Source of the DNA: Chloroflexia bacterium | Lineage (GTDB): Bacteria > Chloroflexota > Chloroflexia > Thermobaculales > Thermobaculaceae | Length of the DNA stretch: 57,857 nucleotides | Direction: 5' to 3' | Assembly (NCBI GenBank): GCA_030446765.1 | Contig: JAUJMR010000012.1 | Location: forward strand, 4,061 to 61,917 | Shown: piece by piece, positions 1 through 57,857 of the stretch | How positions within the stretch are numbered: position 1 is the first letter of the stretch | Layout of the letters: each line of letters begins with the position of its first letter | The notes under the pieces: model-generated | Databases searched by the model: none | Seen by the model: only the letters and a program-made list of their open reading frames with translations | What the model was told of the DNA's origin: nothing | Program-made: the position numbers and the translations under genes

Positions 1-423
1 GCTCAACAAGCGCATCCGCGCCTCGGACGGGCTCTTGCCGCCCTTGCGATGGTTGCAGCTCTTGCAGGCGCTCACCAGGTTGTCCCACGTATGCGCCCCA
101 CCCTTGGACTTCGGCACCACGTGGTCCAGCGTCAATTCCTTGGTGGCGCTCCCACAGTACTGACACGTATACCGGTCGCGGTTGAAGACTTCCTTGCGCG
201 AAAGCTTCAGCTTCGGGCGCGGACGCTTTATCAGGCTAGCGAGCCGGATAACCGAAGGGCAGTGGAAGGACTCCGTCGTCGTGGTGATATAGTGGCCGTT
301 GAGCTCGATCACCTCGGCCTTGCCGTTGAACACCATCACGATAGCACGTCGTGAATTACAGACGTTGAGGGGTTCGTAGTTCTGGTTGAGTACTAAGACG
401 GAGGTGTCCACGCGATCTCTCAC
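1..423 (-). CDS. HNH endonuclease family protein (3' end outside window)
   Basis: About 141 codons are visible on the minus strand from a GTG at 423; the C-terminus runs off the left edge. The N-terminus reads VLNQNYEPLNVCNSRRAI, typical of the small stand-alone HNH proteins common in bacteria. Around residues 83-120 come a CxxC pair (TCQYCG), the catalytic-type LDHVVPKSKGG with H-N spacing, and a second CxxC (ACKSCN), so the beta-beta-alpha metal fold and its zinc-binding cysteines are intact. The family cleaves DNA, but the biological role of these small chromosomal members is mostly unknown. A GTG start is chosen because the conserved N-terminus begins there. It is divergent from ileS. Confidence 0.85.
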   Translation of the reverse strand, partial: MRDRVDTSVLVLNQNYEPLNVCNSRRAIVMVFNGKAEVIELNGHYITTTTESFHCPSVIRLASLIKRPRPKLKLSRKEVFNRDRYTCQYCGSATKELTLDHVVPKSKGGAHTWDNLVSACKSCNHRKGGKSPSEARMRLLS

Positions 424-485
424 CTTACCGCTGGGTTGGGCTGCCTTCCATAATAGCAGTTTGCCGGAAAGGGTAACAACACGCA

Positions 486-515
486 TTGCCTGCGCTTGCC
501 CCGCCGTGCTATCCT
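486..515 (+). promoter_or_regulatory. Candidate promoter of the ileS leader
   Basis: TTGCCT (486-491) and TATCCT (510-515) are separated by 18 bases, just upstream of the T-box leader, which would place the transcription start near 522. The match is moderate and rests mainly on position. Confidence 0.4.
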
Positions 516-521
516 GATGCT

Positions 522-822
522 TACAGGCTGTGAGGGAAACGCAGTAGGCATCCGGCAGCGCGATCCAGAGAGTCCGGGGCAGGTGAAAGCCGGACACGCG
601 GCGCGGACGTTGAAGATCATTCCGGAGCCGCCGCCCGAACCGCACCGTGTGCGCAGTAGACGCGGCCGGGGTCGCCACCCGTTACATCACGGCAGGGGCG
701 TCTGGCTGCGTCCCACGGAGTGAGCGGCTGCCGGGGAAAACCGGGCAGCGCCGCTAACAGGGGTGGTACCGCGGGCGTCGTGCTCGTCCTCTACAAGGAG
801 AGGGCGGGCGTTTTGTGTTTTA
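522..822 (+). promoter_or_regulatory. T-box riboswitch leader of ileS (tRNA-Ile sensing)
   Basis: Several T-box landmarks occur in order. A stem I segment has AGAGAG followed by GGTGAAAGCC (about 567-591). A candidate specifier loop contains ATC (616-618), the isoleucine codon, followed by CCGGAG. The stem II/III segment AGTAGACGCGGCCGG lies near 655-669 and CCCGTTACA near 678-686. The antiterminator motif AGGGGTGGTACCGCG lies near 758-773. A terminator hairpin follows, about 782-810, with an ACAA loop and TTTTGTGTTTT after it. In this family uncharged tRNA pairs with the specifier and the GGTACC side, blocking the terminator so that ileS is expressed. The exact 5' end is inferred. Confidence 0.88.
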
Positions 823-833
823 GGGGGCTGGTC

Positions 834-3800
834 ATGTTCAGCGATGTGTCGGCGCGTACGGACTTTGTCGCGCTCGAAAAGGCTATCCAGGAGCGGTGGG
901 ATCACGAAGGCACGATGCGGTCGTACCTCAAGAAGAACGACGGCTCGCAGACCCGCTTCTCCTTCCTCGACGGCCCGATCACCGCGAACAACCCCATGGG
1001 CGTGCACCACGCCTGGGGCCGCACGTACAAGGATGTCGTTCAGCGGTACCACACCATGCTGGGCGACGAGCAGCGGTACCAGAACGGCTTCGACTGTCAG
1101 GGGCTCTGGGTCGAGGTCGAGGTCGAAAAGGAGCTGGGGCTCAAGAGCAAGCGGGACATTGAGGGCTACGGGATGGCGGAGTTCGTCAACCGCTGCAAGG
1201 AGCGTGTTTGGAAGTACGCCGGCATCCAGACCCAACAGTCCATCCGGCTCGGCTACTGGATGGACTGGGACAACTCGTACTACACGATGTCGGATGAGAA
1301 TAACTACACCATCTGGTCCTTCCTCAAGAAGTGCTACGAGAGCGGCTGGGTGTACAAGGGCCACGACGTGATGCCGTGGTGTCCGCGCTGTGGCACGGGC
1401 ATCTCGCAGCACGAGATCGTCACCGAAGGCTACCGTGACATCTCGCACATGAGTCTGTATGTCAAGCTTCCCCTCAAAGACCGCCCGCAAGAGTCGCTGC
1501 TCGTGTGGACGACCACACCCTGGACGCTCTCATCGAATGTCGCGGCAGCGGTCAACCCGGAGTTAGAGTACGCGCGCGTCCGACAGGGCGAAGAGACCTA
1601 CTATCTGGCCGCCGGTGCGCTCCAGGACGCGCTCCGGGGCGAGTACGAGGAGTTGGGACGGCTGCCTGGTAGCGAGCTTGTTGGGTGGGAGTATGAGGGT
1701 CCGTACGACGAGCTGCCCGCCGAGGCAGATGTGTGGCACACGGTCGTCCCGTGGGCCGACGTCGGCGCCGACGAGGGGACCGGCATCGTCCACATCGCGC
1801 CGGCTGCGGCCAGGAGGACTTCGCACTTTCCAAGGAGCACGGCCTCGACGTCGTTGCACCGATTGATGAGTTTGGTGTCTTCACCGAAGCTTCGGCTTTC
1901 TGAGTGGGCGATACGTCGGGGAGGTTGCAGAGCCAATCCGAGAAAACCTCAAGGCGAAGGACCGGCTGTATCGCGCGCAGGTCTACCGTCACCGGTATCC
2001 GGTGTGCTGGCGCTGCAGCACCGACCTGGTGTTCCGCCTCGTGGATGAGTGGTTCATCGCGATGGACGAGCTGCGCCCGCGGCTGATGCGCGTCACGGAA
2101 GAGACGGAGTGGCTGCCACCGTTCGGCAAGGATCGCGAGCTTGACTGGCTGCGCAACATGCACGACTGGATGATCTCCAAGAAGCGCTACTGGGGCCTCG
2201 CTCTACCGATCTACGAGTGCCAGAGCTGCGGCAAGTTCGAGTTGATCGGGTCCGAAACCGAGTTGAAGGAGCGCGCGGTCGAAGGCTGGCAAGAATTCGA
2301 GGGACATAGTCCGCACCGCCCGTGGATCGACGCGGTTAAGATCGCTTGCTCGTCCTGCGGCGAGACGGTGTCGCGCATACCGGACGTTGGCAATCCCTGG
2401 CTCGACGCGGGCATCGTCGCCTACTCGACGCTGGGGTATCGCCACGATCGCGACTACTGGCAGAAGTGGTTCCCGGCCGATTTCATCACAGAGATTTTCC
2501 CGGGCAGTTCCGCAACTGGTTTACTCCCTGCTCACGATGAGCACCGTGCTCGAAGACACGCCGCCGACGCGGACGATCCTCGGCTTCGCCCTGATGCGCG
2601 ACGAGCACGGCGAGGAGATGCACAAGAGCAAGGGTAACGCCATCTGGTTCGAAGATGCGGCCGACAAGATGGGGGTGGACGTGATGCGCTGGCTCTTCTG
2701 CATGCACAACCCCACCGCGAACCTCAACTTCGGGTACGGTGCGGGCGACGAAGTGCGCCGCCGGTTCCTGCTGCCGCTGTGGAACTCCTACAGCTTCTTC
2801 GTAACGTACGCGAACCTGGACGGCTATACGCCCTCCTCGGAGCCGGATCCGACGCACCGGACGTTGCTCGACCGCTGGGTGCTGTCCCGCCTCAACACGC
2901 TTGTAGAAGGCGTGCGGTCCTGTCTGGATCGGTACGACATGCTCGGTGCAGCCCGGCAGATCGAGCGCTTCGTCGTAGACGAGCTGTCCAACTGGTACAT
3001 CCGCCGGAACCGCCGGCGCTTCTGGAAGAGCGTCTCTGACGCGGATAAGCGCGCGGCATACGACACCCTGTACGTGTGTCTCGTCACGCTTGCGAAGCTC
3101 ACCGCGCCGGTCATGCCATTCTTGACGGAAGCGATGTACGACAATCTTGTGCGCTCGCAGGATGACGCCGCCCCATCCAGCGTTCACCTCACCGCATACC
3201 CTGAGTGCGACCCATCGCTTGTTGACGCTCCGCTGGAAGCCGCTATGGACGCGGTGATCCGCACGGTCGAGTTAGGCCGGGCGGCGCGGAACGCCTCGAA
3301 CCTCAAGGTGCGACAGCCGCTCGCCCGCGTGCTCGTGAAGACCCCAACGGCCGAACTGGGCGACGCGGTGCGTGAGTTCCGAGCCCAAGTGCTCGACGAG
3401 CTGAACGTCAAAGAACTCGAGGTCGTATCGAGCGCTGGCGATCTGGTGGAGTATACGGTGCTGCCAAAACTGCCGGTCCTCGGTCCGAAGTACGGAAAGC
3501 AACTGCTGCGGATCCGCGCCGCACTGCTGGAGGCGGACGCGAGAGAAATCGCCAGGCGTGCTCTCGCTGGAGAACCCGTGGAACTCACGGTGGATGGGCA
3601 CACGCTCTCGCTCGCGCCCGAGGAACTCCTCATCGAGGAACGCGAGCGACCGGGGCTCGCGAGCACCAGTGAGGCAGGCTACGTCGTTGCCCTGGACACG
3701 GAGATCACGCCCGAACTCTACTTCGAGGGCCTCGTGCGCGACTTCGTGCGGCAGGTGCAAAACCTGCGCAAGCAGGCGGGACTTAACATCGACGATCGGA

Positions 3801-3982
3801 TCGAGGTCGTGTACGAGGGCAGCGAGGATCTGCGTACCGCGCTCACCAATTTCGATGAATACACGCGTGCTGAAACGCTCGCAGATCGGCTGGAGTCCGG
3901 CGATCCTACCGCCTGTCCGCACACCGAAACGGTCGATGTTGGTGATGAAGACGCGCGCATAGGAATCGGCAGGAACACGTAG
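834..3982 (+). CDS. ileS: Isoleucyl-tRNA synthetase, reading frame broken by four 1-base losses
   Basis: Charges tRNA-Ile in the cytoplasm. The start at ATG 834 follows the T-box terminator. The class I signature HIGH appears as GVHHAWG within the PMGVHHAWGR segment, and KMSKS as HKSKG near 2625. The editing/CP1 region (WTTTPWTLSSN), a zinc-like CPRCG and a C-terminal anticodon-binding domain are present. Corrected length is about 1050 residues, normal for the long IleRS type. Frame breaks lie near 1803 (GGG read as GG), 1889 (GG as G), 2504 (CC as C) and 2521 (TTTT as TTT). Adding one base at each restores one continuous frame, so I treat the gene as functional and the breaks as probable sequencing error. 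Confidence 0.93.
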
Positions 3983-4075
3983 AGGTGGGGGCTTGAGCAG
4001 GCAACCCACGCACTCCGGACGACCAGGCTAGAGCCCGCGTTTGCACCGCGGGAACGGTCGTCGGGCGCGACGCTC

Positions 4076-4096
4076 GCCCGTGCCCTTAGCACGGGC
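4076..4096 (+). terminator. Hairpin after ileS, possible terminator
   Basis: GCCCGTGC (4076-4083) and GCACGGGC (4089-4096) form a perfect 8-bp stem around a 5-base loop, followed by TAATTGTT. A smaller hairpin (CCCGCG/CGCGGG) lies near 4032-4050. The T-tract is weak. The 583-base gap from 3983 to 4565 otherwise holds only the dispersed repeat below. Confidence 0.5.
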
Positions 4097-4195
4097 TAAT
4101 TGTTCCCCTAAGATCAGCGTCGCGTCCGGCATCCTGGCTGGACTTCCGGCAGCCAGTCGGACTCTGCGGACCCGCAACCGGGTGTACCGAAGTTG

Positions 4196-4326
4196 GTAAT
4201 ACGGACTCCGAGAGAATAGCAGGGCATCTGTCATTCCCAGCTTGCGAGGAATCCATGGTACGGGCTACGGATCCCTCACTTCGGCTCGGGATGACGCGCC
4301 CCACGGTTCAAACGGATTTCGTATAA
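4196..4326. repeat. Dispersed palindromic MITE-like repeat, copy 1
   Basis: A 131-base element. Its ends are inverted: GTAATACGGACTCCG on the left and, in reverse complement, GTTATACGAAATCCGTT on the right. The centre is a long imperfect palindrome built on GTCATTCC, GAGGAATCC and CATGGTAC opposite CTACGGATCCCTC and CGGGATGAC. Related copies lie near 21992-22092 and 43794-43898. No coding capacity, so a transposase would have to act in trans. Confidence 0.75.
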
Positions 4327-4565
4327 CAGCGTTGTACTGTACGGTGCGTGCGACCTGCAGGACCTTTGAACGTAAGGTACGAGCGTTGCGACAGGCGGCA
4401 TTCGATGTTCTCACATTCGGTGCAGACACCGCGCGATTCCGGATGCTTGACTTAACCAGTGGGCTGTTCTATAAATCACACACACAGGCGGAAGCGCCAG
4501 GCTCGCCTCACGCGGCAGACGTCCCTCGCGCCTTATTGCGCTCCACGGATTCGTCGGAGAGAGAT

Positions 4566-5012
4566 ATGCAAAAGTATGAACGCGAGATAGAAGAGCTGCT
4601 GGAAAGGTTAGAGACGGAAGAGGGCAATGCCCCGCCTCGTCCCCTCCGGAGAGACCGCCCGCCTCAGCTTCCACGCCGCCGGCGCACACCCGTGCTTGCC
4701 GCCATTGGCCAGACCCTTGTACGAAGCGTGCCGAACTCGGGCCAGCTCATGCTCGCCGGCTTCGGGCTCGTGGTGCTCGCATGGCTTCTACCGTTGTCGG
4801 CGGTCCTGGACGGTTGGTTGAAGATACTCGGCGTCATACTTTTCTTAGGGGCGATCGTTGTTGGACTGCTCGGAGGCGGACGGCGCTCCCCCTTTGATCA
4901 GAAGACCTGGCGCGGACGGTCGGTCGAGCCGGAGCGTGAGTCGTGGGACGACATCAAGGCTCGGATGACTGAGTCCACGTACAACCTCAGACGCTGGTTC
5001 CGCCGCCGCTAG
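4566..5012 (+). CDS. Small membrane protein, function unknown
   Basis: 148 residues. The start at ATG 4566 is chosen because GAGAGA precedes it and the N-terminus is then an acidic, coiled-coil-like helix (YEREIEELLERLE). A basic proline-rich linker follows (about residues 25-45), then two hydrophobic segments (about 62-80 and 84-105) and a basic C-terminal tail. The topology suggests an integral membrane protein with both tails on the same side. I recognise no family. The 3' end overlaps the convergent GNAT gene by 26 bases. Confidence 0.7.
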   Translation: MQKYEREIEELLERLETEEGNAPPRPLRRDRPPQLPRRRRTPVLAAIGQTLVRSVPNSGQLMLAGFGLVVLAWLLPLSAVLDGWLKILGVILFLGAIVVGLLGGGRRSPFDQKTWRGRSVEPERESWDDIKARMTESTYNLRRWFRRR

Positions 5013-5895
5013 TAGCCTCATCGTTCAGGACAAGACCGTACAGCTTGTACGAGCCGCGTGTTGGACGAAAGCCGAACCGCTGGTAGAGTCCTTGCGACCG
5101 CTCGTTCGATTCCTGCGTGCTGAGCTGTGCATACCGGGCACCCGAATCGGCAAGTCGTTGCAAAGCCCACGCGAGCAATTGCGTTCCGTAGCCGTTCCCC
5201 TGAAACTGCGGCCGTACCGCCAGACGGTCAATGTGGCCCCACTCTCGTAGCTGCGTGATGCCCACGTACCCGAGCATCTCCTCGTTTCGCATGGCAACCC
5301 ACATCGTGACGCCCGGGGTATCCAGATATTCCTCAAACTCCTCTCGGGAGTTCCACCACAGCCACGGGAACGCATCGCGGTCCACCCGCATCAGCTCATC
5401 GATCCCGCGGTTACGCATCGGCTGCATCTCCACGGTCTGCTCGACCGGCGGACCTGGGAGCGCGCTGGTACGCAGAACGAGAACTTCCTCCAGCATCTCG
5501 ACGCCCACATCCCGATAGAACCCGGTCGCCGACCGGTATTCTGCCGCGTCGACAAGCACCGCACCGTATCCCTCGGCGCGATCTTCCAGCAGGCACCGCC
5601 AAAGCACCGATCGGTGCCGCTCGCCGCGCGTCTCGAGCACCTCAGCGATGTCAGCACGGTTCCGCCACGGCCCGGCCACCAGGTAGCTCTGTGCCCCGGG
5701 TATGTACCAGCTCATCCGCGGATAGCGGCCCACATGCTGGCTCAACTCATCACGGGAGAGCAGGCTGGTCCACGGCAGGCGAATGGTGGCCGCGACCTGC
5801 TTCGTAATTGGCTGAGGCTCGCTTGCGTGCGAGCCTTGCTGCGATGACAATAGGGAGGCTCCGAGTGATCGTTCAGCGGCGCACTGTGCTAGCAT
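4987..5895 (-). CDS. GNAT-family N-acetyltransferase, two-domain size
   Basis: About 302 residues if started at ATG 5895; no clear Shine-Dalgarno is present and the true start may lie further in. The C-terminal 140 residues form a clear GNAT fold, with the acetyl-CoA motif QFQGNGYGTQLL, the preceding IDRLAVRP strand and the late NERSQGLYQRFGF segment. The N-terminal half looks like a second, degenerate domain. The substrate cannot be told. A hairpin (AGGCTCGC/GCGAGCCT, 5816-5837) sits inside the first codons, another reason to doubt the start. Divergent from pyrF. Confidence 0.8.
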   Translation of the reverse strand: MLAQCAAERSLGASLLSSQQGSHASEPQPITKQVAATIRLPWTSLLSRDELSQHVGRYPRMSWYIPGAQSYLVAGPWRNRADIAEVLETRGERHRSVLWRCLLEDRAEGYGAVLVDAAEYRSATGFYRDVGVEMLEEVLVLRTSALPGPPVEQTVEMQPMRNRGIDELMRVDRDAFPWLWWNSREEFEEYLDTPGVTMWVAMRNEEMLGYVGITQLREWGHIDRLAVRPQFQGNGYGTQLLAWALQRLADSGARYAQLSTQESNERSQGLYQRFGFRPTRGSYKLYGLVLNDEATSGGGTSV

Positions 5896-5940
5896 TCTAG
5901 CAGAGGCGTAGGTAAGTCGAGATATAAGAGGAGACAGGCG

Positions 5941-6774
5941 TTGGGGGCGTTTCTGCGGAAACTCGCGGCGTGCACACAGGCAAACAACAGCCTGCTCTGC
6001 ATCGGCCTGGACCCCGACCTCGATCTCCTTCCGTCCGGCTACGCGCGTAATACCTCGGGCATCGTCGAGTTCAACCGCTCGGTCATCGAGGCGACGAGCG
6101 ATCTCGTGTGCGCATACAAACCAAACCTCGCCTTTTACGAGGCCATGGGTAGCGAAGGCCTGAACGCCCTTGAGCGCACGCTGGCCTTGATTCCCGGGCA
6201 CATCCCGACGATTGGCGATGCGAAGCGCGGCGACGTGCCAAACACCGCACGGGCATACGCTCGCGCGATGTTCGACGCCTTCGGATTCGATTCCGTAACG
6301 GTTAACCCGTATATGGGGCCAGACTCGCTCGTACCATACCTGGAACGGGACGGCAAGGGCGTCTGGGTTTTGTGCCGAACCTCCAACCCCGGCGCCGGCA
6401 CCGTCCAGGATCTTCGCATAGGCGAAGGAGATGGCAGACCGCTGTACGAGCATATCCTGCAAATGCTCCTCGACCTTCCTGCACGGGCCGACGTTGGTGT
6501 CGTCGTGGGTGCGACATCGCCGGCGGAGCTGGACGCGGTGCGTAGGCTTGCACCGGTGCTCCCCCTGCTTATCCCTGGGCTTGGAACACAGGGCGGGGAT
6601 GCTCGGGCTGCCGCTGTGGCCGCCGAGAGCGGTCCCGTGATCGTCAACAGTTCCCGCGCGATCCTGTATGGCCACGACGTGACAATCAGGGAACGTGCGC
6701 TTCACGCTCGCGATGCACTAAACGTGCATCGGCGCATCTTGCAGTCTGCATCGGCCGAGCACCAGCCGTCATGA
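5941..6774 (+). CDS. pyrF: Orotidine 5'-phosphate decarboxylase
   Basis: Last step of de novo UMP synthesis. 277 residues, the usual size of the longer type 2 enzymes. The catalytic signature DAKRGD is at residues 93-98, with phosphate-binding PGLGTQGG near 212 and substrate strands CIGLDPD and AYKPNLAFYE. The TTG at 5941 is the start: AGGAG ends 7 bases upstream and the family N-terminus begins here. The DUF951 gene follows after 50 bases. Intact. Confidence 0.95.
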   Translation: MGAFLRKLAACTQANNSLLCIGLDPDLDLLPSGYARNTSGIVEFNRSVIEATSDLVCAYKPNLAFYEAMGSEGLNALERTLALIPGHIPTIGDAKRGDVPNTARAYARAMFDAFGFDSVTVNPYMGPDSLVPYLERDGKGVWVLCRTSNPGAGTVQDLRIGEGDGRPLYEHILQMLLDLPARADVGVVVGATSPAELDAVRRLAPVLPLLIPGLGTQGGDARAAAVAAESGPVIVNSSRAILYGHDVTIRERALHARDALNVHRRILQSASAEHQPS

Positions 6775-6824
6775 TGTGCCCGGCCCGCGCCTCTGGTACA
6801 ATCGCGCGCGAATAGAGGTGGGAG

Positions 6825-7034
6825 ATGGCATTGGTCGAGTTCGCTCTTGGAGATGTGCTGCGGCTCCGCAAAGCCCACCCTTGCGGCAGTGTGGTCTGGA
6901 CGGTCGTCCGGCTCGGCGCGGACATCGGCATCGTTTGCCAGGGTTGTGGCAGGCGCGTGCTTATCGCGCGCAGCGAGTTGGAGCGGAGGATAAAGAGCCG
7001 AGAGCCGGCGCCGCCGGACGACGAGACGCCGTGA
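6825..7034 (+). CDS. DUF951 family protein
   Basis: 69 residues. The family pattern is complete: GDVLRLRKAHPCGS, then VVRLGADIGIVCQGCGRRVLI and SELERR. The Cys and CxxC (HPCG, CQGC) suggest a bound metal. Known widely in Firmicutes and Chloroflexota; function unknown. GAGGTGGGAG lies just before the ATG. Its TGA overlaps the GTG of the downstream MFS gene, so the two are probably translationally coupled. Confidence 0.9.
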   Translation: MALVEFALGDVLRLRKAHPCGSVVWTVVRLGADIGIVCQGCGRRVLIARSELERRIKSREPAPPDDETP

Positions 7035-8371
7035 GCACGGTCGCTCCTGATCTGCCAAGTCGCACCCGTCCGTCCCACCCACTGACGAATCGCGCCTTCC
7101 TCGCCCTGTGGGCAGTACAGACAGTCACACAGACCGCCCAGTACGTCATAAGCTTCTCCCTCCTGGTCCTCGCCCAGCAAGTTACTGGTAGCAGTGCCGC
7201 CGTGGCGTTCATCGTCCTCTCTTTCAGCCTCCCTTCCGTCCTGTTCGGCACGCTGTCCGGCGTGCTCGTTGATCGGTGGGACAAACGCAAGGTCATGGTG
7301 TGGAGTAATGCGATCCGCGGGGCGGCGGTAATAACCTATATCTTCGTGGACAAGCCCGCCGAGATGGTGTGGGTATATGCCGCCAGTTTCCTGTATGCGA
7401 CATCGGCACAGGTGTTCGCCCCCGCCCAAGGGGCGGTGATCCCTAAGATCATCGGTCCGTCACAGCTCATCGCGGCGAACTCTTTGTACAACATGACAAA
7501 TATGGCGGCCCAGTTTCTCGGCTTCACCGTCGTCGGCTGGATTCTGGTGCGCACGTTCGGCCTGCGTGACGTATTCATAATCGTGTTCGTGGTGAACGTC
7601 GCTGCCTCCGTTGTACTCCGGCTGATCCCCGTCCCGCCCATGAGGGCCGAGTCCGACGAGGGCAGTACCGTCGAGCGTATCTGGGCCGAGCTTATCGAAG
7701 GGTGGAGTTACATCACTGCACGGCGCCACATGTTGATCACGATCTTCCACCTCGCGATCGCCAACGCCGTCTTCATGATGATCGGCACCCTCGGGCCTGC
7801 GTTCGTCTCGCGCATCATCAAAATCCGGGCGGAGGACCTGGGAATCCTGCTCGCGCCCGCCGGAATCTGCGCACTCCTGGGTGCGGTTGCGGTGCAGCGC
7901 TTCGCCCGCCTCGACAACCGACATCCGATGATACATGGAGGCGTTGTCGGGGTCGGCGTAGCGATTTTGGGGCTTGCACTGCTCGAGCCAACCGTCTCTG
8001 CGCTCGGTGAGGCTCTCGGCACATCCATTTCGCTCGCCACGCTCACCACCCTCGCGGTCATTCTAAGCATGACATTCGGGTTTTCCGCGGCGTTTATAGC
8101 CATTCCCGGGCAGACGGTGTTGCAGGAGAACTCGACCGATGCGATCCGTGGGCGCGTGTTAGCCATGTACTTCATGGTATCGAACGCGGCATCCTTCTTC
8201 CCCATCGTCATCGCCGGCAGCGCGGCGGACCGCGTCGGCATTCTGGAGACCATCGGCCTGATGGGTACGTTCATTCTGGCGATCGGTCTGGTGAGCCACT
8301 GGAGCTATCGGCGTCACCCAGATATGTGGGGGCTAAGGGGCCGCCGTACCAGCGCTGTTATACCCAGGTAG
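7031..8371 (+). CDS. MFS exporter, MFS_3 / macrolide-efflux-like
   Basis: 446 residues from a GTG that overlaps the stop of the DUF951 gene. Twelve hydrophobic segments, with the motif A loop GVLVDRWDKRKVMVWSN between TM2 and TM3. The second half has IRGRVLAMYFMVSNAASF, characteristic of the EntS/MefA-like branch. Expected to export a small hydrophobic compound or siderophore by proton antiport; the substrate is unknown. The cytoplasmic loop RAESDEGSTVERIWAEL precedes TM7. Intact. Confidence 0.88.
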   Translation: MSTVAPDLPSRTRPSHPLTNRAFLALWAVQTVTQTAQYVISFSLLVLAQQVTGSSAAVAFIVLSFSLPSVLFGTLSGVLVDRWDKRKVMVWSNAIRGAAVITYIFVDKPAEMVWVYAASFLYATSAQVFAPAQGAVIPKIIGPSQLIAANSLYNMTNMAAQFLGFTVVGWILVRTFGLRDVFIIVFVVNVAASVVLRLIPVPPMRAESDEGSTVERIWAELIEGWSYITARRHMLITIFHLAIANAVFMMIGTLGPAFVSRIIKIRAEDLGILLAPAGICALLGAVAVQRFARLDNRHPMIHGGVVGVGVAILGLALLEPTVSALGEALGTSISLATLTTLAVILSMTFGFSAAFIAIPGQTVLQENSTDAIRGRVLAMYFMVSNAASFFPIVIAGSAADRVGILETIGLMGTFILAIGLVSHWSYRRHPDMWGLRGRRTSAVIPR

Positions 8372-8388
8372 GCTGCGGCACAGAACTC

Positions 8389-8826
8389 CTATACGGTCGT
8401 CTTGCGCAGTTCCCCGATCTGGTCACGCAGCAGGGCCGCCTTCTCGAACTCCATCGACTTCGCCGCCTGCTTCATCTGTGACTCGAGGTCTTTGATGAGG
8501 CGGAACACGTCCTCCTTGCTCAAGGTGGGCGCGGTTCCCGGCGTATACTCCGGCTTGGCCTCGGCTACCGCACGCACGCGCTCCGTGAGGTCACGCACCT
8601 GCTTGACGATCGACGCGGGCTCGATGCCGTGCTTCTCGTTGTATTCCATCTGGATACTGCGGCGCCGGTACGTCTCGTCGATCGCCTTCTGCATCGAGCC
8701 GGTCACAGTGTCGGCGTACATGATCACCGCACCGTCGAGATGCCGCGCCGCTCGCCCGATCATCTGGATCAGCGAGCGATCAGACCGGAGGAAGCCCTCC
8801 TTGTCCGCGTCCAGGATGGCGATCTC
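8389..8826 (-). pseudogene. uvrB: uvrB C-terminal fragment
   Basis: Only the last 140 or so residues of excinuclease subunit B are present: [18 protein letters not shown], the helicase motif VI region [17 protein letters not shown], and the UvrB/UvrC-interaction domain with [17 protein letters not shown] at the end. The stop at 8389 is intact. Upstream, the reading frame loses UvrB similarity at about 8818-8829, where a different gene on the other strand begins. About 500 residues including the ATP-binding site are absent, so as written this is not functional. Confidence 0.88.
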
Positions 8827-9346
8827 TGGCAGGCGCTGGAGCAGTTACGGTGGCACTGTGCTCGCCAGCCACAACAACTGCCGGACGCTGGTCCCGCACC
8901 AGCGACAGTTCAGCGACGAGCAGATCCGTGCGATCGTGGCGCGCGACGGGGTGATCTCGCCTTCCTGCCGGCGTTCGACGAGTAGTTCTGGATGCTGCAA
9001 CGGTGCGGCGTTCGACGGGTGGATGCTGCAACCGGGCTGGGTCCTGGGTATCACGACGAACGAGCAGGTCAGGTTCAGCACTGTCATTGATCACATTGAC
9101 CATGTGTGCCAACTGGCCGGCAACAGCCGGCACGCCGCGCTCGGCACCGACCTGGATGGCGGTTTCGGGCAGGAGCAGTCGCCACGCGACCTGGACACCA
9201 TCGCCGATCTGCCAAAGGTACAGGGGCTGCTGAAGGAACGGGGTTACGGCGAGGCGGACATCCGGTCGATCCTGCACGGCAACTGGCTCCGACTGCTCCG
9301 CCACTCCTGGCAGGCCGCACCCAGCACCAACAGCAGCCCGCCATAA
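8819..9346 (+). pseudogene. Membrane dipeptidase (peptidase M19) C-terminal fragment
   Basis: Reads as the C-terminal half of renal-dipeptidase-like metallopeptidases: LWQALEQ, VLASHNNCRTLVPHQRQF (metal-ligand His), then VIDHIDHVCQLAGNSRHA, GTDLDGGFGQE and HGNWLRLLRH. The N-terminal half with the HxD metal site is missing at the junction with uvrB. The frame changes near 8843 and again in the duplicated stretch 8968-9032. Enzymes of this family hydrolyse dipeptides or related amide and lactam substrates. Broken as written. Confidence 0.82.
8968..9032. repeat. Near-tandem duplication inside the M19 fragment
   Basis: CCGGCGTTCGACG...TGGATGCTGCAA (8968-9000) is followed at once by GCGGCGTTCGACGGGTGGATGCTGCAAC (9005-9032). 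The first copy carries an additional AGTAGTTC stretch with an in-frame TAG in one reading. The family sequence expects only one FDGWMLQ-like segment here. Confidence 0.7.
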
Positions 9347-9466
9347 ATCGGGCCCTTGCTGACAACTCCAGCGTGCGCGCAGATGCCCTCGATTCTCATC
9401 AGTGACTCCTGACGCCGCCTCCCGCTTGTTGGTACGACGGTGAGCACGAGTGCACCTGCAACCCGG

Positions 9467-10257
9467 CTAATCCCGGCTCCACATGTGCCGCAGACTCGGA
9501 CCCCGCACGTGGAACAGCTGTGGCTGCCATCCGAGAATTTCTTTCGCTTTCCGGTTCGTGAACACTCCGTGCGGCAGGTCGGCGTTCACGTTCAGCACCT
9601 CGAATGGCTCGGGCAGGCGTGGCATCTCAAGGGCGCAACGGATCGCCCGCGCTGCGTCTTGCCACGACACGGCGAAGGGGTTCAGCGGCAGGGGTTGACC
9701 CGTCTCTGGCGCGATGAACTCGCAGAACAACAGCGCAGGGATCTCCAGATCGTAGTAGTCGGCGAACACCCGGCAGATCTCCTGACCGAGGTACTTGCTG
9801 TGGCCATACAGGTGGCGCCCAGGGCGCGGTGGCGCATCGGCGGGAACGTCGTAGTCGGTCGAGTAGTCGACGCCGCCGTGGAGGGCTGCCAGTTGCGGCC
9901 CGGTGTGCACGATTCGCCGGATGCCATGGACGACCGCGGCGCGGACGACGTTGTACGCGCCGACCGTGTTCACGCGAAACGCTCCCGATAGTAAATGCCG
10001 GATAACGGTACAATTGATGATGGCATCCATCCCCTCGCACGCGGCCATCACCTGCTCGAGATTCGTCACATCCACCACACGAGACTCATGCGGCGCGCCG
10101 AGCGGTACAGTCACAGGTGCGCCGGGGTTCTGATTGAGTTTCGGTCCGGCAGCGGCGATCTCCTCGATCGGCTCAAGATCCGTCAGCCGCAGCACATACG
10201 TCGATGATAACTCCTCGGCCGCCGCTGCAGCCAGGGGCCCCCGGCACCGAAGATCAC
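9467..10257 (-). CDS. NAD-dependent epimerase/dehydratase-like protein (dehydrogenase 1), frame broken at N-terminus
   Basis: Short-chain Rossmann protein of about 265 residues. The nucleotide-binding start VIFGAGG is in one frame (GTG at 10257) and the rest from PLAAAAAEELSS in another; one indel in the GGGGGCCCC-like run near 10234-10243 joins them. The extended-SDR catalytic pair appears as YGHSKYLGQE (YxxxK) with an upstream VHTGPQLAAL in place of the Ser strand. Closest in style to NAD-dependent sugar or uronate dehydrogenases. It is the last gene of a minus-strand run with dehydrogenase 2, an enolase-superfamily enzyme and a lactonase. The true start is uncertain (10257 or slightly upstream). 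Confidence 0.75.
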
Positions 10258-10371
10258 AACGTTGCGAATTGCCGCCGTGACGAAATCGGCTCGACCGGGC
10301 CGAGTGCCGCGTCCATGCTGATGCCGGTTCCCTGTTCCTGTGGTGGAAGGCCGTTTCGGAGAGGGGCGAAA

Positions 10372-11251
10372 TCATGCCTTCGGCTGATACCCGAAAGGCT
10401 CGCGCCCCGCAGCGGCCAGCCGCACCTTGGCATGCGACCCCGGCGCCGTGATATGGAAGACCGACCATCCCGAAAGATCAAGCTCCAGCGACCGGCGTAT
10501 GCCCGCAACCGCGTCTTCCAGGTGGCAGTTAGCCTACTATCGAGGGTTGGACCCAGCGCCCGTCATAGGGGGTGGACGCGGTAGTCGCGTCGTCCACCAG
10601 CCATCCGAAGCGCAGGCAAATGGCGCTTACATCAGCGTCCCGCATTGCCTCCCGTGCAGAGAGCTCGGCTAGCCAGGGCCGCAGATGCTCGATCCGTGGT
10701 TCCGGACGGGGTCGCCACGTGGCCGGCAACCAGCCGGCACGCCGCGCTCGCTGACTTCCCAACTCGCGGGCAATCGGTCGAACAGAGCCAGGCTGCTCCC
10801 GAAAACAAAGCGTCGCACCCCCGCGTCCAGCGCCGTTGTAGTCAGTGCGTACGTCCTCGGCTCACCTCGTCGAGCGCGGTGCCCTCATCGCCGGAAGAGA
10901 CCGTCAACGGTGCGAGGTGGAGGATGGTATCGACTCCATCGAGCGCCGATCCGACCACTTCCGGGTCGCGCACGTCGCCCTCCACCGCCCGGACGTGCGG
11001 CGGCGGCGACGTGAAGCGCGTGTCGAACGCGACGACGGACGCCCCGCTGGAATCGCAGGTGCGCCGGGTTCTGATTGAGTTTCGGCTGGAATCGCGGTCA
11101 GGACGGCCCGCAGCGTCGATGATAACTCCTCGGCCGCCGCTGGAATCGTTGCGAATTGGCCGTCGAACGCGACGACGGACGCGTCCGCTGGAATCTTGTT
11201 CAGGACGGCCCGGCCCAACAATCCGTCCGCCCCTGTGATCAACACTCGCAT
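10372..11251 (-). pseudogene. NAD-dependent epimerase/dehydratase-like protein (dehydrogenase 2), several frame breaks and an internal insertion
   Basis: The ATG at 11251 follows GGGAGATGAG and overlaps the end of the enolase gene. MRVLITGADGLLGRAVLNKI is an intact Rossmann start. After ASVVAFD the gene is interrupted by about 140 bases of patchwork (11022-11182) and resumes as ASVVAFDTRFTSPPPHV, EGDVRDPEVVGSALDGVD and LHLAPLT. It then continues across more frame changes as TYALTTTALDAGVRRFVFGS, REAMRDADVSAICLRFGW and GWSVFHITAPGSHAKV to a TGA at 10372. The corrected product would be about 250 residues of the uronate/sugar dehydrogenase type. I call it broken because of the insertion, though errors may contribute. 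Confidence 0.72.
11022..11182. repeat. Patchwork insertion mixing pieces of both dehydrogenase genes
   Basis: Bounded by two identical 21-base copies of GTCGAACGCGACGACGGACG plus C (11022-11042 and 11162-11182). Between them lie three blocks copied from the start of dehydrogenase 1: 11057-11085 matches 10115-10144, 11114-11142 matches 10199-10227 exactly over 29 bases, and 11148-11158 matches 10261-10271. The blocks are in the same order as in the source. They are spaced by GCTGGAATC, which occurs four times (11046, 11085, 11139, 11187), and by TCAGGACGGCCCG, which occurs at 11098 and again at about 11200. The spacer motifs belong to the start of dehydrogenase 2. Confidence 0.8.
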
Positions 11252-11254
11252 CAC

Positions 11255-12483
11255 TCATCTCCCTTCGTCGGCTTTCCATCCTAACGCCACCGACTCTACA
11301 CGCGCACACCGAGATCCGGCCGTTGAGTAAAGGATCTTCCCGCCAACGCGGATCTCTACCTCTATCAGGTACCGAGCCGCTTCGGCGAGGTCCGGTGTCA
11401 CGCCAAGGCCCGGCGCATCCGGGACCCGGATGAGACCATCCTCACCCGGCCAGAGATGCTCCGTGGTGACCTCTACTGCCAGGGGGACGGCTCAACCGGG
11501 TACTCGCAGAGGACGTCGTCTTCCAGTCCGGCATATGGCTGAAGCGACGCACTGAGCGCCAAATGCGAGGTAAAGGTATGGTTGACGTACGTGACGCCGC
11601 GCTCCCGCGCGTAGTCTGCGACGCGCTTCGCGGAACCAATCCCACCGATGCGCCCGGCATCGATCTGAATGTAGCGAAGCCCAGCGTGATCGATCATGTG
11701 CTCCGCTATGTGCGGATGGTGGCTGCCCTCGCCACCCGCCAGCTTCACGAGCCCACTCTGAGAGGCAAGCCGCCGATACGCGGCATGGGCGCCGGAGATG
11801 AACGGCTCCTCCAACCAGGTCACCGCATAGTCCTGAAGTATGGGTAGTCGCGCGCTCGCAGCGTCTGCGTCTTCCTTCCAGACCGTCCCGGCGTCGATCA
11901 GCAAGGTAGCGTCCTTACCAAGACCCTCCCGCGCGGCAGCGACCTGCTCCGCGTCCTCCTCGACGCTGCCTTGGCCGAATGGACCCCAGCCGAACTTGGC
12001 TGCCCGGTAGCCTTTTTCGCGAACAGAACGGGCTTTCAGCAACGTCTCGTGCGCGGAGGAGCCGAAGAGCTGCGAGGCATACGGCATCTTCGGATACGCC
12101 CGGCGATAGCCGAGCAACTCGTAGACCGGCGCATCGCGTACCCGGCCAAGCAGGTCCCACATGGCGATCTCAATGCCAGACAGGGTATGGTCGGCCTGCA
12201 ACAGGTCCTGACTGTTCTCGCGCACCAGGTCGGTGATCCGCGCGATATCCGCCGCGTCTTCCAGCCGCTGCCCGAGGACGGATGCGCGGACCGGCTTGCA
12301 CGCACTGTGGGACATGGGACAGACGAGGCTGGCGATGGAGGTCAGCGGTGACGCTTCGCACTCGCCCCATCCCAGTCGCCCCCGACCCTCCAGCCGGACG
12401 AGCAGGAGATCCTGACTCCCATCGCCGATGTCTAGAACTTCGGGCATGGACAGGTAGAAGAAGTCGACGGCTTCGATCTTCAC
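11255..12483 (-). CDS. Enolase-superfamily (mandelate racemase/muconate lactonizing-like) enzyme, one frame break
   Basis: About 409 residues after correcting one lost C in the C-run at 11482-11486; the rest of the protein then continues as VEVTTEHLWPGEDGLIRVPD to a TGA at 11255. An N-terminal capping domain is followed by the barrel: AAKFGWGPFG (the KxK-type strand keeping one Lys), LLIDAGTVW (metal Asp), WLEEPF (metal Glu), LAGGEG (metal Glu) and VNHTFTSHLALSASL (His at the end of strand 7). The family abstracts the alpha-proton of carboxylates and often dehydrates sugar acids. Between a lactonase and dehydrogenases, a sugar-acid dehydratase is the natural inference; the substrate cannot be read from sequence. 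Confidence 0.85.
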
Positions 12484-12508
12484 GCGACTGGCGCCTCCCT
12501 ACTACTGC

Positions 12509-13622
12509 CTATAAGGCCCGAGTTGGAGTATCGGCGAACACCACACAGACCGGTGCAGGAATTTGTGATTCCTCGCCGCTGCGCGCGAGCAGGCCACTCG
12601 ATGCATCCACGCGGAAGCTGACGATTGAGTCTGAGTGCTGGTTGGCTGCAAGCAGCCAATTGCCTGTGTGCTCGATCGCAAACGCGCGTGGGGTTTGCCC
12701 GCCTGTCGACTCGTGCCCAACCACGGTCAGTCGACCGGTTGACGCATCGAGTGCGAAGATCGCGATGCTGTCGTGTCCTCGGTTCGATGCGTATACGAAG
12801 CGCCCCGATGGTGCCACCGCTATGTGCGCGCACGCGTTCTCGCCTGTGAAGTCTCCCGGAATGGTCGTGAGTGTCTCGAGCGGACGCAGCACCCCTCGCT
12901 CAGGGTCGTACGCGCAGACGGTCAGCGTCGAGTCAAGCTCGTTGAGCACGAATGCATGGCGTCCGTCCGGCGCGAATGCGATCTGGCGCGGCCCGGCTCC
13001 CGCTTGCGGCGACTGGTATGTGATGGCCGGATCGTTTGGGATCAGCTCGCCGGACGCCGCATCCAGATGGTAGGCCATTATGCGATCGAGGCCGAGGTCG
13101 ACGGCCAGCACACGCTGCCCGTTCGGGTCGGGGACGATCATGTGTGCATGCGGGCCCTCCTGCCGCGGATGAGCCAGCGCGCCCTCGTACTGGATGACCG
13201 AAGACGCAGCACCGAGGCTCCCGTCCGGTTGTATCGGGAAGGACCGCAACACCGCCGCTCGTGTAGTTTGCGACCAGAATGTGTCCCTGCTCGACGCTCA
13301 GGTGACAGGGCGCAGCCCCGTGGCTGCTCTGCTCGTTGATCAGCGTCAACTGTCCGGTGGCGGCGTCGCGCGAAAAGGCGACCACCTTACCGTCATCCAC
13401 CTCACTCACTGCATAGAGGTTGCGTCCGTCCGGCCCAAGCGCCAGATAGGAGGGATTGGCAACTCCCGACACAGTATGCAGGATGGTGAGGGCGCCCGAC
13501 TGGGGCTCCACGCGGCAAACGTACACGCCCTCGGCCTGTCCCTGGGGTGCTCCTGTATACGTGCCAACGTAGACCAGCAGCCCGTCATCTGTCCCTCTCC
13601 CACCGCCCGCGGTCATTGTCAT
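12509..13622 (-). CDS. Lactonase of the 6-phosphogluconolactonase-like seven-blade propeller family, one frame break
   Basis: About 371 residues from ATG 13622, which has GGAGG 9 bases upstream. Repeated propeller strands are visible (VYVGTYTGAP, PSYLALGPDGRNLYAVSE, PRQIAFAPDGRHAFVLNEL, HIAVAPSGRFVYASNRGHDS, PRAFAIEHTGNWLLAANQHS), matching the YbhE/carboxymuconate-cyclase-like family (Pfam Lactonase). The frame changes once at about 13235-13255, between NYTSGGVAVL and SFPIQPDGS. The family opens sugar lactones; here it heads a minus-strand run with the enolase-type enzyme and two dehydrogenases. Probably cytoplasmic, as no signal peptide is seen. Confidence 0.85.
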
Positions 13623-14015
13623 CAAACGTACCTCCAGCAATCCCACGTGAGGCGCTGCGGGCGTCATTGCACCGTCTTTGTCAAGCGTGCCTCAACCAGC
13701 GATCCATCGAGTTAGGCCGCCATCGGCCCTCGGGCGTTGATGGGGCTCGCGCAATACAGTGTGTTGGCGTCCGCAGCCCACAGCACAATGAGGGTCCATC
13801 GTACCACGATACGGTCACGCGAACATGAGGGCGTCGCCGTAAGGCACAACGCCTAAGAGTTGAACAGAGAGAGGGACTATGCGGTGCGCCCCGGCAACGT
13901 CCGACGGGTCGTGGAGCTCGCGTTCGCTGGCTGGCTCTCAGCCCGCGTGAGACGCCTCAAGCTATGGGGCCGCGGTACGTGGCGGGCACGATGGCCACGA
14001 CTGGGCTCGTCTGCA
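13623..14015. other. Intergenic region without recognisable gene
   Basis: About 390 bases between the lactonase start and the end of the siderophore-interacting gene. TTGACA on the minus strand near 13676-13681 could be part of the lactonase promoter, but no good -10 is at the right distance. Open frames here have no family character. Confidence 0.5.
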
Positions 14016-14840
14016 CTAGTCGTCGCCGTCCGTGCCGTAGTCGTGGTCGGTGTAGTCGACCGCCCCCAGCTTCCAGTAGCCACGGGTAACCATCATCGCG
14101 GGATCGAGGCCACGATCCTGAAGCAGATGCGCGCGGATACGTCGCATGGCTGCTGCCTCGCAGCCCACATAGATGCGCCCATTGCCGGCAGGGAGTTCGA
14201 TCGCACGGACCGCCGCTTCCAATGCCGCGTCTGCTCGCTCCGGACGGGCATCGCGGTGCAGCCAGGTGATGTCGACCTGCGCGGCAGTAGCCAGCGGCCG
14301 CTCTTCGTGTTCGTCGACGACCTCCAGCAGCGCGCGCACCCGCGCGTCGGCCGGCAGTTCCTCCAGGATCGTCTCGATCGCGGGCAGCGCCGCGTCGTCG
14401 CCAACCAGCAAGAACCAGTCGGCGTCGGGATCGATCTGGTAGTTTGGGCCGGGGCCACCCAATACCAGCACTTGTCCGACTTCCGCTTGCGCAGCCCAGT
14501 TCGAAGCGGGACCGTCGCCGTGCAGCGCAAACTCGACATCGAGCTCGGGGACCGTAGGATCGAATCTGCGTGGTGTGTAGGTCCGTATGCGCGTCGGTCG
14601 CGGTCCATCGCGCTGCGGGATGGGTGGCTCAGCCTGGCCAGCCTCAGGGAAGATCAGCTTGATGTGGGCGGCGGGTCCGTTCCAGGCGAATGCGCCCAGG
14701 TCGTCACCGGTGAAGGTCACGCACACCGTGCGCGGGGAAAGCCGCTCAATACGCGTGACCTGCACCCGTCGCATTGCCCGGCGACGGCGTGGGGGCGATG
14801 CGTCTGCACTCGGTGAGGTAGCTGCTGAATCAGCGGTCAT
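14016..14840 (-). CDS. Siderophore-interacting protein (ferric-chelate reductase, SIP/ViuB family)
   Basis: 274 residues from ATG 14840, with GGAGCAGG upstream. After a basic N-terminal tail comes the FAD-binding barrel with RIRTYTPRRF (the RxYTxR motif). Then follow VLVLGGPGPNYQID, DWFLLVGDDAALPAIETIL (NAD(P)H-binding domain), TWLHRD and YVGCEAAAMRRIRAHL, with GYWKLGAVDYTDHDYG at the end. The family releases iron from imported ferric siderophores in the cytoplasm using NAD(P)H and FAD. No siderophore importer lies beside it in this window. Intact. Confidence 0.92.
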   Translation of the reverse strand: MTADSAATSPSADASPPRRRRAMRRVQVTRIERLSPRTVCVTFTGDDLGAFAWNGPAAHIKLIFPEAGQAEPPIPQRDGPRPTRIRTYTPRRFDPTVPELDVEFALHGDGPASNWAAQAEVGQVLVLGGPGPNYQIDPDADWFLLVGDDAALPAIETILEELPADARVRALLEVVDEHEERPLATAAQVDITWLHRDARPERADAALEAAVRAIELPAGNGRIYVGCEAAAMRRIRAHLLQDRGLDPAMMVTRGYWKLGAVDYTDHDYGTDGDD

Positions 14841-15184
14841 ATCCTGCTCCTTCGTTCTGTCGCTAGTGTTGCGGTCGGTGCAGCCAGGTGACATCGCGCC
14901 GGGGCACTGGTCGACGTTGCTCTCGCTCTATGTTCGGGGACCGGATAGGAGCGCCGACCGAACCGGCGCTATCAGGCCATCGTATGTGGCATGATGCCTT
15001 CCTTCGATCGATCGCATCTTGGCGATCTGTTATTACGTTGATATATCCATATCAAAGCGGTACCCTGCCATAGACGAGATGGCACACGAGGGTTGCGGCT
15101 ACCAACGTGTACCGCACATGTGCGTCTGTCACACTGACACAATGCCCGTCGTGACGCACGAGCTTACCTGCGCACCAGGATGGT
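14841..15184. other. Intergenic region without recognisable gene
   Basis: No conserved reading frame on either strand. A low-GC patch around 15036-15058 (TTACGTTGATATATCCATATC) may hold promoter elements, but no clear pair is seen. Confidence 0.4.
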
Positions 15185-15359
15185 CTACTGGTGGTCGCGA
15201 ATAGACACGAAGGTGTCGTGCTCGGTCTGCATCATCTCCCAGAAGGAGCGATAGCGGTTGGCTCCGGGCAGACAATTGGCGAAGATTCACGCTTCGCACT
15301 CACCGTCAGGCGACACGTCCCGCACCGTGGATTGAATATCAACTGAGTAGCCATCCGAT
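15185..15359 (-). pseudogene. Short decayed coding remnant, family unknown
   Basis: One minus-strand frame reads GYSVDIQSTVRDVSPDG, then one in-frame TGA, then ANCLPGANRYRSFWEMMQTE and HDTFVSIRDHQ before a TAG at 15185. The amino-acid texture is that of a real C-terminus, unlike the other frames in this gap, but there is no start and I cannot name the family. Probably the tail of a lost gene. Confidence 0.35.
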
Positions 15360-15524
15360 CAACGACCACCCTTACTGATGTGGCCCATACCGCATCAGCC
15401 CGCAGTCACGATCAGAGGCGCCGTAGTCCATCTGGAATGAGGCGCGATACGGGTAGGCAACCATACCGCCAGCACGTAAGCCAGGGCAATGGCAACGAAA
15501 TGGATCGGCAACCCGGACCAGAAG

Positions 15525-15785
15525 CTAAGCCCCTAGCCAATCCCTGACCATCGACGCCGCAGTAAGGACCTGCGCAAGGAGCGCCATCTGGAAGATGACC
15601 CGCTCAGCACCCGTTCGCGAGGACACGATGGCTACCTGGCCCGCCGCCACGACCAGCACCGTTACGGCGAACAGCCACGGCAGTCCGGTCGAGTAGGCGG
15701 CAATCACCGGCATCGAGAACAGGACCGCGGTGAAGACGCCCATCACCATTCCGTAGCAACCCAGACTTTCGCCATCGGACCCCAT
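15525..15785 (-). CDS. Small membrane protein, function unknown
   Basis: 86 residues from ATG 15785, preceded by AGGAGGGG. Three hydrophobic stretches (about residues 8-29, 33-52 and 60-80) with short loops; the last part includes SSRTGAERVIFQ. No family recognised. It stands alone, divergent from the integrase remnant. Confidence 0.6.
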   Translation of the reverse strand: MGSDGESLGCYGMVMGVFTAVLFSMPVIAAYSTGLPWLFAVTVLVVAAGQVAIVSSRTGAERVIFQMALLAQVLTAASMVRDWLGA

Positions 15786-15972
15786 CGATCCCCTCCTACC
15801 GCCCAATGTCTCGCCAAGGCGCTTGGGCTTGGGATGTGGCGCCGGCATCACGGGAAAAGAAAGCGAAACACACCCGCGGGCCTGCTCCGAGACCTCGACA
15901 CGAAAACACCGGCGCCACCGCTAGTCTAGCACACCTCGCGCAGTGCGATAGCAGGGGTAAATGCGCAGTGTC

Positions 15973-16387
15973 AACGCGTCAGCTTGAGGTCCGGCTGATT
16001 CAAGGCCCTTTGTGGGAGGCTCACGGACTCGTCTTCTTCATCTACATCGGCCGGCCTCTCGGCTACCGCAGGGTGACGCGAGACTATAAGGCGCTGCTGC
16101 TGAGGTCCGGACTGCCGGAGATCCGCTTCCATGACCTGCGACACATGGCGGCGAGTATAATGCTCACTGGTAGGCCGTTACACGAGGTCTTGCGCGTACT
16201 CGGTCACGCCAGCATCACGCTCACCGCCAACACGTACCGCCATGTCCGGCCAGGAGAGGGCGCCGCGGCTGCTGCCCACATGGAGAGCTTGCTAGGGAAA
16301 ATCCGCGCGCGGGAACAATCCGTCTTCAGTGGCGCACCTCGACGATTGCCTAGCCATCGTCCGTACTATCCGGTCTGTCGCCGCTAG
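15973..16387 (+). pseudogene. Tyrosine recombinase/phage integrase, C-terminal remnant
   Basis: Only the second half of the catalytic domain remains: HGLVFFIYIGRPLGYR, RFHDLRHMAASIM (HxxR box), VLGHASITLTANTYRHV (LGH and the nucleophile Tyr). The N-terminal arm and core-binding domains and the first catalytic Arg are missing, and the upstream sequence has no integrase character. What remains keeps its catalytic residues, so this looks like a truncated relic of an integrated element. Confidence 0.82.
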
Positions 16388-16472
16388 GTGAACACAAGTG
16401 GGAGTTGCACCAAACTCCAAGTCGCCGACTCGCTCCCAGGCAGTTACCAGTTACCTCCAGGCGCGCTCTGAT

Positions 16473-17741
16473 CTATGCGCTCGGGGCCGCCTCGGACGGG
16501 TTGCGGACACTGCGCACCGGAGAGAAGAAGAGGAGCACGAACCCCGCGGCGACGCCGATGGCACCAACGAGCAGCGTCGCCCGCAAGCCGATCGTACTTC
16601 CGAGGAAGCCCCCGAGCACCGACCCCAGCGGCGCCGCGCCGAACAGCAGGAAGCGCCGGGCGGCCGTCACCCTGCCCAGCAGGCGGGTCGGCGTCAGGTG
16701 CTGGCGCAGGCTCATCTGGTTCACCGACCAGATAGGCCCACCGACGCCCGTGATTACCTGCGCGGCAATAATGGGCGCGAGTGCGGGTCCAACTATACCC
16801 GCGAGAGGAACGACAAGGGCGCTGATCGCCCACAGAGCTTGGCCGAGGATAACCGACGGTCCAGTACCAATACGGCGCGCGACGCGGCCGGCCACGATGG
16901 CACCCAGTAGACCGCCGACGCCTGCGACGGCGTACACAAGGCCGATGGTAGTCGGTGGAATGTCGAGCTCTCGGGTGAAGAAGAGCAACAGCACAGTAGT
17001 CTGGACCGCCGCACCGAATACCCCCACAGTCGCAGCCACGGTCAGCGCTCGCAGGACCGGCGTCCGCACCAGCTCGCGCACCCCCTCGCCAATCTCAATC
17101 CGAAGACTCCGCCGCTGCTCCCGGTTCGGCGACTCCTCGTTGACGCCTACACCCCGGAGCGATAGCGCCGACAGCACGTATGACACAGCATCCACGAAGA
17201 TCGCCTTGGGAGCGCTCAGGACCTGTACCAGTGCACCGGCGGCGCTCGGCCCCGCGATCGCGAGCACCGAGTCGCTGGCAGCGAGCCTGCTGTTCGCCTC
17301 GACCAGCTGGTCCTTCCGCACGACCGATGGCAGCACCGCCACCGAGGCAATCGTGAAGAAGAGCCCCAGCGACGCCGAGGCAAAGGCAACCACGTACAGG
17401 TGCGCGAACGTCAGGGACCCCAGGAGTGCCGCCAGCGGGATCGTACCGAGCAGCAGCGCACGGCCGAAGTCCGCCCCAATCAGGATCGGTCGCCGCCGCA
17501 TCCTGTCCACCCACACGCCGGCGAGGAGACCGAAGAATAGGTTTGGGAGCGAACCGGCGACGCCTAGCAGCCCCATCTGCGCCGGGGTCGCGCTCAGTGT
17601 GAGCACGGCGGTTAGCGGGAGCGCGAGGTTGGTGATCTGTGAGCCGGCGTTCGATATCACCTGCGCAAACCAGAGCCGCACAAACGAGCCGTTGCGCCAT
17701 AGGCTCGCCGTCGCCCTATCAACCGAAGCGCTTTCGTCCAT
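16473..17741 (-). CDS. MFS transporter
   Basis: 422 residues from ATG 17741. Twelve hydrophobic segments; motif A appears as GVWVDRMRRRPILIGADFGR after TM2, and the second half has LRQHLTPTRLLGRVTAARRF. This is the DHA3/MFS_3-like type that exports drugs or other small amphiphilic molecules. Flanked by an integrase remnant and tRNA-Lys, which is compatible with acquisition, though its codon use looks like the rest of the window. Intact. Confidence 0.88.
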   Translation of the reverse strand: MDESASVDRATASLWRNGSFVRLWFAQVISNAGSQITNLALPLTAVLTLSATPAQMGLLGVAGSLPNLFFGLLAGVWVDRMRRRPILIGADFGRALLLGTIPLAALLGSLTFAHLYVVAFASASLGLFFTIASVAVLPSVVRKDQLVEANSRLAASDSVLAIAGPSAAGALVQVLSAPKAIFVDAVSYVLSALSLRGVGVNEESPNREQRRSLRIEIGEGVRELVRTPVLRALTVAATVGVFGAAVQTTVLLLFFTRELDIPPTTIGLVYAVAGVGGLLGAIVAGRVARRIGTGPSVILGQALWAISALVVPLAGIVGPALAPIIAAQVITGVGGPIWSVNQMSLRQHLTPTRLLGRVTAARRFLLFGAAPLGSVLGGFLGSTIGLRATLLVGAIGVAAGFVLLFFSPVRSVRNPSEAAPSA

Positions 17742-17982
17742 CGCCCGCTTCTCACCCGTCTGGTGCCACACCATGACATGTCGCCGATTCAGACTGAGCG
17801 ACTTTACATGTCGGAGTGAGCTGTTTTCGCCCGCACTGCACCGCATGGTAGCAGCAGAAGCCTCGGGTGCAAGCGGCGCGTGGCCGCACCGCCAAAACAT
17901 CCGAGAACGGTTGCTCCAGACGGGGCGACACTAACTGTGTGGTGTCAAACGCCCAAGTCGCGCTCAGTTGCAGACACAAAGC

Positions 17983-18013
17983 AGCCCCATAACCCTAGCA
18001 GTTACGGGGCTTT
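17983..18013. terminator. Hairpin beside tRNA-Lys
   Basis: AGCCCCATAAC and GTTACGGGGCT pair around a short loop, with TTTT directly after on the plus strand and GCTTTG on the minus strand. It lies just downstream of the minus-strand tRNA and could end either transcript. Confidence 0.55.
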
Positions 18014-18020
18014 TACCTGG

Positions 18021-18093
<73 letters not shown>

Positions 18094-18174
18094 GTGCGTT
18101 TGTGACAGTATAGTACACTAGTCCCACTTACAGCGTCAAGCCAGCAATGGCTACGCGACGCGTGCCCCCCAGGC

Positions 18175-18837
18175 ATGTCAGAACGGGACCAGACGCATCC
18201 ACAGAACTGGAGCCACATGGAGCTTGTCAATCAACTGCTCGCCCGCGGCGAGCGTACCGCGATCCGCCGCTTTACCCGTGCCGATGTCGATGAATGGGTG
18301 TCGTGGCCCCGTCATAGAGACCCACTTTTCCAGGACTATAACTCCCCCCATCTCAAGCCGCGCGATCGTGACCTGTGGTACGCGGAGCGCGCGGCGCGGC
18401 CGGATCACGCCATGTACGCGATCCAGGACGCAGACGGACACCTCGTTGGCCGTCTCTTCCTCCGACATATCGACTCCGTACGCAAGAGCGGGGTTTTGGG
18501 CGTGGACCTACGCAGCGACCGGCTCGACCAGGGACTCGGCACCGACGCGCTAAGAGCCTTCAACGGCTACTTTTTCGACGACCTCCAGCAGGACACCTTG
18601 AAGCTCGATGTCGCGGCGTACAACGACCGGGCGCGTCGCGTATACGAGAAACTCGGATGGGTTCGCGTAGGGCAGCACTGGAACACCTACCCCTCCATCT
18701 TCATGCCCGGCGTCTTCGACGATCCCGCCATGGAACCGCTCCGCCCGTTTTTTCGTGCAGGGCCAGGCTCAATAAGCGTGTTGCACTACGACATGGACCT
18801 GACACAGCAACGCTGGCGGGAGGTGAACGGACGATGA
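18175..18837 (+). CDS. GNAT-family acetyltransferase (RimJ/RimL-like)
   Basis: 220 residues. Typical order: TAIRRFTRADVDEWVSW, YAIQDADGHLVGRLFL, VLGVDLRSDRLDQGLGTDAL (acetyl-CoA loop), then LDVAAYNDRARRVYEKLGW. The long C-terminal tail (PFFRAGPGSISVLHYDMDL) is unusual for the family. Target unknown. Its TGA overlaps the ATG of the cinA-like gene by ATGA, so the two are coupled. Confidence 0.85.
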   Translation: MSERDQTHPQNWSHMELVNQLLARGERTAIRRFTRADVDEWVSWPRHRDPLFQDYNSPHLKPRDRDLWYAERAARPDHAMYAIQDADGHLVGRLFLRHIDSVRKSGVLGVDLRSDRLDQGLGTDALRAFNGYFFDDLQQDTLKLDVAAYNDRARRVYEKLGWVRVGQHWNTYPSIFMPGVFDDPAMEPLRPFFRAGPGSISVLHYDMDLTQQRWREVNGR

Positions 18838-19961
18838 ATGGAGAGGTACTCTCTATTGGCTCTGAGATCCTCGCGGGCGAGATCACGGACACAAACGCGA
18901 CGTTCCTCGCACAGCAGTTCGTCACGCTTGGTATTAATCTGCGGCGCGTGACGCAGGTAGGAGATGATCTGGGCGACATCCGCGATGCCCTTGCCTCAGC
19001 ACGCGCGCACGCACGACTCGTTGTATGCACCGGCGGCATCGGTCCAACACCTGATGACCTCTCACGCGAGGCCCTGGCGACGCTGTTGGGAGAGGAGATG
19101 CGCGTTGTGCCCGACTTGGAAACACGGCTACGCTCCTACTTCATCCGCCGCGGAGCCGCTATGCCCGAACGCAACCTAAAGCAGGCAATGCTCATCCCCA
19201 GCGCGGAGGCGATAACCAATCGGTCCGGCACCGCGCCGGGCTGGTGGGTGGAGAGTCAGGGCACGCGCTTCATCCTGCTGCCGGGCGTGCCACATGAGAT
19301 GAAGACCATCTGGCAGGAGGAGTTGCTGCCCCGGCTCATCGGGCTCTCCGGGACCTACACCGCGTCGGAAACCATCAAGACCTTTGGCCTCGGCGAGTCA
19401 ACCGTGGCCGAGAAGCTAGGGAACCTGTGGGAGCAGACGCGGCCGGCGGTCGGTACATACGCGAAGCGAGACGGGGTCCACGTCGTACTGCGCGCTTCGG
19501 GACCAGATCTCGAAGAGGTTCGAGCAACGATCGCCGCGACTGCAGCACAGGTTCGCGCGCTGCTGGGGGACGCGGTCTGGAACTCCGGCGGCGGCACGTT
19601 GACGGAGGAGATCGGTACGTTGCTGCGTAGTTCGGGACTTACCGTTTCGACCGTCGAAGACGCGACCGGCGGGTTGCTCGCGATGGAGCTACGTTCTACC
19701 ACCAGCACGCAGTTTGCCGGCGGTGTCATCGGACAGGGTGCGCCACCGGCAACGGACCTGCTGCTGCGCGTTGGGCCGGCGACCGCGAAAGAAGGCAACG
19801 ACGTGTCGATGGTAGGATGCGACGTCAGCCTGCTTGCGAGCAACGCAGAGGTGGCAACCACGCGCGTACAGACCCCGTCCTCCCCCGTGCTCGCGGATCG
19901 GGCAACCTTCGCGGCGCTCGATCTACTCCGACGCCACCTGCAGGCCACGGTCCCGGACTGA
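18834..19961 (+). CDS. CinA-like protein (molybdopterin-binding-like domain, degenerate C-terminus)
   Basis: 375 residues. The N-terminal COG1058 domain is complete: SIGSEILAGEITDTNATFLA, VCTGGIGPTPDDLSREAL, PGVPHEMKTIWQEELLPRL. The C-terminal CinA/PncC region is recognisable only in part (LTVSTVEDATGGLLAMEL). The SxES(C)TGG nucleophile region reads DATGG and the following YSN-type segment is absent. In complete CinA proteins the two domains give ADP-ribose pyrophosphatase and NMN deamidase activity; here the deamidase is probably lost. Frame intact. Confidence 0.85.
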   Translation: MNGEVLSIGSEILAGEITDTNATFLAQQFVTLGINLRRVTQVGDDLGDIRDALASARAHARLVVCTGGIGPTPDDLSREALATLLGEEMRVVPDLETRLRSYFIRRGAAMPERNLKQAMLIPSAEAITNRSGTAPGWWVESQGTRFILLPGVPHEMKTIWQEELLPRLIGLSGTYTASETIKTFGLGESTVAEKLGNLWEQTRPAVGTYAKRDGVHVVLRASGPDLEEVRATIAATAAQVRALLGDAVWNSGGGTLTEEIGTLLRSSGLTVSTVEDATGGLLAMELRSTTSTQFAGGVIGQGAPPATDLLLRVGPATAKEGNDVSMVGCDVSLLASNAEVATTRVQTPSSPVLADRATFAALDLLRRHLQATVPD

Positions 19962-20245
19962 CGCAAAGTGCAAGCAACTTCTGGTCCCTTATCGGGTCGG
20001 GTCTGGCGGCACGCCGCAGGCCGGAAGTCAGGCCCAGGGTCGACGCTGCGACGATGTATCCTTTCCATCCAAAGCGGCCGTCCTACCGTCACTGCGCTTG
20101 CCGCACGAGTCGGCTACCGCGGTGCGTTCGTCATCCCGCGTGCCGAACGCCCCTCGGAATCCACGGTCGATTTTGAGAGACCCATCACTACCACGGCGAC
20201 GTCGCCAACGGCCGGCACACGGGGATGTATCGTGGACCAGAGCCG

Positions 20246-21889
20246 ATGACGCCAATCGAGCGCTGCCATCAGCTGTTAGCCGAGCTCAGGAACGAAGTGG
20301 CAGCGACGCTACCGCGGGGTCGCGAAACGGCGCTGCTCGCGCTCCTTCGCTTTGGGGATGTGAAGGCATTCACGGACGAGCCCACGCCGACCGCACGACC
20401 GGGTTGGAAACTCGCTCTATGGCTCTGCCTGGAACGGCAAGGCGAGGAGCACGGCGACATCTCCGCCGACGGGGACATGATCACCGGCTGGGCGGAGAGA
20501 TTCCTCACCGACTGCGACCAGTTGGCGCTCACCGGCGAGGTGCTATTGCAGTGTGCATCGGGCGAGCTGCAACTGCAGCAGCGCGATCCTCGCACCTTCG
20601 TAGCATGGCCGACGAGTCGGCGCCTCTCGGTCGAGGAGCGTGAGCGAGCCGACCTCGACTGGTGGTCGGCGTACCTCACGCGGCAAACAGAGCCCCGCCT
20701 TACTGCCGTCCGCGCCAAGCGTGACCAGATTCTTGCACTCCTGGGCCGGGAAGATGCTACCCATACGGCTTCGTTCGATGGTTTGGTGAGTGACCCGACC
20801 ATCGATCGCTACTATCACCAACTCGGCCAGACCCACGTCGCACGCTTCGCCCACCAGCACAGCTACCCGGCAGACGCGGCGATCGGAGGCGTGACCTTCA
20901 GGCAGTACACCGAAATCCTGGCGCTGCTGATCGGCTGGCTATACCGTGAGCGCGACCTTGCCACACAAGATAGTGATCACACGCCTATCCCCAGGGGCGA
21001 AAGTGGCCTAGTCGCGGCGTTGTCCGACGCGCTCGACACCGAGGCAGCGACGATAGAACGTGCCCTCCAGCCCCTCATCCTCGATCGCGACAACGTCGCG
21101 TACCACAGCGCCATCCCGCGCCGCGCGGCACCACCGTTGATCCGTCTCGACGACGGACGGGTGGTCTGGTCAGCGCTCGGACTGCTCGGCGAGCCACTCA
21201 TCTTCCTCACACGCGAGCTGCGCCACCGACACACCCAGGAGTATCACAACAGCGCCCATCTGCGCGAGGGGGTCTTCCGACAGAACCTCTACCGCCTCTT
21301 CGGCGACAGGCGATTTATTCTGAGCGCAGGACGGGTCGAACTCAAGCGGAGCGGCGAGGCACGCACTGACCTCGATGCGCTCATATTCGACCGCAAGACC
21401 GACACACTCGGCATCTTCGAACTGAAGGCGCAGGACCCCTTCGCGCGCTCGGTCGAGGAGCGACAGCGGCAGCGAGACAACTTCCTCCATGCCAACCGGC
21501 AGGTCTCGGCCATCCTGGGATGGGTGCAGCGCTATGGACCGGACGACCTGCTGGTCCGCTTCGACGAGCACGCCGCGAAGCGGTTTCGCGTCCAGAAGGT
21601 CTACGTCTTCGTGCTCGGGCGCTACCTGGCACATTTCGTCGACGGCCCGGAGCCAGACCGTCGCGCCGCCTGGGGGAGCTGGCCGCAAGTGCTCCAGATC
21701 GTTGGGGATGACCCCATCCACCGCGATAAACGCAATCCGCTTGGCACGCTCTTCACCCGCTTGCATGACCCGGCGCCGCCCAGGGCGTCGGCAGATCTCG
21801 ACAACCGGGTGATCTCGATTGGCGATTTCCGCCTGCGATTCTTCCCTTCCTTCGCCGACATGCGGTCGGAAGAGGATTCCCGAGCGTAG
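20246..21889 (+). CDS. Large protein with a PD-(D/E)XK nuclease-like signature, unknown family
   Basis: 547 residues from ATG 20246; codon use is normal for the window. The first 330 residues match no family I recognise. The region 338-400 has the order of a PD-(D/E)XK core: a helix with an acidic residue (LREGVFRQNLYRLF), a strand, D375/D377 in ARTDLDALIFD, 13-15 residues of hairpin, then E392-L393-K394 in GIFELKAQ, and a following helix rich in Q/R. This suits the active site of restriction-like and repair nucleases. No partner methylase, helicase or toxin-antitoxin gene is next to it. It stands alone between cinA and the ybeY block. Confidence 0.7.
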   Translation: MTPIERCHQLLAELRNEVAATLPRGRETALLALLRFGDVKAFTDEPTPTARPGWKLALWLCLERQGEEHGDISADGDMITGWAERFLTDCDQLALTGEVLLQCASGELQLQQRDPRTFVAWPTSRRLSVEERERADLDWWSAYLTRQTEPRLTAVRAKRDQILALLGREDATHTASFDGLVSDPTIDRYYHQLGQTHVARFAHQHSYPADAAIGGVTFRQYTEILALLIGWLYRERDLATQDSDHTPIPRGESGLVAALSDALDTEAATIERALQPLILDRDNVAYHSAIPRRAAPPLIRLDDGRVVWSALGLLGEPLIFLTRELRHRHTQEYHNSAHLREGVFRQNLYRLFGDRRFILSAGRVELKRSGEARTDLDALIFDRKTDTLGIFELKAQDPFARSVEERQRQRDNFLHANRQVSAILGWVQRYGPDDLLVRFDEHAAKRFRVQKVYVFVLGRYLAHFVDGPEPDRRAAWGSWPQVLQIVGDDPIHRDKRNPLGTLFTRLHDPAPPRASADLDNRVISIGDFRLRFFPSFADMRSEEDSRA

Positions 21890-21991
21890 TCTGCTGGAAC
21901 CGTACAGCCGCGGGCTTTGGGGTAGACCAACGTAGGGGCAGGTCTCCGTGCCTGCCCGCCGGTATAGGCGTAGCTCCCCTGGATATCTCCG

Positions 21992-22092
21992 TATTATACG
22001 GACTCCGGCTGAACGGCAGGGCAACTGTCATTCCGAGCGTGCGAGGAATCCGTGGTACCAGTTACGGACCCCTCACTGGGTTCGGAATGTCA
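21992..22092. repeat. Dispersed palindromic MITE-like repeat, copy 2
   Basis: Starts with GTATTATACGGACTCCGG (from 21991) and contains GTCATTCCGAGCGTGCGAGG, CCGTGGTACC, TTACGGACCCCTCACTGG and TTCGGAATGTCAC. The first 75 bases are close to the reverse complement of copy 3. The right boundary is unclear. The rest of the gap 21890-22283 holds no gene that I can support. Confidence 0.75.
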
Positions 22093-22283
22093 CGCGGCGC
22101 GTGTCAAGCTGTTTGGGTACTACTTGTAACCGCCAAGCCGAAACCAGACGAAGTCAAATGCGCCGCGTTGTCCTGTGGCGGCACCTCTCAGCAGATTGCC
22201 TGGCACGACAATATCGTTCGTCAGAAGCAGGACGGTGCGAACGCAAGGGGATGATGCGAGATGTGCGCTCGACGGAAGCGATA

Positions 22284-22745
22284 TTAGTCCGGCGTAACCG
22301 CGCCACAGCCATCCACGATCGAATCAACCCGCACCTGCATCGCGTGCCGCTCGGTCGGGCTATGATCGTCCCACCCGAGCAGATGCAGTGTGCCGTGGAC
22401 GGCGAGCACGCATACCTCCCGCTGCCATGAATTGCCGTACGCCGCGGCCTGCCGCCGTGCCGTTTCGCACGACACCATGACGTCGCCGAGCGGGGCGTCC
22501 GCAGGCCAAGAGATCACGTCGGTTGGTCCGGTGATGCGCATGAATCGCTCATGGTAGACGGCAATCTCCGCATCATCACACAACACGACGGCGACCTGGC
22601 TACCGAACGGCGCATTCTCCGCCCGTAGTGCCAACTCGACGCATCGCGTGACCGAAGCTCCGAAACGATCAAAAGACGGGTCCGTGGGTAAGACGTCAAT
22701 GACGAACCCCGTATCAGCGCTGGCCAGGACCGGGTCCGCACTCAC
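22284..22745 (-). CDS. ybeY: Endoribonuclease YbeY
   Basis: 153 residues from a GTG that overlaps the stop of the upstream yqeY-like gene (GTGA). The metal site is clear: VHGTLHLLGWDDH at about residues 116-128, giving H117 and H121; the third His is H128, one position later than in the usual GYDH form. TDVISWPAD and a GDVMVSCETA strand are also typical. YbeY acts in 16S rRNA maturation and ribosome quality control. Intact. Confidence 0.92.
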   Translation of the reverse strand: MSADPVLASADTGFVIDVLPTDPSFDRFGASVTRCVELALRAENAPFGSQVAVVLCDDAEIAVYHERFMRITGPTDVISWPADAPLGDVMVSCETARRQAAAYGNSWQREVCVLAVHGTLHLLGWDDHSPTERHAMQVRVDSIVDGCGAVTPD

Positions 22746-23203
22746 GTGGTCGTCTCGCGCTCGCGCAGAACATCCCGCACCATCTGGCTAACAACCGCAC
22801 CGTCCGCCCGGCCCTTGAGCTCGGGCAACACGACGGCCATCACCCGGCCCATTTCCTTCTGCGTCGAAGCACCGGTGACATCGATGGCCCGGAGCACGTG
22901 GGCGCGAACCTCCATGATATCCATTGGCTGCGGTAGATAACGCTCCATGATGCGCAACTCCGCTCGCTCCTTGTCGGCCATATCGGGCCGCTGGACGCGC
23001 TCGTATTCCTCCGCGTTCTCCCGACGGCGTTTCGCCTCGCGCTGGACAACAGAAAGCTCCTGCTGGCTTTCCAGAGGAGCTCTGTTCTCGATCTGCTGAT
23101 TGCGAAGCGCGGAGAGCAGCAGGCGAATCGTGTCCCGCCGCAATTCATCTCGAGAGCGCATCGCCTCTTTCAGGTCCGCCTCGAGCCTCGATGTTAGGCT
23201 CAC
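22742..23203 (-). CDS. yqeY: GatB/YqeY domain protein
   Basis: 153 residues. Family pattern present throughout: LKEAMRSRDELRRDTIRLLL, ENAEEYERVQRPDMADKERA, IMERYLPQP and MGRVMAVVLPELKGRADGA. Related to the tail domain of GatB, which contacts tRNA; the stand-alone protein's role is not settled. It sits between rpsU and ybeY, an arrangement common in bacteria. Intact. Confidence 0.93.
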   Translation of the reverse strand: MSLTSRLEADLKEAMRSRDELRRDTIRLLLSALRNQQIENRAPLESQQELSVVQREAKRRRENAEEYERVQRPDMADKERAELRIMERYLPQPMDIMEVRAHVLRAIDVTGASTQKEMGRVMAVVLPELKGRADGAVVSQMVRDVLRERETTT

Positions 23204-23218
23204 TCGATACTCCTGAAA

Positions 23219-23419
23219 CTACGCCGCGGTGCGCCGTGCTCCCCTGCTCTCATTCTTGCGCTTCCGCGCAGCTTCCTTGCGCTTGCGCTTCACGCTCGGC
23301 TTCTCGTAATGTTCGCGCCTGCGCGCCTCCGCGAGGATGCCCGCCTGCTGAACCTTCTTATTGAAACGGCGCAACGCACTCTCAAAGCTTTCGTTGTCAC
23401 CAACGACCACTTCGGCCAT
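23219..23419 (-). CDS. rpsU: Ribosomal protein S21
   Basis: 66 residues, usual length. [20 protein letters not shown], then [17 protein letters not shown] and a basic tail. It is a 30S component that helps mRNA start-site recognition. AGGAGG lies before the ATG. The yqeY gene follows after 15 bases. Confidence 0.96.
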
Positions 23420-23536
23420 GTACTATCACCTCCTCCTCCCACAGAATAGCGCAGAGCGTGCTGCTCCGCGTGTAGGTGCGAATCACCCGATTATATGGGC
23501 GCTACTCGAAACAAGTCAAGAAAACGTGCTCGGAAC

Positions 23537-23878
23537 TCAGCCGGGTGGCCAGTCCAGCACCCTCCCACCGAGCACGTGTGCGTGGATGTGACCGACGCTC
23601 TGACCGGCATCGCGCCCGGTGTTAACCACCACACGGTACCCGGACTCCAGCAGGTTCTCTCGCCGTGCGGCTTCCGCTGCCGCGAGCAGCAGCTTCCCGG
23701 CGAGATCCCCATCCTCAAGCTGGCTCAAGGAGTCATAATGCACAAGCGGAATGACGAGCATATGGACCGGCGCTACAGGACTTATGTCGCGGAAGACAAG
23801 CACGTCCTCTGTCCGAAAAACCTCCTCGGCGGGAATCTCGCGCCCAACAATGCGGCAGAAGAGGCAGCCCTCAGCCAC
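23537..23878 (-). CDS. HIT family protein (nucleotide-binding hydrolase)
   Basis: 113 residues from GTG 23878, chosen because GGGAG lies upstream and the family begins CLFCRIVGREIPAEEV. The histidine triad is HIHAHVLGG near residues 100-108. Family members hydrolyse nucleoside phosphoramidates or dinucleotides. The start lies inside the end of the upstream 80-residue gene (8-base overlap), implying coupled translation. Confidence 0.92.
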   Translation of the reverse strand: MAEGCLFCRIVGREIPAEEVFRTEDVLVFRDISPVAPVHMLVIPLVHYDSLSQLEDGDLAGKLLLAAAEAARRENLLESGYRVVVNTGRDAGQSVGHIHAHVLGGRVLDWPPG

Positions 23879-24113
23879 CCAACAGCTCCCGCAGTGTAGT
23901 CTTCTTGCGTGCGTCCGCCTTGCGCTGCTTCGCATTCGCCCCACGATACGTGCGTACGGCGGAAAGCAGGGCAGCGCCATACGCCAAACCATCCAGCTTC
24001 CCGCTACGCTTCATCTGCGAGCGGAAGAGCCGCAAGGACATCAGCAAGCGCAGTATCCCGTTCCTGCGCTGTCCATTCTGGGATTCCTTACGGTGCCTGG
24101 ATCGCTTTGCCAT
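23871..24113 (-). CDS. Small basic protein, function unknown
   Basis: 80 residues from ATG 24113, with AGGAGG 7 bases upstream. Very rich in Lys and Arg at both ends (MAKRSRHRKESQNGQRR; ANAKQRKADARKK), with a central more hydrophobic helix (LDGLAYGAALLSAVRTY). The charge suggests RNA or membrane-phosphate contact. Overlaps the HIT gene by 8 bases. No family recognised. Confidence 0.65.
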   Translation of the reverse strand: MAKRSRHRKESQNGQRRNGILRLLMSLRLFRSQMKRSGKLDGLAYGAALLSAVRTYRGANAKQRKADARKKTTLRELLGG

Positions 24114-24161
24114 GGATAATCCTCCTGATTGCTGCATCGTCTTCCAATGCCAAAATCAAAA

Positions 24162-24195
24162 TTGGGGAGAGACGAACTGTTTCGTCTCTCCCCAA
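24162..24195 (-). terminator. Rho-independent terminator of ftsH
   Basis: A perfect 15-bp stem (TTGGGGAGAGACGAA with its reverse complement) with a 4-base loop, followed on the minus strand by TTTTGATTTTG. It lies 16 bases after the ftsH stop and is the clearest terminator in the window. Confidence 0.93.
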
Positions 24196-24210
24196 AGGTG
24201 TGCTGCGGTT

Positions 24211-26154
24211 CTACGCCGGGGCTAGCCCGCCGGAAAGGTCGGGCAGGCCGTGCAGCTTGTCCTCTTCCTGCGGCTTGATCGTCGCACCATCGCTGCGGCC
24301 AGGGATCGGTACCGTGCGCGGTTCGGGCCGCGGAGAGTCGAAGAGGGCCTCGACATCCGCACCGGTGATAGTCTCTTTCTCAACGAGCAGGTTCGCCATC
24401 GCGATGAGCTTGTCCTTGTGCTCGGTGAGAATATCTGTCGCCCGCTGGTAGGCGGTATCGATCAGCTTGCGGATCTCCTGGTCGATCTTCACCGCAATCT
24501 CGTCGCTGTAGTTACGCTGCTCACTGATCTCGCGGCCGAGGAAGACCAACTCCTCCTTGTGACCGAGCGCTACCGGTCCGAGGCTCTCGCTCATTCCGTA
24601 CTCTGTCACCATCTTGCGAGCGATGTTCGTCACCTGCTGAATGTCGTTCTGCGCGCCCGTGCTGATCTCGTCGAAGACGAGCTGCTCCGCAACCCGGCCA
24701 CCGAGGGCAAACACCAGGCTGTCCTCAAACTGGCTCTTCGTCATCAGGTGCCGGTCTTCCGTGGGCAGCACACGAGTGTACCCGCCCATCATCCCGCGCG
24801 CTACGATCGTGATTTTGTGCAACGGATCAACGTTCGCGAGCATCCTGGCAGTCACGGCATGTCCGGCCTCGTGATACGCTGTGACGTACTTTTCACGCTC
24901 CGTGATAAGGCGACTCTTGCGCTCCGGCCCTGCGACAACCCGATCAATCGCGTCCTCAAGGTCCACAGTGCTGATCATCTTGTGACCACGCCGTGCGGCC
25001 AGGATCGCACCCTCATTGACGGTGTTCTCCAGATCAGCACCAGAGAAGCCCGCAGTCACCTTCGCCAGCGTATGCAGCGAAACGTCCCGCTCAATAGGCT
25101 TGCCCTTCGTATGAACCTTGAGAATCTGCTCGCGTCCCTGAATGTCAGGTCGGTCAAGGATGACCTGCCGGTCGAAGCGTCCCGGTCGCAGGAGTGCGGG
25201 GTCAAGCACGTCCGGCCGGTTCGTCGCCGCGATCACGATCACATTCGTGTTGGTATCGAAGCCGTCCATCTCCACGAGGATCTGGTTGAGGGTCTGCTCC
25301 CGCTCGTCGTGGCTCCCGCCGAGTCCGGCGCCACGCTGCCGCCCGACCGCATCTATCTCGTCCACAAACACAATACATGGAGCATTGCGCTTCGCCTGGT
25401 CAAACAGGTCACGGACGCGGGATGCGCCGACTCCGACGAACATCTCGACAAACTCCGAGCCGGAGATGCTAAAGAATGGCACCCCGGCCTCTCCAGCAAC
25501 CGCCCGGCTGAGGAGGGTTTTACCGGTGCCCGGAGGGCCGACCAGCAAGACACCACGCGGAATGCGGGCGCCGAGCGAAGCGAACTTCTCCGGGAACTTC
25601 AGGAACTCCACCACCTCGGCGAGTTCCTCCTTCGCTTCCTGTACACCAGCTACGTCTTCAAAGCGCACCGTCGGCTTGTTACCACTGAACAACCGGGCGC
25701 GGCTCTTGCCGAACGAGAGCGCCTGGTTGTTCGAGCCCTGCGCCTGGCGCATCATGAACACGAATATCCCGATAAGGAACAGCGTAGGGAGCAGGAAGCC
25801 GAAGGCGCCGATCCAGTTACCCCACGAAGATGCACGACGGACATCTATGCGCGGGCGGCCGTCCGAGAGATCTTCGCCGTTTGCGGCTAGCAATGCGGTG
25901 ATCGACTGGTCATTGCCGTCGAGCCGCGAGCGCTTCTCGCTTTCGTCCGCGTATACCAGCGTTATATCGGCGCTGCCCTGCTGGGTTCGGATCGTCTCGA
26001 TCTTCCCGCTCTTGACCTCCTGGATAACCTGGGAGATGCTGATCTCCTCGGTCTTGTTGCCTGCGCCGCGCACGAGCGTCAGCCAGACGGTAAGCAGGAC
26101 CACCGCGAGAACCAGCCACACAAGGCTGTTCCGCCATATCTTTCGTTCACCCAT
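24211..26154 (-). CDS. ftsH: ATP-dependent zinc metalloprotease FtsH
   Basis: 647 residues. Two membrane segments (about 9-28 and 113-135) flank an external domain. AAA domain: Walker A GPPGTGKT at 206-213, Walker B IVFVDEID at 261-268, second region of homology [19 protein letters not shown] at 311-329. Protease zinc site HEAGH at 428-432. It degrades unassembled membrane proteins and short-lived regulators. Ends at the strong terminator above; tilS lies 95 bases upstream in the same direction, a common pairing. Intact. Confidence 0.98.
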
Positions 26155-26249
26155 AGGGCCTCCCGGAATCAGGGTAGAATGGAGCCGGGTCGAGCGTGAC
26201 CCTTAGTGGATTATACCCCGGCCCCCGGGGAGCGTCAATCGCGGCAACA

Positions 26250-27669
26250 TCATATATGCATCTCTTCCTGGCTTGGCGCGACTCGGGTGCACCTCAAGCA
26301 GATATATGGTGCATCGTGCCCCGGCACCTTCCACCGGTCATCGATACGCCAGCCCATGAGCCATGCGGGCTCGTCGGCAATGGTGAGTAAGGGGACTCGG
26401 CGGCGCAGGAAGGGCGGCACCTTGCGATCCGCCAGGAAGTCCCCGACACGCTTCCCGTGGTTCATGCCCAGCGGCCGGAACTTCTCTCCGGGACGCGCCG
26501 CGCGCAGAACGAGCGGCTCTTCGGTGTAGCGCACGTGCTCGTGCAATCTTCCATCTATCTCGTCCGACGGAAAATCACACCGCCCGTGCGACGCCGACCA
26601 GATCCAGTTCGCGGTCAATCGAGACGGCCGGTCGTCCGCACCATGCAGGAGTGGGGGGTACACCGCGTGCTCCGGCAAATCACCAGTCCAGAGGACGATC
26701 CGATCGGCCAACCGCAACGCACGGAGCCCGGCGGGCATAGTAGCGTCCGCCCACCGGACACCGCTGTGAGCCAGGTCAATCAGTGCAAGCAGGTGGGCTC
26801 GTTCCAAACCATCCAGCGTGCCCGTCAGGTGCCTGGCAGCGAGGCGCAGGGCGCGCAGCTGCACCGCGAGCGGCGTCGAACTCAGCTCGGGAACGTCAAT
26901 CAACATATAGGTGCCGCGTACGTCGACGGCACGAGCGAACAATTCGGCTCCGAAGCTGTCGAGCGCTTCCTCATCACCGCGGAGCGCTTCCGCGGCGTTC
27001 GCGATGTTTCCAACGGTTCTTGCATTGACCCCACCGAGCGCGGGCAAGACCATACGGCGCACCCGGTTCCGGGCAAAGTCCAGTGAGTGGTTGGAGGGAT
27101 CCTCTATAACGGGCAGATCGTTGCGCGCGCAGCCGACGCGAATCTCCTCTGCGCCAATTGATAGAAACGGGCGCACAAGCAAGATGTCCGGGGCGGAGGG
27201 CACGGTTGTCACGGGCTGCATGCCGGCCGCTCCGGTGATACCGGCACCACGCGCCAAGTTCAGCAATACCGTCTCCGCCTGATCATTTTGATTGTGGGCA
27301 ACCACCACCACAGCATCCAACAAGCGGGCGGTGTCGGCAAGGAAGCCGTAGCGGACGGCACGCGCGGCCGCTTCCAGCGACAGGCGCAGATCACGAGCAA
27401 CGGCGTGCACGTCCGCAGTGCCTACGGCGAGGGGAATGCCGAGGCTTTCGGTCCAAGCTCGCAGGGCAGGTGCCTCACACTCGCTGCCCTGACGCAACCC
27501 GTGATCGTGCAACTCTATACCGTGCGCGGCAGTTGATGCAGGAGGTACACAAGAGCGACGGAATTCTACCGCCGCTCAGGCCCACGAGTACGGTACGACC
27601 GTGGATCGCGGCAAGCTGAGCACGGGCGGTGTTTCGGAGCCGTACAAGGAGCGGATCGGTAGGGAGCAT
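26250..27669 (-). CDS. tilS: tRNA(Ile)-lysidine synthetase, catalytic N-terminus disrupted
   Basis: Start ATG 27669 (MLPTDPLLVRLRNTARAQL). From DHGLRQGSE on, the protein is well preserved: VVAHNQNDQAETVLLNLARG, IEDPSNHSLDFARNRVR, a C-terminal domain with RAARPGEKFRPLGMNHGKRV and the final TilS-C fold. In the first 55 codons the ATP PP-loop SGGxDS is only SGG, followed by two or three frame changes (27520-27590). LHVAHVDHGLR appears as LHDHGLR, four residues short. TilS makes lysidine-34 on tRNA-Ile(CAU) and is normally essential, so either errors cluster here or the enzyme is damaged. Confidence 0.88.
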
Positions 27670-27824
27670 CCAGGAGTGATCCAGACATCAATGTGGTGGC
27701 GAGGGTGAGGCGAACTCGGACTGTTGTTTTTGCGAACTCGCTACCGCTGAGCCGCTGCAGACCAAGTATACCGGCGCCTGAGATCGGGTCAATATGCCCA
27801 GCGACGGTACAAGAGAGGAGGTCC
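27670..27824. other. Intergenic region upstream of tilS
   Basis: About 155 bases with no gene. No clear promoter pair for tilS is seen. Confidence 0.3.
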
Positions 27825-27870
27825 TGTTGGTGAGTGGGATCGAACCCACGCGGACAGCTGCCTCTGCTCC
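27825..27870 (-). pseudogene. tRNA 3'-end-like fragment (T-arm and acceptor strand only)
   Basis: On the minus strand CGTGGGTTCGATCCCACTC reads as a tRNA T-arm, followed by ACCAACA as an acceptor 3' strand. The T-loop is one base short, consistent with one C lost from the CCC run. No matching 5' acceptor strand (TTGGTGA-like) or anticodon arm lies in the preceding 100 bases, so a full tRNA is not present. It lies about 80 bases from an insertion sequence. The tRNA identity cannot be told. Confidence 0.4.
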
Positions 27871-27953
27871 ATCCCGCGTCGTTGTCGCACTGGCGACACT
27901 GCTAGGGCTCCATTCGGAGGGTGTCAAGGATCGTAAGTAACGGAGCTTGTAGT

Positions 27954-29315
27954 TGTTCTATGATTTTGTCAGCGTGTAACCGTTCAGTGAGAGTGTCCTC
28001 GTATGGAGACGGTGACATTGAACAGCAAGGCACAGAAGAGGGCACACGTACTCAAGCAGGTCAACGGCGGGCGGATCACACCCCAAGCGGCCTGAGGTGC
28101 TGAGCGTCTCGGAGAGGCTGGCGGCTACTGGCGGCGTACAGACAGGAGGTAGGTCGCTAGCTTACCCCACGGCAACAGACCATCAGCTCAAACATCGGTG
28201 CTGGAGCTGGCACGGGGCAAGTACAAGGAACCACACGTGAGGAAGCTCAGAGAAGAGGAGGGGGGTTGAGCATCTCACGGTCCACCATAAGGCGCATCCT
28301 GCTCGATGCGGGTATCAAGAGCCCGAGACCGCGCAGATCGCCGAAGCACCGCAGCCGCAGACTGAGGAGGGCTCGGGACGCTGCTGCAATTGGACGCCAG
28401 TGCTCATCACTGGTTGGAGGGCAGAGGGCCGAAACTGACACTCGCTCGTGGCAGCGATAGACGATGCCACCGCAGAGGTGTCGGCCGCACGGTTCCGCGA
28501 GCAGGAGGACGCCGCCGGCTACTTGCTGGTGATGCGGCAGGTGGCCCTCATACACGGACTACCGCTTGCGGTGTACCACGACCGACACAGCATCTTATGC
28601 CCAGAGAGCGGCCGACGGGAACAAAGGCCACGCAGTTCGGTCGCATGCTACACGAACTCGAGATCGAGTCGATAGCGGCGTACAGTCCACAGGCGAAGGG
28701 CAGGGTGGAGCGGCTGTTCGGCACCTTGCAGGACCGGCTGTGCTCGGAGTTGAGGCTGGCCAACGCCATCACGATCGAAGCAGCCAATCAGGCGCTGGAG
28801 ACCTTTCTGCCCGACTATAACCGCCGCTTCGCCATCGGAGCCGCCGAAGCAAGTAGTGCTTATCGACTCTTGCCGACTGAGATCAAGCCCGAGCGGGTGT
28901 TCTGCTTCGAGTACGAGCGCACCGTCGGTATGGATAACACCGTGAGGCTGGGGGAGCACCGGGTACAGGTCCTGCCCGGTCCCAGGAGGCGCAGCTATGC
29001 AAGGGCCAGGGTCGAGATACACGAACGGTTAGACGGTAGCCTGGCCGTGTACCATCGGGGGGAGCAGATAGCTACCCAAGAGGCTCCGCCTGAAGCACCG
29101 AAGCTGCGGGCACGCGGCGGAAGGCTCGACCCGGCACGCCCCAATCCCTCCAAAGCCGTCGACCGCGAACCTGGACCAGGCACGACCATCGCGGGTAACG
29201 GCGACACACAGCCCAAAGCACCGTACAAGCCAGGACCAGACCACCCCTGGAAGCGAGCGTTCAAACAGCCACTGACAAAGTCACTGCACAATTAGACTGA
29301 CACGTTCACTGGACA
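27954..29315 (+). mobile_element. Insertion sequence, ISNCY/IS1202-like
   Basis: Candidate inverted ends: TGTTCTATGATTTTGTCAG at 27954-27972 and, in reverse complement, TGTCCAGTGAACGTGTCAG at 29297-29315 (13 of 19 identical). A 10-base direct repeat AACGGAGCTT flanks the element (27940-27949 and 29330-29339), set a few bases outside these ends; it may be the target duplication, since IS1202-type elements make long ones. The single gene inside is a broken DDE transposase. Confidence 0.7.
28003..29295 (+). pseudogene. ISNCY-type transposase with at least six frame changes
   Basis: ATG 28003 begins TLNSKAQKRAHVLKQVNGG, the N-terminal HTH of this family. Successive frames continue WRLLAAYRQE, ASLPHGNRPSAQTSVLELAR, SISRSTIRRILLDAGIKSPR and LLQLDASAHHWLEGRGP (first catalytic Asp). 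Then come AAIDDATAEVSAARFREQED, LPLAVYHDRHSI (second Asp), SPQAKGRVERLFGTLQDRL (Glu), and a long intact C-terminal part to 29295. The order and catalytic residues are all present, but the frame changes make it non-functional as written. Confidence 0.85.
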
Positions 29316-29443
29316 ACAACAGGATGGGCAACGGAGCTTCGACCCGTGGCCAGTATGCAACAGGCACAGGGCCCAACGATGTATGCCTCCAGTTTGCGGG
29401 TGAAGTAGCGCTGCACCGTGCCCGATCGCAGAAAGACAGACAC

Positions 29444-29471
29444 TTGGAAGGCGAGACCCCGCGGAGTATAA
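29444..29471 (+). promoter_or_regulatory. Promoter of the small membrane protein / recombinase-like / darA operon
   Basis: TTGGAA (29444-29449) and a perfect TATAAT (29466-29471) with 16-base spacing, about 50 bases before the ATG at 29523. It lies outside the insertion sequence, so the operon keeps its own promoter. Confidence 0.65.
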
Positions 29472-29522
29472 TACGGGCAGGCAAATCACCGGGGTTCCCG
29501 ACTACTCGAAAAGGAGACATCC

Positions 29523-29675
29523 ATGAAGATAGTTGAACGCGTACTGGCGATCATCGGTGCGATCACCGTCGCCGCGATCGTCGCGCTCGCTGGGCTTATT
29601 CTGTCTTGGGAGCTGGAGCTCCGTCGAAGCGAGGCACAGTTCGAAGAGGAGCGCGTCGAGGTTCCCGTCTCTTAA
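29523..29675 (+). CDS. 50-residue single-span membrane protein
   Basis: Starts at ATG 29523 with AAGGAGA at good spacing. One hydrophobic helix (about residues 8-28, VLAIIGAITVAAIVALAGLI) is followed by an acidic amphipathic tail (ELELRRSEAQFEEERVEV). Short, but the ribosome site, promoter and clean stop make it a convincing gene. It is first in the operon with the recombinase-like gene, about 30 bases ahead. Function unknown. Confidence 0.65.
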   Translation: MKIVERVLAIIGAITVAAIVALAGLILSWELELRRSEAQFEEERVEVPVS

Positions 29676-29706
29676 GCGACAAACCACGACCCTGGGAGGT
29701 GCGGTG

Positions 29707-30654
29707 GTGCCAGCGGCAGCCGATGTGCAACCAATTCAACTGGCGCTCTTTGAGCAGGAAGGCAAGCCGCGCCCGTCACCGAAGCTAACCGCGCCAGAGG
29801 CTTTGACTCCCGACAGCACTCTGGATCAAGCACGCTGGTGGTACCGGCTGGAACTCGAGACGCGCGGCCACCCGCCGAACACCGTGTCGGCATATACCAA
29901 TGATCTGGCGGTGCTCCACACCCAAGTGGGAACCAAGCCGCTCCGCTCCATCACCGCTAAGGACATCGCCGCCTACCTCGAAGGCGCCAAGCAGCGGAGC
30001 ACGCGGAAGCGCCGGCTCACTTCCGCTCGTGAGTTCTTCTCGTACCTGGTCGATACCAGGAAGATACTCTCCCGCGATCCTACGGAGAGCTTCTATCCTG
30101 AACGGATCAATCTAAAGACGCCTGTGCCTCTGTTTGCCACCGAGCGCGCACAACTCCTGGCAGCTGCAGAAGCGGATGGTCCCCGCAGCTTCCTGTTGGT
30201 CTATCTGCTGCTCGAGCTGGGATTCAACCGCACGGAGGTGCTGAACCTCCGGAAGCAGCACATGGATCTATCCGTCCCGGACGCTCCCGTGGTCTATATC
30301 AGCTACGACGATCCTCGGTGGCGTCACAAGGAACGAAGGCTCCTCGCCGACGCCCGTCTCAGCGCGACGCTTGGGAAGCTGGAGTTGAGCGACGATGAGC
30401 GGATCTTCGCGGTACTACCGCAGGCGATCAACGCCACGCTCCACCGCCTCGTCCGCGCGGCAGGAATCAAGCGCAGCGTTACCCCCCAGGCACTGCGAGA
30501 TACTTTCGGCGTGGAGCAGGCGAAGATGGGCAAGGATGAGGACGCACTGCTCGCCGTTCTTGGTCTCGCCACGGACCCCCGAAACCGTGACAGCGTGCGC
30601 CGATATATTCGGCTTGCTTATCCGCCACAGGAGGTCTTGAGTGCAAACAACTGA
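29707..30654 (+). CDS. Tyrosine-recombinase-fold protein with degenerate catalytic residues
   Basis: About 315 residues; GTG 29707 (or 29704) follows GGGAGGT. The SAM-like core-binding domain (WWYRLELETRGHPPNTVSAY, SITAKDIAAYLE, LTSAREFFSYLV) and the catalytic-domain fold are both present. Of the catalytic set, the first Arg is replaced (GFNRTEVLNLR instead of GLRxSELxxLR), the HxxR His is Gln (TPQALRDTF) and LGH is LGL. The HKER Lys, second Arg and the Tyr (VRRYIRL) remain. It may bind DNA without recombining. The frame is intact and followed by an overlapping darA, so this is not a random relic. Confidence 0.78.
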   Translation: MPAAADVQPIQLALFEQEGKPRPSPKLTAPEALTPDSTLDQARWWYRLELETRGHPPNTVSAYTNDLAVLHTQVGTKPLRSITAKDIAAYLEGAKQRSTRKRRLTSAREFFSYLVDTRKILSRDPTESFYPERINLKTPVPLFATERAQLLAAAEADGPRSFLLVYLLLELGFNRTEVLNLRKQHMDLSVPDAPVVYISYDDPRWRHKERRLLADARLSATLGKLELSDDERIFAVLPQAINATLHRLVRAAGIKRSVTPQALRDTFGVEQAKMGKDEDALLAVLGLATDPRNRDSVRRYIRLAYPPQEVLSANN

Positions 30655-31000
30655 GCGCGACCAGAAGGTGATCATTTCCGTTGTACAGCGGCAGGATGCC
30701 GACAAGCTCGTGCGGGCCCTGCTCGATCAAGGGTACGGTTCGGTGGTGCTCAGTAGCACCGGCAGTTTCCTCAGAAAGGGAAATTCGACGATCATGACCG
30801 TCGCGTCAAGCGCGGCGATTGACTCCGTCATCCAAATCGTCAAGGAGAACGCCAGCGAGCGGACCGAGGTGCGCGATCCTGGAATCAGCCTACGGACGAC
30901 GGAGTGGTACGTACCGCAGAGCCTGACGGTGCACGCGGGAGGCGCAAGTATCTGGGTGCTCGACGCCGAAATCGCAGGCTTCTTGCCGATCGCACCATAG
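30641..31000 (+). CDS. darA: Cyclic-di-AMP receptor, DarA/PstA family
   Basis: 119 residues from GTG 30641, inside the end of the recombinase-like gene (14-base overlap), with AGGAGG upstream. PII-like family pattern: KVIISVVQRQDADKLVRALL, then YGSVVLSSTGSFLRKGNSTI (ligand loop), then VWVLDAEIAGF-like C-terminal strand. Members bind c-di-AMP as trimers and signal to unknown partners. The overlap suggests co-translation with the recombinase-like protein. Confidence 0.88.
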   Translation: MQTTERDQKVIISVVQRQDADKLVRALLDQGYGSVVLSSTGSFLRKGNSTIMTVASSAAIDSVIQIVKENASERTEVRDPGISLRTTEWYVPQSLTVHAGGASIWVLDAEIAGFLPIAP

Positions 31001-31005
31001 TAGAC

Positions 31006-31680
31006 TCAGGCGCGGGCAAAGACAAGCCCCGTCACGCGCGCAGCACCCATGTGCTTGAGCACCTGCGCACACTCCTCCAGCGTTGCCCCGGTCGTGCAGA
31101 CGTCATCGATGAGCAGCACACGGCCGTGGACAACCGCGGTGCCCGGTGCGAATGCGCCGCGTACATTGATCCATCGCTGTTCGGCACTCAGGCGCGCCTG
31201 TGCCTCGCGCAGTTGCTTCCGTTGTAGCGCAGCCATCATGGGAATGCCGGAACGCTCGTGGATTGCGGCGCAGAGCGCGGCCGCCTGGTTGTATCCACGG
31301 TTTCGCTGCCTCGAAGGATGCATGGGTACGGGCACGAGCAGGTCTGCCTCCCCCGAACCCGCGAAATCTGGAGGCAACATCTGAGCCGCTATCCACTCCG
31401 CCGCGCCACTCATGTTCCGGTATTTGAATGCGTGGACAAGCTGTCGCACAGGACCGGTGTACTCAAAAGCGGCGTGCAGCCCATCCAGACTGCGGATGTT
31501 ATCACGACAATTTGCACAGCCGAACCCGGTCTCGGCAGAGCCGCATCGCTTACACCGCGCACCTCCAAAGGGCACACATTGACGCAGGCAGTCTGCGCAC
31601 AACCAGTCGCCGGAGCGACGGCAACCAGCGCACCTGGCCGGGTAGAGCACGCTGAGGACGCTGGCAAGGCCATGCCTCAC
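31006..31680 (-). CDS. comF: ComF family protein (phosphoribosyltransferase-like)
   Basis: 224 residues from GTG 31680, which overlaps the stop of the DUF192 gene (GTGA). N-terminal zinc-type cysteines (CAGC, CADC, CKRCG, CANC), then VHAFKYRN, LLVPVPMHPSRQRNRGYNQA and the PRPP loop VLLIDDVCTTGATLEE. In other bacteria ComF helps handle single-stranded DNA taken up during transformation. No other competence pilus genes are in the window. Confidence 0.92.
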   Translation of the reverse strand: MRHGLASVLSVLYPARCAGCRRSGDWLCADCLRQCVPFGGARCKRCGSAETGFGCANCRDNIRSLDGLHAAFEYTGPVRQLVHAFKYRNMSGAAEWIAAQMLPPDFAGSGEADLLVPVPMHPSRQRNRGYNQAAALCAAIHERSGIPMMAALQRKQLREAQARLSAEQRWINVRGAFAPGTAVVHGRVLLIDDVCTTGATLEECAQVLKHMGAARVTGLVFARA

Positions 31681-32027
31681 GCCGATATCTGCAACACATC
31701 GCCGACCTCGGTGCCTGTCCGGCCAATCGTCCCAGCCGGGAGTTCCAGGGTCTGCTTTGCACCACGCACGATGCATGAGGCGCGCCACTGCTTGAGCGGC
31801 GCATACATCTTCAGCACCCGATTCTCCTTGTCCAGAAACAGGACATCAATGGGGAAGCGCATAAAAAAGCAGTGGACGCTGGAGCAGGGTCGGATGAGTA
31901 GACCTTCGCCCGTCTCGAGCGAGGATCGGTTGAGCAGGCCCATAGTACGGGCGGGGATGGAGGTGGCGAGCTTACACCGGTCCGACAACAGCGCGGCGTT
32001 GCGCGTGTTTACCACCACGACGGTCAT
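31677..32027 (-). CDS. DUF192 family protein
   Basis: 116 residues from ATG 32027. Family core: LATSIPARTMGLLNRSSL, GLLIRPCSSVHCFFMRFPID (the M-x-F-x-ID signature), VLFLDKENRVL and TLELPAGTI. No signal peptide, unlike secreted DUF192 proteins. Function unknown. Overlaps the small membrane gene upstream (TAATG) and comF downstream. Confidence 0.88.
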   Translation of the reverse strand: MTVVVVNTRNAALLSDRCKLATSIPARTMGLLNRSSLETGEGLLIRPCSSVHCFFMRFPIDVLFLDKENRVLKMYAPLKQWRASCIVRGAKQTLELPAGTIGRTGTEVGDVLQISA

Positions 32028-32287
32028 TAGCACGACTCCCTCATCTGGAGAATCACTGGCCCGATCATGACGACATTGATGGCGAGGACGATAAACATCA
32101 CCAGTGCCTTGTTCACATGTTCCTCCACGCGCTTCCTGCGACGTTGGCGAGGCGGCTCCAACCGGACACACAACGCCTGCAGGATTCGCACGCCCAATTG
32201 ACCGGCCTGAATTATAGCCGAAACCAGAGCTGACTCCTCATCCACGCCGGTACGCTCCTGCGGGTTCTGGAGTGAGGAGTCAACCAT
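32027..32287 (-). CDS. Small tail-anchored-like membrane protein
   Basis: 86 residues from ATG 32287. The cytoplasmic first half (QAGQLGVRILQALCVRL) leads to a basic stretch (RQRRRKRVEEHVN) and one C-terminal membrane helix (ALVMFIVLAINVVMIGPVIL). Its TAA overlaps the DUF192 ATG, so it is coupled to that gene. No family recognised. Confidence 0.6.
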   Translation of the reverse strand: MVDSSLQNPQERTGVDEESALVSAIIQAGQLGVRILQALCVRLEPPRQRRRKRVEEHVNKALVMFIVLAINVVMIGPVILQMRESC

Positions 32288-32407
32288 CGCAACAGCACGG
32301 CGCTCTATGAGCAGTGTTCGCAAGAAACAGTATCTCCGCGCCCATAAAGCGACCTGGGCGCCGGTGCGACGACCGACCTTTCGGGCTCCGAGACCCCGCC
32401 GCAGGTC

Positions 32408-32436
32408 TGGCATGATGAGACCGATGGAGTTATAAT
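32408..32436 (+). promoter_or_regulatory. Candidate promoter of the EF-G-like gene
   Basis: A perfect TATAAT at 32431-32436 with only a weak TGGCAT at -35 distance (32408-32413), 40 bases before ATG 32477. Confidence 0.4.
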
Positions 32437-32476
32437 CCTTCCCCACGTCGGCGCATGACCTTCACAGGAGGGAGCG

Positions 32477-34567
32477 ATGAAGACATACCCCGCGGCGCAG
32501 ATACGCAACATTGGGCTGTTTTCACATGTCGGTACCGGCAAGACAACGCTGGCCGAGGCAATGCTGTACACCAGTGGCGCGACGTCCCGGCTCGGCAAGG
32601 TTACCGACGGTACGACAGTGAGCGATTACGACCCGGACGAGGTAAAGCGACAGACGTCGATAAGCGCGTCACTCGTGCCCGTCGAGTTCAACGGCCACAA
32701 GCTGAATGTGGTGGATTGTCCTGGTTATGCCGAGTTCACCGGCGAGATGGTCTCCGCCATGCGTGTGGTGGACTGTGCCGTGATCCTCCTCGACGCGCAC
32801 TCCCGCATCGAGGTCGGCACAGACCTGCGGTTCCGCGAGGCGACAAGGGCCGCAGTTCCGCGAATCGCAGTTGTCAACAAGATGGATCGAGAGAACGCGG
32901 ACTTCGACTCGATCGTGGATCAGATGCGCACCGACTGGGGCCACTCTATCGTTCCCCTGATGGTACCGATCGGGCGGGAGCATGGCTTCGAGGGCGTGGT
33001 GGACGTGATCGCCCGGAGAGCCTACGTGTATCACAAGCATGGTGACCTGGCCTTCGAGGAGCGGGACATCCCGTCGGAGCTGTCGGGCACCGTTGACCGA
33101 TACGCGGAAATGGTCATGGAACTCGCGGCCGAAACGGACGACGACCTCACGCTCAAATACCTCGACGGAGAGGGACTCACGCCGGAGGAGATCATGGAGG
33201 GCACGCGCGCTGGCGTGCTTGCCGGTTCCATCGTGCCGGTTCTCGCCGCGAGCGGTGGAACTCTGGTCGGACTCCCGCAGGTACTCGACGCGCTCATCAA
33301 GCTCGCGCCATCACCGCTCCTGCGCCCGGAGCAAACGATCCCGAACAACGGTGAAGGGACACGAGATCTGCAGGCAGACCCTTCGGGTCCGCTGGCAAGC
33401 CTGGTATTCAAGACGCTAGCTGACCCATTCGTCGGAAAGCTGAGCCTTCTCCGGGTGTACAGCGGCACCCTGAAGAGCGACAGCCACGTCACCAATGCCC
33501 GTACGGGGCACGATGAGCGGATCGGCCAACTGCTCTACCTGCGCGGCAAGGATCAGAAACACACCGACCGCATCGAGGCGGGCGACATCGGGGCGATAGC
33601 GAAGCTCGGCGACACCGCGACCGGGGATACGTTGTACTCTTCCGCGTCCCCGCTGACGCTGAAGGACATCGCGTTCCCGACGCCCGGCTATGTGGCAGCG
33701 CTCCGGCCCAAGACCAAGTCGGACCTTGACAAGATGAGCAACGCGCTGCATCGGATGACCGACGAGGATCCGACGCTGCACGTCGACCGCGATGCGCAGA
33801 CGGGCGAAACACTCGTCAGCGGCATGGGGGAATCGCACATCCAGATTATGGCAGAGCGCATGCAACGTAAGTTCGGCGTTGGCGTTGAGACCGCCCTACC
33901 TGCCGTGCCGTATCGTGAGACCATCACGATCCCCGCACGAGCGGAGTACAAGCATAAGAAGCAGACCGGCGGGCACGGCCAGTACGGGCACGTGGTCCTG
34001 AACATAGAACCGTCGGAGGACCAGGAGTTCGAGTTTCAGTCCACCGTCGTCGGCGGCGCCGTACCCCGCAATTACTTCCCTGCGGTAGAAAAGGGCGTTC
34101 ATGAGGCGATGATGGAGGGCGTCGTGGCAGGCTATCCGGTCGTCAACGTCCGGGTGACGCTAATCGATGGCAGCTACCACAACGTTGACTCCTCTGAGAT
34201 GGCGTTTATGCTGGCCGCTTCGCAGGCCTTCAAGAAGGGAGTGAGCGAGGCCCGACCGGTGCTGCTCGAGCCCGTAGTGAACCTGGTGATCACTGTGCCC
34301 GAACAGTTCCTTGGGGATGTGATGAGCGACCTGAACGGCAAGCGGGCGAGAGTTGACGGTATGGACCCCGGTGATGATGGAAGCACGGTGATTCGAGCAC
34401 ATGCGCCACTCGCGGAAGTACAACGCTACAGTTCAGACCTGCGCGCCATCACCCAGGGCCGTGGTAGCTACACGGCGGAATTCGCCCGCTACGAAGAGGT
34501 TCCGGCGCACCTGATGCCGAACGTGGCGGAACACGCGCGAGCGCATCGGGAGTTGGTCGCCCACTAA
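32477..34567 (+). CDS. Elongation factor G-like GTPase (EF-G2 type)
   Basis: 696 residues, all five EF-G domains. G1 is SHVGTGKTT (16-24), G3 is DCPGY (80-84) instead of DTPGH, and G4 is NKMD (134-137). The switch I region reads VKRQTSISA rather than RGITI. Domain IV has TGGHGQYGHV and domain V the usual EPVVNLVITVP. This set fits the second EF-G class of Thermotoga, Chloroflexota and others, which lacks full ribosomal translocation activity in some species. No ribosomal protein genes are adjacent, unlike canonical fusA. GGAGGGAG precedes the ATG. Confidence 0.9.
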   Translation: MKTYPAAQIRNIGLFSHVGTGKTTLAEAMLYTSGATSRLGKVTDGTTVSDYDPDEVKRQTSISASLVPVEFNGHKLNVVDCPGYAEFTGEMVSAMRVVDCAVILLDAHSRIEVGTDLRFREATRAAVPRIAVVNKMDRENADFDSIVDQMRTDWGHSIVPLMVPIGREHGFEGVVDVIARRAYVYHKHGDLAFEERDIPSELSGTVDRYAEMVMELAAETDDDLTLKYLDGEGLTPEEIMEGTRAGVLAGSIVPVLAASGGTLVGLPQVLDALIKLAPSPLLRPEQTIPNNGEGTRDLQADPSGPLASLVFKTLADPFVGKLSLLRVYSGTLKSDSHVTNARTGHDERIGQLLYLRGKDQKHTDRIEAGDIGAIAKLGDTATGDTLYSSASPLTLKDIAFPTPGYVAALRPKTKSDLDKMSNALHRMTDEDPTLHVDRDAQTGETLVSGMGESHIQIMAERMQRKFGVGVETALPAVPYRETITIPARAEYKHKKQTGGHGQYGHVVLNIEPSEDQEFEFQSTVVGGAVPRNYFPAVEKGVHEAMMEGVVAGYPVVNVRVTLIDGSYHNVDSSEMAFMLAASQAFKKGVSEARPVLLEPVVNLVITVPEQFLGDVMSDLNGKRARVDGMDPGDDGSTVIRAHAPLAEVQRYSSDLRAITQGRGSYTAEFARYEEVPAHLMPNVAEHARAHRELVAH

Positions 34568-35352
34568 CTCCATTGGGCGACCAGGTCAGGGAGGTCTTCG
34601 AAAATGTAATTCGGCTTGACTGGGAACGCAGAAACGTCCCCGCGGTTGGAGACGCCCGTTAGCACGAGCGCCGTAGTCGCGCCGAGCCGATGACCGGCCA
34701 GGATATCCGTGTCCAACCGGTCACCGATGACCACCACTTCGCCCTCGGTGGGCATCATGGAAAGCGCGGTCTCGAAGATCCCTGGTTCCGGCTTACCGAT
34801 AACGGTGGCCTGTACTCCCGTGACCAGCGTCACGACCGCCTGCCATGCACCTGCTCCAGGCGTGAGGCCAGCTTCCGTCGGGAGCGTCGTGTCAGGATTC
34901 GTCACCACGAACCGCGCGCCGTTCTGCACCGCGATGCACGCCGCGGCGAGCTTCTGATACGTTAGGTCGAAATCCTGACCCAGCACCAGCCAGTCCGGGG
35001 ACTGCCAGTCCGGGGTAAATACGGAGCCGGGAGAGAACAGCGCCTGCTGCAAGCCACTACCGCCGAGAGCCTGAACCCGCGCGCCGTCCGGCGCTCGCGC
35101 CCGCAGCCAGGCGCTCGTCGCGACCGCCGAGGTGAGGATGCGGTCCGGCTCCACGGCAAGGCCCATGCGCCGCAGGTTGCCCGCCACCTCCGACTGAGTG
35201 CGCAACGAGTTGTTCGTCACGAGCAGGTAGGCGTGCCCCGCCGCCTCAGCCCACGCAAAGAACTCCCCAACCCCTGGTAATGCCGTCATACCCCGATACA
35301 GCACACCATCAAGGTCAACCAGCAGACGCAACCGTCCACTCGGCTTATGCAT
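34564..35352 (-). CDS. HAD-superfamily IIA sugar/nucleotide phosphatase (NagD-like)
   Basis: 262 residues. Motif I LLVDLDGVLYRG (nucleophile Asp), motif II LLVTNNS, cap domain with FVVTNPDTTLPTEAG, motif III Lys in IGKPEPGIFE and motif IV VVIGDRLDTDILAG. Complete active site. Substrate unknown, commonly p-nitrophenyl phosphate, nucleotides or glycolipid phosphates in relatives. Convergent with the EF-G-like gene, stop codons overlapping by 4 bases. Confidence 0.9.
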   Translation of the reverse strand: MHKPSGRLRLLVDLDGVLYRGMTALPGVGEFFAWAEAAGHAYLLVTNNSLRTQSEVAGNLRRMGLAVEPDRILTSAVATSAWLRARAPDGARVQALGGSGLQQALFSPGSVFTPDWQSPDWLVLGQDFDLTYQKLAAACIAVQNGARFVVTNPDTTLPTEAGLTPGAGAWQAVVTLVTGVQATVIGKPEPGIFETALSMMPTEGEVVVIGDRLDTDILAGHRLGATTALVLTGVSNRGDVSAFPVKPNYIFEDLPDLVAQWS

Positions 35353-35429
35353 TGATCACCCCTCAACCCCCCTGCCCGCATCCCCGCACGTCGCTGAACC
35401 CCTCTTGCCTGTGCCGCCACGCACGAAGG

Positions 35430-35467
35430 TGGCCCGCGCCACTGCGATCGTTCAGTGGCGCGGGCCA
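35430..35467. terminator. Perfect 15-bp hairpin between HAD and PP2C-like genes
   Basis: TGGCCCGCGCCACTG (35430-35444) pairs perfectly with 35453-35467 around an 8-base loop CGATCGTT. No T-tract follows on either strand. It lies 22 bases after the stop of the PP2C-like gene and may stabilise that mRNA end or terminate without a T-run. Confidence 0.55.
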
Positions 35468-35488
35468 GTGCTGGGACGCGGAGATGAG

Positions 35489-37516
35489 CTAACCGACAGG
35501 CACGGCCTTCGGCAATGGAGCGGCGTAGACGCCTCCGCCGATCACGAGGTAGAGCTTGCCTGCGCTCTCGTCAGCGTATACCGCATCGATCCGCTTACCG
35601 CCCTTGAAGGTCCGTGGCAGGTATATCTGCGCCTGCAACTGGCCGGCCGCCGTCACCTGCAGTACCCGGTCTCGCTGTTCGTCGAGCATGTATACATACT
35701 GGTTGGTCTCGGTCACGACGATCCCAGCGCCATTGCGGATCGGTGGCTGCGCATCGACCCAAAGGCGCCGGCTTACCTTGTCGTTGGCGAACTTCCAGAT
35801 GCTCTCATCGCGGCCATTGAGCAACCAAAGATTGCCGTCGGCGCTCACGCTCGTCGCCGCCAGGGGCTGGCTCTTGATTGGCGACTTGAGCACCTTAATG
35901 CGCGCGCCAGTGAGCGTGTTGTACACAGACACCCCGTCCGCGCCCCTCAGCGCTACGAACGCTCGCGTCCCGAATGTATCGAAACTGACCACCCGCCGAC
36001 CGTCGAGCTTCCCCGCAAGGGCGACCGATCGCCACGTCTTCGCTTGCATATCATAGTCGTGTAGCTTGCCCGTGAGGTCTAACAGCAGCAGGCCACCGTC
36101 TCGCCACGACAGACCAACGAACCGGGTCCCCGGCCTCGGCGAGAGCGCGTCGCGGCGGTTGCGACGAGTGTCATACTGATACACCCTGCCTGCCGTCTGC
36201 TCCAAGACAACGACTCTTGGTCCAACGACGATCACCTTCGATGCACGTGCCTGACGGGCGGTCCCCAGTTGCGTGAGCCGCTCGACCTTCTTTAGGTAGA
36301 CAACCCTGTTGACGGTGGCGTAATCCGACGCGAGCTGCCGCAGCTCGGTTCGAACTCTGGCGTGCGCGGGGTCTATCTTCTGGGCGTCCGCGATGTACTC
36401 CTTGGCGGACCGCAAATGCTGCAGGGCGTTCTCCGTCGGCTTTCCGCGCGCCTGCTGTCGTTCCTGTTCCGCCGCCGCCAGCAGCGAGTCGAGCGCGCTC
36501 CGCTCGCGGTATCCCTGGTACGCACGTGTGCCGAGACCAAGCGCGAGAACCACAAGGAGCGTGACCCCGACCACGCTGGCAATGGCCTGAAATCGCGATG
36601 GATGAGCACCGGCGAGGCCGCGGGGTAGGCGGAGACGGTCCTGCACACCTTTCGCCTGCGTGGCGATAAAACTTGTCGATCCGGTATCTCCGATGGGGCG
36701 CTGCTTGTCTCGGTGCACCAACGCGGCCAGACTCTGGACCGAACTCCCGACGCGTGCCCTGACATCGCGCGCCCACTCTCGGCCCATCGCTTCCAGGGAA
36801 CTTTGCGACGCGCCGGACTTACGCCGCGCCGGCTGTTCAATAACGAGTGCATGCGCATCCAGGAGGTTCTCACGCGCGGCCAGGTGGGCGAGATACTCCA
36901 CCGCACCGGTGTGCTCCTGATACGAGAGTCCGTACTCGTCCTCCGCCCTGCCGACGATCCTCGCCAGTCCATCCGAGAGCAACGTCACGGTGTCTCCTGC
37001 AGCGAACGGGCTCCGATACAGCTCAACCTCGATTTGTCCGTCCAGACCGAGTGGGGTTAGCTCGGCCTCCGTACGCACCGCGCCATTCGGAAACGTGGTC
37101 GGCGCTCCCTGGTGGACCACGATGACGCGCGCTGGCTGGACCTGCGCGACGTACACATCGCTCCCGTGGATCGCGACGCACGACACGCCCAGGAACGCCT
37201 GCTTGTGGGTCGGCGCGCCGGCGTTATACTCGTGCAGCAGTCGGTTCGCGGCGATCACCGCCTCCTCAAGCGCGGTCGTGATAGTCGGGGCCGGGCCGTG
37301 ATAATACTCGTCCTCAACCGTCTCCATAACGAGCTTCGCCGCGGAACTGGCCCCACCGCTCGCGCTGGCTGGCTCGGTGAGGATCCACAACTTGCCCCGC
37401 CGATTAGCGTTACGACCAAGTTTATCCGTGACTGGCGTGGTGATGAAATCACTTTCACCGCGACGAATACCGCTGGTGAGACCGATCTGGGAACTCGAAA
37501 ATTTCTCTCGCTGCAT
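35489..37516 (-). CDS. PP2C-like domain / membrane / propeller protein, probable pseudophosphatase
   Basis: About 675 residues; ATG 37516 is chosen because GGGGGA lies 6 bases before it. Residues 1-230 resemble a PP2C phosphatase (FLGVSCVAIHGSDVYVAQVQ, DTVTLLSDGLARIV, LDAHALVIE). The first metal-binding motifs are lost: the usual NEDA and DGxGG positions read GRNANRRGKLWILTEPASAS. A membrane helix (about 310-330) is followed by a charged coiled-coil-like stretch with a TPR-like segment, then a C-terminal propeller of about 300 residues. The predicted topology is a cytoplasmic PP2C-like domain and an external sensor. A known architecture in Gram-positive-like bacteria pairs this with Ser/Thr kinases, but none is in the window. 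Confidence 0.75.
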   Translation of the reverse strand: MQREKFSSSQIGLTSGIRRGESDFITTPVTDKLGRNANRRGKLWILTEPASASGGASSAAKLVMETVEDEYYHGPAPTITTALEEAVIAANRLLHEYNAGAPTHKQAFLGVSCVAIHGSDVYVAQVQPARVIVVHQGAPTTFPNGAVRTEAELTPLGLDGQIEVELYRSPFAAGDTVTLLSDGLARIVGRAEDEYGLSYQEHTGAVEYLAHLAARENLLDAHALVIEQPARRKSGASQSSLEAMGREWARDVRARVGSSVQSLAALVHRDKQRPIGDTGSTSFIATQAKGVQDRLRLPRGLAGAHPSRFQAIASVVGVTLLVVLALGLGTRAYQGYRERSALDSLLAAAEQERQQARGKPTENALQHLRSAKEYIADAQKIDPAHARVRTELRQLASDYATVNRVVYLKKVERLTQLGTARQARASKVIVVGPRVVVLEQTAGRVYQYDTRRNRRDALSPRPGTRFVGLSWRDGGLLLLDLTGKLHDYDMQAKTWRSVALAGKLDGRRVVSFDTFGTRAFVALRGADGVSVYNTLTGARIKVLKSPIKSQPLAATSVSADGNLWLLNGRDESIWKFANDKVSRRLWVDAQPPIRNGAGIVVTETNQYVYMLDEQRDRVLQVTAAGQLQAQIYLPRTFKGGKRIDAVYADESAGKLYLVIGGGVYAAPLPKAVPVG

Positions 37517-37645
37517 GTGCATTCCCCCTGCGTGCGCGTTAGCCCGGTTATACGGCTCACCGGCAGCCTATGCAGGGGGACGGCGCATCGCAACGCGGCG
37601 TAAACGTTTTGTTATCATGGGCCGCATGCGAAGTAAGGAGAGGGC

Positions 37646-38671
37646 GTGCGCATAGGGATTCTCGCCTCCGTCGCGTGGCGCGTCCCACCCCGCCATTATG
37701 GTGGATGGGAAACGATAGCCCACGTACTGGCGGAAGGGCTGACCGCGAAGGAGCACGACGTCACGCTATTCGCGACTGCCGACTCCCACACGAGCGCAAG
37801 GCTAGAGAGCGTCGTGCCGCGACCACTCGAGGAGGACCGTGACCTGCCCAGCCGGGTGTACGAGACGCTGCACATTGCCCATGCGTACGAGCGGGCCGCC
37901 AACCTGGATATCCTCCACAACAACATCGGTGTCTTCGGTACCGTCCTGAGCCGCCTCTCGCCTGTACCGGTTGTAACCACCCTACATGGCTCGGCAGCGG
38001 AGGAAGACAGCAGGATCGTATATCAGCGATACCGCGAGCAACCGTACGTATCGATCAGCGATGCGGAACGGACGCTGGCACCGGAGCTGAACTACGTGGC
38101 AACGGTCTACAACGGCATACGCACGGACGGACTCCCCGAGCCAACAGAGCCAGACGACTACCTGCTCTTCGTCGGCAGGCTCTCACCCGATAAGGGCGCG
38201 CACCATGCCGTGCGCGTTGCGCAGATCACGGGGCGGCGGCTACTCATCTCCGGTATCGTGCCGCAATCCAATCGGGCATATTACGAGACGGAGATCGCCC
38301 CTCATGTGGATGGCAAGCGCATTACCTTCCTCGGCCCTTGCGATCCCGACACACGCAATAGCCTGATGAACCGAGCGTACGCGTTCCTACACCTCATCGA
38401 GTACCGGGAGGCGTTCGGACTCACCATGGCAGAGGCGATGGCAAGGGGCGGCCCGGTGATTGCATTCCGGCGTGGCTCGGTCCCGGAGGTGGTGCGAGAC
38501 GGCGAAACCGGGTACATCGTCGATACCATCGAAGAGGCGGTCGATGCAGTCGACCGCGTGCCGCGCCTTAATCGGCAGACATGCAGCCAGTGGGCACGAA
38601 AGCGGTTCTCCGCCGGACAGATGGTGGACGGGTATGAGCGGGTGTACGAGGCACTGGCACAGGCATCATGA
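37646..38671 (+). CDS. GT4-family glycosyltransferase
   Basis: 341 residues from GTG 37646 with AAGGAGAG upstream. Begins MRIGILASVAWRVPPRHYGG, the glycine-rich N-terminal loop of these enzymes; later LLFVGRLSPDKGAHHAVRVA and the nucleotide-sugar EX7E-like segment YREAFGLTMAEAMARGGPVI. Probably transfers a hexose from a nucleotide sugar; acceptor unknown. Its stop overlaps the ATG of folC (ATGA). Intact. Confidence 0.9.
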   Translation: MRIGILASVAWRVPPRHYGGWETIAHVLAEGLTAKEHDVTLFATADSHTSARLESVVPRPLEEDRDLPSRVYETLHIAHAYERAANLDILHNNIGVFGTVLSRLSPVPVVTTLHGSAAEEDSRIVYQRYREQPYVSISDAERTLAPELNYVATVYNGIRTDGLPEPTEPDDYLLFVGRLSPDKGAHHAVRVAQITGRRLLISGIVPQSNRAYYETEIAPHVDGKRITFLGPCDPDTRNSLMNRAYAFLHLIEYREAFGLTMAEAMARGGPVIAFRRGSVPEVVRDGETGYIVDTIEEAVDAVDRVPRLNRQTCSQWARKRFSAGQMVDGYERVYEALAQAS

Positions 38672-40057
38672 ACGAGATAGACACCTACGCCGACGCCCTG
38701 CGATACCTGTACAGCTTCGCAGATTACGAGCGCCACACCCCACGCCAGAGGGACTTCCAGCACCTCGACAGCGTTCGTGCACTGCTGGGTGCCCTCGGTG
38801 ATCCACATACGCGGCTACGGACCATACACGTCGCCGGGACCAAGGGCAAGGGCTCAACAGTCGCAATGCTTACGTCGGTGCTTGTCGCGGCGGGGAACAA
38901 GGTGGGAACCTACACTTCGCCACACCTGAACACGCACCGGGAGCGCTACCAACTGGATGGGGCACCAGTGAGCGAGCAGATGCTGACGAGCACGCTACGC
39001 GACATTCAACCGCAGATTGAGCGGGTACGAGCCGACCGGCGCCTGACCACGTTCGAGGTTGCCACGGCCTTTGCGTTCGAGTTGTTCGTACGCGAGGGGG
39101 TGGACTGGGCCGTGATCGAAGTCGGGCTCGGAGGCAGGCTCGACACCACGAACGTGCTCACACCCGTGCTCTGCGTGATCACCTCCGTGAGCATCGACCA
39201 CGCCGAGGTCCTCGGCGACAACGTGGCGTCGATTGCGGGCGAGAAGGCAGGCATAATAAAGCCTGGGGTACCGGTCGTCGTGAGCATCCAAACGCCAGAG
39301 GCGATGCGCGTGATACGGGATCACGCCGCGGACAAGGGATCGAGACTGCTGAGTGTCGAGCGACTCGCCCGGGCCCGGCACCGGAAGCTCCTCAGCCCGC
39401 AGCGGCAGGAGTTCACGCTCGACACCCAGTTACGGCTAAGTGACCAGCCGCTCCATGGCCGCGTGATTGGTCTGAACCTGATAGGTATGCACCAGGTGGA
39501 GAACGCGCTCACGGCGATCACGGCCCTCTGCCATCTGGACCCACGGCAAAGTCGCGTCGATCCGGCTGCCCTGTTCGCGGGGCTCGAGGCCATCCGATGG
39601 CCGGGACGCTTCGAAGTCATATTCAGAGACATTCCCATCGTCTTGGACGGTGCTCACAACCCGGACTCGATGCGAAAGCTCCGTCACACCGTCGAAGAGG
39701 TCTTTCCGGCCAGCGCGCGGTGTACGTGTTCGGGTCCGGCGGCAGCCACGATGCGTCGGGAATGTTGTGAGCTTGATGGCAATCCGCTCGTGCTCTGCCA
39801 CTCGACCCACCCCCGCTCGAAGCCGGTCGCAGAACTCGCGGAGGCTGGCAGCGCGTGGCGCCGAGTTCCGTGAAGCGCCGAGCGTTGAGGAAGCGCTGGT
39901 AACCGCCCGCAGCCTGCCGGGAGCCGCTGTCGTCGTGGTCTGCGGGACGCTCTTCGTCGTAGCGGAGGCGCGCGAGGCGCTCGGCCTGGCCGAGGCGACG
40001 GACCAGTACGAAGTTAGAAGGGCAAAAGCAGTCGCGCGAGCGGAAGCGCCGTACTAA
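38668..40057 (+). CDS. folC: Folylpolyglutamate synthase/dihydrofolate synthase, frame broken near the C-terminus
   Basis: About 460 residues when corrected. TIHVAGTKGKGSTVAML (P-loop), TYTSPHLNTHRERYQ, IEVGLGGRLDTTNVL, SIDHAEVLGDN and GEKAGIIKPGVPVV are all intact, as is VLDGAHNPDSMRKLR. The frame shifts around 39705-39760 and 39850, then ends in frame as GAEFREAPSVEEALVTARSL to a TAA at 40057. Adds glutamate tails to folates. The gene is essential, so these shifts are probably error. Confidence 0.92.
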
Positions 40058-40124
40058 CAGTAGGGATAATTTCGTTCCTAGTTCACCCGGTCAGTGAGCA
40101 GGCAGGCCCGCCGCCCGGATCCCA

Positions 40125-41009
40125 TTATCCCTTGACCGCACCCGCCGAAATGCCCTCGATGAAGTGCCGCTGCGCAACAAAGAAGAGTACCAGCACTGGT
40201 AGCATCACGAGCACCGAGCCCGCCATCCACAGGTCCCAGCGGCTCTCCAGACCCGGCGCTTTCAAGAAGCTCGCGAGCCCGACGGCAAGCGTGTACTTGT
40301 TCGGATCATTCAGATAAATCAGCGGCGTCAGGTAATCATCCCACTTGGCAACGAACTCGAAGAGCAGGACGGTGACAATCGCCGGACGGACCAATGGCAG
40401 CATGATGCTCCAGAAAATGCGGAAGTGCGACGCCCCGTCCACCAGGCCCGCTTCTTTCAGGTCGTTCGATCGTCAGGAAAACTGCCGCAGCATGAAGATG
40501 TAGAACGCAGAACCGAACAGGTTCGGTACCCACAAGGGATAGTAGGTATTGATTGCCCCGAACTGACGCCAGATCAGGAAGACCGGCACCATCATTACCA
40601 CGCCGGGCAGCATCATAGTCGCGAGCACGAGTGCGAACAGCGGCCGCTTGAACGGGAAGCTGAGCTTCGCGAACGGGTACGCGACGATCGCGCTACTGAG
40701 CGCCACGGCGATTATGGCCAGCGTCGTGACGAACGCGGTGTTCAATGTCCAGCGCAGAAAGTCAGTCTGCTCGAACACGTCAACATAGTTCTGGAACCTG
40801 ATCGGATTCGGTATCCATTCCGAGGTGAAGATCTGAGACGGAGTCTTGAGGCTCGTCGCTACCAACCAGTAGAACGGCAGCAGAAACGTAACAGACAGAA
40901 AGGTCAGCACCGCGTACAGAATGACCCGACCGACGGTTATGCCTCGCCCTCGAGCGTTGGGATACCGAACCGCCAGATGGGCGCCTGTGGTGCTTTCTCG
41001 GCTGCTCAT
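40125..41009 (-). CDS. Carbohydrate ABC transporter permease (MalG-like), one frame break
   Basis: About 295 residues. Begins with a cytoplasmic tail, then ILYAVLTFLSVTFLLPFYWL; the periplasmic loop TPSQIFTSEWIPNPI is typical. The frame changes at about 40475 between FYIFMLRQF and the conserved EAA loop, which reads AGLVDGASHFRIFWSIMLPL. Ends YLNDPNKYTLAVGLASF and the last helix. Its ATG overlaps the stop area of the partner permease. Confidence 0.85.
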
Positions 41010-41980
41010 TTACTCTCCCTCGTAATAAACCCAACGCTTGACAACCAGAATTGGAACAGGGTGAATGCGATAATCACGACAAACAGTATCCAGGCAAGAG
41101 CCGACGCATAGCCCATCCGGAAGTAGCTGAACGCGGTGTTGAAGAATTACATCAGGGTAGAGTAGCGCGGCGTTTGGTGCTGCCCTCCTCATCAAACAGC
41201 ACGCGGGACTGCGCGAACGTTTGCAACGCGGCGACGATGCCGACAACGGTGGCAGAAAAAGAGCACCCGGGAGAGCATCGGCAGGGTGATATGGAATGTC
41301 CGCGACCACCAGCCGGCGCCGTCTATATCGGCCGACTCGTATAGCTCTCTCGGGATATTCTTCAGTCCCGCGAGGTAGATAATCATCGCGTTGCCCGCAC
41401 CGCCCCATGTGACCATCAGGCCGAGCGCCGGCATCATCCAGTTCGGGTCAGTTGTCCATCCCGGTGCGGGAAGGCCAAGGGGCAGTCAGACCCTGGTTCA
41501 GTATTCCTCCCTGCGGATTGAGGATAAACTTCCACAGGATGGCCATAGCCACCACAAGTGACCGACGGCAGGTAGAAGAACGTCCTCCAAAACGGCACAC
41601 CGCGAACCCGTGTGTTGAGCAACATCGCCACGCCAAGTGCCGAGACGATGTGCAGCGGCACATAGATCACGGTGTAGTACGCGGTGTTGATCAGGGACTT
41701 GCGGAATAAGTCGTCCTGCGTCAGTATCTCGGTGTAGTTAGCGAGGCCCGTCCACTCGGCCGGTTCGAGAACGTTGTAGTTAGTCAGGCTGAAATAGACG
41801 GAAGCAGGGCCGGACCCAGAGTAAAGACGAGGAACCCGATGATCCACGGGCTGATGAACAGCAGCGCGACGATTGTTTCGTACCTGGCTTGTTTGTCGAG
41901 ACCGGACCCAGTGTTGAGCGTCGCCGCAGCGGTCGACGCGCCACCGTCCTGGACTCCGGTCGTCTGCCAGGTGCGCGCAT
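41010..41980 (-). CDS. Carbohydrate ABC transporter permease (MalF-like), several frame breaks
   Basis: Pieces in order: MRAPGRR start (41980, uncertain), GLDKQARYETIVALLFISPW, VYFSLTNYNVLEPAEWTGLA, NYTEILTQDDLFRKSLINTA, GVPFWRTFFYLPSVT, MMPALGLMVTWGGAGNAMII, the EAA loop NIPRELYESADIDGAGWW, and the end KRWVYYEGE at 41010. All elements of the family are present across about six frames; the corrected length is about 320 residues. It forms the inner-membrane channel with the partner permease. The ATPase is not in the window. Confidence 0.82.
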
Positions 41981-42039
41981 CCTGCCCTCCCGTCAAATGC
42001 AGCGGGACGCGTGAGATGCTCCCTGCGTCCGCCCTGGCC

Positions 42040-43548
42040 CTAGCTCTTGTAAAACTTGTCGAGTGCCCTCTGGGCCTTCTGCTGTGCATCCTTCATCGCC
42101 GCGTCCGGCTTCTTTGAGCCCTGCAGCATCGGGTCCACAGCCTCCTGCTGGAGGATGTCCGTGATCTCCTTGAGGACCGGTGACGCCGCTACCTGCTTGC
42201 TCTGCTCGAGTAGCTGGGGGGAAGAGCTTCCACCGCCTCATCGATCGCCGGCCGCGTCGGGTGTACACCTCTTCGCGGAGCATCTGGTCTGCGACTTTGT
42301 TGGCAGGAGCGATGGGATATAGACGCCCTTTTTCCGCTCCACTTCCTTCTTCTGTGCTTCCCCGGCCTTGCGCCAGATGTCGGCATCGGACATGAGATGA
42401 ACTCCCACGCCGCTTCCTTGTTCTTTGCTCCCTTGGGGATCGCCCAGGCGTTGCCGCCGCTCATGGAGATAATGTCGCCGTTCTTGCCCTTGGAACGGCA
42501 GGACCTGGAACTCCATGTTTCGATTGCCTTCGGCGATGATACCCATCAGCCAGCTTTCAAACAGCGTCATGACGACCTGGTTCTTAACCGAAGAAGTTCT
42601 GTGGTCCCGGAACTGTGTGGTCCAGGAATGCCTTGTATGGACGGAAGCCGCCTTGAACATTCATTGTCTCGACGGCATACCTGAGCGCCTCAATGTTCTC
42701 AGGAGTGTCGAAGGTGGCGGTTTTGCCATCCTCGCTCAGCAAGCTGCTGCCGTTGCCCCAGGAGTACATCCAGAGGAAGCCGCTCTGCACCTTGGTATCG
42801 AAGCCCCAGCGGGTAATCTTGTTGCCCTGCTTCTTCGTGAGCTTGCCATACTGCTGCAACTGCTGCCAGTTCGACGTGTCTATGTCCTCGACCTCAATGC
42901 CGGCCTGCCTGAGGGGCGGAGGCTGACAAAGAGCGGTCGGGCGTCCATGAACGTGGATCGCCCAGGTCTGGCCCTCGTACTGCACCTCCTTGACGGCGGC
43001 CTCATAGAAGTTGTCGAGCTTGAAGCGGTCGTCGTTTTTGATCAGATCGTCCATCGGCTCCGGGGCATTGCGCGCAGCCCGGCTTGAGCACGGTGTTCCG
43101 GCCCAGCCAGAACAGGTCCGGCACGTCACCGCTCGCGACAGCCGTTAGTATTTTCTGATCGTCGATCTCCGGTGCCGCCTTGAGGGTGATATTCGGGTAC
43201 GCCTGCTCGAAAGCCTGCACGCGCACCCTGGCCGTGGTATTGTCCGTCCCGAAGCCGAAGCGGGAGACGGTGGCCTTCTCCTTGAAGCGGGGCTTCCAGC
43301 CGGAAACGTTGGTCGTCGCCACCGGCGTTGGCAGCGGTCCCTCCGTTGCGGTGGGATTAGCGCCAACCGCCCCTCCCGTCGTAGAGGTCGCACCGCCGGT
43401 TGTATCGTCACCGCCGCAAGCCGAGAGGATCGGCGCGGCGAGAGAGGTCACGGCAAGCGTGCCGCTCCACTTGAGCACCTGCCTGCGGGGTGACCTTCGA
43501 ACCGCTGATAAAATCGTCGAGACGCTGTTCCGGCTTGAGTTCGCTCAT
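42040..43548 (-). CDS. Sugar-binding lipoprotein of the ABC transporter, several frame breaks
   Basis: ATG 43548 with GAAGGAC upstream. Near residues 19-46 a signal with RRQVLKW and the lipobox LSAC is followed by a linker rich in Thr, Gly and Pro. The family-1 binding fold follows: FGFGTDNTTARVRVQAFEQA, YPNITLKAAPEIDDQKI, ASGDVPDLFWLGRNTVLK, WLYSWGNG-like WMYSWGNGSSLLSEDG and the end ALDKFYKS at 42040. At least four frame changes (near 43085, 42590, 42480 and 42240). Expected to capture an oligosaccharide outside the membrane. Confidence 0.85.
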
Positions 43549-43793
43549 CGTATGTCCTTCCCACTACTGCCCCACCAATCGAGTGCACGTGCGTCGCATC
43601 TGCATCGAAATAGCATAGGCGATACGGAAGACCTTTGCTGCCCCAGGAGAAACACGGATAGCCACAGGCTAACATGGTTCTAACGTATCACACAAGCAGG
43701 CCTATCGTTGCCCGTCGTCGACCACGCCGCGGCCCCGTTACGGACCCTTGGATCGACAGGACGGTGTAATGCGCAATCTGGCTGGATGATGAT
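43549..43793. other. Upstream region of the ABC transporter operon
   Basis: About 245 bases with no gene that I can support; presumably holds the promoter of the minus-strand transporter genes. No clear -35/-10 pair found. Confidence 0.3.
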
Positions 43794-43898
43794 GCTTGTC
43801 ATTCCGACCGCAGTGAGGGATCCGTAGCCCGTACCACGGATTCTCGCACGCTCTCGGAATGACAGATGCCACACCGTTCAACCGGAGTCCGTATAACG
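43794..43898. repeat. Dispersed palindromic MITE-like repeat, copy 3 (inverted relative to copies 1 and 2)
   Basis: Contains CTTGTCATTCCGACC, GAGGGATCCGTAGCCCGTAC, CACGGATTCTCGCACG and TCGGAATGAC, ending CCGGAGTCCGTATAACGG. The two halves pair as GTCATTCCGA/TCGGAATGAC and GGATCCGT/ACGGATTC. Its reverse complement aligns with copy 2 from its TATACGGACTCCGG end. Confidence 0.75.
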
Positions 43899-43926
43899 GT
43901 ACACCAGTTCGACGTCGCATCGCGCG

Positions 43927-44572
43927 CTATGTTCGCCGTAAGCGAGATGGCGCTGGAGCAAGATAATACGTGAGTGCCTGCAGTGCCGAAACTGGATCGA
44001 TGTCATAGACCCGCACGTCGCTCGGCACGCGCAGCACGGCGGGGCGTAGTTCAGGATGGCCTTGACGCCGGACTCCACCAACGTATCGGCCACCTCCTGC
44101 GCGGCGGAGGCGGCACCGCGATGATCGCGACCCGCACCTGCATCGCACGGATGCGCTCCGGCATAGTGGTACATCCTCAACGACCACGTCATTGAGCGTC
44201 GTGCCGATGCGCTCCGGATTGTGGTCATAGACCCAGGACAACTGAAAGCCATGTTCTGAGAAGCCGCCATACCGGGCGATTGCCCGCCCGAGCGGGCCAG
44301 CTCCGACGACAACCACGCGATACCGTTCGTTGATGTTCAGGATGTCGCGGATCGCATCGAGCAGGTGCGGGATGTTGTTCTCTCCCCTGCTTGCCGAACT
44401 CCCCGAAGTACGACAGGTCAGCTGAATCTGCGCCGCTGTACTGCCGGTGGCAAGCGCGCCTTGAGGAAACCAGTCTCTGACCCGGCGCGTTCAGCATCGC
44501 CGTGAGGCGTGCATAGATAGGCAGTCGCTTGATCACAACGTCCGGTATGCTGATGTCGGGTTCCAAGACCAT
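43927..44572 (-). CDS. rex: Redox-sensing transcriptional repressor Rex, several frame breaks
   Basis: ATG 44572 gives MVLEPDISIPDVVIKRLPIY, and the winged-helix part continues ARLTAMLNAPGQRLVSS and, in another frame, SSASRGENNIPHLLDAIRD. The NADH domain reads YRVVVVGAGPLGRAIARYGG, VYDHNPERIGTTLNDVVVED and, after frame changes, AILNYAPAVLRVPSDVRVYD with IDPVSALQALTYYL near the end. Corrected length about 215 residues. Rex senses the NADH/NAD ratio and represses anaerobic or fermentative genes. It follows the surface-glycan genes in the same direction. Confidence 0.82.
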
Positions 44573-44714
44573 AACCCTGACTGCGGTGGAGGCGTACGAA
44601 CTGGCGGATGGCGGCATGGCGAATTCGGGGAGTACGATACCCAAAGCGCACAACTGCTCCAAGTGGTGACGCAGACCCTCGCAGCTAGACGGCAAGGGGC
44701 CGGTTCGCGTATGT

Positions 44715-45816
44715 CTAAGAGAAGGATAACAGAAAGCAGTTGCACACGCAGTCAGCGGTTCCCAAGGCGCGCAACCCCGCATCCCGGGTCATCTGACCGG
44801 GCGGGACCTCCATGGAAGACGCGGGCGGCGACCCGGTGCCGACATGTCCACTCCGTATGCGGTGCAGCGACAGGTGGTGCGTGCTCCAGTAATAAATCCC
44901 CAGAGTGTCACAGGCAGTACAAGGACCGCGTGCAGAACGAGGACGTATCCGGTGGCAAGCTCGCGATCTGCGGGGCCAATCCAGTCCCACTAGCACGCGC
45001 AGCGCGCCAACTCGAACGATCCGACATAGCCAGGGCGTTTTTGGTACGAGCGTCGCGAGGTTCGTCACGGCTAGCGTGGAGTTAATATGATCGCCGCCTG
45101 ACCCGAGATCGAAGGCTATTGCCAGGGTCCAGTACATACCCGCTTCAAACAGCCAAGCCACCACTGAGAGCACAAACCCCAGGCTAAGCACCCGCTGGCT
45201 GCGCACCACGCGCAGCCCTGCGAGGAAGCTACCGCCAGCACCTTCCAGCCGGGCTAAGACAGAATCCGGCAACCGTCCAGTCACAGGCGAGAGCAGCCGA
45301 GCACCTTGTCGGGCCATGACCAGTAACACCAGCGGCCAAAGCCCCACGAACAACAGACCACCCGCGACTAGCGCAACCCGTTCAATCGCGCCATTGGGAA
45401 CGAGCAACGCCCCGATCGCGAGCAACAGCAGCATCGTCGCTGCGTCGAGCAGTCGCTCCACGACGACGGTACCGAGTGCGGATGCCTTCGGGATCCGCTC
45501 ACGCTGCGAGAGCACGTGTACACCCGCACCACCTCACCCATGCGCGCCGGCAAGATGTCGTTCGCCATAACCGATGACCACTACAGGGAACAGGGAGGAG
45601 ACGGGGGAATCTGCCCATCGGGGTGAGCAGTAGGCGCCACCGGACCGCGCGTACCCAGACGCCGGTGAAGTACAACACGAGCGCGGGGACCACATACCAG
45701 TACTGTGCTTCAGCGAGTGAGCTAGCCGTTTGTGTCAGATCCTGGCCGCGCAACGCCAGCCAGAGGAAGAACGCGCTAACGAGTATGCTGCCCCAGAGCC
45801 TCAGATTCCTCAACAC
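44715..45816 (-). CDS. Flippase-like integral membrane protein (UPF0104/LPG synthase TM domain), frame breaks
   Basis: GTG 45816 with AGGGCGG upstream. Many hydrophobic helices: SILVSAFFLWLALRG, WYVVPALVLYFTGVWVRAVR, MANDILPARMGEVVRVY (the signature loop of this family), SALGTVVVERLLDAATMLL, VVAWLFEAGMYWTLAIAFDL. Frame changes lie near 45510-45590 and 44990-45060. The family moves lipids or lipid-linked sugars across membranes or modifies phospholipids. In line with the glycosyltransferase-like genes upstream, a lipid-linked glycan role is the likely inference. Confidence 0.75.
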
Positions 45817-48219
45817 CCGCCCTTTCTACCACTGCACCCAAGTCTAGCACGTTGCCGAGCGCAGCATCCGCGACGTAGACCCGGTTGCCACGTGGTGAGA
45901 CCGCAACCCCCAATGGTTCCAGCAAACTCGCCCTGCCTCCGCATTCCCGTCCACCTCCGCGAGGAGCACGCCGGACGAGTACTTCTCCAACGACTTTGTG
46001 ATCGGATTCGTGATGTACACATTCCCCGAACGGTCCGAGTCCAGATACGGCTCCAGCCTGCCCTCCTCCGCCCAGGTCGTCACTCCCCACGACCGTAGAT
46101 TCTTCCCCTGGGCATCGAACACCTGCACGCGCGCGCGTTGCGCGTATCCGCGACGTACACCACGTTCCGGCGGTCGACCGTGATCCCAACCGGCTCATCG
46201 AGTTGCGACGGCCCTGACCCGGCATCGCCCCACTGACGCACATACCTGCCGGTCTGGTCGTACACCACAACCCGCTTGTTCCCCGTGTCGGTAACGTACA
46301 GCAGTCCGTCAGGACCAACCGCCAGACCTCGCGGTCCGTAAAGCCGCGCGGCGACTGCGCGCCACGCCTTGGATCACCCTTCGTGTCCACGTAGCTACCC
46401 CATGCCAGGACGAACTCCCCTCCGTCGTGAACTGCTGGATCGGTGGTTCCATGTGTCTGCGACCCAAACGTACCGGGACGTTGCCGCAATGCCAGTCGGT
46501 CCCAAGGTCGCCAACGAGTAAGCAAATTGCCCCTCGCCTGCACCGCGCGATCCCCACTGCTTCAGGAAACGGCCGTTCGGCGCGTACTTCTGGACGCGAG
46601 CGTTCGCCTGATCCACCACGTAAAAATTCCCCTGAGGATCCAGGGCGAGGTCCACCGGACCGTTCAACTGACCAGGCCGGTTCCCGGGCGGTGCGTAGTC
46701 GAAGAGATCATATTGCGCCTTCAACCCCGGCTCCGTCGCGCCGACCGCCGGACTGATCTGTCGCCATGTTCGGACGTCCCACGAGAGCGTAACATCGCCG
46801 ATTTCCTCCCGCAGTGGGACCAGGACTTGTTTTGGCGCGACGAGGTGGTCAGTCCACAAGCACCTCGGCACGGCCACCCGATCGCTGCCCGACGCGGACG
46901 TCCTCGAAGTCGCGCAGATACCACAGACCCCACGGCGCCAGCTCCGGCGCCAGGTCGACTTTGAGCCCGCGTCCACCGCGCGGCTCCGCGAGACTGCGCT
47001 GCAGGACATACAACTCGGCCGATACCCGGCGGACCCGGTCAAACGCCGCGCGAACCCCGATGGGTGGTACGCTGTACGCGCTCGTTCCGCCCGGTGCATA
47101 CAGGAGCGGCGCCCTGCCCTGACCGGCAACTGCCGACGCGCCCACGAGCACCAAAATAACCGCGCTGGCCATCGCCAGCGGAGCGCCCGGCCAAAGCGTC
47201 CCCAGCGTGCGCTCCAGCAACCACGCGGCCGCGAACCCCGTGAGTAAGACGGCGGTCGATGGGGGCGGTCGAAGACCAGCAGGAAGCGCCTGCGCGAGTA
47301 TGAGAACGAGAACACCGAGCCCGGCGAGCGCGAAACCGGGGGTAAGTGGCCGCCTCGCTCGGCCATACGAGACGACGAGAAGCACAAGCCCAACCGCGAG
47401 CGCCCACACCGACGCGGAGAGGCCGACCTCACGTATCCATGCTGCGAGCCCAACCGGCGGGCTTGCGGCCGTATCACCTGGGAAACGTGGCGGGCGCGTG
47501 AAGAACGCGGTAAGTCCCACAGCCGCCGCAGTCCCGAAAGCCAGAAGGGTGAAGCCCACACGCCGTGGCCGCCATGCCCGGCGCACGGTGTAGACGACAA
47601 AAACGACGAGACCGCCGCTCAGCCACAGGCCCGGCGCGCCGAACGATAGGAGAAAGCCCGCAATGCCTCCGGCGCCTGCTAATGACCAGGGCCACCAGTG
47701 CCGAGTCACCGCGAGCGCCGCCCCAAACAGCGCCAGGCAAACCGCCACCGCGTCCGGACCGCCATTGGAATCCAGCGTGATCCAGTACGGCGAGATTGCC
47801 AATAATAACGCGGCGAGCAGTGCCGTCGTCCGTCCCAGCACTCGCGCAAGCGGCAGGCAGAAGAGCACGGAGAGCAACCCGGCCAGGGCGGACAGCACGC
47901 GTGGCGTGACATCGTTCGCTCCAAGTCCGAACATCGTGAGGGCAAGTGTCTGCACGTACCCCGGAGCCGAACGATACGACGCGGCCGGCTCCGCGTGGCC
48001 GGTAAGCAATCGCCAGGCATCGAGCGCATACCCGGCCTCATCGGCCGTGAGCGGCCCGCGCTCACGTATCTGCAGCGTTCGGAGCGCGAGCCCCAAGGCG
48101 ACGACGAGCCAGAACGCCCGGATCCACGGTATGTGGCGGAGGCTGCTAACAGGACGGGCATCAAGCCCATGCGCTTGCCGGGCTCCGCCGGCCGGAGGTA
48201 AAGTGTCGCTATAGACCAC
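45776..48219 (-). CDS. GT39-like membrane glycosyltransferase fused to a C-terminal NHL-repeat propeller, frame breaks
   Basis: GTG 48219 lies 3 bases after the stop of the Agl23-like gene. The first 450 residues have the PMT/ArnT-like form: RTLQIRERGPLTADEAGYAL (the acidic D-E loop after TM1), then about ten membrane segments, then a soluble part LAPWGLWYLRDFEDVRV. Past a frame change at about 46850 the chain continues with NHL repeats: LNGPVDLALDPQGNFYVVDQ, ARVQKYAPNGRFLKQWGSRG, VQVFDAQGKNLRSWGV, LDSDRSGNVYITNP. About five frame changes occur between 45840 and 46850; the end is uncertain (45776 to 45810). Total about 800 residues. Confidence 0.75.
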
Positions 48220-48222
48220 GTG

Positions 48223-50544
48223 CTATAGCCGCTCCTGGTTGTAGACACCAACCAGATCCTTACGGACGTACAGCACCATATCCGTCGAGTTCAGGATACC
48301 ATCCGGCCTGCGGTACATCACGTAGCGCCAAAGCTGTGCCTGCTGTTGCGGTTGCCGCCACGAGGCGAACCCTTGAAGCACGTACTTGCCATTCAGATAC
48401 AAACCGCGCAATGGTCCCGCGGCCTCCACTTCCGCCTTGGGAATGAGGTTGCGATACATCTCCTCGGGGAACCACCAGCGCATCGGGTACCGGAACGCCG
48501 TGTAGTTCTTGAGGAAGGGCTGCACATCGTCTTCGTTGTCCGCTCCGATGAGCACAAACTGCACGTCGCTGGTGGGCACGCTGCGCGGACCATCTCCCTC
48601 GAACCGGGCGTTCGGGAAGTCGCGCAGGTACCAGACAAACGGCCATGCCACCACGGTGTCGTAGATCAGCGGCGCCTTTTGTCCACCGACTGTCTTCTCC
48701 GAGACGCCCGTGATCGCGCGGATTGTATTCTCCACTCGCGGGGAGGACTGAACGTATACCATCTGCTCCACAGGCACAGCCCCGTTCGCGTAGCTCAACT
48801 GTATGGCGGACTGCGTCGTGTACACCGCGAACACGCCGAGCGCCGTCAGGCCCAGCGTGCGCACCGCCCGCGCCGGACCGAGCCAAAAACCAGCGGCCGC
48901 GGCGAGCAGCAGGAGCGCGCCCAGCCCCCATACTAGCGGGGATTGCTCGGTGGGCTGGGTTTGCAGCGACCAGGATGCCATTCTGAACACGATCCAGCCG
49001 GTGATCACCAGTGCCACCGCGGCGAACGCCCACGTGCCACTACGCGCGACGGTGGTACTCATTCGCCAGCCGCGCTCGAGCCAGAGCGCTCGTGCGCCGA
49101 AAACCGTTCCCAGAAATACGAGGGGTAGCGTGATGTGTACCGAGAGCCAGGGCATCTTCTCCCCGGCCCAACTGTAGATCAGGACGCTCATGACTAACCA
49201 GTACACCATGAGCGCATAGCTCATTTGGAACATCGACAGCGGCTGCCCACCGCGCCGGATTCTGCGGGCGGCCCAGATACCACCCCAGATCAGGCCGGCG
49301 GTACCAAGCAGTACCGGAATCGGCTCGTACACCGGCTCCATCACCAGGTAGTAGTACCACGGCTGACCGCCGCGCTCGACCTCCTGCTGGGCGAGCCAGT
49401 AGAAGAGTTGCCCAGCATAGCCGCTTTGTAAGCCACCTTGTATGTTCGTGAAAAAGCTCGTGTGCAGCGGCACGGAGATCACCACAAAGGTCAGAACCAT
49501 ACCCAGCACGTGGAGCCCTTTGTGCTCCAGGTGTGCGAGCGCGGTGCTCAGAGCGTTGGCCGGTGCACCCTCTCGGATACGCCGGAACTGTTCCGGCAGG
49601 TCCGCGCGCCACAGCAGGTATGCCTCGACCACCAGCCACACGGCCGTCAAACCGAGTGCGCTCAGCACCTGAGCGCTCGTGAGCATCGTTTCAGCGTAGT
49701 TCAGGCTCTTCTCAAGGCTCGGCTTGTCGAACGGTATGGAAGGCAGGTCTGCCCAACCGAGCTGCTTCGGCAACACAAACATCGCCATCATCACGCCAAC
49801 CACCCATCCGGCGAGCGCCGCGAGCGCCCGCCGGGCATGTGCCACCCCGAACACGAGCGTGGCAAATGTCACGACGATGAAGATTACGATGAAGCTGATC
49901 TCTTTGCTGCAGAAAAGCAGGACCCATCCCAGCCACGCGAAGTGCAGCCAGCGGGGGTTCCGCGAGTCCATCCAGCGAATAATGCCGATGATACTCATCA
50001 GGGTGAAGACGACCGCCCACGCCTCATTGCGGGCGAAGCGGCCATAGTACCACATCCCCGGTGAGATGAGCAACAGGAAAGAGGCCGCGAGCATGGCAGC
50101 GCGACCAAGCTGATTACGCAGCAGGTACGGCATCGGCACGAGGAGTGTGCCAAAGATCGCCGGCATGACGCGGGCGGTTGCGTTCGTGTCTCCCTGGCCG
50201 ACCCCCATGAATAGATCGAAGAAATGATAGCTAAGCCTGGTCAGATGAAAGAGCAAGGGGCCGTGCATCATCGGGTCGTGCTGGTAGCCCCGACCGACGT
50301 AGTACTGCCACGAAAAGTACGCGTGCAAGCTCTCGTCGTGATGCAGCGGGCGGGAACCGAGGTCCCAGAACCGGGTGCCTACCGCCACCGCGGTGAACAC
50401 GAAATAGATCAGCACCTCAACGGTTAGCACCGCCTCCAAGCGGGCGTAGATAGCGGGTACAGAGATTCCTATGCTGCGTCCGCGGTAGCGTCCATCCTCC
50501 CTGGGCGGCGCGACACTAACCGGACGTGTTGTGGACTGGTCCAA
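48223..50544 (-). CDS. Agl23/TIGR03663-like large membrane protein (lipid-linked glycan transfer)
   Basis: About 773 residues from a TTG at 50544 with GGAGGCGG upstream; no ATG fits the N-terminus well. The start of the fold is VGTRFWDLGSRPLHHDESLH (HHDES is the acidic loop of GT39/STT3-type enzymes), then FSWQYYVGRGYQHDPMMHGP, GMWYYGRFARNEAWAVVF and about 13 membrane helices, with a C-terminal soluble domain. This family was first named from the haloarchaeal N-glycosylation cluster and recurs in Chloroflexota. Intact over its whole length, unlike its two downstream partners. Confidence 0.8.
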   Translation of the reverse strand: MDQSTTRPVSVAPPREDGRYRGRSIGISVPAIYARLEAVLTVEVLIYFVFTAVAVGTRFWDLGSRPLHHDESLHAYFSWQYYVGRGYQHDPMMHGPLLFHLTRLSYHFFDLFMGVGQGDTNATARVMPAIFGTLLVPMPYLLRNQLGRAAMLAASFLLLISPGMWYYGRFARNEAWAVVFTLMSIIGIIRWMDSRNPRWLHFAWLGWVLLFCSKEISFIVIFIVVTFATLVFGVAHARRALAALAGWVVGVMMAMFVLPKQLGWADLPSIPFDKPSLEKSLNYAETMLTSAQVLSALGLTAVWLVVEAYLLWRADLPEQFRRIREGAPANALSTALAHLEHKGLHVLGMVLTFVVISVPLHTSFFTNIQGGLQSGYAGQLFYWLAQQEVERGGQPWYYYLVMEPVYEPIPVLLGTAGLIWGGIWAARRIRRGGQPLSMFQMSYALMVYWLVMSVLIYSWAGEKMPWLSVHITLPLVFLGTVFGARALWLERGWRMSTTVARSGTWAFAAVALVITGWIVFRMASWSLQTQPTEQSPLVWGLGALLLLAAAAGFWLGPARAVRTLGLTALGVFAVYTTQSAIQLSYANGAVPVEQMVYVQSSPRVENTIRAITGVSEKTVGGQKAPLIYDTVVAWPFVWYLRDFPNARFEGDGPRSVPTSDVQFVLIGADNEDDVQPFLKNYTAFRYPMRWWFPEEMYRNLIPKAEVEAAGPLRGLYLNGKYVLQGFASWRQPQQQAQLWRYVMYRRPDGILNSTDMVLYVRKDLVGVYNQERL

Positions 50545-50701
50545 ACTCCGCCTCCGTGAGACTGACGGGATGCGCTTTATTCTACACGGTGAAACGGTGA
50601 GCAGACAAAAAAGGTTCCGCACCGCCCGACGTGTTCAGGACGGCCTGGCGTGCGGCGGTCAGGCAGGTTTCAGCAATGCTGACTGGTCCAGGACCGCGCG
50701 G

Positions 50702-51031
50702 TTAGTAGCGACCTTCCACTGGGTCGTCCCCGAAGGCCGCCAATAACCAGCCCAGAAGGCGCAGAAGTGTCCCGAGCATCTCGCGCGCAAGCCACATCGA
50801 GAGGGGAACCGCCGCGATCAGCGCGGGAGCGCGCAGCTGCACTTCGCCGCCATTGAGTGCCGTGAGCAACGCGTTCGCGGCGAAACTGAACAGCGCGACC
50901 GTGCTCGTCAGCCATACGAGCGCCGCGGCGGCGACACCTCGATCTCCGGTCCGATACGCGTACCAGATCAGACTCACGAGCTCAGCGAGAATGGCTGGCA
51001 GAGCCCGTAGCAACATCCCAAGACGAAACAC
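50702..51031 (-). CDS. Small membrane protein, function unknown
   Basis: 109 residues from GTG 51031 with GGAGG 7 bases upstream. Three hydrophobic segments (LRALPAILAELVSLIWYAY; GVAAAALVWLTSTVALFSFA; APALIAAVPLSMWLAREML), a YRTGDRG loop between the first two. No family recognised. About 160 bases before the Agl23-like gene in the same direction. Confidence 0.65.
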   Translation of the reverse strand: MFRLGMLLRALPAILAELVSLIWYAYRTGDRGVAAAALVWLTSTVALFSFAANALLTALNGGEVQLRAPALIAAVPLSMWLAREMLGTLLRLLGWLLAAFGDDPVEGRY

Positions 51032-51055
51032 GCCCAAACCTCCAGGACACGATAA

Positions 51056-51085
51056 GGGGAGCGACGCTCCGTTGCATCGCTCCCC
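51056..51085 (-). terminator. Hairpin after the YtxH-like gene
   Basis: GGGGAGCGA (51056-51064) pairs with TCGCTCCCC (51077-51085) around 12 bases. On the minus strand TTATC follows. Likely the end of the YtxH-like transcript. Confidence 0.6.
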
Positions 51086-51151
51086 ACTCTAGTCCTGGCA
51101 AGCTCACCGATGGTATGAGATGTAAACGCTGGTTTGCGTCCGGTCCCTTAC

Positions 51152-51361
51152 CTAGCTGCGCCCCGGCAGTTTGCTTTGCACGGATGCCCGTAGACCCGAC
51201 GCACGCTGCGTTACCTGCTGCCGCATTTCGGGTCCGGGCCGCGGCGCGCGGAGAAGTCCGACGAGCGCACCCGCGGCAATGCCGAAAAGCAAGCCAGGGA
51301 TCAACCCGCTGCCGGTATCCTTGTGAATAACCACGACCTCGATGTCATCGTTTATCGCCAT
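51152..51361 (-). CDS. YtxH-like small membrane protein
   Basis: 69 residues from ATG 51361 with GAGGAGGG upstream. One membrane segment with the glycine-rich LIPGLLFGIAAGALVGLLRA pattern followed by APRPG and a QRASGLRASVQSKL helix, as in YtxH/gas-vesicle-like proteins. Role unknown (stress-related in Bacillus relatives). Its start lies inside the end of the next gene (17-base overlap). Confidence 0.75.
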   Translation of the reverse strand: MAINDDIEVVVIHKDTGSGLIPGLLFGIAAGALVGLLRAPRPGPEMRQQVTQRASGLRASVQSKLPGRS

Positions 51362-51722
51362 TGTCCCTCCTCACAATCGTCTGGACCGCTGCCCGTGCGC
51401 CGGCGGCAGCGGCCGATGCCTTGATGAACGGAGAGGCTACCCGCTCAGACACAAAGCCAGTCGTGCCGCGCACACTCTCCGCGGTGGAATTCGCCTTGTC
51501 AAGCAGAGGCGGCACCTTCTCCCGCAGGAGCCCGATCAAGCCGATGAGCGCGAGACCAACCATGGTCAGAGTCAGGAAGAGAAGAAACATCGTAAAGCCA
51601 ACGGCGACCACCATGATGTCACGGAGTCCCGCCAGCGTGGGCTCGACAAACAACCAAATAGCGATAAGAGCCGCTACGACAAGGACAAGGGCAACAGCCG
51701 CACCGATCAGAGCTTTCTTCAA
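51345..51722 (-). CDS. Small membrane protein with two segments, function unknown
   Basis: 125 residues; the TTG at 51722 is chosen because GGAGG lies 5 bases upstream. KKALIGAAVALVLVVAALIA and VAVGFTMFLLFLTLTMVGLA are the two membrane segments; the C-terminal half is an amphipathic helix (STAESVRGTTGFVSERVASP) resembling DUF948/YtxH-partner proteins. Likely works with the YtxH-like protein. Confidence 0.65.
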   Translation of the reverse strand: MKKALIGAAVALVLVVAALIAIWLFVEPTLAGLRDIMVVAVGFTMFLLFLTLTMVGLALIGLIGLLREKVPPLLDKANSTAESVRGTTGFVSERVASPFIKASAAAAGARAAVQTIVRRDNGDKR

Positions 51723-51843
51723 GGACACCTCCAACAGCCTGTGCTGCATGCTTCGACCGCTTCTGCAGCGGGCCGGTTACTGCCGCCTAGTATAACACCG
51801 GCGTGACTGTTTTTCGGCTACGCACGCTGCGCGCCATGACCAA

Positions 51844-52908
51844 TCACGCGACCTTGCCGCCCCCGAGCACTTCCTCGCCATCGTAGAACACGACGGCCTG
51901 TCCGGGCGCGACACTGCCTGGACCGAGCAGATCTAACTGGGCGGTACCGTCGGCTAACGGCGTGATGAGCGCCGGGACGTTTACGCCGCGATAGCGCAGT
52001 TTGACATCCGTCCGTAGCGGCTCCTCGGGTGGCCGCCCATGGATAAAGCTCACAGCCTTCAACAACAACCGGTCGGTGCCAATTTCGTCCCGCGACCCCA
52101 CGACAACGGTGTTCTCCCGGGGATCAATCTGTGTGACGTAGAGTGGTCTCCCTGCAGTCACACCCAGCCCCTTGCGCTGCCCGACCGTATAGAACGCGAG
52201 CCCCTGGTGCGTACCGAGCACGTGGCCCGAGGTGTCCTTGATCTGCCCTGGCGCGACTGCCTGTGGCGCGCGGCGGCGCACGAAGGCCTTGTAGTCACCA
52301 TCGGGAATGAAACAAATATCCTGGCTCTCCGACTTGTTCGCGGTGACGAGACCATATCCCGCCGCGAGTCGGCGTGTTTCGCTCTTCGTTTGCTCACCAA
52401 TGGGGAGCAGGGTGCGCTGAAGCTCGCGCCGACCCAGCATATACAAGGCGTAACTCTGGTCCTTGTCCGGATCAACGCCGGTCAGGAGCCGGGCTTGCCC
52501 ATTCTCATGACGCACGCGCGCATAGTGCCCGGTGGCGAGGTAGTCGGCGCCCAGCGCCATCGCTTGATTGAAGAGGTGCTTGAACTTGATATGCGCGTTG
52601 CACGCGACGCAGGGGTTCGGGGTTCGCCCTTGAAGGTACTCGCCCACGAAGTAATCCACTACATCCGTGCCGAACTCGCGCTCCATATTCAGCGCGTGGA
52701 ATGGGATCCCGATGCTGTTGCACACCGATTCCGCATCTCGCATCGAGTCGAGTGTGCAGCACTGCTTGCTCAATCGATACGCTTCCGCATTCGCCTTGGA
52801 GTATAGCCGCAGGTTCACGCCAATAACGTCGTGTCCCTGCTCCTTGAGTACCGCGGCCGCGACGGAGCTATCGACACCGCCGCTCATCGCCACCACAACT
52901 GTCGCCAT
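51844..52908 (-). CDS. mnmA: tRNA-specific 2-thiouridylase MnmA
   Basis: 354 residues. PP-loop MSGGVDSS at residues 8-15; first catalytic Cys in TPNPCVACNAHIKF; second in SESQDICFIPDGDY; KDQSYALYML and GQRKGLGVTAGRPLYV also conserved. Makes s2U34 in tRNA-Lys, Glu and Gln. Complete and without frame change. Ends 122 bases beyond the start of the previous gene. Confidence 0.97.
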   Translation of the reverse strand: MATVVVAMSGGVDSSVAAAVLKEQGHDVIGVNLRLYSKANAEAYRLSKQCCTLDSMRDAESVCNSIGIPFHALNMEREFGTDVVDYFVGEYLQGRTPNPCVACNAHIKFKHLFNQAMALGADYLATGHYARVRHENGQARLLTGVDPDKDQSYALYMLGRRELQRTLLPIGEQTKSETRRLAAGYGLVTANKSESQDICFIPDGDYKAFVRRRAPQAVAPGQIKDTSGHVLGTHQGLAFYTVGQRKGLGVTAGRPLYVTQIDPRENTVVVGSRDEIGTDRLLLKAVSFIHGRPPEEPLRTDVKLRYRGVNVPALITPLADGTAQLDLLGPGSVAPGQAVVFYDGEEVLGGGKVA

Positions 52909-53115
52909 AGGGTCCCAGAATCTCCTTTTGTCTCACGCCCACCATCCGCTAAAGCGGGTCATTTGTCTGGTTGCCACCTTCCTCAATGGGAGACACGTGA
53001 TCGAGGTCCAATCGATATGCAACCGTGCTGGCGGCCACGACGTATGGCACGAGCGTCGGTACCTGTCCCGCACATCTCCCCGGCCGCGAGGCAGCAGGAC
53101 GATACGAAGATGGTA
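52909..53115. other. Intergenic region without recognisable gene
   Basis: About 205 bases between DUF1385 and mnmA on the minus strand; no clear promoter or RNA seen. Confidence 0.3.
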
Positions 53116-54012
53116 TCAGACCAGCTCCGGAGCCTGCTCAACGTCCGGCACGCGGGCCGGCAGAACGGCTTTCAAAGCCGTGATCGCGGCTTCCAGCATC
53201 GACTCGTCCGGCTCGCGAGTGGTCAGCCCCTGCAGAGCGAGGCTCGGCGCAAGGAGGACCCGCACGAAGGGAACGTGGTAGAACCTCGCGCCGAGTCGCA
53301 GTAACTCGTACGATACCGCGGCGATCACAGGCACCAGGACCACTCGGGAAAGCAACCGAAGCCAGAGCGCTGGCCAGCCCGCGAGCGCGAACACGAGCAC
53401 AGATACCAGCACTACCGTCAGCAGAAACCCCGTGCCGCACCGGGGATGCCGGGTACTGTGCCGGGCGACCTCCTCAGTCGTCAACTCCGCACCGGCCTCA
53501 TACGCGTTGATCGTCTTGTGCTCCGCGCCGTGATACCCGAAGACTCGGCGAATGTCCGACACCCGGCCAATTGCCACGATGTACAGGATTACCACGGAAA
53601 GACGCACAAATCCTTCGAACAGGTTCTTGAGAATACTACCCGGCAACCAGCGGTCGACTAGGCTGGTGATGCCATGGGGGAGGAGAAAAAAGAGCACCAC
53701 GGATAACAGGAGCGACAACGCGACCGTTGCCGCCATGCCACCGCTCGACTTTTCCTCCGCCTCGTCGTCGGCCACGACCCTCGCCGAAAAGCCCATTGCC
53801 TTAACGCCAAGAGAGAGCATCTCCCAGATCATCACGGCGCCTCGCAGAAAGGGGATACGCGTGACCGGCCCAGCGAAGATCCGCGGATTCAATGGCTCCT
53901 CCAGCATGGCAAGGGAGCCATCCGGCCGGCGGACCGCGACCGCCATCCGGTCCCGGCCTCGCATCATGACCCCTTCGAGCACCGCCTGGCCGCCGTAGTA
54001 GAACTTACTCAA
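53116..54012 (-). CDS. DUF1385 family integral membrane protein
   Basis: 298 residues from TTG 54012 with AGGAGG 6 bases upstream. Signature start YYGGQAVLEGVMMRGRDRMA and middle YHGAEHKTINAYEAGAELT, followed by HPRCGTGFLL; about five hydrophobic segments. In Firmicutes members of this family lie near prmC/rpmE; function not established. Complete. Confidence 0.9.
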   Translation of the reverse strand: MSKFYYGGQAVLEGVMMRGRDRMAVAVRRPDGSLAMLEEPLNPRIFAGPVTRIPFLRGAVMIWEMLSLGVKAMGFSARVVADDEAEEKSSGGMAATVALSLLLSVVLFFLLPHGITSLVDRWLPGSILKNLFEGFVRLSVVILYIVAIGRVSDIRRVFGYHGAEHKTINAYEAGAELTTEEVARHSTRHPRCGTGFLLTVVLVSVLVFALAGWPALWLRLLSRVVLVPVIAAVSYELLRLGARFYHVPFVRVLLAPSLALQGLTTREPDESMLEAAITALKAVLPARVPDVEQAPELV

Positions 54013-54366
54013 TAGCCCTCCTGTCAATCTACGCACGATTTTAGCAGAGGACTCCGGTCCTGTTTAGACGATCAGCATATCAGCCGGGATTATCCGCCGA
54101 TTGAGGGGATGCGAGACGGTCAGCTTCGTCCGCGGCCATCAGTGGAGCCAGCGGTTTAGGCGGTTCCGCGTGCAGGCGCCGGTGGAGGTGTGAAGACGGT
54201 GGGAAGTACATAACCTCACCCCGATCGCAAGCGCTTCATACTGTGTGCTCGATCCTGCTGGGAGAACACACGGGCGTTCTGATGAGTACCGTTCGAGCCA
54301 CGCCGCCTTGATGGCTACCGGCAGAGTGCGCGTGGTGACGTTGTCACTTGGGTGGCCTGGTGCTTC
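54013..54366. other. Intergenic region without recognisable gene
   Basis: About 350 bases between divergent DUF1385 and recJ. A minus-strand open frame (54139-54522) overlaps the recJ start and shows no family features. A small hairpin-like segment lies around 54239-54275 (GTGTGCTCGAT...GAACACAC). Confidence 0.4.
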
Positions 54367-56075
54367 ATGATCCGCCTTCACACCGCGCCGGACGCCAGGC
54401 CCGAGCCATGGATCGTGCGCAGTGCGCATCTCCCGCCGGATCTCCCCCTGCGCGAGAAGCTGCTGCTCTGCGAGGCTTGCCCCCGGGATCAGAGCGAGAC
54501 CTCTTCCTCCATCCCGAGCCACACCGAACGCTCAATCAGCTTCTCGGCGATCCCGCGACCCTGCCCGATATGCCGCAGGCGGTCGCGCGGCTCCGGGACG
54601 CGGTGGAGGTAGGCGAGAAGATTTGCGTGTACGGCGATTACGACGCGGACGGTGTCACCGCAACGGCAATACTCGTTCGCGGGCTGCGCTGCCTTGGCGC
54701 AACGGTGGAGTACTACATCCCACATCGAGTCGACGAGGGATTCGGGCTCAATCAGCCGGCAATCCGGACTATCGCTGCTCGCGGTGCGAAACTGCTCGTC
54801 ACCGTGGACTGTGGCACTTCCGACGGTTCAGAGGTCGCCGCCGCGCGGGCACTCAGGATGGACGTCATCATCACCGACCACCACTCCCTGCCGTCGAGAT
54901 TGCCAGAGGCGGTAGCGGTGGTAAACCCCAACCGGTCCGAGAATGTGTATCCCGAGCGCTTCCTGACCGGCGCGGGGCTCGCGTACAACCTGCTTCGTGC
55001 GCTCGCCTATTCCATGGGGGCGGCGGCGGAGCTGAGGGCTCGGACTACGTTCAGCTTGCCGCGCGCTTGGCACGATCGCCGACGTCGGGCGCATCCTCGG
55101 CGAAAACCGCGTCCTTGTCGGGCGGGTTTGGTCGCGCTCCGGCTGCGTCCACTGCCCGGCGTTCGTGCCATGCGCGCCGTCTCGGGCTTCCGGAACACCG
55201 ACTTGACGGAGACGGACGTAAGCTTCAAGATCGCACCACGTCTCAACGCGGCGGGCAGGATGGCCCACGCAAACCTCGCATGCGAACTGCTCCTTGCGGA
55301 TGACACCACCCGCGCCGGACAACTTGCCCGCGAGGTGGAACGGCTCAATGAGAGCCGGCGCGCCACAACGGATGGCATGCTGCTCAAGGCGTCGGGATTG
55401 GTGGACACGGGGCAGGCGTTCGGCGTGGATGTGCTCACGGTGTACCACGAGGACTGGTCACCCGCATTGCTCGGTATCGTCGCGGGCCGGCTGTCGAGAC
55501 TCCACGGTGTGCCCGTGATCGCCGCCAGCCGCGATGGTGATGGCGTGCGCGCCTCAGCTCGCTCGGTGCCCGGCCTCGACATTACACAGGCGCTCGACGG
55601 TTGCGCCGACCTCCTCACAGAACACGGTGGCCACGCACAGGCAGCAGGATTCACCACGTCCGCAGCGGGACTCCGCGCGGTCCACGAGCATCTGCTCCGA
55701 GAATTCGCTGGTTCGCGCAAATCGGTAACGGTCGAGGTCGATGCCGAGCTTCGAGCGAGCGATCTCTCGTCCGAACTGGTCCATGCCGTCGCCGCGCTTG
55801 CGCCGTTCGGCGGCGGCAACCCCGAGCCGCTCTTCGGTCTGCGCGGTGTGCACCCACGCGGCGTTCGGGTATTCGGCAAGCAGCGGGCACACCTCACCTT
55901 CGATCTGCTGGGGACCAACGGAGTTCCGGTCGAGGTCGTCGCGTTCGGCATGGCTGATCGGGCCAAGATCTTCAGCGGACCGGTAGACCTGGTTGTGCGC
56001 ACCACGCGCCAGATGAACGGCTCCGCCCTCCCTCTTCGGCTTTGCCTGGAGCACGTCCACACCACCCAGTCCTAG
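54367..56075 (+). CDS. recJ: Single-stranded-DNA-specific exonuclease RecJ, frame broken at several points
   Basis: Start at ATG 54367 (no strong ribosome site). Pieces: ARPEPWIVRSAHLPPDLPL, then in a second frame CVYGDYDADGVTATAILV (DHH motif I), LLVTVDCGTSDGSEVA, VIITDHHSLPSRLPEA. After a change near 55035-55140 (YVQLAALGTIADVGRI in another frame) comes FKIAPRLNAAGRMAHANLA, and the DHHA1 domain has TEHGGHAQAAGF. About 570 residues corrected. Acts in recombination and mismatch repair. Frame changes near 54478, 54505, 55035 and 55130. Confidence 0.88.
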
Positions 56076-56261
56076 CGCGGCCCTCGGTCCGCCCGCTGCT
56101 TGCCTCTTCCCGGTCGCCCACGGCACGTGGGATTGCCACGATGCGTCGATGATGGAAAACGGGCTGTGATTCCGGGCCCGTGTAGAATCCGTGGTCTAGA
56201 CCGGCCAACAGCCTCAACCGGGTATCGGTCGTGTACCCGCGCAACTGTGCCCACCGGTAAG
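56076..56261. other. Intergenic region between convergent recJ and purL
   Basis: About 185 bases; no gene, no clear terminator. Confidence 0.3.

Positions 56262-57857
<1,596 letters not shown>

Follow-up and report, generated by a model that had tools for sequence, protein, structure and literature searches.

The window, by which we mean the whole stretch of DNA that was analysed (57.9 kb, G000:C52:4061-61917, part of one scaffold), carries an NAD(P)-dependent epimerase/dehydratase-type gene with two Epimerase (PF01370) stretches, which is split by inserts and frameshifts (Table 1). The parent genome G000 is a MAG of 4.08 Mb in 110 contigs and is 89% complete. It was compared with assembled sequences, one genome per species, including the sister genome G001 and the same-genus genome G002, in which the relevant contig (JACDAU010000391.1) comes from a Chloroflexia MAG. 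At similar or lower completeness, G000 exceeds its two congeners (2.9-3.0 Mb) by about 1 Mb, a difference that fits the presence of some strain mixture or foreign contigs.

The G002 counterpart of the affected gene (L006:1444-3024) is a single continuous open reading frame (ORF) of 526 aa that contains no insert. Seven more distant relatives, which come from MAGs labelled Chloroflexota, Armatimonadota or 'bacterium', likewise align at full length along the uninterrupted gene and carry no insert. Because G002 and these seven relatives hold the gene as a continuous ORF, the two neighbouring, paralogous dehydrogenase genes recognized in the initial annotation are, on this sequence comparison, one two-domain gene cut by frameshifts; sequence from the beginning of each of its Rossmann halves is brought together in the mosaic. 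No second intact copy of the gene was found elsewhere in the MAG.

Table 1. Positions in the window of the features discussed in the text.
Feature	Position	Strand	Remark
Two-domain NAD(P)-dependent epimerase/dehydratase-type ORF, split by inserts and frameshifts	9467-11251	-	Collinear with the intact G002 ORF, 78% DNA identity; two PF01370 stretches
Mosaic insert, 140 nt	11022-11161 (equivalently 11043-11182, given the 21-nt flanking repeat)	-	Lacking in G002 and in the seven further relatives
21-nt flank, copy 1, GTCGAACGCGACGACGGACGC	11022-11042	+	Identical to 11162-11182
21-nt flank, copy 2, GTCGAACGCGACGACGGACGC	11162-11182	+	Identical to 11022-11042
Mosaic block from 10114-10144 minus one homopolymer base	11056-11085	+	13 + 20 nt exact
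Mosaic separator like 11184-11212	11082-11110	+	86%, inexact
Mosaic block equal to 10199-10227	11114-11142	+	29 nt exact
Mosaic block equal to 10260-10271	11147-11158	+	12 nt exact
Source region, start of second Rossmann domain	10114-10271	-	
25-nt insert	10523-10547	+	No source identified
26-nt insert	10721-10746	+	
Insert of ~45 nt in dipeptidase gene	8957-9006	+	Includes imperfect copy of adjoining sequence
Junction of uvrB 3' part with dipeptidase-gene interior	8820-8827 (between 8822 and 8825)		6.4 kb of G001 missing
Indel-dense patch wrecking two tRNA-Met genes	27500-27933		Both genes found in G001 and G002
Indel-dense patch	40460-46860		72 small indels relative to G001 in 40-48 kb

The two identical 21-mers enclose 119 bases. 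Letter-by-letter comparison bears out the earlier description of three ordered blocks between identical flanks at 11022-11182, one of them a 29-base identity. The blocks stand in the same order as in the source region, at what had been called the start of dehydrogenase 1. Five more bases upstream of the last block match the source as well, but only with a 2-nt indel at 10272. The whole insert can be aligned collinearly with the start of domain 2, with domain-1-like sequence filling the gaps. Within these intervening stretches, TCAGGACGGCCCG at 11098-11110 recurs at 11200-11212; the longer separator of which it is a portion matches the local gene imperfectly. Other separators are GCTGGAATC words, which occur four times on their strand in the entire window, all at the mosaic locus. 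On the coding (minus) strand, GATTCCAGC has one native copy and three in the insert, with no others on that strand of the window. One separator, CTGCGGGCCGTCCTGACCGCGATTCCAGC, is similar but not identical to the local gene, and would fit an allele of a second strain.

To judge the significance of these repeats, we generated 500 first-order Markov shuffles of 8801-11300 and examined 41 further 2.5-kb stretches of the window for comparison. The longest local repeats observed measure 29, 21, 20 and 20 nt, compared with a maximum of 18 nt among all shuffles and 16 nt in the 41 other stretches. The words at the junctions within the mosaic are ~9-10 nt long. The insert lacks the 2-nt indel that the source copy carries relative to G002, and it is short of one homopolymer base that the source copy retains.

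Relative to G002, the gene carries seven frame-breaking lesions within ~1.7 kb. Besides the mosaic, these comprise small indels at 10235, 10272, 10379 and 10855 and two inserts, at 10523 (25 nt) and 10721 (26 nt), that the initial annotation had missed. The latter lies within a 37-nt segment (10714-10750) that is a 92% copy of 9108-9143 in the dipeptidase gene, on the same strand. Two single-base frameshifts also interrupt the neighbouring MR_MLE-type gene. Despite this damage, dN/dS relative to G002 is 0.13 for the two-domain gene, with zero in-frame stops over 510 mapped codons, and 0.12 for the MR_MLE gene. On these codon comparisons, the two-domain gene appears to have been under purifying selection until very recently, which is a poor fit to slow pseudogene decay. 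An old pseudogene under relaxed selection, for which a dN/dS near 1 and in-frame stops are expected, is ruled out by these values.

The same observations bear on the proposal that gene conversion or unequal recombination has occurred between the homologous Rossmann halves of a decaying pseudogene. Both halves belong to one fold family and the tract looks like an alternating conversion tract, but outside the mosaic the halves lack the long DNA identity that would support such exchange; a DNA alignment of the two runs only through the mosaic itself. Moreover, the mosaic is a net addition of 140 nt with no replacement, purifying selection is still visible, and the dipeptidase piece at 10721 cannot stem from the other half. 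The added sequence and the dipeptidase-derived insert rule this candidate out in practice, and we regard it as the least probable of the explanations considered.

Close to the gene, the 3' part of uvrB is joined to the interior of the dipeptidase gene. In the sister genome, which is 94% identical here, the same two points lie 6.4 kb apart; between them, the remainder of uvrB is followed by an aldo/keto reductase, rho, a second aldo/keto reductase and the start of the dipeptidase gene. When sought in the whole MAG, this 6.4 kb was not found save for a weak 66% match on C43. The G001 contig that covers this part also stops here, at the point matching window 9035. The absence of rho, most of uvrB and the two aldo/keto reductases is probably due to a false join.

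Other parts of the window differ greatly in quality. Over most of its length there are 0-1 frame-changing indels per kb relative to G001, whereas the density reaches ~8-13 per kb at 26-28 kb and 40-46 kb. The first of these patches contains mostly deletions; many small ones leave two tRNA-Met genes unrecognizable, and one ORF measures 420 aa compared with 479 aa in G001. In the second, insertions and deletions are mixed, and 31 of the 72 indels at 40-48 kb lie in homopolymer context. The broken ORFs of this second patch should not be taken as pseudogenes. Across the 135 kb of G000 that were aligned to G001, 14 one-kb bins carry at least six frame-changing indels per kb.

The scaffolding of the MAG is also informative. 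Its scaffold gaps are exactly 100 N, and 4 of the 24 are flanked on both sides by identical 55-mers, which we take to be the signature of a k=55 short-read graph. A plain artefact of such a graph is an unlikely source of the mosaic, given junction words far shorter than the 55-mer gap overlaps. Just after a 100-N gap, L123 carries tandem versions of one 1.1-kb stretch (17332-18414 and 18640-19790) that are 91% identical overall, with larger gaps. This arrangement suggests that two strain variants were concatenated and that strains are mixed. We counted 45 pairs of short-range duplicates in 662 kb of G000 compared with six in 554 kb of the sister genome; the 45 include some genuine coding repeats, scaffold overlaps and parts of the L123 tandem stretch.

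Clusters of 18-32-nt duplicates that resemble the mosaic were observed at L118 18714-19879, L121 18604-19325 and L124 6653-7132. All three are no more than candidate artefacts; relatives match the surroundings of the L121 and L124 clusters only partially. A repeat cluster in L119 was set aside as a genuine coding repeat that is present in G001.

The indel-rich patches, the loss of rho and most of uvrB, the 100-N/55-mer scaffolding, the tandem versions and the low dN/dS despite frame breaks lead us to read the mosaic as an assembly (consensus) artefact in a MAG patched from mixed reads, which we consider very probable. The initial annotation put template switching or gene conversion between paralogues first and named a mixed-read consensus as its alternative; the evidence favours the latter. 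Gap filling from noisy or mixed reads in hybrid and metagenome assemblies is a known class of assembly error. Like the present case, such errors yield accurate stretches broken by indel-rich patches, split ORFs, false joins and tandem variants; the difference here is the unusually neat, ordered alternation of two halves of one gene. Some observations count against an artefact: the indel density at 9-13 kb (2-4.5 per kb) is below that of the worst patches, the 25-nt insert could not be matched to a source, and the simulation described below leaves some features of the mosaic unreproduced.

For the favoured consensus artefact, the following course can be envisaged. Accurate contigs would have failed at the locus, leaving a gap to be closed with a handful of noisy and/or strain-mixed reads. 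Those from the starts of domain 2 and domain 1, ~900 bp apart, may then have been aligned to one another, so that the consensus path would hop between them at short common words (GATTCCAGC, CAGC and CGAAAC). The outcome would be ordered blocks from both domains, with a 21-mer doubled at the edges. The differences between insert and source, a 2-nt indel and a homopolymer base, would fit simply two independent imperfect renderings of one DNA. What kind of reads, which assembler and which step were involved is our inference.

This proposal was examined by simulating the partial-order consensus of noisy domain-1 and domain-2 reads, mixed in equal numbers (2+2, 3+3 and 4+4) or as 6+1. Equal numbers gave consensus sequences with one to five switches, and exact pieces of both domains of at least 15 nt were present in 29 of 36 runs. 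No mosaic formed in the 6+1 mixture, where one kind of read strongly dominates, and none of the mixtures reproduced the duplicated 21-mer or the three extra GATTCCAGC copies. The mosaic had rightly been judged more orderly than a random mis-assembly, but ordered blocks also result when two segments are merged by an alignment-based consensus. A consensus is able to produce an ordered mosaic, relatives lack the insert, and low-quality patches exist elsewhere in the assembly.

Short-range template switching and templated insertions are described for DNA replication and repair (e.g. PMC7954356). A real, recent burst of serial switching in the cell (MMBIR/FoSTeS-like or slippage-type repair) would account for several features of the locus. 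A stalled strand would have repeatedly invaded the start of domain 2, ~900 bp away, and gone back to GATTCCAGC; like events would have placed the dipeptidase piece at 10721 and deleted the 6.4 kb. The insert does look copied from a nearby template with short homology at its junctions. The blocks are ordered, on the same strand and from within ~1-1.7 kb, several events are clustered, and lesions of very recent date would be consistent with the low dN/dS. However, at least four large events and several 1-2-nt frameshifts would be needed in 2.5 kb, in addition to the loss of rho and most of uvrB, and the insert lacks an indel that is present in its supposed template. Unrelated patches of the same contig also carry dense indels that destroy tRNA-Met genes. 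As in the processes described in that source, short pieces of neighbouring sequence are copied and joined at short common words; the difference is that the lesions here occur together with indels that have no template and with a join that looks false. We therefore consider switching in the cell improbable. If true, it would represent serial same-strand short-range switching in a free-living bacterium, with templated inserts of 25-140 nt and a 6.4-kb deletion across 2.5 kb, and would offer a rare glimpse of switching events clustered in a bacterial genome.

End joining that depends on Ku and adds templated insertions was also considered and rejected, as no match to Ku (PF02735) was found in G000, which is 89% complete. 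Switching might instead have taken place during amplification in library preparation, with the chimeric molecule then faithfully assembled. Such a molecule would account for ordered same-strand blocks joined at words too short for a k=55 graph to connect unaided, but normal molecules should outvote a rare chimera wherever coverage is not very low, and the indel-dense patches would be left unexplained. We consider this origin more doubtful still than switching in the cell.

If the mosaic is a consensus artefact, as we favour, an orderly mosaic arising from assembly can imitate gene conversion or template switching. The apparent loss of rho and uvrB and the broken tRNA genes in this MAG should likewise not be taken as biology. 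The affected gene itself resembles other two-domain NAD(P)-dependent epimerase/dehydratase proteins (PF01370 twice; ~526 aa in G002) that are conserved in Chloroflexota and Armatimonadota MAGs, but its window copy, as assembled here, is broken.

The window also contains two dispersed repeats. One of ~130 nt, at 4190-4335, folds into a long hairpin (-59.9 kcal/mol, z -4.2) and gave no match when compared with Rfam. Counted over 664 kb of G000 and 554 kb of G001, it has ~33 and 28 matches, respectively, with many copies in G002, and is possibly a REP/MITE-like element of this genus. The second, at 15825-15932, is rarer and matches several contigs of G001 and G002.
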